Shown one piece after another: positions 1 to 37,931 of a DNA stretch of 37,931 bases. The stretch is from a virus. Both the position numbers and the translations under genes were made by a program. The notes beneath the pieces were generated by a model that worked only from the letters and a program-made list of their open reading frames with translations, was not told where the DNA came from and did no database searches. The stretch lies in IMG/VR virus record IMGVR_UViG_3300020187_000082, positions 1 to 37,931 of that record; one strand, given 5' to 3'. Every line of letters begins with the position of its first letter. Position 1 is the first letter of the stretch.

Positions 1-3000
1 AAATGATGGAACACTTTTTGCTACTCTTCCACCCATACCACTGTGAAGTGTACAATAGTAGTATAGAGTGTCGGGTGTTGAACCATCAACAATCAAATGA
101 GTCATGTTATATAAATCAGCTGAATTATTGTGAGTGTAGTTTATAACACCACTTGTATAAATGGTACCACCACCGTGAGTTCCATCTACAGTGGTTGAGA
201 ATTTTAGTACATGAGTTTTAGGAACCGTAAAGTAGTAGTTGTATCCTTGTTTGATTTGAATTGCACCTGCCTCATCGGCTAAGTCCATTTTAAATTTACC
301 ACCACTGACTGTAACATTTACATGAGCGTGTTTAGGATTGGTATCAGTTCTTGTTGTTTTTCTTTGTAGTGGTTCAGACTTAGAAACAATTTTAAAAATG
401 TTTACGTGTCTAGCCTGTAATCTAGAATGATGCAATATGGATGATGCATCTAATACACCATCTGACTCTGGCGAACCAGCATCATTGTAATGTATGATTG
501 GATTATTAACTCTTGGTGGTGCAATGAATCTTGCATCCGTAACTTTACTCTCGGGTCTCGCTAATTCGTTAATAACTTTAAACCCATCTTCTAACAGAAT
601 GCTATTGTTTTCATATAGTTTACCGTCTTCTTGTGTTTCAAGAACCAAGTAATCTGTAAGATAAGTTTGTAATTCCTTAAGTGTTTGTTTAGAGAAATGT
701 GCAAAATTATCTCTAGAGTTTTCATTCTCCAATAGATGTATGTTTGATACTGAATACAACTCATGGTCGGGTGCAAGACCATCTTCTAAGGCTAAGTGGT
801 CTTCACTATTTCTATCTGAAGTTTCCAACAATACATTGTCTGTTGGATGTAATTGCATAACAACCATGGGTACGAATGTAGTTGATATAATACCCATTCT
901 GTTTTCGAGGTTGAGGTCTTCCTCTGAGAAACGACCTTGAGGTACATCTGTACTTTTAACAGTTTTATGGATTGCAACTTCACCAAAGAATATATGACCA
1001 GCTGGATGTAGTAAATCTTTAACTACACTTCTCCATTTGTTAATGGATTCACCAACTCTAACTATGTAAGAATGAGATTGGTATCTGTGACTGTCATGTA
1101 TATTGGCTGCAGTTGTGTCTAACCAAGATTTGTCCCCAACAAAATGTTCTTGTATAAGACCTTCTCCACCAAAACTACCACGACCATTGTAAGGGTCATC
1201 GAACATAACTTTGAATGAGTCTTCATTAGCATATGCAACTCTTTCATCCTGTAGGAAAGAACCTTTTAAATTTGTATACTTAAGAACGTGTCTGTCTTGG
1301 TCATAACTAAGAACGTCTGCAGTTGCACCCGAAATATCACCAACAATTTTTTCTCCTTGGTTTAGGGATGATGTTGGGGTTGTAATCATCATCGGGAAAG
1401 TTGATGTAGGACTTGCTACTGCATCTGAGGTGAATCTATTACCTTGGTCTAGTATGTTTAACTTTTCAATAGCACCAATGGTTGATGAGTATGCAAATAA
1501 TGTCGCACCATTACCTGTTGCAACATTCTGATTTCTAATAATGGCACTTTGGTTAGATAGCTGACTCGTGATAGGAGCTCCATCTTTAAACACACCTGTA
1601 TGTGTACTATCTCTGAGGATAGTTAATCTATTTTTCTGTACGTCTACTTCTAGTACTTTACCTGTTGCAGTTGTCTCAAAGTTTTCTACTTGAGTTATTA
1701 ATTCACCCTCAACAAATTGACTTACATCATCAAGGAATATGTAACCGCCTGGATATACTTTTGGAAGAGTGTGATAACCTGCGCCTGGGTCTGAAATTAT
1801 AACTTCTCTGATTCTTCCATCTTCAGAGTTATAGTTTATTGCTCTGCCATCTTCATATACTATTCTATAGTATTCGATGACAATCTCTACAACATCACCA
1901 GCACTACAAGGTTCTTCAAATACTACTCTATCATTTTTGTGAGAGTAGTCATGTTTTGTATGTGATGTATTTGCTGTTTTTTCTATACCATTCTTAAATA
2001 CTGTAATGGAGTTATCGTTAAAGAACAAACTCTTACCATGGATGTCATCACCATTGAAAAGTGTTTGACCAGCTGTTGCAATGTATTCGTATTGACCAAA
2101 TGTCTCATGGTTTTCTTGAATGACTTCGTCACCCACTGAACCTATGATACCAGCTGCACCCGAACCACCTGTGGCAGTGTTGTCAAAGACAACCATCTCT
2201 CCACCTTCGTAATTTGTTCCACCCAAATCAATGAATATCCTTTCAACTCCACCAAGTGATAAACCACTTACGTTAGTTTGACATTCTACTGAATCTAGGT
2301 TATCCTTTGCACCGAGGAAATTAATTGTGTCAGCATTGCTATACATGGAACCAGCATTACCACCTTCAAGTAGTATACCACCACCATCTTCCCACAATAG
2401 GTCAAAATCTACAGGTTCTTTTAGAATGAACCCACCATCTTCTAGTAATGTAGAATCCCCTGTTTCAGATAGCATCTTACCATCTTCTGAGTCTACACCG
2501 ACATATGTTGAAGATGCATCATGGTTTATAGAATGTATTAAACCTTGAAGGGTTGCAGTTTCTATGGTAACCCCATCTCTGTCAACTAGGTCTACTTCAG
2601 CACCAGCAGTAAAGGTTCCTTTGTGATTGTCTGTAATTTCTAATGAGTATTCATCGTTATTGATGTCAAGAACATATACAGATTCAATAACTGATTCGGC
2701 TTGAATTGCAGTCTTAGTTGAATCTCTATACTCTACAATCTTGTCTGTTGCAACTGGAACTCGACCTTGTATGGTCATCTTAACATTTACTCTTCTTTCT
2801 TGAGAGTAATCTGAATCAGATGCAAATATAGTTTCGTTATAAGGGTATCGCACCTCTGCATCGTCCCCATATAGAAGTCTCATTAAGAACTTTAATGAAT
2901 CTTCCGTACCCTTTTGTTGATATAGGTCTTTGATGTTTTTGATTGTAAGTCTCTTGTTCATTGTGAGACCCAAATCGAAAGATGGTGCTAAATCTGTTTG

Positions 3001-3570
3001 GAAGTAGTTTAAAAAATCTTCCGTTGTATGGTCGATATCAGAATAGTCTAATAGTCGATTGTTTGCGAGAATTGTATTTTCTTTATATGAAGTAACGGAA
3101 GTTTCTCGTCCACCTTCTCGTCCTTTAATGATTTCGCCTTTGGCAAAACCTGTTCCCGATATTGTTTGTAGGTATAATGTATTACCATTGATGACTACTA
3201 TCTTAGATACAGTCTTACTAGTATTACCTACAATGTATTCTCCAACTTTGTATGGAGATAAAAATTGTTCGTCACTGTCGTTATAACCATCGTATAGTAT
3301 TTTTGAACTATCTTGGTCGGGTGATGGTGAGATGGTAGCAGGTTCTAATAATATAGCACCTGTACCATCTTCTAATGAAACACCATCTATGTCACTCTTT
3401 GCAAACTCAGTTTTAGAACTGGTTTCAAAGACCAAGATTTCTGACTCTAGATATTCAAAGTATGCATTGAGGAAAGCCTCAAACATCGGAGACTCTTCCT
3501 TCAAATACTCGGGAAGTAATGAAGGTAGTCTATGACTTAGCTTATCTATTGAAAAATCTTGGTGAGACAT
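1..3570 (-). CDS. Large virion structural protein (baseplate/tail-fibre type), partial at left edge
   Basis: The reading frame is open from the ATG at 3570 to the window edge, giving 1190 visible residues; the C-terminus lies outside. The N-terminus (about residues 1-45) has the pattern LPEYLKEESPMFEAFLNAYFEYLE, typical of large baseplate-associated proteins of marine T4-like phages encoded next to gp6. The body is beta-rich and glycine/aspartate-rich, with scattered LLEDG/ILLEGG motifs. The end visible here carries a cupredoxin-like signature: Cys1173, His1176 and Met1179 inside YYCTLHSGMGG. It lies 14 nt downstream of the 3585-4058 gene on the same strand and is probably co-transcribed with it. 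The role as a tail fibre or peripheral baseplate protein is inferred from position and composition. Confidence 0.75.
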   Translation of the reverse strand, partial: MSHQDFSIDKLSHRLPSLLPEYLKEESPMFEAFLNAYFEYLESEILVFETSSKTEFAKSDIDGVSLEDGTGAILLEPATISPSPDQDSSKILYDGYNDSDEQFLSPYKVGEYIVGNTSKTVSKIVVINGNTLYLQTISGTGFAKGEIIKGREGGRETSVTSYKENTILANNRLLDYSDIDHTTEDFLNYFQTDLAPSFDLGLTMNKRLTIKNIKDLYQQKGTEDSLKFLMRLLYGDDAEVRYPYNETIFASDSDYSQERRVNVKMTIQGRVPVATDKIVEYRDSTKTAIQAESVIESVYVLDINNDEYSLEITDNHKGTFTAGAEVDLVDRDGVTIETATLQGLIHSINHDASSTYVGVDSEDGKMLSETGDSTLLEDGGFILKEPVDFDLLWEDGGGILLEGGNAGSMYSNADTINFLGAKDNLDSVECQTNVSGLSLGGVERIFIDLGGTNYEGGEMVVFDNTATGGSGAAGIIGSVGDEVIQENHETFGQYEYIATAGQTLFNGDDIHGKSLFFNDNSITVFKNGIEKTANTSHTKHDYSHKNDRVVFEEPCSAGDVVEIVIEYYRIVYEDGRAINYNSEDGRIREVIISDPGAGYHTLPKVYPGGYIFLDDVSQFVEGELITQVENFETTATGKVLEVDVQKNRLTILRDSTHTGVFKDGAPITSQLSNQSAIIRNQNVATGNGATLFAYSSTIGAIEKLNILDQGNRFTSDAVASPTSTFPMMITTPTSSLNQGEKIVGDISGATADVLSYDQDRHVLKYTNLKGSFLQDERVAYANEDSFKVMFDDPYNGRGSFGGEGLIQEHFVGDKSWLDTTAANIHDSHRYQSHSYIVRVGESINKWRSVVKDLLHPAGHIFFGEVAIHKTVKSTDVPQGRFSEEDLNLENRMGIISTTFVPMVVMQLHPTDNVLLETSDRNSEDHLALEDGLAPDHELYSVSNIHLLENENSRDNFAHFSKQTLKELQTYLTDYLVLETQEDGKLYENNSILLEDGFKVINELARPESKVTDARFIAPPRVNNPIIHYNDAGSPESDGVLDASSILHHSRLQARHVNIFKIVSKSEPLQRKTTRTDTNPKHAHVNVTVSGGKFKMDLADEAGAIQIKQGYNYYFTVPKTHVLKFSTTVDGTHGGGTIYTSGVINYTHNNSADLYNMTHLIVDGSTPDTLYYYCTLHSGMGGRVAKSVPSF

Positions 3571-3584
3571 ATTTTAGTTTAACC

Positions 3585-4058
3585 TTAACTTAAAGTTGCA
3601 CCTAGTGATGAGACAAGGAACCAAGAAGTTCCGTTCCACATCAACACTACTGCTTCACCACGAGCGTCTAACTTAATTTGCTCTGTAGTATCTGTGGAGT
3701 AACCCCAAGATGTTACAGTAATATTAGCTTTATGAGTTGAAGCTGGTTCGGTTGAAGCAAGGATAATTTTCAACTGACCTACGTCTGTTCCGTTATCCAA
3801 AGTGAATGCAACATCACCACTGAAAGCAGTACCATCAATGAACGTTGCAAAAGTTGATGCAAGGTTTGACGCTGTTGCTGTCAATGTAGCAATATCATCT
3901 ACTGCTAAGTGAGTTGGAATGTTTTCAAACATCTGACCAATGGTCATCTTTTTGTTTACAGGAGTTCCGCCTGGGTTATCTACAATGTGCAATAAATCAT
4001 CAGCACCGATTTCTGAATCAGCAACTGCTGTTAAAGCTGTTATTTTCTTATCTGCCAT
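3585..4058 (-). CDS. Virion structural protein, tail-fibre/baseplate associated
   Basis: 157 residues. The N-terminus (MADKKITALTAV, then a segment ending in a DLLHIVDNPGGTPVNKKMTI pattern) is characteristic of short structural proteins found beside the baseplate genes of marine T4-like phages, where many copies carry an ITELT-type opening. The C-terminal half is beta-rich and ends in an LMWNGTSWFLVSS motif that recurs at the end of phage fibre modules. A good ribosome site (AGGAG) precedes the ATG. It sits between gp6 and the giant structural gene. No enzymatic motif is visible. The exact position in the virion cannot be told from sequence. Confidence 0.65.
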   Translation of the reverse strand: MADKKITALTAVADSEIGADDLLHIVDNPGGTPVNKKMTIGQMFENIPTHLAVDDIATLTATASNLASTFATFIDGTAFSGDVAFTLDNGTDVGQLKIILASTEPASTHKANITVTSWGYSTDTTEQIKLDARGEAVVLMWNGTSWFLVSSLGATLS

Positions 4059-4090
4059 TTTTATTTCTCCTAAAATTGACTAATTTAATT

Positions 4091-4141
4091 AAAACCTCTT
4101 TCGAGGAATGCTACTCTAAGCACTGAACCTACAGTCTTAGA
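4091..4141. terminator. Tandem hairpins between gp6 and the next structural gene
   Basis: Two inverted repeats fill the 98-nt gap. The first (4115-4141) pairs TCTAAG-ACTG with CAGT-CTTAGA around a 6-nt loop, with one bulged C. The second (4095-4106) reads on the minus strand as CCTC-GAAA-GAGG, a GNRA tetraloop, followed by TTTT (4094-4091). In the direction of transcription the strong hairpin comes first and the U-tract hairpin second. This may be a weak rho-independent terminator or RNA-processing site reducing read-through from gp6 into the fibre genes. Confidence 0.45.
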
Positions 4142-4156
4142 CCACTTTATGCATAA

Positions 4157-6028
4157 TTAATATGAAGAGGTTGATGTGGATTTATACCCAACACCAGCAC
4201 TCGACTCACCACTTGCAATGGTGTCTACTTCACCTGTTACACTAACATCTGATGGGTCGATATCTACTAGATTACCTAGTGTTGCAACCACATCATTACC
4301 TGCTGGTATAACTGTGAAATCAATCGTTGAATCAGTATTAACCGTTGAGGTAATATTGATGGCATTGATTGTTACTTTCCCATTCGGATAATCCACTGTA
4401 CCAGCTGTACTATCCAAATAAACTCTGGCACCACTTGATAAGTAGAACCGTCTTAGGTTACCTTTACCATCATCATCGAAATAATGAATGTTAACTGCAT
4501 CCCCTTGAGTATAGAAACCTGTTGTTTGGGTGATACCACCACCCGCTGCATTATATCCATCGTTTGGATTGTATAATGCATTACCAAAAACACTTGTATA
4601 TCCTGTCTCTTGACCAGTCTTTATAGTAGTTGCTTTTCGTAATCTGATATTACATGTGTTAGAAAGAATTGAACCATCCGTTTCGTCAATAGCTTTAACA
4701 AGATTCGAATGTCTGAATACAGAATCAAAGTTTGAAAGGTTAGTATTGTCGAACGTATTGATTGCACTTGTTACTAGTGTCACCAATTCTCCGTTAGAGT
4801 ATTGTGTTGCATTCTCGTTATATTTGAATACACATGTAATTAAAATTTTGACTATGTCTGCATCGATGATAGTAGGTCTAACAGTCAACATATTTAGTTT
4901 GTTGAGTTTGCTTTGAACTAACTTCTTCTCTGTATCAGATAAGTAGTCTGAGTTTTTGGGTTTAAGTGCAATGAACACTTTACCATATTCGGGTGGGTCA
5001 TTGTCTTCACCACCCCATACTGCAACTGCATCTGCGTTTGGGTAATACTCACTGACCTTTGCTTTGTAGTCATTCAGTGTTACCAATCTATTTTGAGATG
5101 TGTAAAACTTTGTTGCTTTAAATTTGATTGAGTCGATAGATTCTTTCTCTGCACCACCTGTAGCTGGAATGACTCTAGTTGTCCTTACATCTGAAAATCC
5201 ATTGATACCACCCACCATTGTAAATAAGTTAGCACCATCTGCATGAGCATCATCCACTACAATATAAGTCACTGCAATTGAATCACCATCTTTAAGACTA
5301 GCACCAAGAACACCATCACCAAAATAAAGTTCAATGTATCCTTCTTCGTTTTCTTGAGTGTAATATACTTTAGAGGTTGTAGTAATTGCTGAGATATCTG
5401 TTGACAATGCATAGTTAGATGATACACCGCTACTTGTGACCACAACACTTAATTTAGATTTATCTACCCTTTGATTACTAAGCACAAACTTTGGATTTGC
5501 AATTTGATTATCAAACACATAGATGTCTGTTGCATAAGTTCCCTGTACAAGGTTTACATCCGTGTAATTATAAGTAGTTCCATTCTGACTTGGTCTTACT
5601 GTTGATGACACTACAAAATCGTAGTTGGTTCCATCGTATACTGTCTGAAAAACTGTTCCTCTTAAAAGTTGCATTTCTGAAGTGGTTGGCAATGTACCGT
5701 CTGCATTTCTTACACCACTACATGCAACATCTACTGTTGCTTCGGACGCTGCTTCAGACGCTGGAATAAATCCTAAATCCTTTGCACGTGATACTACATT
5801 CTTTCTCATTTGTGCAGAGTCTAGGAATAATTCCGAAGCTGCAATGTTAGTATTGATTGCACCAATATGAGATGCATATGCAAGAAGGTCAATCAAGACT
5901 GACATGTTTGACCCTTCGAAATCGTAATCTTTAAATTGTTGTTGTCCTTTTAGATACGACTTAAGGTTATCTGAAATTGAATCAAAGTCTAAATCTGTTA
6001 CATTTATTTGTGAACTATTTGTTGCCAT
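4157..6028 (-). CDS. 6: Baseplate wedge subunit gp6 (baseplate J-like)
   Basis: 623 residues, close to T4 gp6 (660). The N-terminus (FDSISDNLKSYLKG then FKDYDFEGSNMSVLIDLLAY and LFLDSAQMRKNVVSRAKDLGF) is the diagnostic opening of T4-like gp6, which forms the inner dimer ring of the baseplate wedge and links wedges together. The central part (about 285-400) matches the baseplate J-like fold. The gene is one base downstream of gp25, as expected for a wedge operon (gp25-gp6). The start at 6028 is just after the gp25 stop at 6030. I see no disruption. Confidence 0.93.
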   Translation of the reverse strand: MATNSSQINVTDLDFDSISDNLKSYLKGQQQFKDYDFEGSNMSVLIDLLAYASHIGAINTNIAASELFLDSAQMRKNVVSRAKDLGFIPASEAASEATVDVACSGVRNADGTLPTTSEMQLLRGTVFQTVYDGTNYDFVVSSTVRPSQNGTTYNYTDVNLVQGTYATDIYVFDNQIANPKFVLSNQRVDKSKLSVVVTSSGVSSNYALSTDISAITTTSKVYYTQENEEGYIELYFGDGVLGASLKDGDSIAVTYIVVDDAHADGANLFTMVGGINGFSDVRTTRVIPATGGAEKESIDSIKFKATKFYTSQNRLVTLNDYKAKVSEYYPNADAVAVWGGEDNDPPEYGKVFIALKPKNSDYLSDTEKKLVQSKLNKLNMLTVRPTIIDADIVKILITCVFKYNENATQYSNGELVTLVTSAINTFDNTNLSNFDSVFRHSNLVKAIDETDGSILSNTCNIRLRKATTIKTGQETGYTSVFGNALYNPNDGYNAAGGGITQTTGFYTQGDAVNIHYFDDDGKGNLRRFYLSSGARVYLDSTAGTVDYPNGKVTINAINITSTVNTDSTIDFTVIPAGNDVVATLGNLVDIDPSDVSVTGEVDTIASGESSAGVGYKSTSTSSY

Positions 6029-6029
6029 C

Positions 6030-6449
6030 TTATCGTGCCCTTGTTACTGTGAATGTCAAATCGTTATTTGGAACACCCTCGTTAATGTTATAAAATACGG
6101 TTACATCCATATTGTTGTTGTCAACATCATCAAATCTTACAGACACATTTGAAACTCTTGGTTCAAACTTTTCTATGGTCTCTACTAAAGTTCTTTGCAT
6201 TCTACGTACCTTTCTATCCGTGTCTAATTCAAATAACATGTTTCTGATAGACCCACCAAAGTTTGGTTTAAATGGTCTTTCATATTTGTTGGTTAGAACA
6301 ATGTTTCTTACTGCTCTACGTATTGCATCCGTATCCGTTTTAAGAGTGACATCACCTGTTACTGGATGAGCTCTCATGGTTATATCCATATCAGAATATA
6401 TGTTTTTGTTTGCAACGGTCTTTCCGTTATTTACTAGTTGGTCTGACAT
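6030..6449 (-). CDS. 25: Baseplate wedge subunit gp25 (GPW/gp25 family)
   Basis: 139 residues (T4 gp25 is 132). It contains the family hallmarks: an N-terminal region leading to DVTLKTDTDAIRRAVRNIVLTNKYERPFKPNFGGSI, then an EPRV element in the second half. gp25 is the conserved wedge core protein that primes sheath polymerisation in contractile tails. A TATAAATA late promoter element ends 5 nt before the ATG, so the late transcript would begin at or next to the start codon. It is followed directly by gp6. Confidence 0.93.
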   Translation of the reverse strand: MSDQLVNNGKTVANKNIYSDMDITMRAHPVTGDVTLKTDTDAIRRAVRNIVLTNKYERPFKPNFGGSIRNMLFELDTDRKVRRMQRTLVETIEKFEPRVSNVSVRFDDVDNNNMDVTVFYNINEGVPNNDLTFTVTRAR

Positions 6450-6454
6450 ATATC

Positions 6455-6462
6455 TATTTATA
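6455..6462 (-). promoter_or_regulatory. T4-type late promoter TATAAATA for gp25-gp6
   Basis: The minus strand reads TATAAATA followed by GATAT and then the gp25 ATG. With the T4 late-promoter geometry (start site 6 nt after the octamer) transcription would begin on the A of the start codon. No Shine-Dalgarno can fit in such a leader. Confidence 0.6.
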
Positions 6463-6473
6463 CTCGCATCATT

Positions 6474-7832
6474 CTATTCTTCAGCAGGAACTACAGGAAA
6501 ATCTGTTGGGGCAGAGCCTGGGCCTGGTCTCTCGGACTTATTAGTCTTACCAGCATTTGCACCACTACCAGTATCCATTGATTTAGTCTTATGGTAATGA
6601 GTTGCAAGTGTTGGGCCGTTACCAGCAGAGGTTGATATATCCCCAGTTGCATGTATTGTTTTATCGTTAGTTTGTTTACCAGTGATATGAACCGTACCGT
6701 CAACTGTTAAATTTGTAGTCATTTTTGTAGTTGGTGAAGTGAATGTTGTGTTACCCACTACATCTGCATTTAATGTTCCACCTATCTGTGCATCTACGTT
6801 ACCTTCGGTCACATCTAGATTGACATTACCTTTTGATACGGTTGTAAGAACATTTCCTTCTGATACTGTTGTGGTCATATCACCCTTCAATACGTTTGTT
6901 GTTACGTTACCAGTATTCACATTGATAGTTACATTACCCTTTTCTACAGTTATATCAGCATTACCTGCTATGAAAATACTATCGTTTTTACACACTACTT
7001 GATAGTGGTCATTTACTATTCTAGAAACTTCTGACCCATCGGGATGTATCTCATGGAATGTTCCCGACCTGTGATGTATGTTTAGTCTTTCTGCAGTTGG
7101 AGTATCATCAACTTCAATTAGATGACCCGACTCTGTTGCTGTAACTTTGTTGTATGGGTAGACTGGTGCTTCTGCACTATCTAAGAATCCTTCTAAGTTA
7201 TCTGATAGTTTATGCTCATAAAGAGTACCCTCTTTAGATACGCCTCTTGCAAAACTTGACAAATCAGACTGGTCGGTGTATAATGGATAGAAAGGCAAAT
7301 CATCTTCTGTTAGTTCTGTCTCTTCAATGGTTGAACCTGTTGCATCATACTTGATGTCAATTGTTTTAGGTTCTTTGGGTGCAGTATCTAATGCACTCGT
7401 TAAACCAAACCCTCTTCTAACATCCTGTTTTGGATTGGGCCCATCGGATGTATCATTGTAATCTTCTACGGTTAACTTTCTAGGGTCATTGAACCCTCTA
7501 TCGGTTGCCCTAGTAATAAGTTCATCTGTAACAGATTCTTTGTACCCTACTTGAGGGATACCTGCTGTTGTTCCTAGTATGATAGGGTCTTGCTTTAAAT
7601 CCCCATCTCTGAAATATCCAAATACTGTAGAACCTTCTACAAGTCCATGTTGAGTTCCTATACCCGAAAGTCCAGCTGCAGTGGTTGGAAGAATTACTTG
7701 ACACCATGGTAAATCGGGTGTTGCAATTAGTTGTTTATTGTCGGTATGTATTCCGTGTATACGTACACGAACCCTACCTATCATAAGAGGGTCTTGTCTG
7801 TCTTCGACTATACCATAAAAATAATGTTCCAT
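6474..7832 (-). CDS. 5: Baseplate central spike gp5, without lysozyme domain
   Basis: 452 residues (T4 gp5 is 575). Residues 1-110 form the gp5/VgrG OB-fold (YGIVEDRQDPLMIGRVRVRI, later DLPWCQVILPTT and FGYFRDGDLKQDPIILGT). About residues 235-400 are the triple-stranded beta-helix spike, with repeated GNVTxxV units (GNVTINV, GNVTTNV, GNVLTTV, GNVNLDV, GNVDAQI). An HYH motif at 412-414 resembles the HxH iron site of phage spike tips. The middle lacks recognisable lysozyme catalytic motifs. The protein ends in Glu-Glu. It follows the gp27-like hub gene with a 1-nt overlap, matching hub assembly. Confidence 0.85.
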   Translation of the reverse strand: MEHYFYGIVEDRQDPLMIGRVRVRIHGIHTDNKQLIATPDLPWCQVILPTTAAGLSGIGTQHGLVEGSTVFGYFRDGDLKQDPIILGTTAGIPQVGYKESVTDELITRATDRGFNDPRKLTVEDYNDTSDGPNPKQDVRRGFGLTSALDTAPKEPKTIDIKYDATGSTIEETELTEDDLPFYPLYTDQSDLSSFARGVSKEGTLYEHKLSDNLEGFLDSAEAPVYPYNKVTATESGHLIEVDDTPTAERLNIHHRSGTFHEIHPDGSEVSRIVNDHYQVVCKNDSIFIAGNADITVEKGNVTINVNTGNVTTNVLKGDMTTTVSEGNVLTTVSKGNVNLDVTEGNVDAQIGGTLNADVVGNTTFTSPTTKMTTNLTVDGTVHITGKQTNDKTIHATGDISTSAGNGPTLATHYHKTKSMDTGSGANAGKTNKSERPGPGSAPTDFPVVPAEE

Positions 7833-9283
7833 TAATCTGTCCCCTTCACTGCTTTATCGGATTCTGCTAAGCCTGGTGCATCTGCAATATCCATTGTATA
7901 ACTTTCTTTAACGCACTCTAAATGCATTATTCCCGAAGCATTTGCTGGTTCAAAATTTAAACTTAAATCTGTAATCAGATATCTATCATCATTTAGGTTT
8001 TCACTTACATTACCATCCAATGTTTCTGCGCCTGGGATTTTTAGTTTGATAACAGTTCCACAAGAGAGGTCGGTTCTCAATGGTATAGTAACTATCATCT
8101 TGTGTTGTTCTAGTATTTCTAAGAGAGCTCTTCTCTCTAATTTTGCATTGTCTTTATTTTTAATTCCTTGGAAAACTTCGTCTGATGCAATAGAGTCTGC
8201 ATTATCAAAGGTGTGATTTGATGTGTAAGTATAATCTACTATGGTTTTAAATTCTCTATTCATTGCAAGGTCTACATCAACTTCAATTGCATCGGGTGAT
8301 GTTCTATCATCTGTTTGGTTATGAGCAGATAGACTGACTTCATCTTCATCTGTTATAATAAGTGGGAAGCCAGAAAGGTGTGTACCTCTGTCCATGGTTT
8401 CCTTGTAATCGTAAATCACATCTTCTTCTAATTTTCTAACTGGGTCATAGACTTTCATTGAAGCACCATATGCCCCACCAATCATAGCTGAAAGAGTATC
8501 AAATTGTTGTGGTTTATAATAACTTAGGATTCTACTGTTAAGACCGCCTGGAGCATTCAAATCTTTTTCTGAAGACTCTACATCAGCTGATGTTGGTTTC
8601 ATTGTAAACTCAACTGGAAACTCCCTTTGGAACATTCCATCAATCGACCCAAATCTAAACCCGCCGTTAAGTGTCTGATAGAAGAACATAGAGTTTCTCC
8701 ATCCATCACTCTTTTCAGAATGAGAGGTGGTAACACACCAATCGATAAATCTATTGACCGTCCAGTTAGGACAAATGAATTGATGGTTTGCTGGAGTTGT
8801 CTCTTCGTACAAGTCAAACTCTTCGGGATAGAAATGTGTTTCATCTAACAATGCATCTTGTAACATTTGACCCTTTGTACCCCTAAAGGTTTTACTCAAT
8901 CGTTTTTTGTTTACATAGAATTGTCTAGGGTCACAGAAGAATAAAACATATGATTGTGTACTTTCTTTAGGTCTCTGAACGTTTGATACTTTATAGATTC
9001 TAAATGTCTTATCGATAGTAAATTCTTTTGGAGCCTCTTCGTCAAATCCTTCCTTTTGTTTAATGGATAAACGCAAGAATTCCTGTCCTGTAAATCTGTA
9101 GTTTTTCAGAATATCTAGACCATCGATAACCGATGCTTGCCCCGAACAAAACTTTGAGAAGATTGATTCATATAATGTTACACCCACAGTCAAAGCATCG
9201 ATGACAACTGTCTCTCCATGCTGGTTTATTATTGTGAATGCTTCGATGGAAAATCCACCTTCAACAAAATTTCCTTGGGCCAT
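7832..9283 (-). CDS. Baseplate hub protein, gp27-like
   Basis: 483 residues (T4 gp27 is 391). It lies directly upstream of gp5 and downstream of gp53, the place where the gp27-type hub trimer that carries the gp5 spike is expected. The N-terminal 120 residues (an EAFTIINQHGE-like start, then ASVIDGLDILKNYRFTGQEFLRLSI) look like the tube-like domain of gp27/gpD proteins, and IYKVSNVQRPKESTQSYVL resembles a hub beta strand. No lysozyme or peptidase motif is seen. The name rests on synteny plus general resemblance; a profile search against gp27 would decide. Confidence 0.6.
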   Translation of the reverse strand: MAQGNFVEGGFSIEAFTIINQHGETVVIDALTVGVTLYESIFSKFCSGQASVIDGLDILKNYRFTGQEFLRLSIKQKEGFDEEAPKEFTIDKTFRIYKVSNVQRPKESTQSYVLFFCDPRQFYVNKKRLSKTFRGTKGQMLQDALLDETHFYPEEFDLYEETTPANHQFICPNWTVNRFIDWCVTTSHSEKSDGWRNSMFFYQTLNGGFRFGSIDGMFQREFPVEFTMKPTSADVESSEKDLNAPGGLNSRILSYYKPQQFDTLSAMIGGAYGASMKVYDPVRKLEEDVIYDYKETMDRGTHLSGFPLIITDEDEVSLSAHNQTDDRTSPDAIEVDVDLAMNREFKTIVDYTYTSNHTFDNADSIASDEVFQGIKNKDNAKLERRALLEILEQHKMIVTIPLRTDLSCGTVIKLKIPGAETLDGNVSENLNDDRYLITDLSLNFEPANASGIMHLECVKESYTMDIADAPGLAESDKAVKGTD

Positions 9284-9993
9284 TATGAACTCATTATTTT
9301 ATCAAACTCTTGCACAACCCTTCGAATGTATTGTGGTCTGATAATTTTTATTAATCTTTTTGAATCGTTTTTATCGAACTCGTCTTGCCAGAGTGTTACT
9401 GAAGTATAACCATTGACGAAGCTGTTTGACTTTAAACCTTCATCATTTTTGTAATATGCTATACCATCAATTTGATTGATTGCACTTAAAATGGTTGCAG
9501 TTTTTTCTGAACCTGTTATTGTATCTCCACCAGTAAACTCTCTATTACCCTGTACACCAATTCTATTATATGTAGGTTCCACTTTAAGAACGTGTGCAGT
9601 GTTACCATCGTTAGAAGTAATCTTTTCACCCAGTAAGAATTTACCATTCCCATCGATTATATCAGATGTATTTGCGAAGGTTAGATATTGGCCTGGATAT
9701 TTTTCAGTTAGAAATGCTTCAAAGGTTGGAGTGTCTTTATGCCAGTCATAGTATGATTCCATTTCATTAACTAGTAATAGAGTCCAATGTAAATCACCGT
9801 TACCATATATTTTGGTTGCAACTACATCGGGTCTTTCACCATCTTGCAGTTCATAGTATTCGTAATCAATAACTTTGTGTAAAGCACTTTGGTCTATCTT
9901 TGACTTTCTGAAAAAGTCCTTGATAGTAATCCATCGTCCGTCACTTAGTTTATATTGTGTTGTTGGAAAATTGTTGAAATATTCGTTTGCCAT
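9283..9993 (-). CDS. 53: Baseplate wedge subunit gp53
   Basis: 236 residues (T4 gp53 is 196). The opening YFNNFPTTQYKLSDGRWITIKDFFRKSKID and the later IYGNGDLHWTLLLVNEM are signatures of gp53, the LysM-like wedge protein that joins neighbouring wedges. A central insertion (about 115-175) rich in small beta elements accounts for the extra length. The gene overlaps the start of the gp27-like gene by one base and is 3 bases after gp48. Confidence 0.88.
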   Translation of the reverse strand: MANEYFNNFPTTQYKLSDGRWITIKDFFRKSKIDQSALHKVIDYEYYELQDGERPDVVATKIYGNGDLHWTLLLVNEMESYYDWHKDTPTFEAFLTEKYPGQYLTFANTSDIIDGNGKFLLGEKITSNDGNTAHVLKVEPTYNRIGVQGNREFTGGDTITGSEKTATILSAINQIDGIAYYKNDEGLKSNSFVNGYTSVTLWQDEFDKNDSKRLIKIIRPQYIRRVVQEFDKIMSS

Positions 9994-9996
9994 AGT

Positions 9997-11133
9997 TTAA
10001 CCCCCACCACCTTGAGCTGTTTTATCTTTATTTGACGCTGCAACGGTTTCTTGTCTTCTTTCAGCCAATGAGGTCATCCCACCACCTAAGTCTTGTTTCT
10101 TTGCTGACTTGGATATTGTCTGATAGTTTTCCTGTGTGAGTATTTTGATTTCTGTGAAACTTAGTGACATTTTTGTTGACACTGGATACCCATCTTCAAA
10201 TAGTTTGTTTGAATGTGAGACATTACATGATGTACATACCATGGGTAAGAAGTCATCAAATTTAGCTGCAATCGGCCCTTCCCAATGTAATTTAAACATG
10301 TTGGGATAGTTGAAATAATTTTCAATTGCAGTATCACCCTCTGCTTCTCCATATGTGTCGGGTAACATTGCAGTCTTGAACCCCCATACGATATCTTTTA
10401 CTGCAGTTGCTTCGTCACCATTTCTAGGAAAGAACTCATAATCAAAAGAAAAATCTCTGAAACCCACTCCTTCGAACATCTGTTCTTCCATAGGGTTGGC
10501 TGCTCTTCCAGCAAGGAAGTTGTTTGCACCACCAGTGAGCATAGAACCTAGTTTGTTCATACCATCTTGGACTGCTCCCTCTAATGCAGTTCCAGTTGCC
10601 TGTAATGTTGAACCATCCATTTTACCATTGAATGAATCTTTTATTGCAAGTCCTCGTCTAAGACCAGCACCAACTGACTGTGCTGAGTAGTTTGCTTTCA
10701 CATCCCCTTCACTTATTTCATCGGGAACGTATAATGCAATCTCAAGCTTTTCTGTGTGTAACAAATTTTTGTTATTAGCACCATCTGCGTTCCTAGCAGT
10801 TCTAGGTAAAGTTGTGAATATGAGAAAGTTCTGCAACTCTTCTCCGATAGGGTACTGTAGTTCTCTAACTGTTGTCTCGGGCGACTTCTTAGCTTGTTGT
10901 TTTGCTTGTTTCGATGCTTTATTCTTCTCTAGAGAAGACCGTCTTTTGTCGAGTGTTGCTTGTGCAGCCTCTGCTTGTTGTGCAAGTTGGTCTGCAACTG
11001 CACCTAGACTACCTGCGTTGATATTTTTTAGGTCATAACCCTTTCCACTCAGTTTTGCAGCTGTTCCTTTAAGAGATTTTACTGCACTCTTTGCTTGTGA
11101 TACTTTATCTAGTATTTTGTTGATATTCGGCAT
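9997..11133 (-). CDS. 48: Baseplate tail-tube cap gp48
   Basis: 378 residues (T4 gp48 is 364). The N-terminal 90 residues are a charged coiled-coil (QAEAAQATLDKRRSSLEKN). The core has the tube-cap type pattern YPIGEELQNFLIFTTLP, GVGFRDFSFDYEFFPRNGDEATAVKDIVWGFK, and a C-terminal LSFTEIKILTQENY strand typical of gp19/gp48/gp54 tube-fold proteins. It is first in the minus-strand baseplate cluster. A CATAAATA late promoter (11176-11183) and an AGGGA ribosome site precede it. gp48 closes the baseplate on the tube side; gp54 is the alternative reading. Confidence 0.78.
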   Translation of the reverse strand: MPNINKILDKVSQAKSAVKSLKGTAAKLSGKGYDLKNINAGSLGAVADQLAQQAEAAQATLDKRRSSLEKNKASKQAKQQAKKSPETTVRELQYPIGEELQNFLIFTTLPRTARNADGANNKNLLHTEKLEIALYVPDEISEGDVKANYSAQSVGAGLRRGLAIKDSFNGKMDGSTLQATGTALEGAVQDGMNKLGSMLTGGANNFLAGRAANPMEEQMFEGVGFRDFSFDYEFFPRNGDEATAVKDIVWGFKTAMLPDTYGEAEGDTAIENYFNYPNMFKLHWEGPIAAKFDDFLPMVCTSCNVSHSNKLFEDGYPVSTKMSLSFTEIKILTQENYQTISKSAKKQDLGGGMTSLAERRQETVAASNKDKTAQGGGG

Positions 11134-11143
11134 TCAGAATCCC

Positions 11144-11151
11144 TATAAATA
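11144..11151 (+). promoter_or_regulatory. Late promoter TATAAATA for the gp4 operon
   Basis: TATAAATA followed by GTTCT, the same extension seen at 13617. The predicted start site is near 11157, giving a leader of about 24 nt before gp4. It lies between two divergent structural operons and only 25 nt from the opposing late promoter. Confidence 0.65.
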
Positions 11152-11175
11152 GTTCTTGTTAATTATGGTTACTGT

Positions 11176-11183
11176 TATTTATG
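11176..11183 (-). promoter_or_regulatory. Late promoter-like CATAAATA for gp48 and the minus baseplate operon
   Basis: The minus strand reads CATAAATA, one mismatch to the T4 late consensus, with a predicted start near 11170 and a 37-nt leader containing AGGGA ahead of the gp48 ATG. It overlaps the first codon of gp4, so the two operons are driven face to face from a very compact region. Confidence 0.45.
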
Positions 11184-11630
11184 GCATATTCGGGTAAGTT
11201 CAAACCAAAGAACTACAAAAAATACAAAGGAGACCCCACAAAAATCTACTATAGGTCTTTATGGGAAAGAAGATTCATGGTTTACTGTGATGAGAACAGT
11301 AATATCTTGGAATGGGGTAGTGAAGAAATCATAATTCCGTACATTTCACCACTAGATAAGAGACCACATAGGTACTTTCCCGACTTCTATATAAAGTATA
11401 AGAATGCATCAGGCAAAATACTACGTGAAATCATTGAGGTTAAACCAAAGAAACAAACTAAACCCCCAAAACAACCAAAACGTAAGACACAACGTTACTA
11501 TAAAGAGGTTGCAACCTATGTTGTCAACGAAGCAAAGTTCAAAGCTGCAGAAAGTTTCTGCAAAGATAGGAAACTAGGTTTTCGCATACTAACAGAAGAC
11601 CACCTACTACCGAGGAAAGAGAAAAAATGA
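11181..11630 (+). CDS. 4: Head completion protein gp4
   Basis: 149 residues, the same length as T4 gp4 (150). The sequence matches the family throughout: MAYSGKFKPKNYKKYKGD, IYYRSLWERRFMVYCDEN, LEWGSEEIIIPYISP, RYFPDFYIKYKN and IEVKPKKQ. The fold is related to TnsA-type nucleases (ER..D..E.K pattern), and the protein joins the DNA-filled head to the tail connector. It is the first gene of the plus operon and its stop overlaps the next start as ATGA, indicating translational coupling to the HAD gene. Confidence 0.93.
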   Translation: MAYSGKFKPKNYKKYKGDPTKIYYRSLWERRFMVYCDENSNILEWGSEEIIIPYISPLDKRPHRYFPDFYIKYKNASGKILREIIEVKPKKQTKPPKQPKRKTQRYYKEVATYVVNEAKFKAAESFCKDRKLGFRILTEDHLLPRKEKK

Positions 11631-12208
11631 AAAAATTATATGTATTTGATTTGGATGGGGTCTTGATTGACTCAAAAAGTAACATGGAGAAGTCATTTAT
11701 CTCCTTACAAACTGGAAAACCATTTGAAGACTACTTCAAGCATATCGGGAAACCCTTTAAAGACATCTTAACTGAGATAGGTATACTCACTGACCAAGAT
11801 GAATTGATGGCAGAGTATAATAAAGCATCTTCAGCGAACTCCGATATGATAAAGTTTTATGATGGTGTTGAATCACACCTACAAAGTTTAAAGGCTGAAG
11901 GTAAAAAGTTAGCGGTTGTAACTTCAAAGCATTCAGGCAGAGCTCATGCTATTTTGGATGAGTTAGATGTTGAGTTTGATGCAGTCGTTTGTCCCGATAA
12001 TGATTGGAGAGGTAAACCAGCACCCGACCAATTATTGATTGCACTTGCACATTGTAATGTAGACCCAAAAGACGCAGTCTATGTGGGTGACATGCAAGTC
12101 GATATGGATTGTGCAGACAGAGCTGGTGTTGATTTTATTTACGCAGAATATGGATATGGAGATATAGAATGTTGTTGGAACAGAGCAAGTTCAATCGAGT
12201 CGGTTTAA
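11627..12208 (+). CDS. HAD-superfamily phosphatase (phosphoglycolate phosphatase-like, capped)
   Basis: 193 residues with all four HAD motifs: motif I FDLDGVLID (nucleophile Asp8, acid Asp10), motif II VVTS (Thr99-Ser100), motif III Lys130 in RGKPAPDQL, and motif IV GDMQVDMD (Asp155, Asp159). Residues 16-80 form a helical C1 cap, as in phosphoglycolate and beta-phosphoglucomutase-type enzymes. KdsC, the usual Kdo-8-phosphate phosphatase, is cap-less, so this is not an ordinary KdsC. It overlaps gp4 by ATGA and the KdsB-like gene by 40 nt. The substrate is probably a sugar phosphate feeding the neighbour; that is an inference. Confidence 0.85.
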   Translation: MKKLYVFDLDGVLIDSKSNMEKSFISLQTGKPFEDYFKHIGKPFKDILTEIGILTDQDELMAEYNKASSANSDMIKFYDGVESHLQSLKAEGKKLAVVTSKHSGRAHAILDELDVEFDAVVCPDNDWRGKPAPDQLLIALAHCNVDPKDAVYVGDMQVDMDCADRAGVDFIYAEYGYGDIECCWNRASSIESV

Positions 12209-12909
12209 TACCTGCCCGTTGGGGTTCATCTAGATTTGAGGGTAAACCCCTTGCATTAATCTGTGGTGAATCTATGATTAAGAGAACCTATGACCGTGCA
12301 TCGATGTCGAAGAAACTAGACAAGGTCTACGTGGTTACGGATGATAACAGAATCGAATATCATTGTGAGATATTTAACATCCCTTGTATAAGAGTTGATG
12401 ATGATTGTGCAACTGGTACAGATAGATGTGCAATTGCATCTGAACAAATAGATGCAGATATCTATGTCAACATACAAGGTGATGAACCCTTGATTGACCC
12501 CGAAGCAATTGATAGACTATGTGATTACTTTAACCCCACACTTGGTGTTGCAAATGCATATGTGTTAATCAAAGAGCCGTATAAGGTAATGGACAACGAT
12601 GTAGTAAAGGTTGTGTTTGATTCACATCATTGTGCAATGTATTACTCACGTCTTGGTATACCTTTCCCACGAGGTGAGGATGCAAAGGTAAATCAACAAC
12701 TTGGTTTGTATGCATTCAGTAAAGAACGTCTACAAGAATTCTCAACATTACCTATGCAGACTTTAGAGAAAGCTGAAAGTGTTGAGATGTTAAGGTTCCT
12801 AGAACATGGGTATAAGGTTCTAATGGTTCATGTAGATGATGTTGGTCTATCAGTAGACACACCCAAAGATATTAAACTAGTAGAAGAGAGGATTAATGCA
12901 TATAACTGA
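12169..12909 (+). CDS. kdsB: CMP-Kdo synthetase-like cytidylyltransferase (KdsB family)
   Basis: 246 residues, the usual length of KdsB (about 248). It has the nucleotide-binding opening IPARWGSSRFEGKPL (residues 14-28), ATGTDRCA (81-88), the metal/nucleotide motif QGDEP (103-107), YYSRLGIPFPR, GLYAFS and the C-terminal VDTPKD. The reaction in the family is CTP + Kdo to CMP-Kdo, activating Kdo for lipopolysaccharide. The start overlaps the HAD gene by 40 nt; the residues before IPAR are few, so a later start is unlikely. Such a gene in a phage points to changing host surface sugar or making an activated sugar. The sugar specificity (Kdo or a relative) is not provable here. Confidence 0.85.
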   Translation: MLLEQSKFNRVGLIPARWGSSRFEGKPLALICGESMIKRTYDRASMSKKLDKVYVVTDDNRIEYHCEIFNIPCIRVDDDCATGTDRCAIASEQIDADIYVNIQGDEPLIDPEAIDRLCDYFNPTLGVANAYVLIKEPYKVMDNDVVKVVFDSHHCAMYYSRLGIPFPRGEDAKVNQQLGLYAFSKERLQEFSTLPMQTLEKAESVEMLRFLEHGYKVLMVHVDDVGLSVDTPKDIKLVEERINAYN

Positions 12910-13612
12910 AGATAAATTACAAAGTGCTTTTGAAGAGAAGTCTAAAACATCTATCCCTAAGTTTGCAACCCTAGGTGAATGTAAGCAATGGCACCCATAT
13001 CATCCTAAGATGTTTGCAAAGAATTTGCTGGAAACTATACATCATAAAGATGTTGCAATCAATAGAACAGATGAAGATAGTAGAAGAAACGAATCACAGA
13101 AATTAGTGTGGTTAATCGACCAATACAAATCAGTGGGGTTTTACTCTACACCCCAAGCTTGGATTAAACCTAATGGTAGGTGGAGAGTACATCCAGGCTC
13201 CGTTCGTGTAAATGCTATGATACAATGTAAAGCTTATGAATCAAAATTCGTAATTTGGGATGACTCAAATTATCTTCCCGACAATAAACAAGTTACATAT
13301 CAAGAATGGATAGACCAGTTCCCCATACCCGAAGGTAGACATGCAAGGTTTTTTGATGTTGAGGGTATGATTGAATTCCACATATCTGAAGACCGTCCTA
13401 CAATGTATGAATACTATCTAGACCTTAGAAAATTATATGACGGCAAACGTCCTAAACTGATAGGAACCTGTGATGATAGTATCAAAGATTTATTCGGAAG
13501 TGGCCCAGTGACCGTTCGTGGTCACATCACTGAAGATGAGTTAGGTTCCTTCCTAGAACTAAATCCAAATAACAGAAAAGTTACTGAAACTAATTTTACT
13601 ATTGTAGGCTAA
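12896..13612 (+). CDS. Conserved protein of unknown function in the KdsB cassette
   Basis: 238 residues; I do not recognise the family. Visible features are a central WRVHPGSVRVNAMIQCK segment with a His-Pro-Gly-x-x-Arg motif (about residues 100-115), an acidic IWDDSNYLP stretch, and no membrane segment or signal. The ATG lies inside the end of the KdsB gene (14-nt overlap), so it is translated with the sugar genes. That position suggests a role linked to the activated sugar, for example a transferase or a regulator, but nothing in the sequence proves it. Confidence 0.6.
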   Translation: MHITEDKLQSAFEEKSKTSIPKFATLGECKQWHPYHPKMFAKNLLETIHHKDVAINRTDEDSRRNESQKLVWLIDQYKSVGFYSTPQAWIKPNGRWRVHPGSVRVNAMIQCKAYESKFVIWDDSNYLPDNKQVTYQEWIDQFPIPEGRHARFFDVEGMIEFHISEDRPTMYEYYLDLRKLYDGKRPKLIGTCDDSIKDLFGSGPVTVRGHITEDELGSFLELNPNNRKVTETNFTIVG

Positions 13613-13616
13613 AATG

Positions 13617-13624
13617 CATAAATA
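13617..13624 (+). promoter_or_regulatory. Late promoter CATAAATA-GTTCT for the tail operon
   Basis: CATAAATA followed by GTTCT and then ATG at 13630. The extended match ATAAATAGTTCT is shared with the promoter at 11144. The predicted start site is the A of the ATG, so the transcript would be leaderless unless a later start (13663) is used. Confidence 0.5.
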
Positions 13625-13629
13625 GTTCT

Positions 13630-14202
13630 ATGGTATCTAAAGTATTATCAACTGTAGCAAAAATGTTACCCGAAGAAATAGAATCGGGAACCGAAGATAG
13701 TCTGCAATGGTTTAGACAAAACGTCCGTGATTTAAAAATCAAACCAATAAAGATTATGAAAGGATTAGACACGGTCACTAATACTGGACTGAGACAAGGT
13801 GGAGTATACATGTTCCATTATGATGCAAAGTGGAAAGACACATTGCCGTATTGGGATAAGTATCCAATTGTCGTACCATTAGAATTATATAACAATGGAT
13901 TTTTAGGAATCAATATCCATTACATCTCACCTACAATGAGAGTACCTTTGTTAAGTAAGTTATTTGAATTTACTATGGAAGGTGAGGATGATGATAGAAT
14001 GCTTGTAGACTATGACTTGACCCAAATAGAAAGTGGTCTAAGAAATGCCGGGCCGTGTATCAAAAGATATTTAACATCTCATATCGGTGCAAGAATTGTT
14101 AAAGTACCAAGAGAACAATGGGAAACATTAATGATGATGCCAACAGCACAATTTAATGTAAACGCAAACACTGTATATGCAGACAGTAGAAGGAAAATTT
14201 AA
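13630..14202 (+). CDS. Conserved T4-like structural/assembly protein, unassigned
   Basis: 190 residues. The hallmark is GGVYMFHYDAKWKDTLPYWDKYPIVVPLEL followed by GFLGINIHYISPTMRVPLL, a pattern widely seen in marine T4-like phages but whose function I cannot name with certainty. Gene position between gp4 and the tail genes would fit a head-completion or DNA-end-protector type role (gp2 lies next to gp4 in T4). No membrane segment. The start at 13630 touches the late promoter; Met12 (13663) is an alternative. The stop overlaps the next ATG by one base. Confidence 0.6.
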   Translation: MVSKVLSTVAKMLPEEIESGTEDSLQWFRQNVRDLKIKPIKIMKGLDTVTNTGLRQGGVYMFHYDAKWKDTLPYWDKYPIVVPLELYNNGFLGINIHYISPTMRVPLLSKLFEFTMEGEDDDRMLVDYDLTQIESGLRNAGPCIKRYLTSHIGARIVKVPREQWETLMMMPTAQFNVNANTVYADSRRKI

Positions 14203-14987
14203 TGAGTATAACAATAGACACATTTAAAGCAAACTTTGATACAGGTGCAAGAGCAAACCTATTCGATGTTTCTCTTTTATCACCATCAACCCTAGGGTGG
14301 CAATTTACAGAAGGTGATATGCTTAGATGTAGAAGTGTAGATATGGAAGGTTCATCTTTAGGAACTAATACAAGAGACCAATACAATTCGGGATATGAAA
14401 TCCCCGATGGAACTGTAGACCAAGGTGGGTTTGTTGATATATCATTTCTCTGTGACCAATCATTCCATGACCGTGCATTAATAGAAGCATGGCATAATTG
14501 GATTTACCAAGGAACGGATGATACAAGCAGAGTTGGTTCAGCACAGATACCAGTAATGAAATACTTAGATACTTATATCGGTACAATGGAAGTGTATGCA
14601 TTGAGAAAGGATGAGACAAAGTCAATGAAATATACGTATTATGATGTGTACCCTTCATCATTTGATGCAATGAATTTTGGTGCAGACGAAGAAGGAATCT
14701 TAGAAATTAGTGCAACATTCCAGTATAGAAACTGGACAACCGAATACCTAGTAGAAGAGAGAAAACCAAACAGAAGCTATCAAGAAGAGTATGAGAAGTT
14801 ACAAACTAAAAGGAAAGAATTGACTCCGTTGAAAACTATAAATAGAGGTGGACAAGTTTTAGATGGAGCGCTCACAGCATTAAAAGTTGGGGGACGTTTC
14901 AATAAAGAGGCTGACGGATACTTTAAGAAGTTAAGTCAAGTCGATTCAGCTGCAAACAGATTTAGAAATATATTTGGTGGCGGTTAA
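14202..14987 (+). CDS. Tail-tube-fold protein, baseplate tube initiator gp54-like
   Basis: 261 residues. The N-terminal 190 residues look like a gp19-type tube barrel: NLFDVSLLSPSTLGW, CRSVDMEGSSLGT, YEIPDGTVDQGGFVDISFLCDQ, and ILEISATFQYRNWTTEYLVE. A helical, basic C-terminal extension of about 65 residues makes it too long for the main tube protein (163 residues in T4) and closer to gp54 (320), which starts the tube on the baseplate. It lies upstream of gp26 and the tape measure gene. gp19 itself is the main alternative. Confidence 0.6.
   Translation: MSITIDTFKANFDTGARANLFDVSLLSPSTLGWQFTEGDMLRCRSVDMEGSSLGTNTRDQYNSGYEIPDGTVDQGGFVDISFLCDQSFHDRALIEAWHNWIYQGTDDTSRVGSAQIPVMKYLDTYIGTMEVYALRKDETKSMKYTYYDVYPSSFDAMNFGADEEGILEISATFQYRNWTTEYLVEERKPNRSYQEEYEKLQTKRKELTPLKTINRGGQVLDGALTALKVGGRFNKEADGYFKKLSQVDSAANRFRNIFGGG
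14837..14844 (+). promoter_or_regulatory. Possible internal late promoter TATAAATA
   Basis: A perfect TATAAATA octamer lies inside the 3' part of the gp54-like gene, 170 nt before gp26. It could give extra late transcription of gp26, the chaperone ORF and tape measure genes, but it also encodes part of a plausible TINRGG peptide and may be chance. Confidence 0.3.
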
Positions 14988-15006
14988 TTACAATATGGAG
15001 TAAATT

Positions 15007-15714
15007 ATGGGATTACCAATCCAATCAGCACCCACCTATACGTGTGTGCTACCAAGTGACGGTACTGAGGTAAAGTTTAGACCGTTTCTTGTAAAAGAAC
15101 AAAAGGTATTGATACTTGCGAGAGAAAGTGAAGATGCTGTACAGTCATTGAATGCAGTAAAGGAGTTAATCAATGCAGTTACTTTTGATAAAGTAAATGC
15201 AGATGAACTTGCAATGATAGATTTAGAATATCTATTTTTAAAGGTTCGTGCTGTATCTGTAGGTGAAACGATAGAACTAACGTTACAATGCAGAACTGAA
15301 GACTGTACTGGTACTGAGAAAATCGGTATCAACTTAGATGAAATTGAAGCTAATGGTGAACAACCTACATCCAATACGGTCATGATAAGTGACACTGTTG
15401 GTATCGAAGTTAGAACACCCTTGGTTAAAGACATCAAGTCTACTAGTTTGAATCAAGCTGATGCAGACGTTGGACTAGATGTAGTTAAGAATTCTATTAC
15501 ATCTATCTTTGATGATGAACAAGTTTATGATAAGAGTGACATGAGTAAATCTGATTTAGATGAATTCATTGATTCTCTAACTTATAAGCAGTTAGAATTG
15601 TTAGGTGACTGGTTTGACGACCTACCTAAACTTTCTCATACTGCAGAATGGAAATGTAATGTTTGTGAAAGAGAAAACAAAAGAGTATTAGAAGGTATAA
15701 ACTCTTTTTTTTAA
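15007..15714 (+). CDS. 26: Baseplate hub/tail assembly protein gp26
   Basis: 235 residues (T4 gp26 is 208). The diagnostic N-terminus is PTYTCVLPSDGTEVKFRPFLVKEQKVLILARESED, followed by the IDLEYLFLKVRAVSVGE element and a C-terminal WKCNVCERENKRV with a CxxC pair (a matching C..C pair, QCRTEDC, is near residue 100, so a zinc site is possible). A TGGAGT ribosome site precedes the ATG. The gene ends in an eight-T run overlapping its stop, and the next ORF is in the -1 frame, as in first genes of frameshifting tail assembly chaperones. Confidence 0.85.
   Translation: MGLPIQSAPTYTCVLPSDGTEVKFRPFLVKEQKVLILARESEDAVQSLNAVKELINAVTFDKVNADELAMIDLEYLFLKVRAVSVGETIELTLQCRTEDCTGTEKIGINLDEIEANGEQPTSNTVMISDTVGIEVRTPLVKDIKSTSLNQADADVGLDVVKNSITSIFDDEQVYDKSDMSKSDLDEFIDSLTYKQLELLGDWFDDLPKLSHTAEWKCNVCERENKRVLEGINSFF
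15705..15711 (+). promoter_or_regulatory. Predicted -1 frameshift slippery site T_TTT_TTT
   Basis: The last codons of gp26 are TCT TTT TTT TAA, giving an eight-T run (15705-15712). The heptamer T TTT TTT is in the right phase (X XXY YYZ). A -1 slip reads TTA then ATG of the following ORF in frame, making a 295-residue fusion. Confidence 0.5.
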
Positions 15715-15893
15715 TGGCTCTTTCTCATGAGGGATTAGTAAACTATTACAATACTAATTTCCAAATGATGCAACACCACAAATATTCATTGAATGAGTTG
15801 GAAGACATGATGCCATGGGAAAGAGAGATTTACATTAAGCTCCTTTTGAACCACCTCGAAGAGGAGGCCGAAAGGAATAAACAAAACAGATAA
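15714..15893 (+). CDS. Small tail assembly protein, likely read as gp26 -1 fusion (gp51/TAC-like)
   Basis: 59 residues. It contains a HHKYSLNELEDMMPWEREIYIKLL core followed by an acidic helix, reminiscent of second tail-assembly-chaperone domains with a W-E-x-E motif. The ATG overlaps the gp26 stop as TAATG, so it can be made either by re-initiation or by -1 frameshift at the T run. It lies just upstream of the membrane protein and tape measure genes, the classic location of tail assembly chaperones; in T4 the equivalent hub factor is gp51. Function is inferred from position and motif. Confidence 0.7.
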   Translation: MALSHEGLVNYYNTNFQMMQHHKYSLNELEDMMPWEREIYIKLLLNHLEEEAERNKQNR

Positions 15894-15911
15894 TAATTAG
15901 AGGACACACTA

Positions 15912-16292
15912 ATGAGCGATATGGATAAATTTCAAGGCGACATGAGTCGTAATGAAGTCGAGATTGACTTGAAAAAGTTTATGAGCATGGTTTCTGAAAT
16001 CGGAGAACTGAAACAGGAAATCTTTGAACTAACTCAAGAAGACAGAAAGAACCCTTGGCAAAAATGGATATTTGCAGCCAAGACAATTGATGCATGGAGA
16101 ATTATACCTCGTGCATTCCTAGGTATTTACATGTACCTACTTTATTATGCAACATTTTGGTTTATGGACTTGGCAGACCCAACACTAGAACAGTCGGGAT
16201 TAATTTCCGTACTAGTCGGTGCTGGAGCAGCTTGGTTTGGACTATACACTTCAAGTGCAGCGAAAGAACACGGCGATACAAACCCTAACTAG
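15912..16292 (+). CDS. Membrane protein with two transmembrane helices, holin-like
   Basis: 126 residues. An acidic, coiled N-terminal 60 residues is followed by two hydrophobic helices (about residues 66-88, IIPRAFLGIYMYLLYYATFWFM, and 98-115, GLISVLVGAGAAWFGLYT) with a short loop containing LADPTLEQSG. This layout resembles putative holins of marine T4-like phages. It sits between the tail chaperone ORF and the tape measure gene, so a tail role is also possible. An AGAGGA ribosome site precedes the ATG. Confidence 0.6.
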   Translation: MSDMDKFQGDMSRNEVEIDLKKFMSMVSEIGELKQEIFELTQEDRKNPWQKWIFAAKTIDAWRIIPRAFLGIYMYLLYYATFWFMDLADPTLEQSGLISVLVGAGAAWFGLYTSSAAKEHGDTNPN

Positions 16293-16302
16293 GACATAAC
16301 CA

Positions 16303-18597
16303 ATGGCAGACGAAATAGATAAGAAAGCACAGGAACTTGCAGATAAACTAGGTAAAGCTTCTGAGGGGTTGAACAGACCTTTCAAAGGTCTAGTGGATAA
16401 TCTTGCAGAAGTAAACAAGGAGATTGCAATCTCCGCTGCAGATATTCGTAAGGATACTAGGGACACGTTCTCTGGCTTTCTATCTAAAAAGAAACTTGCC
16501 AAAGCAATGGAAGATTTTGACAAGACCGAGTTCGAAAAGAATAAGGCCAAGTCTACTGCCTCCACCGATGCAAGAGATAAACTTCTCAAAGAAGAACAAG
16601 CTGAAATCAATCGTAACAAGACACTCAATGAGATGAAACGTAAAGCTGCAGGAAAGCAGTTTGATATTGATAATGATATCACTCATGGAATTGAAGACCG
16701 TCTTCAGAAACAAAAAGAGATTGATGAGATTCAACAAGAGATTGATAAAAAGGAAACTGAAATCAAAAAGTTCCGTGCAGCCAAAATAGAAAAAGCAAAC
16801 AAAGAGCTTGAAGAAGCCGAAGAAGAGAGAATCAAGTTAGAAGAAAAATTTACGGAAGATATGAAAAAGGCATCTTCTAGTGAAAGGTTTGATAACTTCT
16901 CGGGTGCAATAAAAGACCTTACTGGTGGACTATTGGATATCGGTGGTATGCTTGATGATGTCACTAAGTTTGGTAACAACTTAAAAACTGTTGGGACTGA
17001 GTTTAAGAATTTCGGTAAATTCTTAGGTGATAAACTTGGTAATCCAGTAGATAAATTAAAAGACCTCTTTTGGGCCCTAGTCGCATCAGCAGGTGCATTC
17101 TTTACCACAATGAAAACTTCAGCAAGTGAAAAGATGAGTGCTATGGGTGAAAAATTCACAGCTGCAAAGGATAGTGTTACTAGTAAAGTTTCTAATGTAA
17201 AAAATAAAGTCGGAGAGAAGTTTCAACCTGTTAAAGATATGTTCTCTGAGAAAGCAAAACTTTTCCAAGGTAAGATGTCTGACTTAGGTAACACTATGAA
17301 GAACGGTGCAAAGACTATGGGCGGTAAAGGACTCAAAGCAATTAAGATGGCACCTAAGATGTTAATGAAAGGTGCAACAAGGTTTGTATCTCTACTTGCA
17401 CGAATCCCAGCAATGTTAGCTGCAATCCCAGCAATACTTGCATCACCGTTTGTACTAATCGGAGCTGGTGTTTTACTTCTTGCAGTTGGATTAGTTCTTA
17501 TATTCATGAAGTTCAAAGACCAAATCCTAGAAAAATTTGAAATGATGAAGACTAAGGTAACAGAAGTAGTTACCAACATTGTAGATGGTTTCCTAGAAGT
17601 CTGGCAGAAAGTAAAGGACTGGTTCTCTGATAAGGTGTTCGGTATCAAAAGTTTCTTAGGTCTAACCTCTGAAGAAGAAGAGGCAGAACATGCTAAGAAA
17701 GAAGTAATCAAAGAAAAGGAAAAGGAAAAGGAAAGACTTCAAGAAGAACAAAAAGAAATTGCCATGCAGGCTAAAGAAGCTGAAATTGATGCAAAATTAA
17801 AAGCAGAGTTCGGTGAAGATGCACTCAACTGGGGTTGGGGTAGAGGTGACAAAGAAGCAAAAGAGATGAAGAAACAGATGATGGAACAAGCAGAGGCTGA
17901 TGTTGACCAAGACATAGCAATGGATGCAATCTCATCTAAGGATTTACTGCAAGAAAGGAATGAATCTGAACAGGATTATTTCAATGTTCAAGATATCATG
18001 GATGCAAGACAACAAGAAGTTGAAAATAGAGTTAAATTCAGTAACTTAAAAATCAATGGTGAAGATGCAACCGAAGAACAGAAGAGAGAGTTCTATCAAG
18101 AAAAAGCAGACAAGGGTGAGTTAGATGGTCGATTTTTTGAGAACGGATTGAGTTTCGAAAACGGAACAAAAGGGGTAACCACTGAAGAGTTGCTAGAAAG
18201 ACAAGCAGCTGAAGTCCTAGATATTAATAGAGCTCAGAAAGAACTTGATACAAGAGAAGACTACATCCCAGCAAACGCTGGTGACCTTGCAACTCAACAA
18301 AGAAGAAATGAACTCCAAGGAAAACAAACAGATGATGAATTCTTTGATGAGGGTGAAGGTCTTACAGAGAAAGAGAGAATGGAACTGACTCGTTTAGAGA
18401 GAGACCAAGGTGATAGGATTAAAGACTCAGCAGACCGTGCTAAAGAAATGGGCCCCAAGAGACCCGACCCTAGTATTACATCTGTTGCACAACAAAACAC
18501 TAATAACAATGTAACCAACAATACGATATCTGCATCACCTAATCCTAGACCCACAGATAGTACTATTAATAGAACTGCAGTTGTAAATCAGAATTAG
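16303..18597 (+). CDS. Tail tape measure protein
   Basis: 764 residues. Long, lysine/glutamate-rich coiled-coils at both ends (about 60-200 and 460-600) flank a hydrophobic alanine-rich segment at about 362-402 (IPAMLAAIPAILASPFVLIGAGVLLLAVGLVLIF), the usual plan of a tape measure protein that is ejected and crosses the inner membrane. The C-terminus is Asn/Thr-rich. By the usual rule of about 1.5 angstrom per residue it would set a tail near 110 nm, as in T4-like phages. It follows gp26, the chaperone-like ORF and the membrane protein. It is the counterpart of T4 gp29 by position. Confidence 0.75.
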   Translation: MADEIDKKAQELADKLGKASEGLNRPFKGLVDNLAEVNKEIAISAADIRKDTRDTFSGFLSKKKLAKAMEDFDKTEFEKNKAKSTASTDARDKLLKEEQAEINRNKTLNEMKRKAAGKQFDIDNDITHGIEDRLQKQKEIDEIQQEIDKKETEIKKFRAAKIEKANKELEEAEEERIKLEEKFTEDMKKASSSERFDNFSGAIKDLTGGLLDIGGMLDDVTKFGNNLKTVGTEFKNFGKFLGDKLGNPVDKLKDLFWALVASAGAFFTTMKTSASEKMSAMGEKFTAAKDSVTSKVSNVKNKVGEKFQPVKDMFSEKAKLFQGKMSDLGNTMKNGAKTMGGKGLKAIKMAPKMLMKGATRFVSLLARIPAMLAAIPAILASPFVLIGAGVLLLAVGLVLIFMKFKDQILEKFEMMKTKVTEVVTNIVDGFLEVWQKVKDWFSDKVFGIKSFLGLTSEEEEAEHAKKEVIKEKEKEKERLQEEQKEIAMQAKEAEIDAKLKAEFGEDALNWGWGRGDKEAKEMKKQMMEQAEADVDQDIAMDAISSKDLLQERNESEQDYFNVQDIMDARQQEVENRVKFSNLKINGEDATEEQKREFYQEKADKGELDGRFFENGLSFENGTKGVTTEELLERQAAEVLDINRAQKELDTREDYIPANAGDLATQQRRNELQGKQTDDEFFDEGEGLTEKERMELTRLERDQGDRIKDSADRAKEMGPKRPDPSITSVAQQNTNNNVTNNTISASPNPRPTDSTINRTAVVNQN

Positions 18598-18818
18598 ATT
18601 AAGTCTGGGCCTCTAAGGATATCTGCCTTAGTTACCTTTCGATTGTATTTGGTTTTATCTCTTTGGACTTGAGTACGTCCGTGTGATGGTGTTTCCTTAC
18701 GAACCTTAACTACTGGTTTCTTCTTACCGAAGATTTTATCCCAGTTGTCAGCATATGCTGATTCGTCTGAATTCCTACGTTGTGAACCTTTGCCACCGTG
18801 CCATTGTTTGGAAGACAT
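18594..18818 (-). CDS. Small basic protein downstream of bS21
   Basis: 74 residues from the ATG at 18818, four bases after the bS21 stop; the bS21 stop region AGGTGA serves as its ribosome site. A longer form starting at 18863 would overlap bS21 by 41 nt and is less likely. It holds a HGGKGSQRR segment, then DESAYADNWDKIFGKKK, a motif common in short proteins of marine phages, and a lysine/arginine-rich tail. No known function. It ends tail-to-tail with the tape measure gene (4-nt overlap). Confidence 0.65.
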   Translation of the reverse strand: MSSKQWHGGKGSQRRNSDESAYADNWDKIFGKKKPVVKVRKETPSHGRTQVQRDKTKYNRKVTKADILRGPDLI

Positions 18819-18822
18819 GATA

Positions 18823-19056
18823 TCACCTAAATCCTCGTCTACCCATTGATGCTCTTTTTGCATCTAGTTTCTTACGTCTTTTTAGTTGTTGGTTCTTTTC
18901 GTTTTTGATAGTGTTAGGTTTGATATGATACTTCCTATCCCTACACTCTTGAACTATACCAGCTCTTTCACAATCCCTTTTAAATCTGCGAAGTAGTTGG
19001 TCGAACCCTTCTACGTTCCGATTCTTTGGATTTATTTTTGGTGTTACACTTGGCAT
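18823..19056 (-). CDS. rpsU: Ribosomal protein bS21
   Basis: 77 residues (E. coli bS21 is 71). It carries the family pattern EGFDQLLRRFKRDCERAGI, then KRRKKLDAKRA in the basic C-terminal helix, with a short phage-specific N-terminus (MPSVTPKINPKNRN). bS21 sits near the anti-Shine-Dalgarno on the 30S subunit and influences initiation. Phage copies are documented in marine viruses, including a SAR11 myophage. Because bS21 exchanges easily on ribosomes, a phage version could bias translation towards phage mRNAs. A weak AAGAGA ribosome site and a folded RNA element lie directly upstream. Confidence 0.92.
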   Translation of the reverse strand: MPSVTPKINPKNRNVEGFDQLLRRFKRDCERAGIVQECRDRKYHIKPNTIKNEKNQQLKRRKKLDAKRASMGRRGFR

Positions 19057-19065
19057 AATATTTCT

Positions 19066-19232
19066 CTTAAAAAATGTGAAGTCACCCCACGCCTTACAGC
19101 AACCCGTTCTTCACCGACCAATCCGCTATATGCTATTGACCTTTCCCTTACTGAGTACCCCCAATCTTTTTCCACGGTCTCAGTGATGCAGTCGTCTTTT
19201 TTCAAGGACACATTTTGAATATACACGACTGC
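19066..19232 (-). ncRNA. Structured RNA element upstream of bS21 (novel leader or small RNA)
   Basis: The gap between gp32 and bS21 is richer in G+C than its neighbours and contains four successive helices on the minus strand: P1 GCAGUCGU/ACGACUGC (19225-19232 with 19188-19195); P2 ACUGAG-ACC/GGU-CUCAGU with one bulged A (19176-19184 with 19150-19159); P3 GGUCAAU/AUUGGUC with two G-U pairs (19135-19141 with 19116-19122); P4 GUGAAG/CUUCAC (19109-19114 with 19076-19081), followed by a U6 tract. P1 to P3 are perfect or nearly so, too many for chance. P4 plus the U-run resembles a terminator just ahead of bS21. I cannot match it to a named RNA family. Confidence 0.6.
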
Positions 19233-19253
19233 CCCAAATAAGAAATCTAACTA

Positions 19254-20153
19254 CTAACTATCAGCAGCCAGTTTCTTAAAGTAGTCCATCGCATCATCTT
19301 CTTCTGCTTGAGGAGTAGATTCTGCTGATGCAACTACAGGTTCTTCTGCAACTGGAGACGTGTTAACATCTGACCATGGAAGTTCTTCCAAATCATCTGC
19401 AACTGACTCAGCTGTAGAGTTAGTTACTGCACCTGTTAATCCAAGAACTCTATCGAGTTTCTCTTTTAACTCTTCGTAAGATTTAAACTCACTTGGTGCA
19501 ATAATTCCACTTAAGCTATGTAGGTTGTTTACCACATCTACAAGCTTTTGCTCATCATCAAATAAAGGTGCTTGTGTGTCAAACTCTGATTTGTCATAGT
19601 TCCAGTAACCATCTACCTTTCTAATTTTAATCTTAAAGTTTGCACCTTCTTCTCTAAGGTCAAAAGGATTGATTGCTTTCTCATCTTCAAATGCTGGTGA
19701 GATTGCTTCCTTGAGTGCTTCAAAGATTTTTTTACCAAAACGGTACTTGAACACTTTACCTTCGTTAGCAGGATTTTTAGGGTCTGAGATAACAAGGATG
19801 TTAGACACATAGTGTAAACGTCTTTTCTGTTTACGTGCTTGGTCTTTGTTTGCCTCAACACCAGTATTCCATAACTGAGTATTGTATTCTGATACAGGGT
19901 CTTGTTTATTAAGAGTCGTTAAAGACTTCTCAATATACCAGCCACCTGGCCCTTGGAAACCGTGGTCGAAATATGATACCCATGGCATCTCTTCTCCCTC
20001 GGGGGTGGGTAAGAAACGAACTACAGCGTAACCGTTACCACTCTTATCGAGTTCGGGTTTCCACATAGTGTCGTCTGAGTAGGATTTTTTTTCTCCGCCT
20101 GTTGGGGAAGCTGATTCCATTGCAGCTCTTAGTTTATCTAAACTACTTGACAT
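19254..20153 (-). CDS. 32: Single-stranded DNA-binding protein gp32
   Basis: 299 residues (T4 gp32 is 301). Recognisable blocks are the N-terminal cooperativity region (SLDKLRAAMES), MWKPELDKSGNGYAVVRFLPTP, the WVSYFDHGFQGPGGWYIEKSLTT core, KRRLHYVSNILVISDP and VFKYRFGKKIF. The C-terminal 45 residues are very acidic, as needed for contacts with other replication proteins. The T4 zinc ligands are absent: the position of the CPVC motif reads DPVSEYN and the protein has no cysteine. The ribosome site AGGAG and a repeat-rich leader precede it; it is the last gene of the gp33-gp59 block. Confidence 0.94.
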   Translation of the reverse strand: MSSSLDKLRAAMESASPTGGEKKSYSDDTMWKPELDKSGNGYAVVRFLPTPEGEEMPWVSYFDHGFQGPGGWYIEKSLTTLNKQDPVSEYNTQLWNTGVEANKDQARKQKRRLHYVSNILVISDPKNPANEGKVFKYRFGKKIFEALKEAISPAFEDEKAINPFDLREEGANFKIKIRKVDGYWNYDKSEFDTQAPLFDDEQKLVDVVNNLHSLSGIIAPSEFKSYEELKEKLDRVLGLTGAVTNSTAESVADDLEELPWSDVNTSPVAEEPVVASAESTPQAEEDDAMDYFKKLAADS

Positions 20154-20164
20154 TGTATTCTCCT

Positions 20165-20204
20165 ATTTTATCGTACAATTATATCGCATTTTATTGCATT
20201 TTAT
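20165..20204 (-). promoter_or_regulatory. Possible gp32 translational operator (ATAAAAT repeats)
   Basis: The gp32 leader holds three ATAAAAT copies on the minus strand (20204-20198, 20194-20188, 20171-20165), two of them in a 10-nt tandem, and looks unstructured. In T4, gp32 binds an A/U-rich unstructured leader to repress its own translation; this leader has the same character. Confidence 0.4.
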
Positions 20205-20235
20205 CATGTATAAAAACCTTAGTTCTTATACTCCT

Positions 20236-20264
20236 ATTATAGTACACTCTTACTAATCCTACAA
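20236..20264 (-). promoter_or_regulatory. Sigma70-type promoter for gp32
   Basis: Minus strand: TTGTAG (20264-20259), a 17-nt spacer, then TATAAT (20241-20236). Predicted start is near 20229, giving a leader of about 76 nt that contains the ATAAAAT repeats. It lies in the 200-nt gap after gp59; nothing else was found there. Confidence 0.65.
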
Positions 20265-20353
20265 GAGGGTTTTTGAAATGTACTGTGTATTTAGTCATTC
20301 TTGAGCTTGATGTTTTTATACATATAATGTTATGTGGCCAATCGGTACATATC

Positions 20354-20944
20354 TTAAGAGCATATCTCTAGGAGTTTCTCTCTGTATTTCTTAACGTCAT
20401 AACTTATGAATGACTTATACTTGTTTATCTTAATGTGTAAGTCGGGGTAGACGACTTTTTCCGAAATCAATCTTTCCCAGTCCTTCGTGAAACCAATTAT
20501 TTCATCCATGATACAAATGGTCTCTAAACTTACATCCTTACTCATATAAGATTTAAGTAGTCTAGGGTGTTGACCGTCAACTACTTTCAGTTGTGTTTGA
20601 ATCTTGTACTTTCGTATCAAGTCGTTCACTTCTGTTTCGAACATATAACTAAGCTTCTGATTTCTCTTCTTCCACTCTCTATATCTCTTATCACATTCTT
20701 TATCTAGAAGGTCACCCGCCCAGAAATCTTTGTGTGATAGATTTGCAATGTAGAAGTCTTGCAGTTCTTCTTTATACGTTCTGTACAACTTACCAAAATG
20801 GTATTTGTCTTTTCTTTTTAAGAAAGAGTTGATGTCTGACTTCACCTTTCCGTTATACTTAACGAAATCATATCCCTTGGAGTGAAAATGTAATTTTATC
20901 CCAAGGTATAAAGTGTATGCATCATATCCTTCTCTAGAAGTCAT
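20354..20944 (-). CDS. 59: gp41 helicase loader gp59
   Basis: 196 residues (T4 gp59 is 217). The similarity to T4 is visible in blocks: YTLYLGIKLHFHSKGYDFVKYN, RKDKYHFGKLYRTYKEELQDF, IANLSHKDFWAGDL and the helical C-terminus with a SLETICIMDEIIGF segment. gp59 binds forked DNA and gp32 and loads the gp41 replicative helicase. It sits directly upstream of gp32 as in T4, and its first base overlaps the last base of the preceding gene. Confidence 0.85.
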   Translation of the reverse strand: MTSREGYDAYTLYLGIKLHFHSKGYDFVKYNGKVKSDINSFLKRKDKYHFGKLYRTYKEELQDFYIANLSHKDFWAGDLLDKECDKRYREWKKRNQKLSYMFETEVNDLIRKYKIQTQLKVVDGQHPRLLKSYMSKDVSLETICIMDEIIGFTKDWERLISEKVVYPDLHIKINKYKSFISYDVKKYREKLLEICS

Positions 20945-21252
20945 TAAGTAATAATCTTCTTCTCTGCTGGAACTTCAACTCTAGGAGCTTCTTTCTTTCC
21001 AGTTGCAATTTCATATGCGTCAGCAACACCTTCGTTTGATTCTGTTGTAAACACATAGTTGTTAAACGTAATTGTCTCGGGATTCTGACATCCTGTTACT
21101 GCTACGCCTCTTGCAAAACCCATTCCACCTTCGGGATTTTGAACTATCATTTTTGGGTTGGTTAATGTAATAGACGTATCACGTTGACTGTCATACTCAC
21201 CTACATACTCCCCACTGATTGCCACTACTGTGACGATATCACCTTTTTTCAT
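20944..21252 (-). CDS. Small beta-barrel protein at the dsbA position
   Basis: 102 residues from the ATG at 21252, which is preceded by AAGG and lies 7 nt after the gp33 stop; a longer start at 21282 would overlap gp33. The sequence is short beta strands (GDIVTVVAISGEYVGEYD, then SITLTNPKMIVQ, then FNNYVF), consistent with an SH3/Sm-like barrel, with an acidic-basic tail. In T4 the gene between 33 and 59 is dsbA, a DNA-binding protein. This one occupies that position but I see no clear sequence link, so function is open. Confidence 0.6.
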   Translation of the reverse strand: MKKGDIVTVVAISGEYVGEYDSQRDTSITLTNPKMIVQNPEGGMGFARGVAVTGCQNPETITFNNYVFTTESNEGVADAYEIATGKKEAPRVEVPAEKKIIT

Positions 21253-21259
21253 AATTACC

Positions 21260-21496
21260 TTACTTGTTAAAGAAACTAGCAATAGTTCCTTGTGATGATG
21301 AACCCCTATTAATCATTTTCAAATTAGTTGCTTCAGCTTCTAACTTTTCTTTGAGAGGTTGGGATATTAACCTCTTCGCTGATTCGGGTTCGACTTTGTT
21401 ATCATCACAAACTTTTATGATTGCTCCCATAACATCGGTCTTACCACCTATCAATAACTTTTCCACTTGTTCCGTAAATTCTTTTTTACTTATCAA
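21260..21496 (-). CDS. 33: Late-transcription co-activator gp33-like, with C-terminal clamp-binding motif
   Basis: 78 residues, the size of gp33 in marine T4-like phages (T4: 112). The core MGAIIKVCDDNKVEPESAKRLISQPLKEKLEAEATNL is typical of that family. In T4, gp33 bridges RNA polymerase and the gp45 sliding clamp. The last ten residues are QGTIASFFNK; residues 69-76 (Q-x-x-I-x-x-F-F) are a textbook sliding-clamp-binding box. Order 33 - small gene - 59 - 32 equals that of T4, which supports the identification. Confidence 0.82.
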   Translation of the reverse strand: MISKKEFTEQVEKLLIGGKTDVMGAIIKVCDDNKVEPESAKRLISQPLKEKLEAEATNLKMINRGSSSQGTIASFFNK

Positions 21497-21498
21497 TT

Positions 21499-22164
21499 TT
21501 ATACTCCGTGTAGATTACCATACTGTTTTCTCAATTTGTACAAATCTTCAACATAGTCCATAGGGTTTGCTGAGAAGATTTGAAACATACCGTTTTCTAA
21601 ACTCACAATAGCAGTAATCTCTTCGATTGGTGTTCCTGTAAGTTCTTCCACCATGATTGCATATGCAGTCATTTGATAGAACCAAGGTTTTGCCATGTAC
21701 TCTTCCTTGTAGGAAGATGAAGTCTTGAAATCTATTATAGATAGCATGTCATCAAATACACCAATGCAATCTACTCGTCCAGCCATTTCTAATTTGCGAG
21801 ACAATAATGGTGCCTCTAATGCAATCGGTACTATTTCATCTAGTACTGGTTGGACACCTTTAAATCTTTTTTCTTCTATAATGTCTGAGAAGGTGACTTC
21901 CTTCTCTTGTCTTAAGTAGTCTTCTACTACTTGGTGGAATGATGTACCACGTTTGGCTGCACCAGTTGAGATACGATTGGCTTCTTCTTCACCAACTCGT
22001 TCTCTCCACAATCTAATATGGTCTCGGTTAAGTAATCCGACAACCGTTGTTACACTTGGATAGTGAAAGTCTTCATCACCATTTGTGTAAAATCTCTTAC
22101 CATCCTTTTGAACGGTATGTAAATCTAGGTGTTCTAATTCCCATAACTCTAATAAATTACCCAT
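21499..22164 (-). CDS. PD-(D/E)XK nuclease (RecB/Cas4-like)
   Basis: 221 residues. The motif series fits a RecB-family nuclease: RGTSFHQVVEDYL (His and Glu of the first helix), AGRVDCIGVFDDMLSIIDFKTSS (catalytic Asp, then Asp-x-Lys) and FYQMTAYAIMVEE (Gln of the motif after the core). It is 2 bases upstream of gp33 and expressed with the replication genes, so it likely acts on DNA ends in recombination or host DNA breakdown. Related nucleases near gp33 are common in marine T4-like phages. The exact substrate is unknown. Confidence 0.8.
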   Translation of the reverse strand: MGNLLELWELEHLDLHTVQKDGKRFYTNGDEDFHYPSVTTVVGLLNRDHIRLWRERVGEEEANRISTGAAKRGTSFHQVVEDYLRQEKEVTFSDIIEEKRFKGVQPVLDEIVPIALEAPLLSRKLEMAGRVDCIGVFDDMLSIIDFKTSSSYKEEYMAKPWFYQMTAYAIMVEELTGTPIEEITAIVSLENGMFQIFSANPMDYVEDLYKLRKQYGNLHGV

Positions 22165-22173
22165 AAGTCTATT

Positions 22174-22482
22174 CTACTTCTTTCTTGATTGAATGTCTAG
22201 ATGCTTTTTAACTATTTCTTTAGTCTTAACTTCTTTGACTCCACGTTGTCTATGTCTGTCCATAGGTGAGCCTGGGTTTGCAGAAGAAATTTTATTGAGG
22301 ACTTCTTTGAAGCCATTATCAAGTTTCACCCTGTCACCATGACCACCAACAATGCTTGGCGTTCCAAGTATAACTTGTTTGAGGTGTGGGTTGTCTTCTT
22401 TGAATTGGTCGAGTTTGGTATAAGACATATTATGCTCTTCAATCTCACCAGTTTCATTATTTAAAAAATCATATAGAGGCAT
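22174..22482 (-). CDS. Conserved small phage protein (MPLYDF family)
   Basis: 102 residues starting at MPLYDFLNNETGEIEEHNMSYTKLDQFKEDNPHL, which is how this short family of marine T4-like phages begins; a longer start at 22560 would lie far inside the upstream gene. The N-terminus resembles the FmdB-type zinc-ribbon opening (MPxYxF..xxG) but lacks its cysteine pairs, so metal binding is probably lost. The C-terminal half is basic (MDRHRQRGVKEVKTKEI). It overlaps the upstream gene by 14 nt. Function unknown. Confidence 0.6.
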   Translation of the reverse strand: MPLYDFLNNETGEIEEHNMSYTKLDQFKEDNPHLKQVILGTPSIVGGHGDRVKLDNGFKEVLNKISSANPGSPMDRHRQRGVKEVKTKEIVKKHLDIQSRKK

Positions 22483-23005
22483 ACATAAACTCGGGTGTTG
22501 GTCTTGCAGTCCATACTGCAAAATCTTTTTTGTATTTGTTGTAGTATTTATGGTAACCATCTATAGATGATTTCATTTTGACATCATCGGGCATACATTG
22601 AGGTGGTTCTCTCCATGCACAAAGGTCAATATTGTTTGGTAACTGGTTTAGTAAATCCAGTAGTTTTTCCTGCGTTAAATGGGCCTTGGCATAACGATGG
22701 GTGTACTCCTTACATAAAGCTGCAAATAGGTCATATACAAATTGGTAGTGAACTGCATTCTCTCGAACCCATATATTGGATGGGTGATTGACATGTGAAG
22801 CCTTGTATAAGTTATCCATTTCACCTTCAAGTCTCCATCTTTGAATTCTACGTCCACTCGAATCGTCAATATAGTGTTTACCATCTAGCATTCTATGTGC
22901 AGTTGACAAGAGTTGGGCATATTCGATAATCATCTTAACTACATGTTTGTCACAATGTAGTTTAGCTGCAATTTCGGGTTCTTCGTGTAAGTAAAATATG
23001 TTCAT
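22469..23005 (-). CDS. Conserved viral protein of unknown function (MNIFYL...HCDKHVVKM family)
   Basis: 178 residues. The opening MNIFYLHEEPEIAAKLHCDKHVVKMIIEYAQLLSTAH is strongly conserved in many aquatic phages and some large DNA viruses. His and Cys in HCDKH, an ASHVNHPSNIWVR motif and WREPPQCMPDD are likely active or binding residues. No known catalytic pattern that I can name. It overlaps the SleB-like lysin upstream by 4 nt (ATGA-type coupling) and the next gene by 14 nt. Confidence 0.7.
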   Translation of the reverse strand: MNIFYLHEEPEIAAKLHCDKHVVKMIIEYAQLLSTAHRMLDGKHYIDDSSGRRIQRWRLEGEMDNLYKASHVNHPSNIWVRENAVHYQFVYDLFAALCKEYTHRYAKAHLTQEKLLDLLNQLPNNIDLCAWREPPQCMPDDVKMKSSIDGYHKYYNKYKKDFAVWTARPTPEFMYASI

Positions 23006-23505
23006 TTGTAAAATATGTGATTGTTAATGACTACAGTCTCATTTAATGAGTCTGCCCAATAAGGATATACTTGGTCATTATGGTAATGTGTGGCACCTTC
23101 AGTAATATCTGCCCACTCACCAAATGCCAAAGACTGTGCAACCTGTAATGACACCATCCAAGTGTGACTATCTTCGGGTACATCTGCTTTGCCATCACAA
23201 AACCACGAAAATTGGCACATATTTCTAACTGGCATTGGATTTCCCTTCCAATTAGTCTTCCACTTTGCTTGATAAACGACTCCACAAATAGTATCGGGAT
23301 AATCTCGGTCTGCAACGCGATTCATCACGACTTGTGCAACCGCTATTTTACCAGCAATCGGCTGATTACCTGCTTCGAAGTAAATATTTTTTGCCATACA
23401 GACAATTTCACCATTTTCATCGAATGCATAAGCTTTCTGAGAGAGGGTGCCAGTCAAAAAACCTAAAATTGCACCAGCAACCAAATAATAATATCTCATT
23501 TTCAT
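23002..23505 (-). CDS. SleB/CwlJ-type cell wall hydrolase (endolysin)
   Basis: 167 residues. Residues 6-21 are a hydrophobic N-terminal segment ending near AYA (27), so the protein is exported by the Sec route (cleaved signal or signal-anchor). The catalytic domain begins at CMAKNIYFEAGNQ, where Glu44 is the likely acid, and continues with GKIAVAQVVMNRVADRDYPDTICGVVYQ, CQFSWFCDG and the terminal GATHYHND motif of the Hydrolase_2 family. In a phage it would cut host peptidoglycan at lysis. A possible holin is at 15912. It is coupled by overlap to both neighbours. Confidence 0.88.
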   Translation of the reverse strand: MKMRYYYLVAGAILGFLTGTLSQKAYAFDENGEIVCMAKNIYFEAGNQPIAGKIAVAQVVMNRVADRDYPDTICGVVYQAKWKTNWKGNPMPVRNMCQFSWFCDGKADVPEDSHTWMVSLQVAQSLAFGEWADITEGATHYHNDQVYPYWADSLNETVVINNHIFYK

Positions 23506-23708
23506 GATTTATACTCCACCCAAGCCTTAAAAACGATTTCTGCCTGTTCTCTAGAAAAACCGAAGTTTTCCCTTAACCATCTTGGGGCTTCAAACATGTT
23601 AATTTTACCGCTTTCCTGTAATAGGTCTAATTCGGGAAACCATTCTGCTGGTTCGAACGGCAAATCTGCCGATGTTAGTTGATTTTGGTTCAAATGAAAA
23701 TTACTCAT
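23502..23708 (-). CDS. Small hypothetical protein
   Basis: 68 residues, acidic, with a tryptophan-rich middle (FEPAEWFPEL) and a C-terminal helix (WLRENFGFSREQAEIVFKAW) that looks like a small helical binding domain. It overlaps both neighbours by 4 nt and is co-translated with the SleB lysin. I do not recognise it and no function can be assigned. Confidence 0.55.
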   Translation of the reverse strand: MSNFHLNQNQLTSADLPFEPAEWFPELDLLQESGKINMFEAPRWLRENFGFSREQAEIVFKAWVEYKS

Positions 23709-23929
23709 AAGTTTTCTATCTCCTTCAGATGGAACTCAACGTCCTCGTCTGATAAATGTCCTAAGACATCACTAGTTACACTAGTATTATAACACAACTC
23801 ACCGTTTTTGAGAACCGCCATTTCCCATAAACCTTGTTTACCGCCATATGACATGTCATGCTTGACTACACTGGCACCGTAACCGTTAGGAAAGAGGTGT
23901 ACAATCTGTACACCATTCAATTCTAACAT
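23705..23929 (-). CDS. Conserved small phage protein (NGYGASVV family)
   Basis: 74 residues from the ATG at 23929, which has GAAGAG at a good distance; an upstream ATG at 23950 overlaps the preceding stop and adds only MIVEENT. The core NGVQIVHLFPNGYGASVVKHDMSYGGKQGLWEMAVL recurs in marine T4-like phages. It is a small beta protein without membrane segments. Function unknown. Confidence 0.6.
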   Translation of the reverse strand: MLELNGVQIVHLFPNGYGASVVKHDMSYGGKQGLWEMAVLKNGELCYNTSVTSDVLGHLSDEDVEFHLKEIENL

Positions 23930-23946
23930 TGTGTTCTCTTCAACAA

Positions 23947-24114
23947 TCATGTGTTGTCGCCATCTCTATATTTGACATCATTCTTGTCAAACTGTCTACG
24001 TGTTTCCCATGGAAACGGTTTGTTGATATGCAACCCTAAAAAGGTTAACACCATCATAAAGGTGCATAGAACGAAACCACCTATCCATGAAATTGTAACT
24101 ACTTCAGCTTCCAT
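23947..24114 (-). CDS. Small membrane protein
   Basis: 55 residues from the ATG at 24114, one base after the upstream stop. One membrane helix (residues about 8-28, SWIGGFVLCTFMMVLTFLGL) is followed by a charged tail with FPWETRR. A start at 24147 would overlap the preceding gene and is less likely. Similar one-helix proteins are frequent in this type of phage; function unknown. Confidence 0.55.
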   Translation of the reverse strand: MEAEVVTISWIGGFVLCTFMMVLTFLGLHINKPFPWETRRQFDKNDVKYRDGDNT

Positions 24115-24115
24115 A

Positions 24116-24322
24116 TTAAAACCCACTCGTTGTATGGGCATACTCATCGGGACAATTCAATACCCCACATGGACACCCTGTGAAATCCAATTCCGTTTGG
24201 AATGGATTCATGTCAGCAGCGTTGGTAGTACCATACGTTGCTAGATTCATGACATCGTCGGCTGTCAATTTACCTTCTGTACACGATGCAATTAGTTTTG
24301 CACTTTCGTAATCTAAACTCAT
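24116..24322 (-). CDS. Small cysteine-containing protein
   Basis: 68 residues. An N-terminal helix (DYESAKLIASCTEGKLTADD) precedes a C-terminal stretch with CPCGVLNC, a possible small metal site, though the spacing does not match a standard zinc ribbon. A good AGGAG ribosome site precedes the ATG. I do not recognise the family. Confidence 0.55.
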   Translation of the reverse strand: MSLDYESAKLIASCTEGKLTADDVMNLATYGTTNAADMNPFQTELDFTGCPCGVLNCPDEYAHTTSGF

Positions 24323-24331
24323 ATCATTCTC

Positions 24332-24691
24332 CTAAGAATTTGCATTGTAGTCGGGTTTAATATTACCCTCTACAATCATTTGTGCGAGTTCCGTAGCATT
24401 GTAGGATTTACCACCCACGTGCCATGAATACTCATTAAGAGGGACGTGTCCATCCTTCCAGTTATAGATTGTAACCGCTTCACGGTCATAATCATACTCT
24501 TCCATACCTTCTTCTTCAAAGTACTTCACAGTTAGACACCATTCACAATTAACTTTTGCATATGGGTCTGCATCCATGTAAGTCGGTTTTCCTAAAAGAC
24601 TTACAAGGGTATCATAGGTGGTTGTTAAGTATCCTTTGAGAGAGGTGCCACCAACACCTGTATCATCTACTTCATATTCTTTTATAATCAT
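24332..24691 (-). CDS. Conserved phage protein, unknown function
   Basis: 119 residues. The pattern LVSLLGKPTYMD, VNCEWCLTV, AVTIYNWKDG and SWHVGGKS is widespread in marine T4-like phages. A soluble alpha/beta protein with no catalytic motif. It shares one base with the preceding gene's stop and belongs to the operon that starts at the 25254-25283 promoter. Confidence 0.65.
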   Translation of the reverse strand: MIIKEYEVDDTGVGGTSLKGYLTTTYDTLVSLLGKPTYMDADPYAKVNCEWCLTVKYFEEEGMEEYDYDREAVTIYNWKDGHVPLNEYSWHVGGKSYNATELAQMIVEGNIKPDYNANS

Positions 24692-25221
24692 TACGCTACC
24701 TCGTTCTTTAAATTATTTTCTAACCACTCACCGAGAGCTTTCTCACTCTCAAGAGTAGTACCATCTACCATGATGTATTCAACATGGTACGTAGCCACAT
24801 CTGTTGTGCATGTAGCATCTGCATCATAAGTCCAAACTTGGACTCTTGATAAAATCTCTTTTTTCATGTAACCATAGTCACCGTTCTCAGTGACCTTCTT
24901 GCAAGTCCAATTACCTTCGGCATTCTTCTCAAGAATGTAAGGTGACTCCCACTTCTCAATGTGGTTGTACACATCCTTCTCATCAATGAGTTCCCAATTG
25001 AGGACGTATGCCTCAGCCATCTCATTCTTCTGCGTGTGAAGGAATGCAGTCTCGTCTACAAGACCTTGTAAATATTCCGTGTTAAGGAAATCGATATCTG
25101 TAATCAGATAGGACGAACCACCCTTAAACTTCCAGTACGGTTCAGAGACACCATGCACATAACCCTCGTCATGAGCTGCATAGTTTTCTTTGTACTGGGT
25201 TTGGATGATTAGATTTAACAT
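24691..25221 (-). CDS. Conserved phage protein, unknown function
   Basis: 176 residues. It opens MLNLIIQTQYKENYAAHDEG and contains YWKFKGGSSYLITDID, a pattern I recognise from marine phage accessory regions but cannot name. Predicted soluble, acidic. It is first after the sigma70-type promoter at 25254-25283, with AGGAAA ahead of the ATG, so it is probably an early gene. Confidence 0.6.
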   Translation of the reverse strand: MLNLIIQTQYKENYAAHDEGYVHGVSEPYWKFKGGSSYLITDIDFLNTEYLQGLVDETAFLHTQKNEMAEAYVLNWELIDEKDVYNHIEKWESPYILEKNAEGNWTCKKVTENGDYGYMKKEILSRVQVWTYDADATCTTDVATYHVEYIMVDGTTLESEKALGEWLENNLKNEVA

Positions 25222-25253
25222 ATTTACTTTCCTATTTAATTTCCTATACTGTT

Positions 25254-25283
25254 AGTATATCAAAAAGCCAGAGCCATTGTCAA
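25254..25283 (-). promoter_or_regulatory. Early promoter TTGACA-N18-TATACT (copy A)
   Basis: Minus strand: TTGACA (25283-25278), 18-nt spacer ending in GCTTTTTGA, TATACT (25259-25254). Predicted start near 25247, 26 nt before the ATG at 25221. The promoter overlaps the last codons of the upstream gene. Confidence 0.75.
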
Positions 25284-25532
25284 GGCATTCTTGAATAGAA
25301 ACAGCAGTCCTACTGCATTGAGTAATATCAATGCTCTATCGTTCCATAAGAATGACACCCATAACCAAAGTGCAATTCCAATCATGGAAAGACCTAAGTC
25401 ATAATGTGCCATACCATCGATACCTCGAAGGGACATCGCTGCTAGAACAAAAACAGATGCAACCCACTTAACATACCAATCCGTGGTATGCTTTGGAGTT
25501 ACACTGTCCTTAAGTTGTTTTGAATTTTTCAT
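25260..25532 (-). CDS. Small membrane protein with three predicted helices
   Basis: 90 residues. Hydrophobic segments lie at about 24-42 (WVASVFVLAAMSLRG), 48-64 (LGLSMIGIALWLWVSFL) and 68-88 (RALILLNAVGLLFLFKNAL). It is a small inner-membrane protein of the kind common in phage early regions; function unknown. The end of its gene forms part of promoter copy A. It overlaps the upstream gene by 4 nt. Confidence 0.6.
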   Translation of the reverse strand: MKNSKQLKDSVTPKHTTDWYVKWVASVFVLAAMSLRGIDGMAHYDLGLSMIGIALWLWVSFLWNDRALILLNAVGLLFLFKNALTMALAF

Positions 25533-25939
25533 ATTAAGTAATGAGGCCCATGTTGGTTACTTCTAGATACTGGGTATCCACCTTCCATAAAGAGGTTACC
25601 TCTTGCTTTGTTCAATGCTGGAGTTTGCCATCCAGCAGCTGCAAGAACGTCACCCACTTTGAACGTGACTTCCTTTTCAACGATACCATTCACTCTTTCC
25701 ATTTTTCTGACTTTAGTGAATTCTTTCTTGTTGACAAATCCCCAAACAGAATCTTGATTACCACTGTTGCAGATAATCTTGATATACTTCCTACCCGCTG
25801 AATTAACTCTCCAGTTGTAGTAGTCTAATGATGGGAATGCTTCAAGATGTACAGCATTTAATTGCTCACAAAGTGTCTCACACAACTCTAAGAGTTCTTG
25901 TTCTTGATTCACTTCGTTGACTAATTCTGATAATTTCAT
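25529..25939 (-). CDS. Hypothetical protein, conserved C-terminus
   Basis: 136 residues. N-terminal acidic helix (residues 1-35), then a beta segment (SVWGFVNKKEFTKVRKM) and a C-terminal stretch ANKARGNLFMEGGYPVSRSNQHGPHYLI-like that looks conserved in marine phages. No recognised domain. Neighbours overlap by one and four bases. Function unknown. Confidence 0.55.
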   Translation of the reverse strand: MKLSELVNEVNQEQELLELCETLCEQLNAVHLEAFPSLDYYNWRVNSAGRKYIKIICNSGNQDSVWGFVNKKEFTKVRKMERVNGIVEKEVTFKVGDVLAAAGWQTPALNKARGNLFMEGGYPVSRSNQHGPHYLI

Positions 25940-26190
25940 TACGCTGCCTCCAACATTGATAAAGGAACTGAATATCTACCTTTTGGTAGTTCTACAGTTG
26001 CCCTTGAAATCTTGACTTTGATTAAAGTCCCCAAAGTCCTTTTAGTCTTTTGGACTACATAGACTTTTGCACCTTCGACCAAAGAGGTCTTGGCATTCAG
26101 TTTCTTCACTTCATTACAAAGTGCGATAACCTCATTCAACTCTGCCATAGAGGTCAATGAAGTGATTTTAGTTTTTAATGATTGGTTCAT
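25939..26190 (-). CDS. Small SH3/KOW-like protein
   Basis: 83 residues from the ATG at 26190, which has a strong AAGGAG; the in-frame ATG at 26220 lies upstream of that ribosome site and inside the promoter region. Residues 40-83 (GAKVYVVQKTKRTLGTLIKV, then VELPKGRYSVPLSML) look like a small beta-barrel of the KOW/SH3 kind seen in many marine phages. It is driven by promoter copy B. Function unknown. Confidence 0.6.
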   Translation of the reverse strand: MNQSLKTKITSLTSMAELNEVIALCNEVKKLNAKTSLVEGAKVYVVQKTKRTLGTLIKVKISRATVELPKGRYSVPLSMLEAA

Positions 26191-26220
26191 AGTGTCTCCT
26201 TGATTTTTCATTATATACAT

Positions 26221-26250
26221 AGTATACCAAAAAGCTTAGCCTGCTGTCAA
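26221..26250 (-). promoter_or_regulatory. Early promoter TTGACA-N18-TATACT (copy B)
   Basis: Minus strand: TTGACA (26250-26245), 18-nt spacer with GCTTTTTGG next to the -10, TATACT (26226-26221). Predicted start near 26214. It overlaps the end of the upstream gene, as copy A does. Confidence 0.75.
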
Positions 26251-26523
26251 GGCCTCGGTAGCACGTTCTTTGACGTATGTAAGTACTGCTTTCTTTTCAA
26301 GGGGGGTTAGGTCGTCCACTGAATTAAACCTAGAATAGGTCAATCCTACAGTGGTCATTTTGTTGCCTGCAGTGACCGCTGCATTCCATAGTTTTAATGA
26401 CTCTTCATCATTGCCTGCATGTAGTTCTCCTACTTCACACATGGTTATGATTTCTCGACCCATCTTAACAATGGCCATTTGGGATTCGGGGGACGTGTAT
26501 ATACTATCACGATGCTTTCTCAT
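26236..26523 (-). CDS. Hypothetical helical protein
   Basis: 95 residues, mostly helical (MRKHRDSIYTSPESQMAIVK, then AGNDEESLKLWNAAV, then TPLEKKAVLTYVKERA). Well-formed AAGGAG ribosome site and promoter copy C upstream, so an early gene. I do not recognise the family. Confidence 0.55.
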   Translation of the reverse strand: MRKHRDSIYTSPESQMAIVKMGREIITMCEVGELHAGNDEESLKLWNAAVTAGNKMTTVGLTYSRFNSVDDLTPLEKKAVLTYVKERATEALTAG

Positions 26524-26559
26524 GTTGTAACTCCTTAAGTTATTTCTTTATTGGAGTAC

Positions 26560-26589
26560 AGTATATCAAAAAGCGGGGGGTGCTGTCTA
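26560..26589 (-). promoter_or_regulatory. Early promoter TAGACA-N18-TATACT (copy C)
   Basis: Minus strand: TAGACA (26589-26584), 18-nt spacer containing C6 and GCTTTTTGA, TATACT (26565-26560). Predicted start near 26553, 30 nt ahead of the ATG at 26523. One base differs from the -35 of copies A, B and D. Confidence 0.7.
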
Positions 26590-26595
26590 GGCCTT

Positions 26596-26841
26596 TTATA
26601 GACTCTTTTGTATTTCGTCCAGTTCTTTAAGTTTCTTGTTTATGATGTCTACTCTATTGGGCCAATAGATATAGTCCTTGTCTGAATCCTTTGCAAGATT
26701 CTCAAGTAGGGGTCTCACAAAATTATCAAGTTTGTTGATTACATCCGTTGCAGTTGTAGTCTTCTCGATAATCTTTGTATCAATGGCTGCAAGTTCATCT
26801 GCATCCATCGCTGTAAATCCGAAGTCGTTGTATTCTGTCAT
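26596..26841 (-). CDS. Conserved small phage protein
   Basis: 81 residues, helical and acidic: EYNDFGFTAMDADEL, then a long helix, then VDIINKKLKELDEIQ. The opening DFGFTAMDADEL occurs in many marine T4-like phage genomes; function unknown. A TATAAATA element ends 5 nt before its ATG. Confidence 0.6.
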   Translation of the reverse strand: MTEYNDFGFTAMDADELAAIDTKIIEKTTTATDVINKLDNFVRPLLENLAKDSDKDYIYWPNRVDIINKKLKELDEIQKSL

Positions 26842-26846
26842 AGTAT

Positions 26847-26854
26847 TATTTATA
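26847..26854 (-). promoter_or_regulatory. Late promoter TATAAATA, predicted leaderless
   Basis: Minus strand TATAAATA followed by ATACT and then ATG at 26841; the geometry equals that at gp25, with the start site predicted on the A of the start codon. Confidence 0.55.
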
Positions 26855-26855
26855 A

Positions 26856-27443
26856 CTAATCAGTGTGTAAATGATAGTAAACATCCTTTAAAGTTTCCTT
26901 GTCACTCTGCACATCTTGGTAGTTTGCATGTGCTTGTAATGTCACGTCTGCAATCTCATAGTCGGGATAGGACGTAATTAGCTTGTAAATAAACCCAGCA
27001 ACATCTTGGTGTTTAACACTAGGTAGGTTCTCATCGTTGAGAAGTCCTAGGTTTAGATTAGTCATTTTGTATCTCTTCTTAGAGTTGTACTGATAATTGT
27101 TTGCAAGGTGATTGAGTTGTGCTTTCTCTGATGCGTACATGTAACCTTTAGATATGTTTGGTTGAGCTGCACGGCTAGAGATATTAATAATAGTCTTAGT
27201 CTTCTCTAACTCCCATGCCTCATGAGCAATATCTAGAATCTTAGCTTGGTCTTGGTGTGCAAGATTGATTAAAACATCCATAGGTTTATGACCTCTGAAT
27301 CCCCAAAAGTTTACTCCATTCATTGTGATATCATCACATCTGACTGGTGTGACTTCGATGGTGTTTCCTCTATACGGTGTTGCTTCTAATGTTCTTTTAA
27401 TTACAGCTGCAAGACCACTACTTCCTGTTATTACTACTCTCAT
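26856..27443 (-). CDS. Short-chain dehydrogenase/reductase-like protein
   Basis: 195 residues from the ATG at 27443 (a GTG at 27452 is also possible). Rossmann-type nucleotide site at the N-terminus (VVITGSSGLAAVIKR, a TGxxGxxxxx variant), an INISSRAA segment (catalytic Ser) and YASEK (Tyr-x-x-x-Lys pair). This is the SDR/NAD-dependent epimerase fold, though shorter than many members (about 250). It overlaps the radical SAM gene by 26 nt. Such pairs occur in sugar-modification clusters; the substrate is unknown. Confidence 0.75.
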   Translation of the reverse strand: MRVVITGSSGLAAVIKRTLEATPYRGNTIEVTPVRCDDITMNGVNFWGFRGHKPMDVLINLAHQDQAKILDIAHEAWELEKTKTIINISSRAAQPNISKGYMYASEKAQLNHLANNYQYNSKKRYKMTNLNLGLLNDENLPSVKHQDVAGFIYKLITSYPDYEIADVTLQAHANYQDVQSDKETLKDVYYHLHTD

Positions 27444-28326
27444 AATATTCACTCACTATGTCGAAAGATTGCTTACCGAACAAGCTACCATCGACACTGC
27501 ACTTGTTACATGGGGACATACTTCTGTCACCCTTCATTAATTTCTTTCTAATTTTATTCATAGGTTTAGAGAACCATACATTATGTAGGGTTTCTGATAA
27601 CAAGTTGCCTACAACATGCTCTCTACCCCAATCGTTGGAACAGAATAAAACATCACCATTCCAATCAACAAACATTTTATAAAAAGGATAATGACACGGT
27701 TTACCTTGTAGCGCTTCAATTGTACTCTCCTCAATTCCTACCCAGTCCATAACTCCACTACGATTGTTTAATATCAATCCATGTGTTTCGAAATCACCCC
27801 AGTGCATTCTGTATTTGTATTTCTCTTCGGGGATGGTTTTCATTATCTCATCAAAGTGTTCTATCTGTTCGACTCCGTCATAGAGATTGATGTAGAGTAA
27901 ATCTAATCCACTGAACTCAAATAACTCTTCTGCATATTCTCTAGTGAGTTTATCTCCGTTAGTGTTACACTCTAGTGTTGCATAAGGAACTGCTGTCCTA
28001 AAGGTGTGAACGATTTCTCTGAACCTTGGGTTAAGTAAATTCTCTCCGTATCCACTTAAGGATATCTTACCTTTAAATCCATTCTTATGTAATTCATCTC
28101 CAATGGTCTTTGCAGCCTTGGGTGTCATATGTAAATTTCTATTTGGAAACACTTCGGGATTTGCACGTGGACAAAATGAACATGTCCTATTGCATAACTC
28201 TGTGGTGTTAACTTCGACTGTAAGAATAGAACTGAGTTCGTTTAATTGGTCTTGGTCTTGTCGACCCCAATGTTTCTTTTCCTGTTCTCTACGGTGTTCT
28301 AAAAAATCGTACTGGTCAACAGCCAT
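27418..28326 (-). CDS. Radical SAM enzyme with SPASM domain
   Basis: 302 residues from the ATG at 28326; longer forms reaching back to an ATG at 28380 or TTG at 28428 would overlap the upstream gene. The SAM/4Fe-4S motif is CNRTCSFC (Cys45, Cys49, Cys52), followed by the GYGENLLNP glycine-rich element typical of the core. A C-terminal SPASM region contains CHYPFYKMFVDWNGDVLFC and later PCNKCSVDG, enough cysteines for an auxiliary cluster. SPASM enzymes modify peptides or sugars/cyclitols. The context (SDR, carbamoyltransferase, IscA, KdsB elsewhere in the window) favours a surface-sugar or RiPP-like role, unproven. Confidence 0.85.
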   Translation of the reverse strand: MAVDQYDFLEHRREQEKKHWGRQDQDQLNELSSILTVEVNTTELCNRTCSFCPRANPEVFPNRNLHMTPKAAKTIGDELHKNGFKGKISLSGYGENLLNPRFREIVHTFRTAVPYATLECNTNGDKLTREYAEELFEFSGLDLLYINLYDGVEQIEHFDEIMKTIPEEKYKYRMHWGDFETHGLILNNRSGVMDWVGIEESTIEALQGKPCHYPFYKMFVDWNGDVLFCSNDWGREHVVGNLLSETLHNVWFSKPMNKIRKKLMKGDRSMSPCNKCSVDGSLFGKQSFDIVSEYYESSNNRK

Positions 28327-28336
28327 TATTGGGATG

Positions 28337-28789
28337 TTACGTTTCGACACGTCTACACCTAATATGTCTTTCTTCTCCATCCAAAACCTGTTCTTGGTAA
28401 GAAAACTCGATTGTGTCGCCAACGTCAATTACTCCTTCAGTAAAATACTTGGGTATGATAAAAAACTGTGCTGACTTCTCTTTTGAAATCTTACAGCTCT
28501 TTGGGTCACCATGTCTGTTGTATAGATACGGTCTAATGTGTAATCCATCTTGGTCTCTGTCGTGTGCTGAGAAAATTAACTCATTACCATCAAGGTAAAG
28601 ATTTACATAGGGGGTGTCGTATTGGATTCCTAAACGGATTGTATATTCAAGGGGGAAGTTTAAACGTAGAACGTCATCTTCAATATCTTGAAAACGTTCT
28701 ACGTATCTGTGACTTACTTTGTCTAATTCAAGGGGTAGTACTTCTGATTCCTTAGAAGTATCCACCGTCTCGCACAGTATCATTGTCAT
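28337..28789 (-). CDS. Hypothetical protein, co-translated with the radical SAM gene
   Basis: 150 residues using the ATG at 28789, which has AAGGAAG at the right distance; starts up to 28837 would overlap the acidic-protein gene more deeply. Beta-rich (LEYTIRLGIQYDTPYVNLYLDGNELIFSAHD), no cysteine cluster, no membrane segment. I do not recognise it. Its stop lies 10 nt before the predicted start of the radical SAM enzyme, so it could be a partner protein. Confidence 0.5.
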   Translation of the reverse strand: MTMILCETVDTSKESEVLPLELDKVSHRYVERFQDIEDDVLRLNFPLEYTIRLGIQYDTPYVNLYLDGNELIFSAHDRDQDGLHIRPYLYNRHGDPKSCKISKEKSAQFFIIPKYFTEGVIDVGDTIEFSYQEQVLDGEERHIRCRRVET

Positions 28790-30275
28790 TATCACTTCCT
28801 TCATCACTGTCGACTGCTGATACGAATGACCCATCATCCTGTAGTGATTGTATTAATTCATCTGTTTGGTCTTGGAAGGACTCAATCATTTGTGCTTTAG
28901 TTTGAGACTTATCAAGTGTAAAGTTCAACTCATCTGCAGCTGTAACAATACCTTTCTTAGTCATTGCTTCAAGTTCTGCACTTGATGGGATTGTAATCTC
29001 ATCGTATGGCTCTTCTTCGAATGATTCGTTGAATTGTTTTTCATCGATATCATCTTGAACCTTTTGGTCAATCTTTGCTTGTGCAGCTGCAAGTAATTCC
29101 TCTTCACTATCATATGAAGGGATTGCTTTTTCAGCTGGTGCTTTTACTGAGTCACCAGTCTGTAGAGTTTCTGCTCTTGGTTTAAAGTTACCACCAGTGA
29201 TTACTGGTTTTGCAAATTCAGATTCAGTTCTTGTATCTTCTTCCTGTACTGAGAACTCTGAACCTAATGGTTCTACTTCGTCTGATACTTCAAACCCTTG
29301 GTCTTCTTCGTACTCATCGAATGCTTGTTTAGTTTCCGCTACCTTCTCATTGAAAGCTTCATCGGTTGAGATTGCTTCATCCCACTCTTCGGGTGTTGCA
29401 TTATCGATTGATTGATAGGACTCATCTGTAATCTCTTCTACGAATTCATCTGCCTGAGCAACTTCTTCTACTCTTGCAACTTCATCAAAGAAAGACTCGG
29501 TTGTATTCCCACTTGGTTGATATCTTGTATCAGACTGTGGTGTATTTAAAGGAACGAAAGGTTCGACTTCTGTCGGGTCAACGAATGATGTTTCATTTAC
29601 TTCTACGTCTGTTCCAACAACAACTGTATCTTCTGTAGCAGGATTCATTGCACGTGCAAGACCCATGTTACCTGTTGCCTTACTAGGTTTTGCTAAAGGG
29701 GTTTGTTGTACAGCGGGTGGTTGTGGAATTTCGTATCCATGTTTCTTGGCAAGTACTGCTACTTCCTCAGCAGACATTTCAACAAAACCATCTTTGTTTA
29801 ATGTACCTTGTTTAACACCGATAACTCCATCACCGTTTAAGTCAACACCAATTCCATGTGATGCAAGAACAGCTTCAAGTTGTGCAATCTTATTGTTTGC
29901 TTCTTTCCTTGCAACTCTTTCGTCTGCAAGTCTTTGCTGTTGTTCTTGTTGTGATTTTTCGAATGCCTCTGCTTTTGCAAGTTGGTCTGCAGCGATAAGT
30001 TCTTGAGACCTACGTTGTGCATTCTCGACAATCTGATTGTACTCTGCTAATCCAGCAGCGTACTCTTCAGTCACAGTATGCAATGGTACGAGTTCACCTT
30101 GGGTGACCTTTCCACTTTGCAAATGCGATTGGATTAGTGCATTGATAACACTAGCACTATTAACGGTAAACCCTACTTTGTAGTCAGCAATCCTTTGTTG
30201 GATTCTTTCTAACTCTGTTGGTTCGGGTTTTTCTTGTGCAAACTGTGAGACAGTTTGGGGTTCATTTGTTGCCAT
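28752..30275 (-). CDS. Long acidic coiled-coil protein with one EF-hand-like loop
   Basis: 507 residues. Residues 20-135 are a helical, coiled-coil region (AFEKSQQEQQQRLADERVARKEANNKI); Asp145-Asn147-Asp149-Gly150-Ile152 in DLNGDGVIG form a calcium-binding-type loop; residues 190-507 are low-complexity and rich in Glu/Asp and Thr/Ser. No enzyme motif. An internal or scaffold-like virion component or an interaction protein is possible. It starts after a 112-nt gap with a leader hairpin. Confidence 0.65.
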   Translation of the reverse strand: MATNEPQTVSQFAQEKPEPTELERIQQRIADYKVGFTVNSASVINALIQSHLQSGKVTQGELVPLHTVTEEYAAGLAEYNQIVENAQRRSQELIAADQLAKAEAFEKSQQEQQQRLADERVARKEANNKIAQLEAVLASHGIGVDLNGDGVIGVKQGTLNKDGFVEMSAEEVAVLAKKHGYEIPQPPAVQQTPLAKPSKATGNMGLARAMNPATEDTVVVGTDVEVNETSFVDPTEVEPFVPLNTPQSDTRYQPSGNTTESFFDEVARVEEVAQADEFVEEITDESYQSIDNATPEEWDEAISTDEAFNEKVAETKQAFDEYEEDQGFEVSDEVEPLGSEFSVQEEDTRTESEFAKPVITGGNFKPRAETLQTGDSVKAPAEKAIPSYDSEEELLAAAQAKIDQKVQDDIDEKQFNESFEEEPYDEITIPSSAELEAMTKKGIVTAADELNFTLDKSQTKAQMIESFQDQTDELIQSLQDDGSFVSAVDSDEGSDNDNDTVRDGGYF

Positions 30276-30324
30276 AATTTATTTATTCTCCATGGAGCAG
30301 AACTAGACTAGAAAGTTGTTTACT

Positions 30325-30347
30325 GAAGTTAAATTGTATCTAACTTC
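30325..30347 (-). promoter_or_regulatory. Leader hairpin upstream of the acidic protein gene
   Basis: Perfect 7-bp inverted repeat (GAAGTTA/TAACTTC, 9-nt loop) in the 112-nt gap 30276-30387. The gap also has a 10-nt palindrome CTCCATGGAG (30287-30296) and an AATAAATA element just before the ATG. No other gene found there. Role unknown. Confidence 0.35.
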
Positions 30348-30387
30348 CCTTATAATATGTATAGTCTCGGTCTACTCTTATATTTAG

Positions 30388-30903
30388 TTAACAATTAATC
30401 TCGGGAAAGGCATCTTTCACGATTTTTGAAGTGATGTTAGGGAATGCCCAAACACCATCTTTGACTAGGTCAAGTAGTTCAGCTTCCTCTTTAGGAATAC
30501 CTTCTAGAAGACCAATCCACATTGCTTCTCTCTTAGTTGCAGAGATTTGTTCCGTAACAAAATACTGGAACAACCTATGTTCAAATCTAAGTGATGTTTC
30601 TGTTAAATCAGAGCTAGGTGCTGAGTTCTCTCTGTAAGGTGTTTTACCTTCGGGTAAGACGGATGAAATATTCTCATCGAATTGCCACTGCAATACTTTC
30701 TTAACTCCACCATTAGTTTCATTGAATACTTTCAATCCGTTAACTGCTTGCTCTGGATTACTCTCAGCAACAATATTTGCTTGACATAATATTTCATATA
30801 CATCTGCATTTTTCTGAAGTGTTGCTCTTTCGGTAATCAACTTCATTTTAGGTTTATTGGGAGCTCCTTTAGGTCGCCCTCTTCCTCTTTTTTTCTCGGT
30901 CAT
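30388..30903 (-). CDS. DNA-binding-like protein with AT-hook (DUF6433-like)
   Basis: 171 residues. The N-terminus has KKRGRGRPKGAPNKPK, an AT-hook (GRP core) that binds the minor groove of A/T-rich DNA. The rest matches a conserved marine T4-like family (GLKVFNETNGGVKKVLQWQFDENI, EHRLFQYFVTEQI, WIGLLEGIPKEEAELLDLV). Family function unknown; in context with RNase H downstream, a role on replicating DNA is plausible. It overlaps the RNase H gene by 4 nt. Confidence 0.7.
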   Translation of the reverse strand: MTEKKRGRGRPKGAPNKPKMKLITERATLQKNADVYEILCQANIVAESNPEQAVNGLKVFNETNGGVKKVLQWQFDENISSVLPEGKTPYRENSAPSSDLTETSLRFEHRLFQYFVTEQISATKREAMWIGLLEGIPKEEAELLDLVKDGVWAFPNITSKIVKDAFPEINC

Positions 30904-31736
30904 AATGTAAAATCCTCTACATGATTTAACAACTGGTCTAGTCTATGAGTTCTTAGATAGTCGAATACTTTACCCCTTACAGGTTCAGTCTCATCAAACT
31001 CTTCTAAGATATTCTGTTCTATCTCAGCTGGTATAAACTCTAAGTCAATTAAAGTTTGGTTTCTTAAATAGTTACGATAGTATTTATCGTCACTCTCAAT
31101 TGTAATTCTTAAGTACTTATCTTTGATAGGTTTCCTTAAGGGTGTCTGTCTAATACCTAGGTCTAAACAATCATCATTAGATAGAATGTTTGGAACTCCA
31201 TCTGACTTATCACCAGTAAGAATATGTTCTCTCAAAAATAAATCGGGGTCTTGACAATCAATCATCTTATTGAGATTGGGACTCCATTGAGTTACATATG
31301 GGTATTTATGCAATTGCTGAAAGTCTTTATCTCCACTGACAATGAGTACATCTTCCTTTGCATGTTTAGTCAACACTGCAATGATGTCATCAGCTTCACA
31401 CTTCTCAACATACATGTAACGGTATGGAAAGTTCTCTTTGATTTCCATCTTAACTTTGTGAAGGGTATCGAATATCATACCCCAATCTTTATCGTCAGCC
31501 TCTCTAGACTTTTTACGATTTGCTTTGTACTGTGGATAGAAGTCACGTCTCCACGGATTGGCTGCATCCGTGCAAAGAGTTATCTCACCATAGTCGCCTG
31601 AGTATTTCTTTTGATAGTTTCTGACTGAGTTTAGAATCATGTGTCTCAACATGTCCTCACTCATTTCTCCACCATTCATTTTTAATTGTGCCATTAGACC
31701 AGCAATGATGGTCTGAGTAAAGTCTATAAGTATCAT
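30900..31736 (-). CDS. rnh: RNase H (T4 Rnh-type 5'-3' exonuclease)
   Basis: 278 residues (T4 Rnh is 305). FEN-like acidic motifs are visible: MILIDFTQT (Asp5), LCTDAANPWRRDFYPQYKANRKK, EKCEADDIIAVL (acidic pair) and IVSGDKDFQQLHKY, then ILTGDKSDGVPN in the helix-hairpin-helix area. The enzyme removes RNA primers on the lagging strand and works with gp32. The gene overlaps the neighbours by 4 nt on each side. High similarity in plan to T4; no missing motif. Confidence 0.92.
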   Translation of the reverse strand: MILIDFTQTIIAGLMAQLKMNGGEMSEDMLRHMILNSVRNYQKKYSGDYGEITLCTDAANPWRRDFYPQYKANRKKSREADDKDWGMIFDTLHKVKMEIKENFPYRYMYVEKCEADDIIAVLTKHAKEDVLIVSGDKDFQQLHKYPYVTQWSPNLNKMIDCQDPDLFLREHILTGDKSDGVPNILSNDDCLDLGIRQTPLRKPIKDKYLRITIESDDKYYRNYLRNQTLIDLEFIPAEIEQNILEEFDETEPVRGKVFDYLRTHRLDQLLNHVEDFTL

Positions 31737-32446
31737 TTAATCACTTTTAATAATAATGTATTTTTGGTAATCAAGTCGTTTCCGTTTTTCAACTTCGACC
31801 TAGGAATCTCATCCATAAATCCACGAGCAATAATATTACCACCTGTTACCAGTCTATCAAGCAACTTGTAATCTGTCAAGGTCTTTTCTTTACATAAGTC
31901 ATAACCTGTAATTCTAGAACCTTTAACTGCAAGGTGGCCACTGAAATGTGTAAACTTCTTAGATGCAGTATTGTATGTGAACAAGTCTAATGCTCTTGGT
32001 ATCTCTTCCTTGTCTATAGACTTGTAACCTTCCCACTCCTCTAAGAACGGAAGCTTCCTTACCATTCTCTTAGGGGTCATAGGTTTAATTCTACGTACTG
32101 GTTTGTACTCGTCACAATACTTATCGATATCGGATTCGATACTCTCTAAGAATTTGATGTAGTCTTTCTTTTGTTTCTTGGTAAGGAAATTGAAAGCTTC
32201 TTCTAACTGTTCACAACCTTCTTCGTTCTTAACTTCTAATTGTGCTTGAAGTGTTTTACCTTTCATGAAGGTAATTACTTTAGAACTATAATCTAGTTGC
32301 TTAAGATATTTGTACATTGAGAAGGAGCTCTTCTTATCGTCCACAAAGGAATCGATTTGGAACTCAACTTCATCATAGGCATCGATTGCTTTCTCGCGCA
32401 TTCGGTCTTGGATATTAATTTTTTTGGGTTCAGTTTTCATAATCAT
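31733..32446 (-). CDS. Conserved protein upstream of RNase H, unknown function
   Basis: 237 residues (235 if the second ATG at 32440 is used). Basic middle (CDEYKPVRRIKPMTPKRMVRKLPFLEEW) and a C-terminal region with LFTYNTASKKFTHFSGHLAVKGSRITGYD. No catalytic motif that I know. The overlap with rnh suggests a DNA-metabolism role. Promoter copy D lies just upstream and would place the start site on the first ATG. Confidence 0.6.
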   Translation of the reverse strand: MIMKTEPKKINIQDRMREKAIDAYDEVEFQIDSFVDDKKSSFSMYKYLKQLDYSSKVITFMKGKTLQAQLEVKNEEGCEQLEEAFNFLTKKQKKDYIKFLESIESDIDKYCDEYKPVRRIKPMTPKRMVRKLPFLEEWEGYKSIDKEEIPRALDLFTYNTASKKFTHFSGHLAVKGSRITGYDLCKEKTLTDYKLLDRLVTGGNIIARGFMDEIPRSKLKNGNDLITKNTLLLKVIK

Positions 32447-32452
32447 GTCAGC

Positions 32453-32482
32453 AGTATATAATAAAGCTTAGTGCATTGTCAA
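32453..32482 (-). promoter_or_regulatory. Early promoter TTGACA-N18-TATACT (copy D)
   Basis: Minus strand: TTGACA (32482-32477), 18-nt spacer with AAGCTTTATTA next to the -10, TATACT (32458-32453). Six bases then separate the -10 from ATG 32446, so transcription may start on the A of the ATG. The element lies in the 49-nt gap after the RimK-like gene. Confidence 0.7.
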
Positions 32483-32495
32483 GTCTGTTTATAAA

Positions 32496-33878
32496 TTAAC
32501 TATCATCCCTTTCATCACGTTTGTTTGTAATCATGAACTTACGTGCTGGATTTATCATTAAGTTTGCACGTTGCATAAGGTCACGGTTCGCAAGAAACGG
32601 TATTGCACCTCTAGTATCTAAACTAACTTCTTGCTCATATATAGTGTTTAGAAAGTTTAACTCAAGTTCTACGACTGGTCTGTCTTCAGCTGGTTTTAAT
32701 AAAGTAACCATTCTCTTTAGTGGTTTCTTATACTTAACACCTTCCGTTGTCCATGTAACTATCTTACCGTTAACCTTTAAATCTTCTGCATGAAGTGAAC
32801 AAGCTGAAACTGAATTACCTGTATCTAACTTCACTGTCATCTCTTGACCTTCGACTTCAATGGTTTCTAATACACCACACTCTGTTGGTGACTTCTTCCA
32901 TATGTCTCGGTCTTTATAAATCTTAAGAACCATCTTAACAATGTCCTCACCGATAACACTAGAGATTCCTTCAGTGCCTGGCGAATGATTTACTTCTAAT
33001 AAGAATGGTGGTTCAGTCTTTCTGTTTTTGCTAGGAATAAAGTCGACACCACACCATTGTCCGTTGACGGCTTTGCTAGCTCTTAGACAAACATCCTTTT
33101 CCAGTTCTGTCAATGTAACTGATTGTGCATCTGCACCTTGGGATACATTACTTCTGAAATCATCTGTAATTTTGTTTCGTCTCATTGCACCAACGATTTC
33201 TCTGTTGACAATGACAACACGTACATCGTAATCTGATTCGATATACTCTTGTAATAGAATATCACAGTAGGGGTCAATCTTATAAATCAAGCTGACCTGT
33301 GATTGTAATGAACGTTCTGTTTCGATTAATAGAACACCCACACCTTTAGAACCCTGTAATGTTTTAAGTATCATCGGGAAGTTATTATCTAATGCTTCGT
33401 GAGCTCTATCTACAGTCTCGGGTTCATCGTTTGGAATCAATACGGTACGTGGTTGGTTTAGACCTATCTCTTGCAGTCTCAGATACGTTCTAAACTTGTC
33501 TGAACAAACTTCGATACATTCCCTAGGGTTACACGTTGCAATGCCGTAGCGTTCAATCTGAGAGATTAAATCAAGGTAGGAATCTTTAGTGTTTACTGCA
33601 CCACGAATCATAACTAATGTGTCTGCATCAATCTCGAATCCTTTCTCATCGTCTGCATTGTGAATAGTAATCTTACCACTATCCTCATCACGTTCTAAGT
33701 ATGCACCATTGATACGCACGTTGTAAACATCCATACCCATCTTCTCTGCAACCCCAACTATCTTACCACTGGTAGATTTCTTTGATTGTTTCTTGGGACG
33801 TTCTGCAAGAACGACAAGGCGATAGGGGTCGGACTTCTTGATGTCTTCTTCGACTATCAGCTCATTAAATGATTTCAT
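32496..33878 (-). CDS. rimK: RimK-type ATP-grasp ligase fused to a retropepsin-like (Zn_protease/RimB) domain
   Basis: 460 residues from the ATG at 33878 (33890 and 33920 are alternative starts; positions below count from 33920). About residues 130-330 are RimK-type ATP-grasp: the nucleotide loop MILKTLQGSKGVGVLLIE, QEYIESDYDVRVVIVN and FLLEVNHSPGTEGIS (RimK has EVN.SPG.EGI). Residues 355-465 form a retropepsin-like domain with KLDTGNSVSACSLHAEDL (DTG at 366-368) and a later VSLDTRGAIPFLANRDLM, as in RimK-associated proteases. RimK adds glutamates to the C-terminus of ribosomal protein S6. Here the ligase and likely protease or recognition domain are one protein; the true substrate is unknown. 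Confidence 0.85.
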   Translation of the reverse strand: MKSFNELIVEEDIKKSDPYRLVVLAERPKKQSKKSTSGKIVGVAEKMGMDVYNVRINGAYLERDEDSGKITIHNADDEKGFEIDADTLVMIRGAVNTKDSYLDLISQIERYGIATCNPRECIEVCSDKFRTYLRLQEIGLNQPRTVLIPNDEPETVDRAHEALDNNFPMILKTLQGSKGVGVLLIETERSLQSQVSLIYKIDPYCDILLQEYIESDYDVRVVIVNREIVGAMRRNKITDDFRSNVSQGADAQSVTLTELEKDVCLRASKAVNGQWCGVDFIPSKNRKTEPPFLLEVNHSPGTEGISSVIGEDIVKMVLKIYKDRDIWKKSPTECGVLETIEVEGQEMTVKLDTGNSVSACSLHAEDLKVNGKIVTWTTEGVKYKKPLKRMVTLLKPAEDRPVVELELNFLNTIYEQEVSLDTRGAIPFLANRDLMQRANLMINPARKFMITNKRDERDDS

Positions 33879-34218
33879 CTTTGTTGCCATTCCTATGCAA
33901 TTCCACAAAGTGTTCAGCATCTACTAACACTAAGGGTTTATGTCTGTTTCTTTTTATGACCACAAGTGGTTCATACCCTTTACAATTCTCTGAAGCTTGC
34001 TCGTATGCTTTCCATACGTTGACTGTTTCTTGGTTTTTACATTCAATGGAATAGGGGAACTTCTCTCGGGACTCACGTCCCATTATAATATCTTCCCCTT
34101 GTGAACCCATGGGTCTAGACTCTAAGTCTTCTTCGTGAAGGTTAAGAGTGTCCACCATAAGTTGAGCAAACCATTGTTGTAGTTTACGACCTTTAGCTTT
34201 TGCTGACGATGTCTTCAT
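33865..34218 (-). CDS. PD-(D/E)XK-like nuclease, possible Holliday-junction or Vsr-type endonuclease
   Basis: 117 residues. A basic helix (SAKAKGRKLQQWFAQLM) precedes SRPMGSQGEDIIMG and YSIECKNQETVNVWKAYEQA: Asp of GED and Glu-x-Lys of ECK fit a PD-(D/E)XK core, and a Gln follows one turn later. Size fits small archaeal/phage-type resolvases. It overlaps IscA upstream by 26 nt and the RimK-like gene downstream by 14 nt. Substrate unknown. Confidence 0.7.
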   Translation of the reverse strand: MKTSSAKAKGRKLQQWFAQLMVDTLNLHEEDLESRPMGSQGEDIIMGRESREKFPYSIECKNQETVNVWKAYEQASENCKGYEPLVVIKRNRHKPLVLVDAEHFVELHRNGNKDEII

Positions 34219-34519
34219 TAAATGTAATACTCACTCCACATCCACACGATGCTATTTCATTTGGATTCTGAAACGTAAATGTTTCATTCAATCCTTGTTT
34301 CTCATAATCCAATGTCATTCCTTTTAGAAAGGGTTGACTCATTGTATCTATTAAAAATTTAAACTTACCGTAATCTATTTCTAGGTCACCGTCTTTATAT
34401 TCGTCTCTGATAAAAACATATTCATAGCCACTGCAACCACCACCAGTAACACCCATTCTAACTGAGTCCACTTTCTTCTCTATAAGCTTTGCAATTGCAA
34501 TGTCTGTGACTTCTATCAT
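34193..34519 (-). CDS. IscA/HesB-like A-type iron-sulfur carrier
   Basis: 108 residues, the usual size (107 in IscA). All three ligand cysteines are present: Cys29 in GGGCSGYEYVF, and Cys92 and Cys94 in IASCGCGVSI. The family carries and delivers Fe-S clusters to apo-proteins. Marine phages are known to encode such carriers. Here it may supply the radical SAM/SPASM enzyme (27418-28326) or protect host cluster supply. A TATAAATA element sits 6 nt before its ATG; it overlaps the nuclease gene by 26 nt. Confidence 0.92.
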   Translation of the reverse strand: MIEVTDIAIAKLIEKKVDSVRMGVTGGGCSGYEYVFIRDEYKDGDLEIDYGKFKFLIDTMSQPFLKGMTLDYEKQGLNETFTFQNPNEIASCGCGVSITFNEDIVSKS

Positions 34520-34525
34520 AAGAAG

Positions 34526-34533
34526 TATTTATA
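34526..34533 (-). promoter_or_regulatory. Late promoter TATAAATA for the IscA-like gene
   Basis: Minus strand AAG-TATAAATA-CTTCTT-ATG; the predicted start is one base before the ATG (34519). The octamer lies in the tail end of the carbamoyltransferase C-domain gene and is flanked by an AAGTAT/ATACTT inverted repeat. Confidence 0.5.
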
Positions 34534-35173
34534 CTTCTGACTCCCACACACCATCCTGTTCTGTGTCATTTTTTAAATCTTTTGATTTCTTAGGTCGAAT
34601 CAATTCGTATGGAATACCATCTGGCTGGTCTTCGGGTACGTAAAGGAATCCAATGTCGGAACGGTTACACGTATCGATTGCATCAAAGATTGTTTCTACT
34701 AAAGATTCTCCACCTAAATTAAATGATGTATTAAATACAATGGGGGTGCCATTCTTTTCACCCAAGGCTTTAATTAAATTGTAATAATTTTTATTCTGCT
34801 CTTGAGTAACCGTTTGGATTCTACATGTACCATCTGCATGAACGATAGCAGGAATCTCTTCGTATGCTTTCTTCTTACATTGAATTGCAAATGACATATA
34901 AGGTGACTCTTCTAACTGCAACATCTCAAAATATTCATGTGCATGTTCTTTTAATACAGTACCAGCAAACGGTCTATAATATTCTCTCTTCTTAATTGTA
35001 TTAACAATTTGTTTTGCATCGGGATTAGTAGGGTCAAATAAAATACTACGGTTACCTAATGCACGTGGGCCCCATTCAGAACTACCTTGGAACATTGCAA
35101 CAACTTGTTTTTCTTCAACCAATAATCTGACTGCTTCGTCTTGGTCTCTAATGATTTCTAATATTCTACTCAC
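34529..35173 (-). CDS. Carbamoyltransferase C-terminal domain (separate gene)
   Basis: 214 residues with a GTG start overlapping the end of the N-domain gene by 8 nt. It has the C-domain hallmarks of NodU/TobZ carbamoyltransferases: MFQGSSEWGPRALGNRSILFDP, EYYRPFAGTVL and TPIVFNTSFNLGGESLVETIFDA. In the family this Sua5/YrdC-like domain binds carbamoyl-phosphate/ATP. It must work with the product of the upstream gene. In most organisms both halves are one polypeptide; here they are split with GTG re-initiation inside a TAG stop. Confidence 0.88.
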   Translation of the reverse strand: MSRILEIIRDQDEAVRLLVEEKQVVAMFQGSSEWGPRALGNRSILFDPTNPDAKQIVNTIKKREYYRPFAGTVLKEHAHEYFEMLQLEESPYMSFAIQCKKKAYEEIPAIVHADGTCRIQTVTQEQNKNYYNLIKALGEKNGTPIVFNTSFNLGGESLVETIFDAIDTCNRSDIGFLYVPEDQPDGIPYELIRPKKSKDLKNDTEQDGVWESEV

Positions 35174-36389
35174 TGTCTGTTTCCTCTGTTGTTACTTCTT
35201 CTGTTACTGGTTCGAAGTATTCGTTTTCTAAATGATAATGCAACCAAAATGCAGCTCCAACTGCAGTACCACCATCGTGGGGTACAGGGTCAACGAATAT
35301 ATTTAATTCGGGAAACTCTTGTAGGTATCTGTAATTGTTTGTACAGTTTAATGAGAAGCCACCACTGAGAACTAAGTTCTTACAGTCGGGATTTAATTCT
35401 ATTGCACGTCTGATAACACTACATGCATTATTAAATGATTCCTCTTCACACATCTGTGCAACGATATGTCTATCAAATCTATCGGGTCTGTCTTCGTACA
35501 GTCTTCCGTATGATGCCATACCCATGACCTTACCCGCTGCACGTCCATGAATGTCTGCACCGAAGGCATAACTCATGTTACTGAAGTTCATACCGCTAGA
35601 AGGGAAGCTAGTGAACGTGAGAGGTAGTCCATCTATCTCTGTCTCCAAGTCTGTCAGACAATGAGCTGAGTCATAGTACATGTTAGGAAAGTATTGAGAT
35701 GCAAGGTCACCTAACATACGGTGATTAGACATCTTCTTCCACTGGGGAACAATGGTCTTAGTGTCAAAGTCACACTTCCAAATGGATTCAATCTCTTGAT
35801 AGTTCGGATGTGTCTCATGATAGCACTTAGCACCACCACCGTCCCATGCAATTGCTATTGCATTCTCACCCTTTTCAAAGAAAGGACTGAGATAATAACC
35901 ACTGTATGCATGATACATGTGATGTTCTGTGTCAAAGTGATACTGGTCTACGTCAAAGAACTGTTTACACATCTCATCATGAATGGTTTCATCCATTTCT
36001 TCGTGCCAGTCTTCTTTAAGTCCCACTTTGGGATAGGCTTTAATTAATTCTTGGATTCTTGCTTCGGTTAATTGTTCCTTTGCAAGTGCATCTGCAAACT
36101 CTATTGCAATGAGACGATTATCCATGAGATAATCTTTATCCATTTCGAGTTTCATGTCACGTCTATCGAAAGATGCGAAGACTAACTCACCCTGTACGTT
36201 ACCTTCCTCATCCACCAATGAATCTGCAAGACCTTTAGAGTCGATTACATGTAAGTGAGGTGCATCTAAAGTCGGTGAATAATACTTTTCACGTCTTTCT
36301 CTTTCTTCTTCGAAGAGTTCTACTACCTCTCCATCTTCCATGATACATAAACTGGTATCATGGCTGGAATTAATTCCAATTATTCTCAT
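35166..36389 (-). CDS. Carbamoyltransferase N-terminal (Kae1-like) domain
   Basis: 407 residues. N-terminus MRIIGINSSHDTSLCIMEDGE (ASKHA/Kae1 start with His10-Asp11), FDTEHHMYHAYSGYY (His cluster for metal/ATP), AIAWDGGGAKCY, and LSGGFSLNCTNNYRYLQ and VPHDGGTAVGAAFW near the end. The family O-carbamoylates sugars or antibiotics. The C-domain is a separate overlapping gene. The AAAGGA ribosome site precedes the ATG. In a phage it might carbamoylate surface sugar or nucleotide sugar; not provable here. Confidence 0.88.
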   Translation of the reverse strand: MRIIGINSSHDTSLCIMEDGEVVELFEEERERREKYYSPTLDAPHLHVIDSKGLADSLVDEEGNVQGELVFASFDRRDMKLEMDKDYLMDNRLIAIEFADALAKEQLTEARIQELIKAYPKVGLKEDWHEEMDETIHDEMCKQFFDVDQYHFDTEHHMYHAYSGYYLSPFFEKGENAIAIAWDGGGAKCYHETHPNYQEIESIWKCDFDTKTIVPQWKKMSNHRMLGDLASQYFPNMYYDSAHCLTDLETEIDGLPLTFTSFPSSGMNFSNMSYAFGADIHGRAAGKVMGMASYGRLYEDRPDRFDRHIVAQMCEEESFNNACSVIRRAIELNPDCKNLVLSGGFSLNCTNNYRYLQEFPELNIFVDPVPHDGGTAVGAAFWLHYHLENEYFEPVTEEVTTEETDSE

Positions 36390-36405
36390 AATATATCCTT
36401 TGTTG

Positions 36406-36585
36406 TTACTCTACAGTGTCTTCATTGCCACGGTAGAAAGTTATTATAGCCTTTGGGTCGACAAATTTGTCGTGAATGAGTTGGCTCACCATCTCTTCAC
36501 GTCCACTTCTTTGTCCACTACGGAACACAAAGTAAACGAGTGCAGATATAAACCCGATATGTATTAATATTAATTCAGTACTCAT
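36406..36585 (-). CDS. Micro-protein with one membrane helix
   Basis: 59 residues beginning MSTELILIHIGFISALVYFVF, one N-terminal helix, then a basic RSGQRSGREE and an acidic soluble end. The preceding gene's end carries AGGAG at the right distance from its ATG. It is part of a chain of micro-ORFs on the same strand, each spaced or overlapped as in phage operons, which supports real coding. Function unknown. Confidence 0.5.
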   Translation of the reverse strand: MSTELILIHIGFISALVYFVFRSGQRSGREEMVSQLIHDKFVDPKAIITFYRGNEDTVE

Positions 36586-36589
36586 GGTT

Positions 36590-36724
36590 TTATTTAGTTC
36601 TCCTGTAAGATAGGTATTTTTTCAGTTGATAATGGACGAATATAAAGAGTGTAAACCATAATCCTAGGGTTACACAGAATGCAAACACGTAAAAAGGTAG
36701 AAAAAGAATATCAAAGAAACTCAT
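36590..36724 (-). CDS. Micro-protein, single transmembrane helix
   Basis: 44 residues: MSFFDILFLPFYVFAFCVTL continuing to a hydrophobic helix and a basic end (QLKKYLSYRRTK). The stop is 4 nt before the start of the 36406-36585 gene. It overlaps the upstream micro-ORF by 14 nt. Too short for homology by eye; the coding call rests on the overlap chain and membrane character. Confidence 0.4.
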   Translation of the reverse strand: MSFFDILFLPFYVFAFCVTLGLWFTLFIFVHYQLKKYLSYRRTK

Positions 36725-36878
36725 TTTCAATAAATCCTTTTATTTGTGGTAGGTTATACCATGTGGAAGAGTACAATCGAACCGAATTCGGTGTCTCTAC
36801 GATGAAACGTGGTACACCAGCGGGACTTCTGTCTTTAAATATTCTACATCCTAGGTACGACACTAAAAATAATCTCAT
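36711..36878 (-). CDS. Micro-protein, soluble, unknown
   Basis: 55 residues beginning MRLFLVSYLGCRIFKDRSPAG and containing VPRFIVETPNSVRLYSSTWY. It begins 7 nt after the stop of the 36885-37187 gene, with AGGGAG further upstream. No match to a known domain. Small size keeps confidence moderate. Confidence 0.4.
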   Translation of the reverse strand: MRLFLVSYLGCRIFKDRSPAGVPRFIVETPNSVRLYSSTWYNLPQIKGFIENEFL

Positions 36879-36884
36879 AAGTTA

Positions 36885-37187
36885 CTATCTCCCTATGTGT
36901 TTGACCTCATTCCGAGGTATTACTTGATACGCACCCTTATTATAAGACGGTGCAATGGTATACTCGGACGAGATACGTTGACGTTCTTCTTTACTTAGGG
37001 TATTTGATGTCTTAGGGGAATCACAAGGTGACGCCGACGGATAGTATACACTCTCACGCACGTAAGGAGCTACCGTTTTCACACTCACATTCCAATTATA
37101 ATCCTTAGCGGTCTTAGTACGAGTCTTCCATGCATTGGTTTTACGTTTCTTACCACTAAAAGAGTGTGTCATTGAACCATGCCTCAT
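36885..37187 (-). CDS. Conserved basic phage protein (MRHGSM family)
   Basis: 100 residues from the ATG at 37187, which overlaps the lipoprotein stop as ATGA; a longer start at 37253 is inside that gene. The N-terminus MRHGSMTHSFSGKKRKTNAWK is the standard start of this family in marine T4-like phages. It is very basic at the start, then has YYPSASPCDSP and a charged C-terminus. Function unknown. Confidence 0.65.
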   Translation of the reverse strand: MRHGSMTHSFSGKKRKTNAWKTRTKTAKDYNWNVSVKTVAPYVRESVYYPSASPCDSPKTSNTLSKEERQRISSEYTIAPSYNKGAYQVIPRNEVKHIGR

Positions 37188-37399
37188 GATATATGACACG
37201 TAGGACATATACACATCAAATATTGTTCGAATGTATCCAACTCTAATAACCACTCACAGGCTTCGTATCGTTCTAATCGTTCCTCTAAGGGTGTACGGTA
37301 GGGGTCATTGATGATTTCTTCTATTTCAATTGCTTTATCCAATGTACTGCAAGAGGTCATAGTGAATACTGATAGTATCGTAATTAAATATTTTTTCAT
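37184..37399 (-). CDS. Small predicted lipoprotein
   Basis: 71 residues. Signal MKKYLITILSVFTMTSC with the lipidation cysteine at 17 (a lipobox of the TSC type), then a helical, acidic body with two more cysteines near the end (CICPTC). It is an outer/inner membrane-anchored small protein; an Rz1-like spanin component is possible but the proline-rich body usual for Rz1 is absent. An extended -10 TATAAT is exactly 6 nt before its ATG. Confidence 0.6.
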   Translation of the reverse strand: MKKYLITILSVFTMTSCSTLDKAIEIEEIINDPYRTPLEERLERYEACEWLLELDTFEQYLMCICPTCHIS

Positions 37400-37405
37400 A
37401 AGTCT

Positions 37406-37411
37406 ATTATA
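37406..37411 (-). promoter_or_regulatory. Extended -10 TGG-TATAAT, predicted leaderless
   Basis: Minus strand TGGTATAAT, then AGACTT, then the lipoprotein ATG at 37399. No clear -35; the TGn extension can compensate. Predicted start is the A of the ATG. Confidence 0.5.
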
Positions 37412-37421
37412 CCATAAAACT

Positions 37422-37501
37422 GGGGGGATGGGAATACGGTTTCACGCATGTCGTGTAAGTATTTGTGGACTTGGTGATGTTCGATTCCCTGTCCCTACCC
37501 C
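37422..37501 (+). ncRNA. Folded RNA candidate with an 11-bp closing stem
   Basis: A GC-rich island in a gap. The plus strand pairs GGGAU-GGGAAU (37425-37435) with AUUCCC-GUCCC (37484-37489 and 37491-37495), bulged only at U37490; it encloses a CACG-CAUGU-CGUG hairpin and an AAGU/ACUU hairpin. The G-U pair favours the plus strand. It contains a tRNA T-loop-like GTTCGATTCC, but the T and acceptor stems do not form, so it is not a normal tRNA. Confidence 0.4.
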
Positions 37502-37511
37502 GAGTGAGTGC

Positions 37512-37546
37512 AATTAGATGCCTAAGCATGACTTAGGTCTCTAATT
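37512..37546. terminator. Hairpin at the end of the membrane protein gene
   Basis: AATTAGA pairs with TCTAATT and CCTAAG with CTTAGG, with one mismatch and one wobble between and a 5-nt loop. It overlaps the stop of the 37541-37774 gene on the minus strand and follows the folded element on the plus strand. There is no U-run; it may terminate or protect RNA 3' ends. Confidence 0.4.
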
Positions 37547-37774
37547 AGATGCAACACCCCTATTATAAAAATGTCTACGTATGATATACACACGTGTGTA
37601 TGCAACACCTGTCATCCATGCAGTAATGGTACTACCTATGGTGAGTGTGTCTGTCCATTCGAGTAGGTCAATACAGACATAGAGACCCAATAGATTCAAT
37701 GGATAGTTAATTAACAAGCCAGTGAAGACTGTGGTAAAGGTTTCTTTGTGTATTCTTCGTGATTTAGGACTCAT
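37541..37774 (-). CDS. Small membrane protein (DUF7220-like)
   Basis: 77 residues. Two hydrophobic helices at about 15-35 (TVFTGLLINYPLNLLGLYV) and 45-64 (IGSTITAWMTGVAYTRVYII) with a basic RRHFYNR end, the layout of a small membrane family common in phages. The ATG overlaps the preceding stop as ATGA, so it is coupled to the partial gene at the right edge. Confidence 0.6.
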   Translation of the reverse strand: MSPKSRRIHKETFTTVFTGLLINYPLNLLGLYVCIDLLEWTDTLTIGSTITAWMTGVAYTRVYIIRRHFYNRGVASN

Positions 37775-37931
37775 ACCTTAACCACTCCCTTGTTCTTTTG
37801 TATTGCATACTTACTATCTGTAGGTACACGTCTTGTCTCTAAGACCTCTGTCATATAATCTATGAACATTTGACCACCTTTAAATCTAGGGGGTGGATAA
37901 AGATTGTCTTCGTTTGCAATAAAAAAGATAC
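37771..37931 (-). CDS. Partial protein, open at right edge
   Basis: The 52 visible residues are a C-terminus (NEDNLYPPPRFKGGQMFIDY, then a charged end KYAIQKNKGVVKV). The frame runs past the window edge, so length and start are unknown. Its TGA overlaps the next start as ATGA. No function can be assigned. Confidence 0.5.
   Translation of the reverse strand, partial: IFFIANEDNLYPPPRFKGGQMFIDYMTEVLETRRVPTDSKYAIQKNKGVVKV

Follow-up and report, generated by a model that had tools for sequence, protein, structure and literature searches.

A conserved structured RNA directly behind gp32 in marine T4-like phages matches no catalogued family and is probably a small viral RNA rather than a bS21 switch

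In phage T4, autoregulation of gp32 involves a pseudoknot in the 5' leader that is linked to gene 32. The RNA described here is likewise a structure linked to gene 32, but it lies 3' of the gene and not 5' as in T4. GOLLD is linked with phages, and both GOLLD and ROOL are far larger than the phage RNA of about 165 nt. They resemble it in being structured noncoding RNAs of unknown function (parts of PMC12286853), but the phage RNA has no match in Rfam. The same difference separates it from manA, wcaG and PhotoRC-II, structured RNAs that occur in marine T4-like cyanophages; furthermore, manA occupies putative 5' UTRs and wcaG has a proposed role in regulating genes for exopolysaccharide or for high light, whereas the phage RNA comes after gp32 and the gene downstream of it varies (parts of PMC2864571 for the cyanophage RNAs). 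The remaining system is OLE, a structured noncoding RNA of Bacillota. OLE measures about 600 nt against about 165 nt for the phage RNA, which is genetically linked to the gene for the ribosomal protein bS21 (for OLE, here and below, parts of PMC12054373). OLE contains an anti-Shine-Dalgarno mimic where bS21 binds, whereas CCUCC occurs in 0 of the 81 distinct copies of the phage RNA; altering the mimic while keeping its pairing left bS21 binding to OLE intact (PMC12054373).

The record analysed, IMGVR_UViG_3300020187_000082, consists of 37,931 bases of a T4-like phage, and this whole stretch is called the window below. Its minus strand carries, in this order, a late-transcription coactivator, an unknown ORF, a helicase loader, gp32, a gap, bS21, and a small unknown ORF. 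The gap holds the folded RNA, whose type is called class 1. The features are as follows.

19254..20153, minus strand: gp32 single-stranded-DNA-binding protein (Pfam gp32, E 9.9e-39), the constant upstream neighbour of the RNA
19057-19253, minus strand: gp32-bS21 gap, holding the folded RNA
19188..19235, minus strand: P1 with leading GGG and variable loop; 8 bp, arms 19232-19225 and 19195-19188
19150..19184, minus strand: P2, 9 bp with one bulged A, loop GUGGA...GGG; arms 19184-19176 and 19159-19150
19142..19149, minus strand: J2/3, AAGGGAAA, unpaired and conserved; UAAGGG in 69 of 81 distinct class-1 RNAs
19116..19141, minus strand: P3, 7 bp with two G-U pairs, an inner 2-bp GC/GC step and a GCGG loop motif; arms 19141-19135 and 19122-19116
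19076..19114, minus strand: P4, 6 bp (arms 19114-19109 and 19081-19076, then A, then U6) plus an R-C/G-Y step, inner GGG...GGGG and a 3-bp hairpin with GUAA loop
19069..19074, minus strand: U6 tail 3' of P4; U5 or longer in 36 of 81 relatives
18823..19056, minus strand, start at 19056: phage bS21 (rpsU; Pfam Ribosomal_S21, E 5.7e-13), the next gene here and elsewhere sometimes not

An earlier note on this DNA had drawn P1 with 8 bp, P2 with 9 bp and one bulge, P3 with 7 bp including two G-U pairs and P4 with 6 bp, and all four are present where drawn; as it had stated, P4 is also followed by U6 (19074-19069), and bS21 starts at 19056. We add to this first drawing that P4 goes on above an internal loop with the R-C/G-Y step and the small GUAA-loop hairpin. 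A terminator scan places a local 6-pair hairpin at 19090-19076, not P4 itself, in front of U6. The region is richer in GC, as had been remarked, with 45.9% (19066-19235) vs 37.8% for the window, a value reached by 0.9% of 170-nt stretches. The window contains no tRNA or tmRNA according to ARAGORN, whereas annotated tmRNA genes are found near the late-transcription coactivator gene in Mosig and Melnitz (L163, L164). An 89-aa ORF at 18594-18863 on the minus strand of the window is without Pfam or PHROG match; its relatives often come after bS21.

Covariation in homologous gaps, the check that the earlier note had proposed, confirms the predicted four-helix fold as real. Alignment A2 is a sequence-only MAFFT alignment of P2 to P4 in 39 sequences, with the structure hand-drawn from the same sequences. 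In A2, 94.8% of the cells pair, and 166 cells are doubly changed vs 43 in shuffles and 14-28 when the structure is slid; 18 pairs have double changes, the covariation score is 0.476 (slides 0.036-0.078), and none of 500 shuffles reaches any of the five measures. Alignment A3 consists of 100 matches (81 distinct) fitted to R1, the class-1 covariance model, and leans to the drawn structure because it was aligned by this model. With this bias, 97.5% of its pair cells pair in the 81 distinct sequences, 381 cells are doubly changed vs 96 in shuffles and 24-49 when slid, 21 pairs have double changes, and the score is 0.527. When column pairs are ranked by corrected mutual information, drawn pairs take all of the first 11 places.

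The changes are distributed over the helices. Both sides have changed in 5 of the 9 pairs of P2 in A2 (6 of 9 in A3), in 6 of the 7 pairs of P3 (A3, with 99.5% of cells paired), and in 6 of the 8 pairs of P4 (A3), whose R-C/G-Y step is G-C in 51 and A-U in 30 of the 81 sequences of A3. P1 was scored separately: a helix of at least 7 bp is found in 80 of 82 sequences, with many different arms, vs 40% in mononucleotide shuffles, and its mean length is 9.8 bp vs 6.2 bp in shuffles. Among the 82 sequences checked no P1 helix was found in L113 and L257; in L113 the P2 loop is shortened as well. Conservation of at least 97% is seen in 36 columns of A3, 21 of which are unpaired. A mutual-information scan of A3 for pseudoknots detected no additional helix. 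Columns 75 and 171 of A3, the base after P2 and one in the P5 hairpin, are A-U in 78, U-A in 2 and C-G in 1 of 81 sequences, which is only suggestive of a possible long-range tertiary pair.

Folding energies are modest on the minus strand, with z = -1.84 (204 nt) and -2.79 (165 nt), and better on the plus strand (z = -3.44), so that energy alone would indicate the wrong strand; the 165-nt minimum-energy fold does not contain P3 and P4 as drawn. The alignment speaks for the coding strand, on which the earlier note had placed the fold: the 161 G-U cells against 13 A-C cells in A3 fit the minus strand.

The earlier note could name no family for this RNA and considered it a candidate for an undescribed element, which the Rfam searches support. 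For the window, Rfam 15 gave nothing at gathering score and two matches outside the RNA (E 4.8 and 7.2); none was found at E 1 in 9 class-1 loci, and 4 loci of the divergent classes 2 and 2b yielded one snoRNA match (E 0.66) away from the RNA. The OLE covariance model likewise had no match in the window or in these class-1 and class-2/2b loci. A small peptide gene was rejected since RNA lengths span all three modulo-3 classes (17/35/29) and since the conserved spacer between CGGG and TGCTGTAA, which is 1 nt (44) or 2 nt (31), breaks any frame. An open frame across the RNA exists in 25 of 81 copies, commoner than in shuffles (7.7%), and most copies are without one. The AUG in the P1 loop was also dismissed as a conserved mini-ORF, as lengths and stops vary among relatives (by eye). 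Compared at the nucleotide level with named phages, the gap and bS21 gave six short matches (23-28 nt, E 2-5), and a literature search (open-access PMC, title and start of abstract) found no account of a structured RNA that follows gp32 or adjoins phage bS21. A cyanophage paper names Rfam families and, in the part of the text concerned, neither gp32 nor S21 (PMC9964418).

Relatives were collected with bS21 and gp32 as baits (80 IMG/VR loci each, some contigs in both), which together with the window provided 128 gp32-to-bS21 gaps, 70 of them different; 49 short gaps were aligned directly. Gaps of about 1 kb contain the same RNA followed by a gene of about 293-296 aa for an N6/N4 DNA methylase (N6_N4_Mtase, Pfam E 2.7e-23), for example in L074, L084, L127 and L307. 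IMG/VR was also scanned with two patterns, one for P4 and one for P2 plus J2/3, and counts from these scans are samples among the matches listed. The class-1 matches listed number 111 (loci L174 on, including L307; 68 distinct 200-nt stretches); these, like the 23 class-2 matches and the 54 matches of the second pattern, include near-identical contigs and contigs already among the bait-fetched loci. Directly upstream is gp32 in 109 of the 111 class-1 matches listed, the two misses being contigs that start less than 80 nt before the motif, and in 53 of the 54 matches listed for the second pattern, the last one being a cut contig. The GTDB genomes contain a single match, the 121-kb contig L307, also behind gp32. 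This lone MAG match would suggest a Bacteroidota host, which we doubt because a Shine-Dalgarno motif precedes 16 of 36 ORFs of the window vs 2 in an internal control.

Downstream neighbours vary. Among the 111 class-1 matches listed, the next gene is bS21 in 76 and the methylase in 34, and one contig ends after 61 nt. Where bS21 is next, it starts 50-88 nt from the start of the P4 motif, and the RNA can therefore lie in the bS21 mRNA; behind the methylase, bS21 follows in 27 of the 34 and the other 7 contigs end first. On the upstream side, the leading GGG is found 6-21 nt behind the gp32 stop in the distinct class-1 gaps, except in L113 (45 nt, without P1) and L128 (121 nt, with a divergent gp32 end). 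The 80 loci fetched by gp32 alone include 61 with the motifs at most 420 nt behind gp32, L091 (added by an R1 match) and L139 (cut); no motifs were found in the remaining 17 (L143-L159), of which L144 and L159 are cut.

A second class of the RNA, class 2, is divergent from class 1 and differs from it in P2 (23 loci, 15 distinct). Again gp32 is directly upstream, in 23 of 23 loci. None of the 23 has bS21 downstream, and 18 of them extend for at least 900 nt on that side; all 15 contigs that are long enough have bS21 upstream of gp32, about 2.6 kb (2.62 kb) before the motif, and the other 8 are too short. Across both classes, bS21 lies within about 2.7 kb, in three positions, at all loci with enough flank (103 class-1 matches listed, 15 class-2). 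In each of the 23 class-2 loci TATAAATA stands 156-162 nt ahead of the P4 motif, past the gp32 stop and in front of the RNA. We take TATAAATA to be a T4-type late-promoter motif; T4 late promoters stand shortly before ORFs. In class 2 (e.g. L284) it is often embedded in the inverted repeat GTTATA-AATAC-TATAAC (by eye). In L131, L135, L136, L138 and L141 the long ORF that comes after the RNA (383-434 aa) is on the opposite strand, and TATAAATA therefore seems to serve the RNA. Five class-2 loci were inspected for same-strand ORFs of at least 60 aa, and in all five the nearest one is at least 232 nt from TATAAATA or is not reached; smaller same-strand ORFs overlap and may be served instead. In class 1, TATAAATA occurs within 400 nt upstream of the motif in 0 of the 111 matches listed; L202 alone has one, between the RNA and bS21. 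The class-1 RNA would therefore rely on gp32 transcription or another promoter, and for this class a cis role is conceivable. Of the 5 TATAAATA sites in the window, 4 are located 5-29 nt before ORFs (11144, 26847, 6455, 34526), as is the case for T4 late promoters; the motif is not significantly enriched in the window (5 vs 3.05 expected; 20 of 100 shuffles reach 5).

Class 2b consists of L132, L133 and L140, with a small same-strand gene after the RNA in L132 and L140; the contig of L133 ends at the apparent start of this gene. The small ORF in L132 and L140 resembles the window ORF at 18594-18863. Cross-matches between the classes are weak. R1 finds the class-2 RNA in 7 of 8 sources in one search and in 8 of 18 in another (these 18 including 2b), and none of the 2b RNAs; its class-2 E-values are 0.0024-0.43 overall and 0.005-0.43 for the matches directly behind gp32 in L134-L138, L141 and L142, and off-target matches appear at E 1.9-4, two of them (E 3.4 and 4) in the search that gave these seven. 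Conversely R2, a P3-P4 model built from classes 2 and 2b, hits the RNA in 13 of 26 class-1 loci and misses it in the window and 12 others, with two weaker off-target matches (E 0.98 and 1.6) and nothing in the 23 loci labelled RNA-less. Common descent of class 1 and class 2 is likely and, given the weak cross-matches and the difference in P2, rests on position, the P3/P4 motifs and the gp32 tree.

This tree of 80 gp32 proteins unites classes 1, 2 and 2b (59 rows) on one side of a branch (100/99), against 21 rows labelled RNA-less. The RNA is present in 58 of the 59 rows of its clade; the exception, L139, was put in class 2b from gp32 alone and its contig ends before the RNA. Nineteen of the 21 RNA-less rows reach past gp32, and the other two, L144 and L159, end 81 and 22 nt behind it. 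RNA-less rows include HTVC008M, Mosig and Melnitz; R1 has no match on the whole records of these three and of AG-345-L05.

By computation, then, the fold is conserved, its place behind gp32 is constant, its carriers form a single group on the gp32 tree, and the position of bS21 is inconstant. We consider it moderately probable that the RNA represents an undescribed family of phage noncoding RNAs of about 165 nt behind gp32 that is cut from the gp32 transcript or made from a late promoter and acts in trans. Its carriers make up one large clade of uncultivated T4-like phages from marine samples, in which it comes right after gp32. In class 1, including the window, it would be transcribed with gp32 and then be freed, either through processing or because transcription stops near the U-rich tail; in class 2, TATAAATA would provide it with a late promoter of its own downstream of the gp32 stop. 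Late in infection it would then act in trans, most likely in complex with a protein that contacts the conserved unpaired G-rich segments (GUGGA...GGGG, AAGGGAAA, GCGG, CGGG...GGGG), which would be held in place by four helices of freely changing sequence. The structured, undescribed RNA of the earlier note is thus retained, and of the two roles offered there a small RNA from the gp32 transcript fits better than a bS21 leader.

The strict linkage with gp32, its constant upstream neighbour, also fits a role in cis for gp32, namely a 3' UTR element that shields or ends the gp32 message or mediates 3'-side regulation by gp32 or another protein. The short distance of the class-1 GGG to the gp32 stop (6-21 nt in distinct gaps, barring L113 and L128) is in line with this, as is the observation that RNA-less relatives often have a plain terminator behind gp32 (by eye): a hairpin with a T run is found less than 90 nt behind gp32 in HTVC008M, Mosig and AG-345-L05, and further down in Melnitz (by eye). 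Of six T4-like genomes, five have a predicted terminator after gene 32 (parts of PMC1524935). We nevertheless judge this alternative unlikely, if worth serious attention, since the TATAAATA of 23 of 23 class-2 loci would yield the RNA without gp32 and since the conserved unpaired segments exceed the needs of a stabiliser or terminator. P4 appears to be a weak terminator, with U5 or longer in only 36 of the 81 sequences.

A further proposal, for which we see a small chance, is that the RNA and phage bS21 form a ribonucleoprotein, or that the two of them target the host ribosome at its anti-Shine-Dalgarno region; in either case the virus would reprogram translation by means of an RNA in addition to a protein. 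One pointer is the presence of bS21 within about 2.7 kb at every class-1 and class-2 locus with enough flank (103 class-1 matches listed, 15 class-2). Bacterial 16S rRNA ends in CCUUA, with which the UAAGGG of J2/3 (69 of 81 distinct class-1 RNAs) can pair; against this pairing, class 2 has UGAGGAAAG and class 2b has neither segment. The bS21 of HTVC008M is incorporated into E. coli ribosomes, and expression of phage bS21 is late (parts of PMC9723584 and PMC6375957); a word search of the main texts of both papers did not find 'intergenic'. Against a partnership, HTVC008M, Mosig and Melnitz carry bS21 elsewhere (Pfam search) and have no R1 match, and phage bS21 therefore does not need the RNA; the window bS21 has no match at 1e-5 in the named phages. 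A complex of the RNA with phage bS21 is speculative, and the linkage of the two genes may be mere shared descent.

The earlier note had instead suggested a leader to which bS21 binds and thereby controls its own mRNA, with P4 as attenuator. The arrangement in 76 of the 111 class-1 matches listed, where bS21 is the next gene, would permit this, and bS21 binds the structured OLE RNA in Bacillota (parts of PMC12054373). It is nonetheless improbable, because for a large part of the family the methylase is next (34 of the 111 class-1 matches listed), bS21 has its own promoter, or bS21 is not downstream at all (0 of 18 class-2 loci with at least 900 nt). The RNA tracks gp32, not bS21, and is not part of the bS21 5' UTR throughout the family, as a ribosomal-protein leader would be; its P4 appears weak as a terminator. 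Among 44 distinct RNA-bS21 spacers, 7 contain a sigma-70-like promoter, which stands after the RNA and right before bS21. The -10 box of these spacers (L054, L056, L070, L107, L113, L123, L128) ends 6-8 nt before the bS21 ATG, and hence a nearly leaderless message without the RNA would arise; among seven hand-picked long spacers 6 pass a stricter promoter cut vs 266 of 7000 shuffles. A catalytic RNA, self-cleaving or of another kind, or a riboswitch that binds a ligand, in each case from a class outside Rfam, would suit the conserved unpaired core on sequence-free helices and is very improbable, given no Rfam match in the RNA and, for the riboswitch, no constant downstream gene.

The RNA is kept by evolution and is probably a small viral RNA, and its retention in 58 of the 59 rows of the clade points to a function that is important to these marine viruses. 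The covariance models are ready for searches of metatranscriptomes. The family also makes it possible to test directly whether phage-encoded bS21 has an RNA as its partner; if true, this would be the second bS21-bound regulatory RNA besides OLE.
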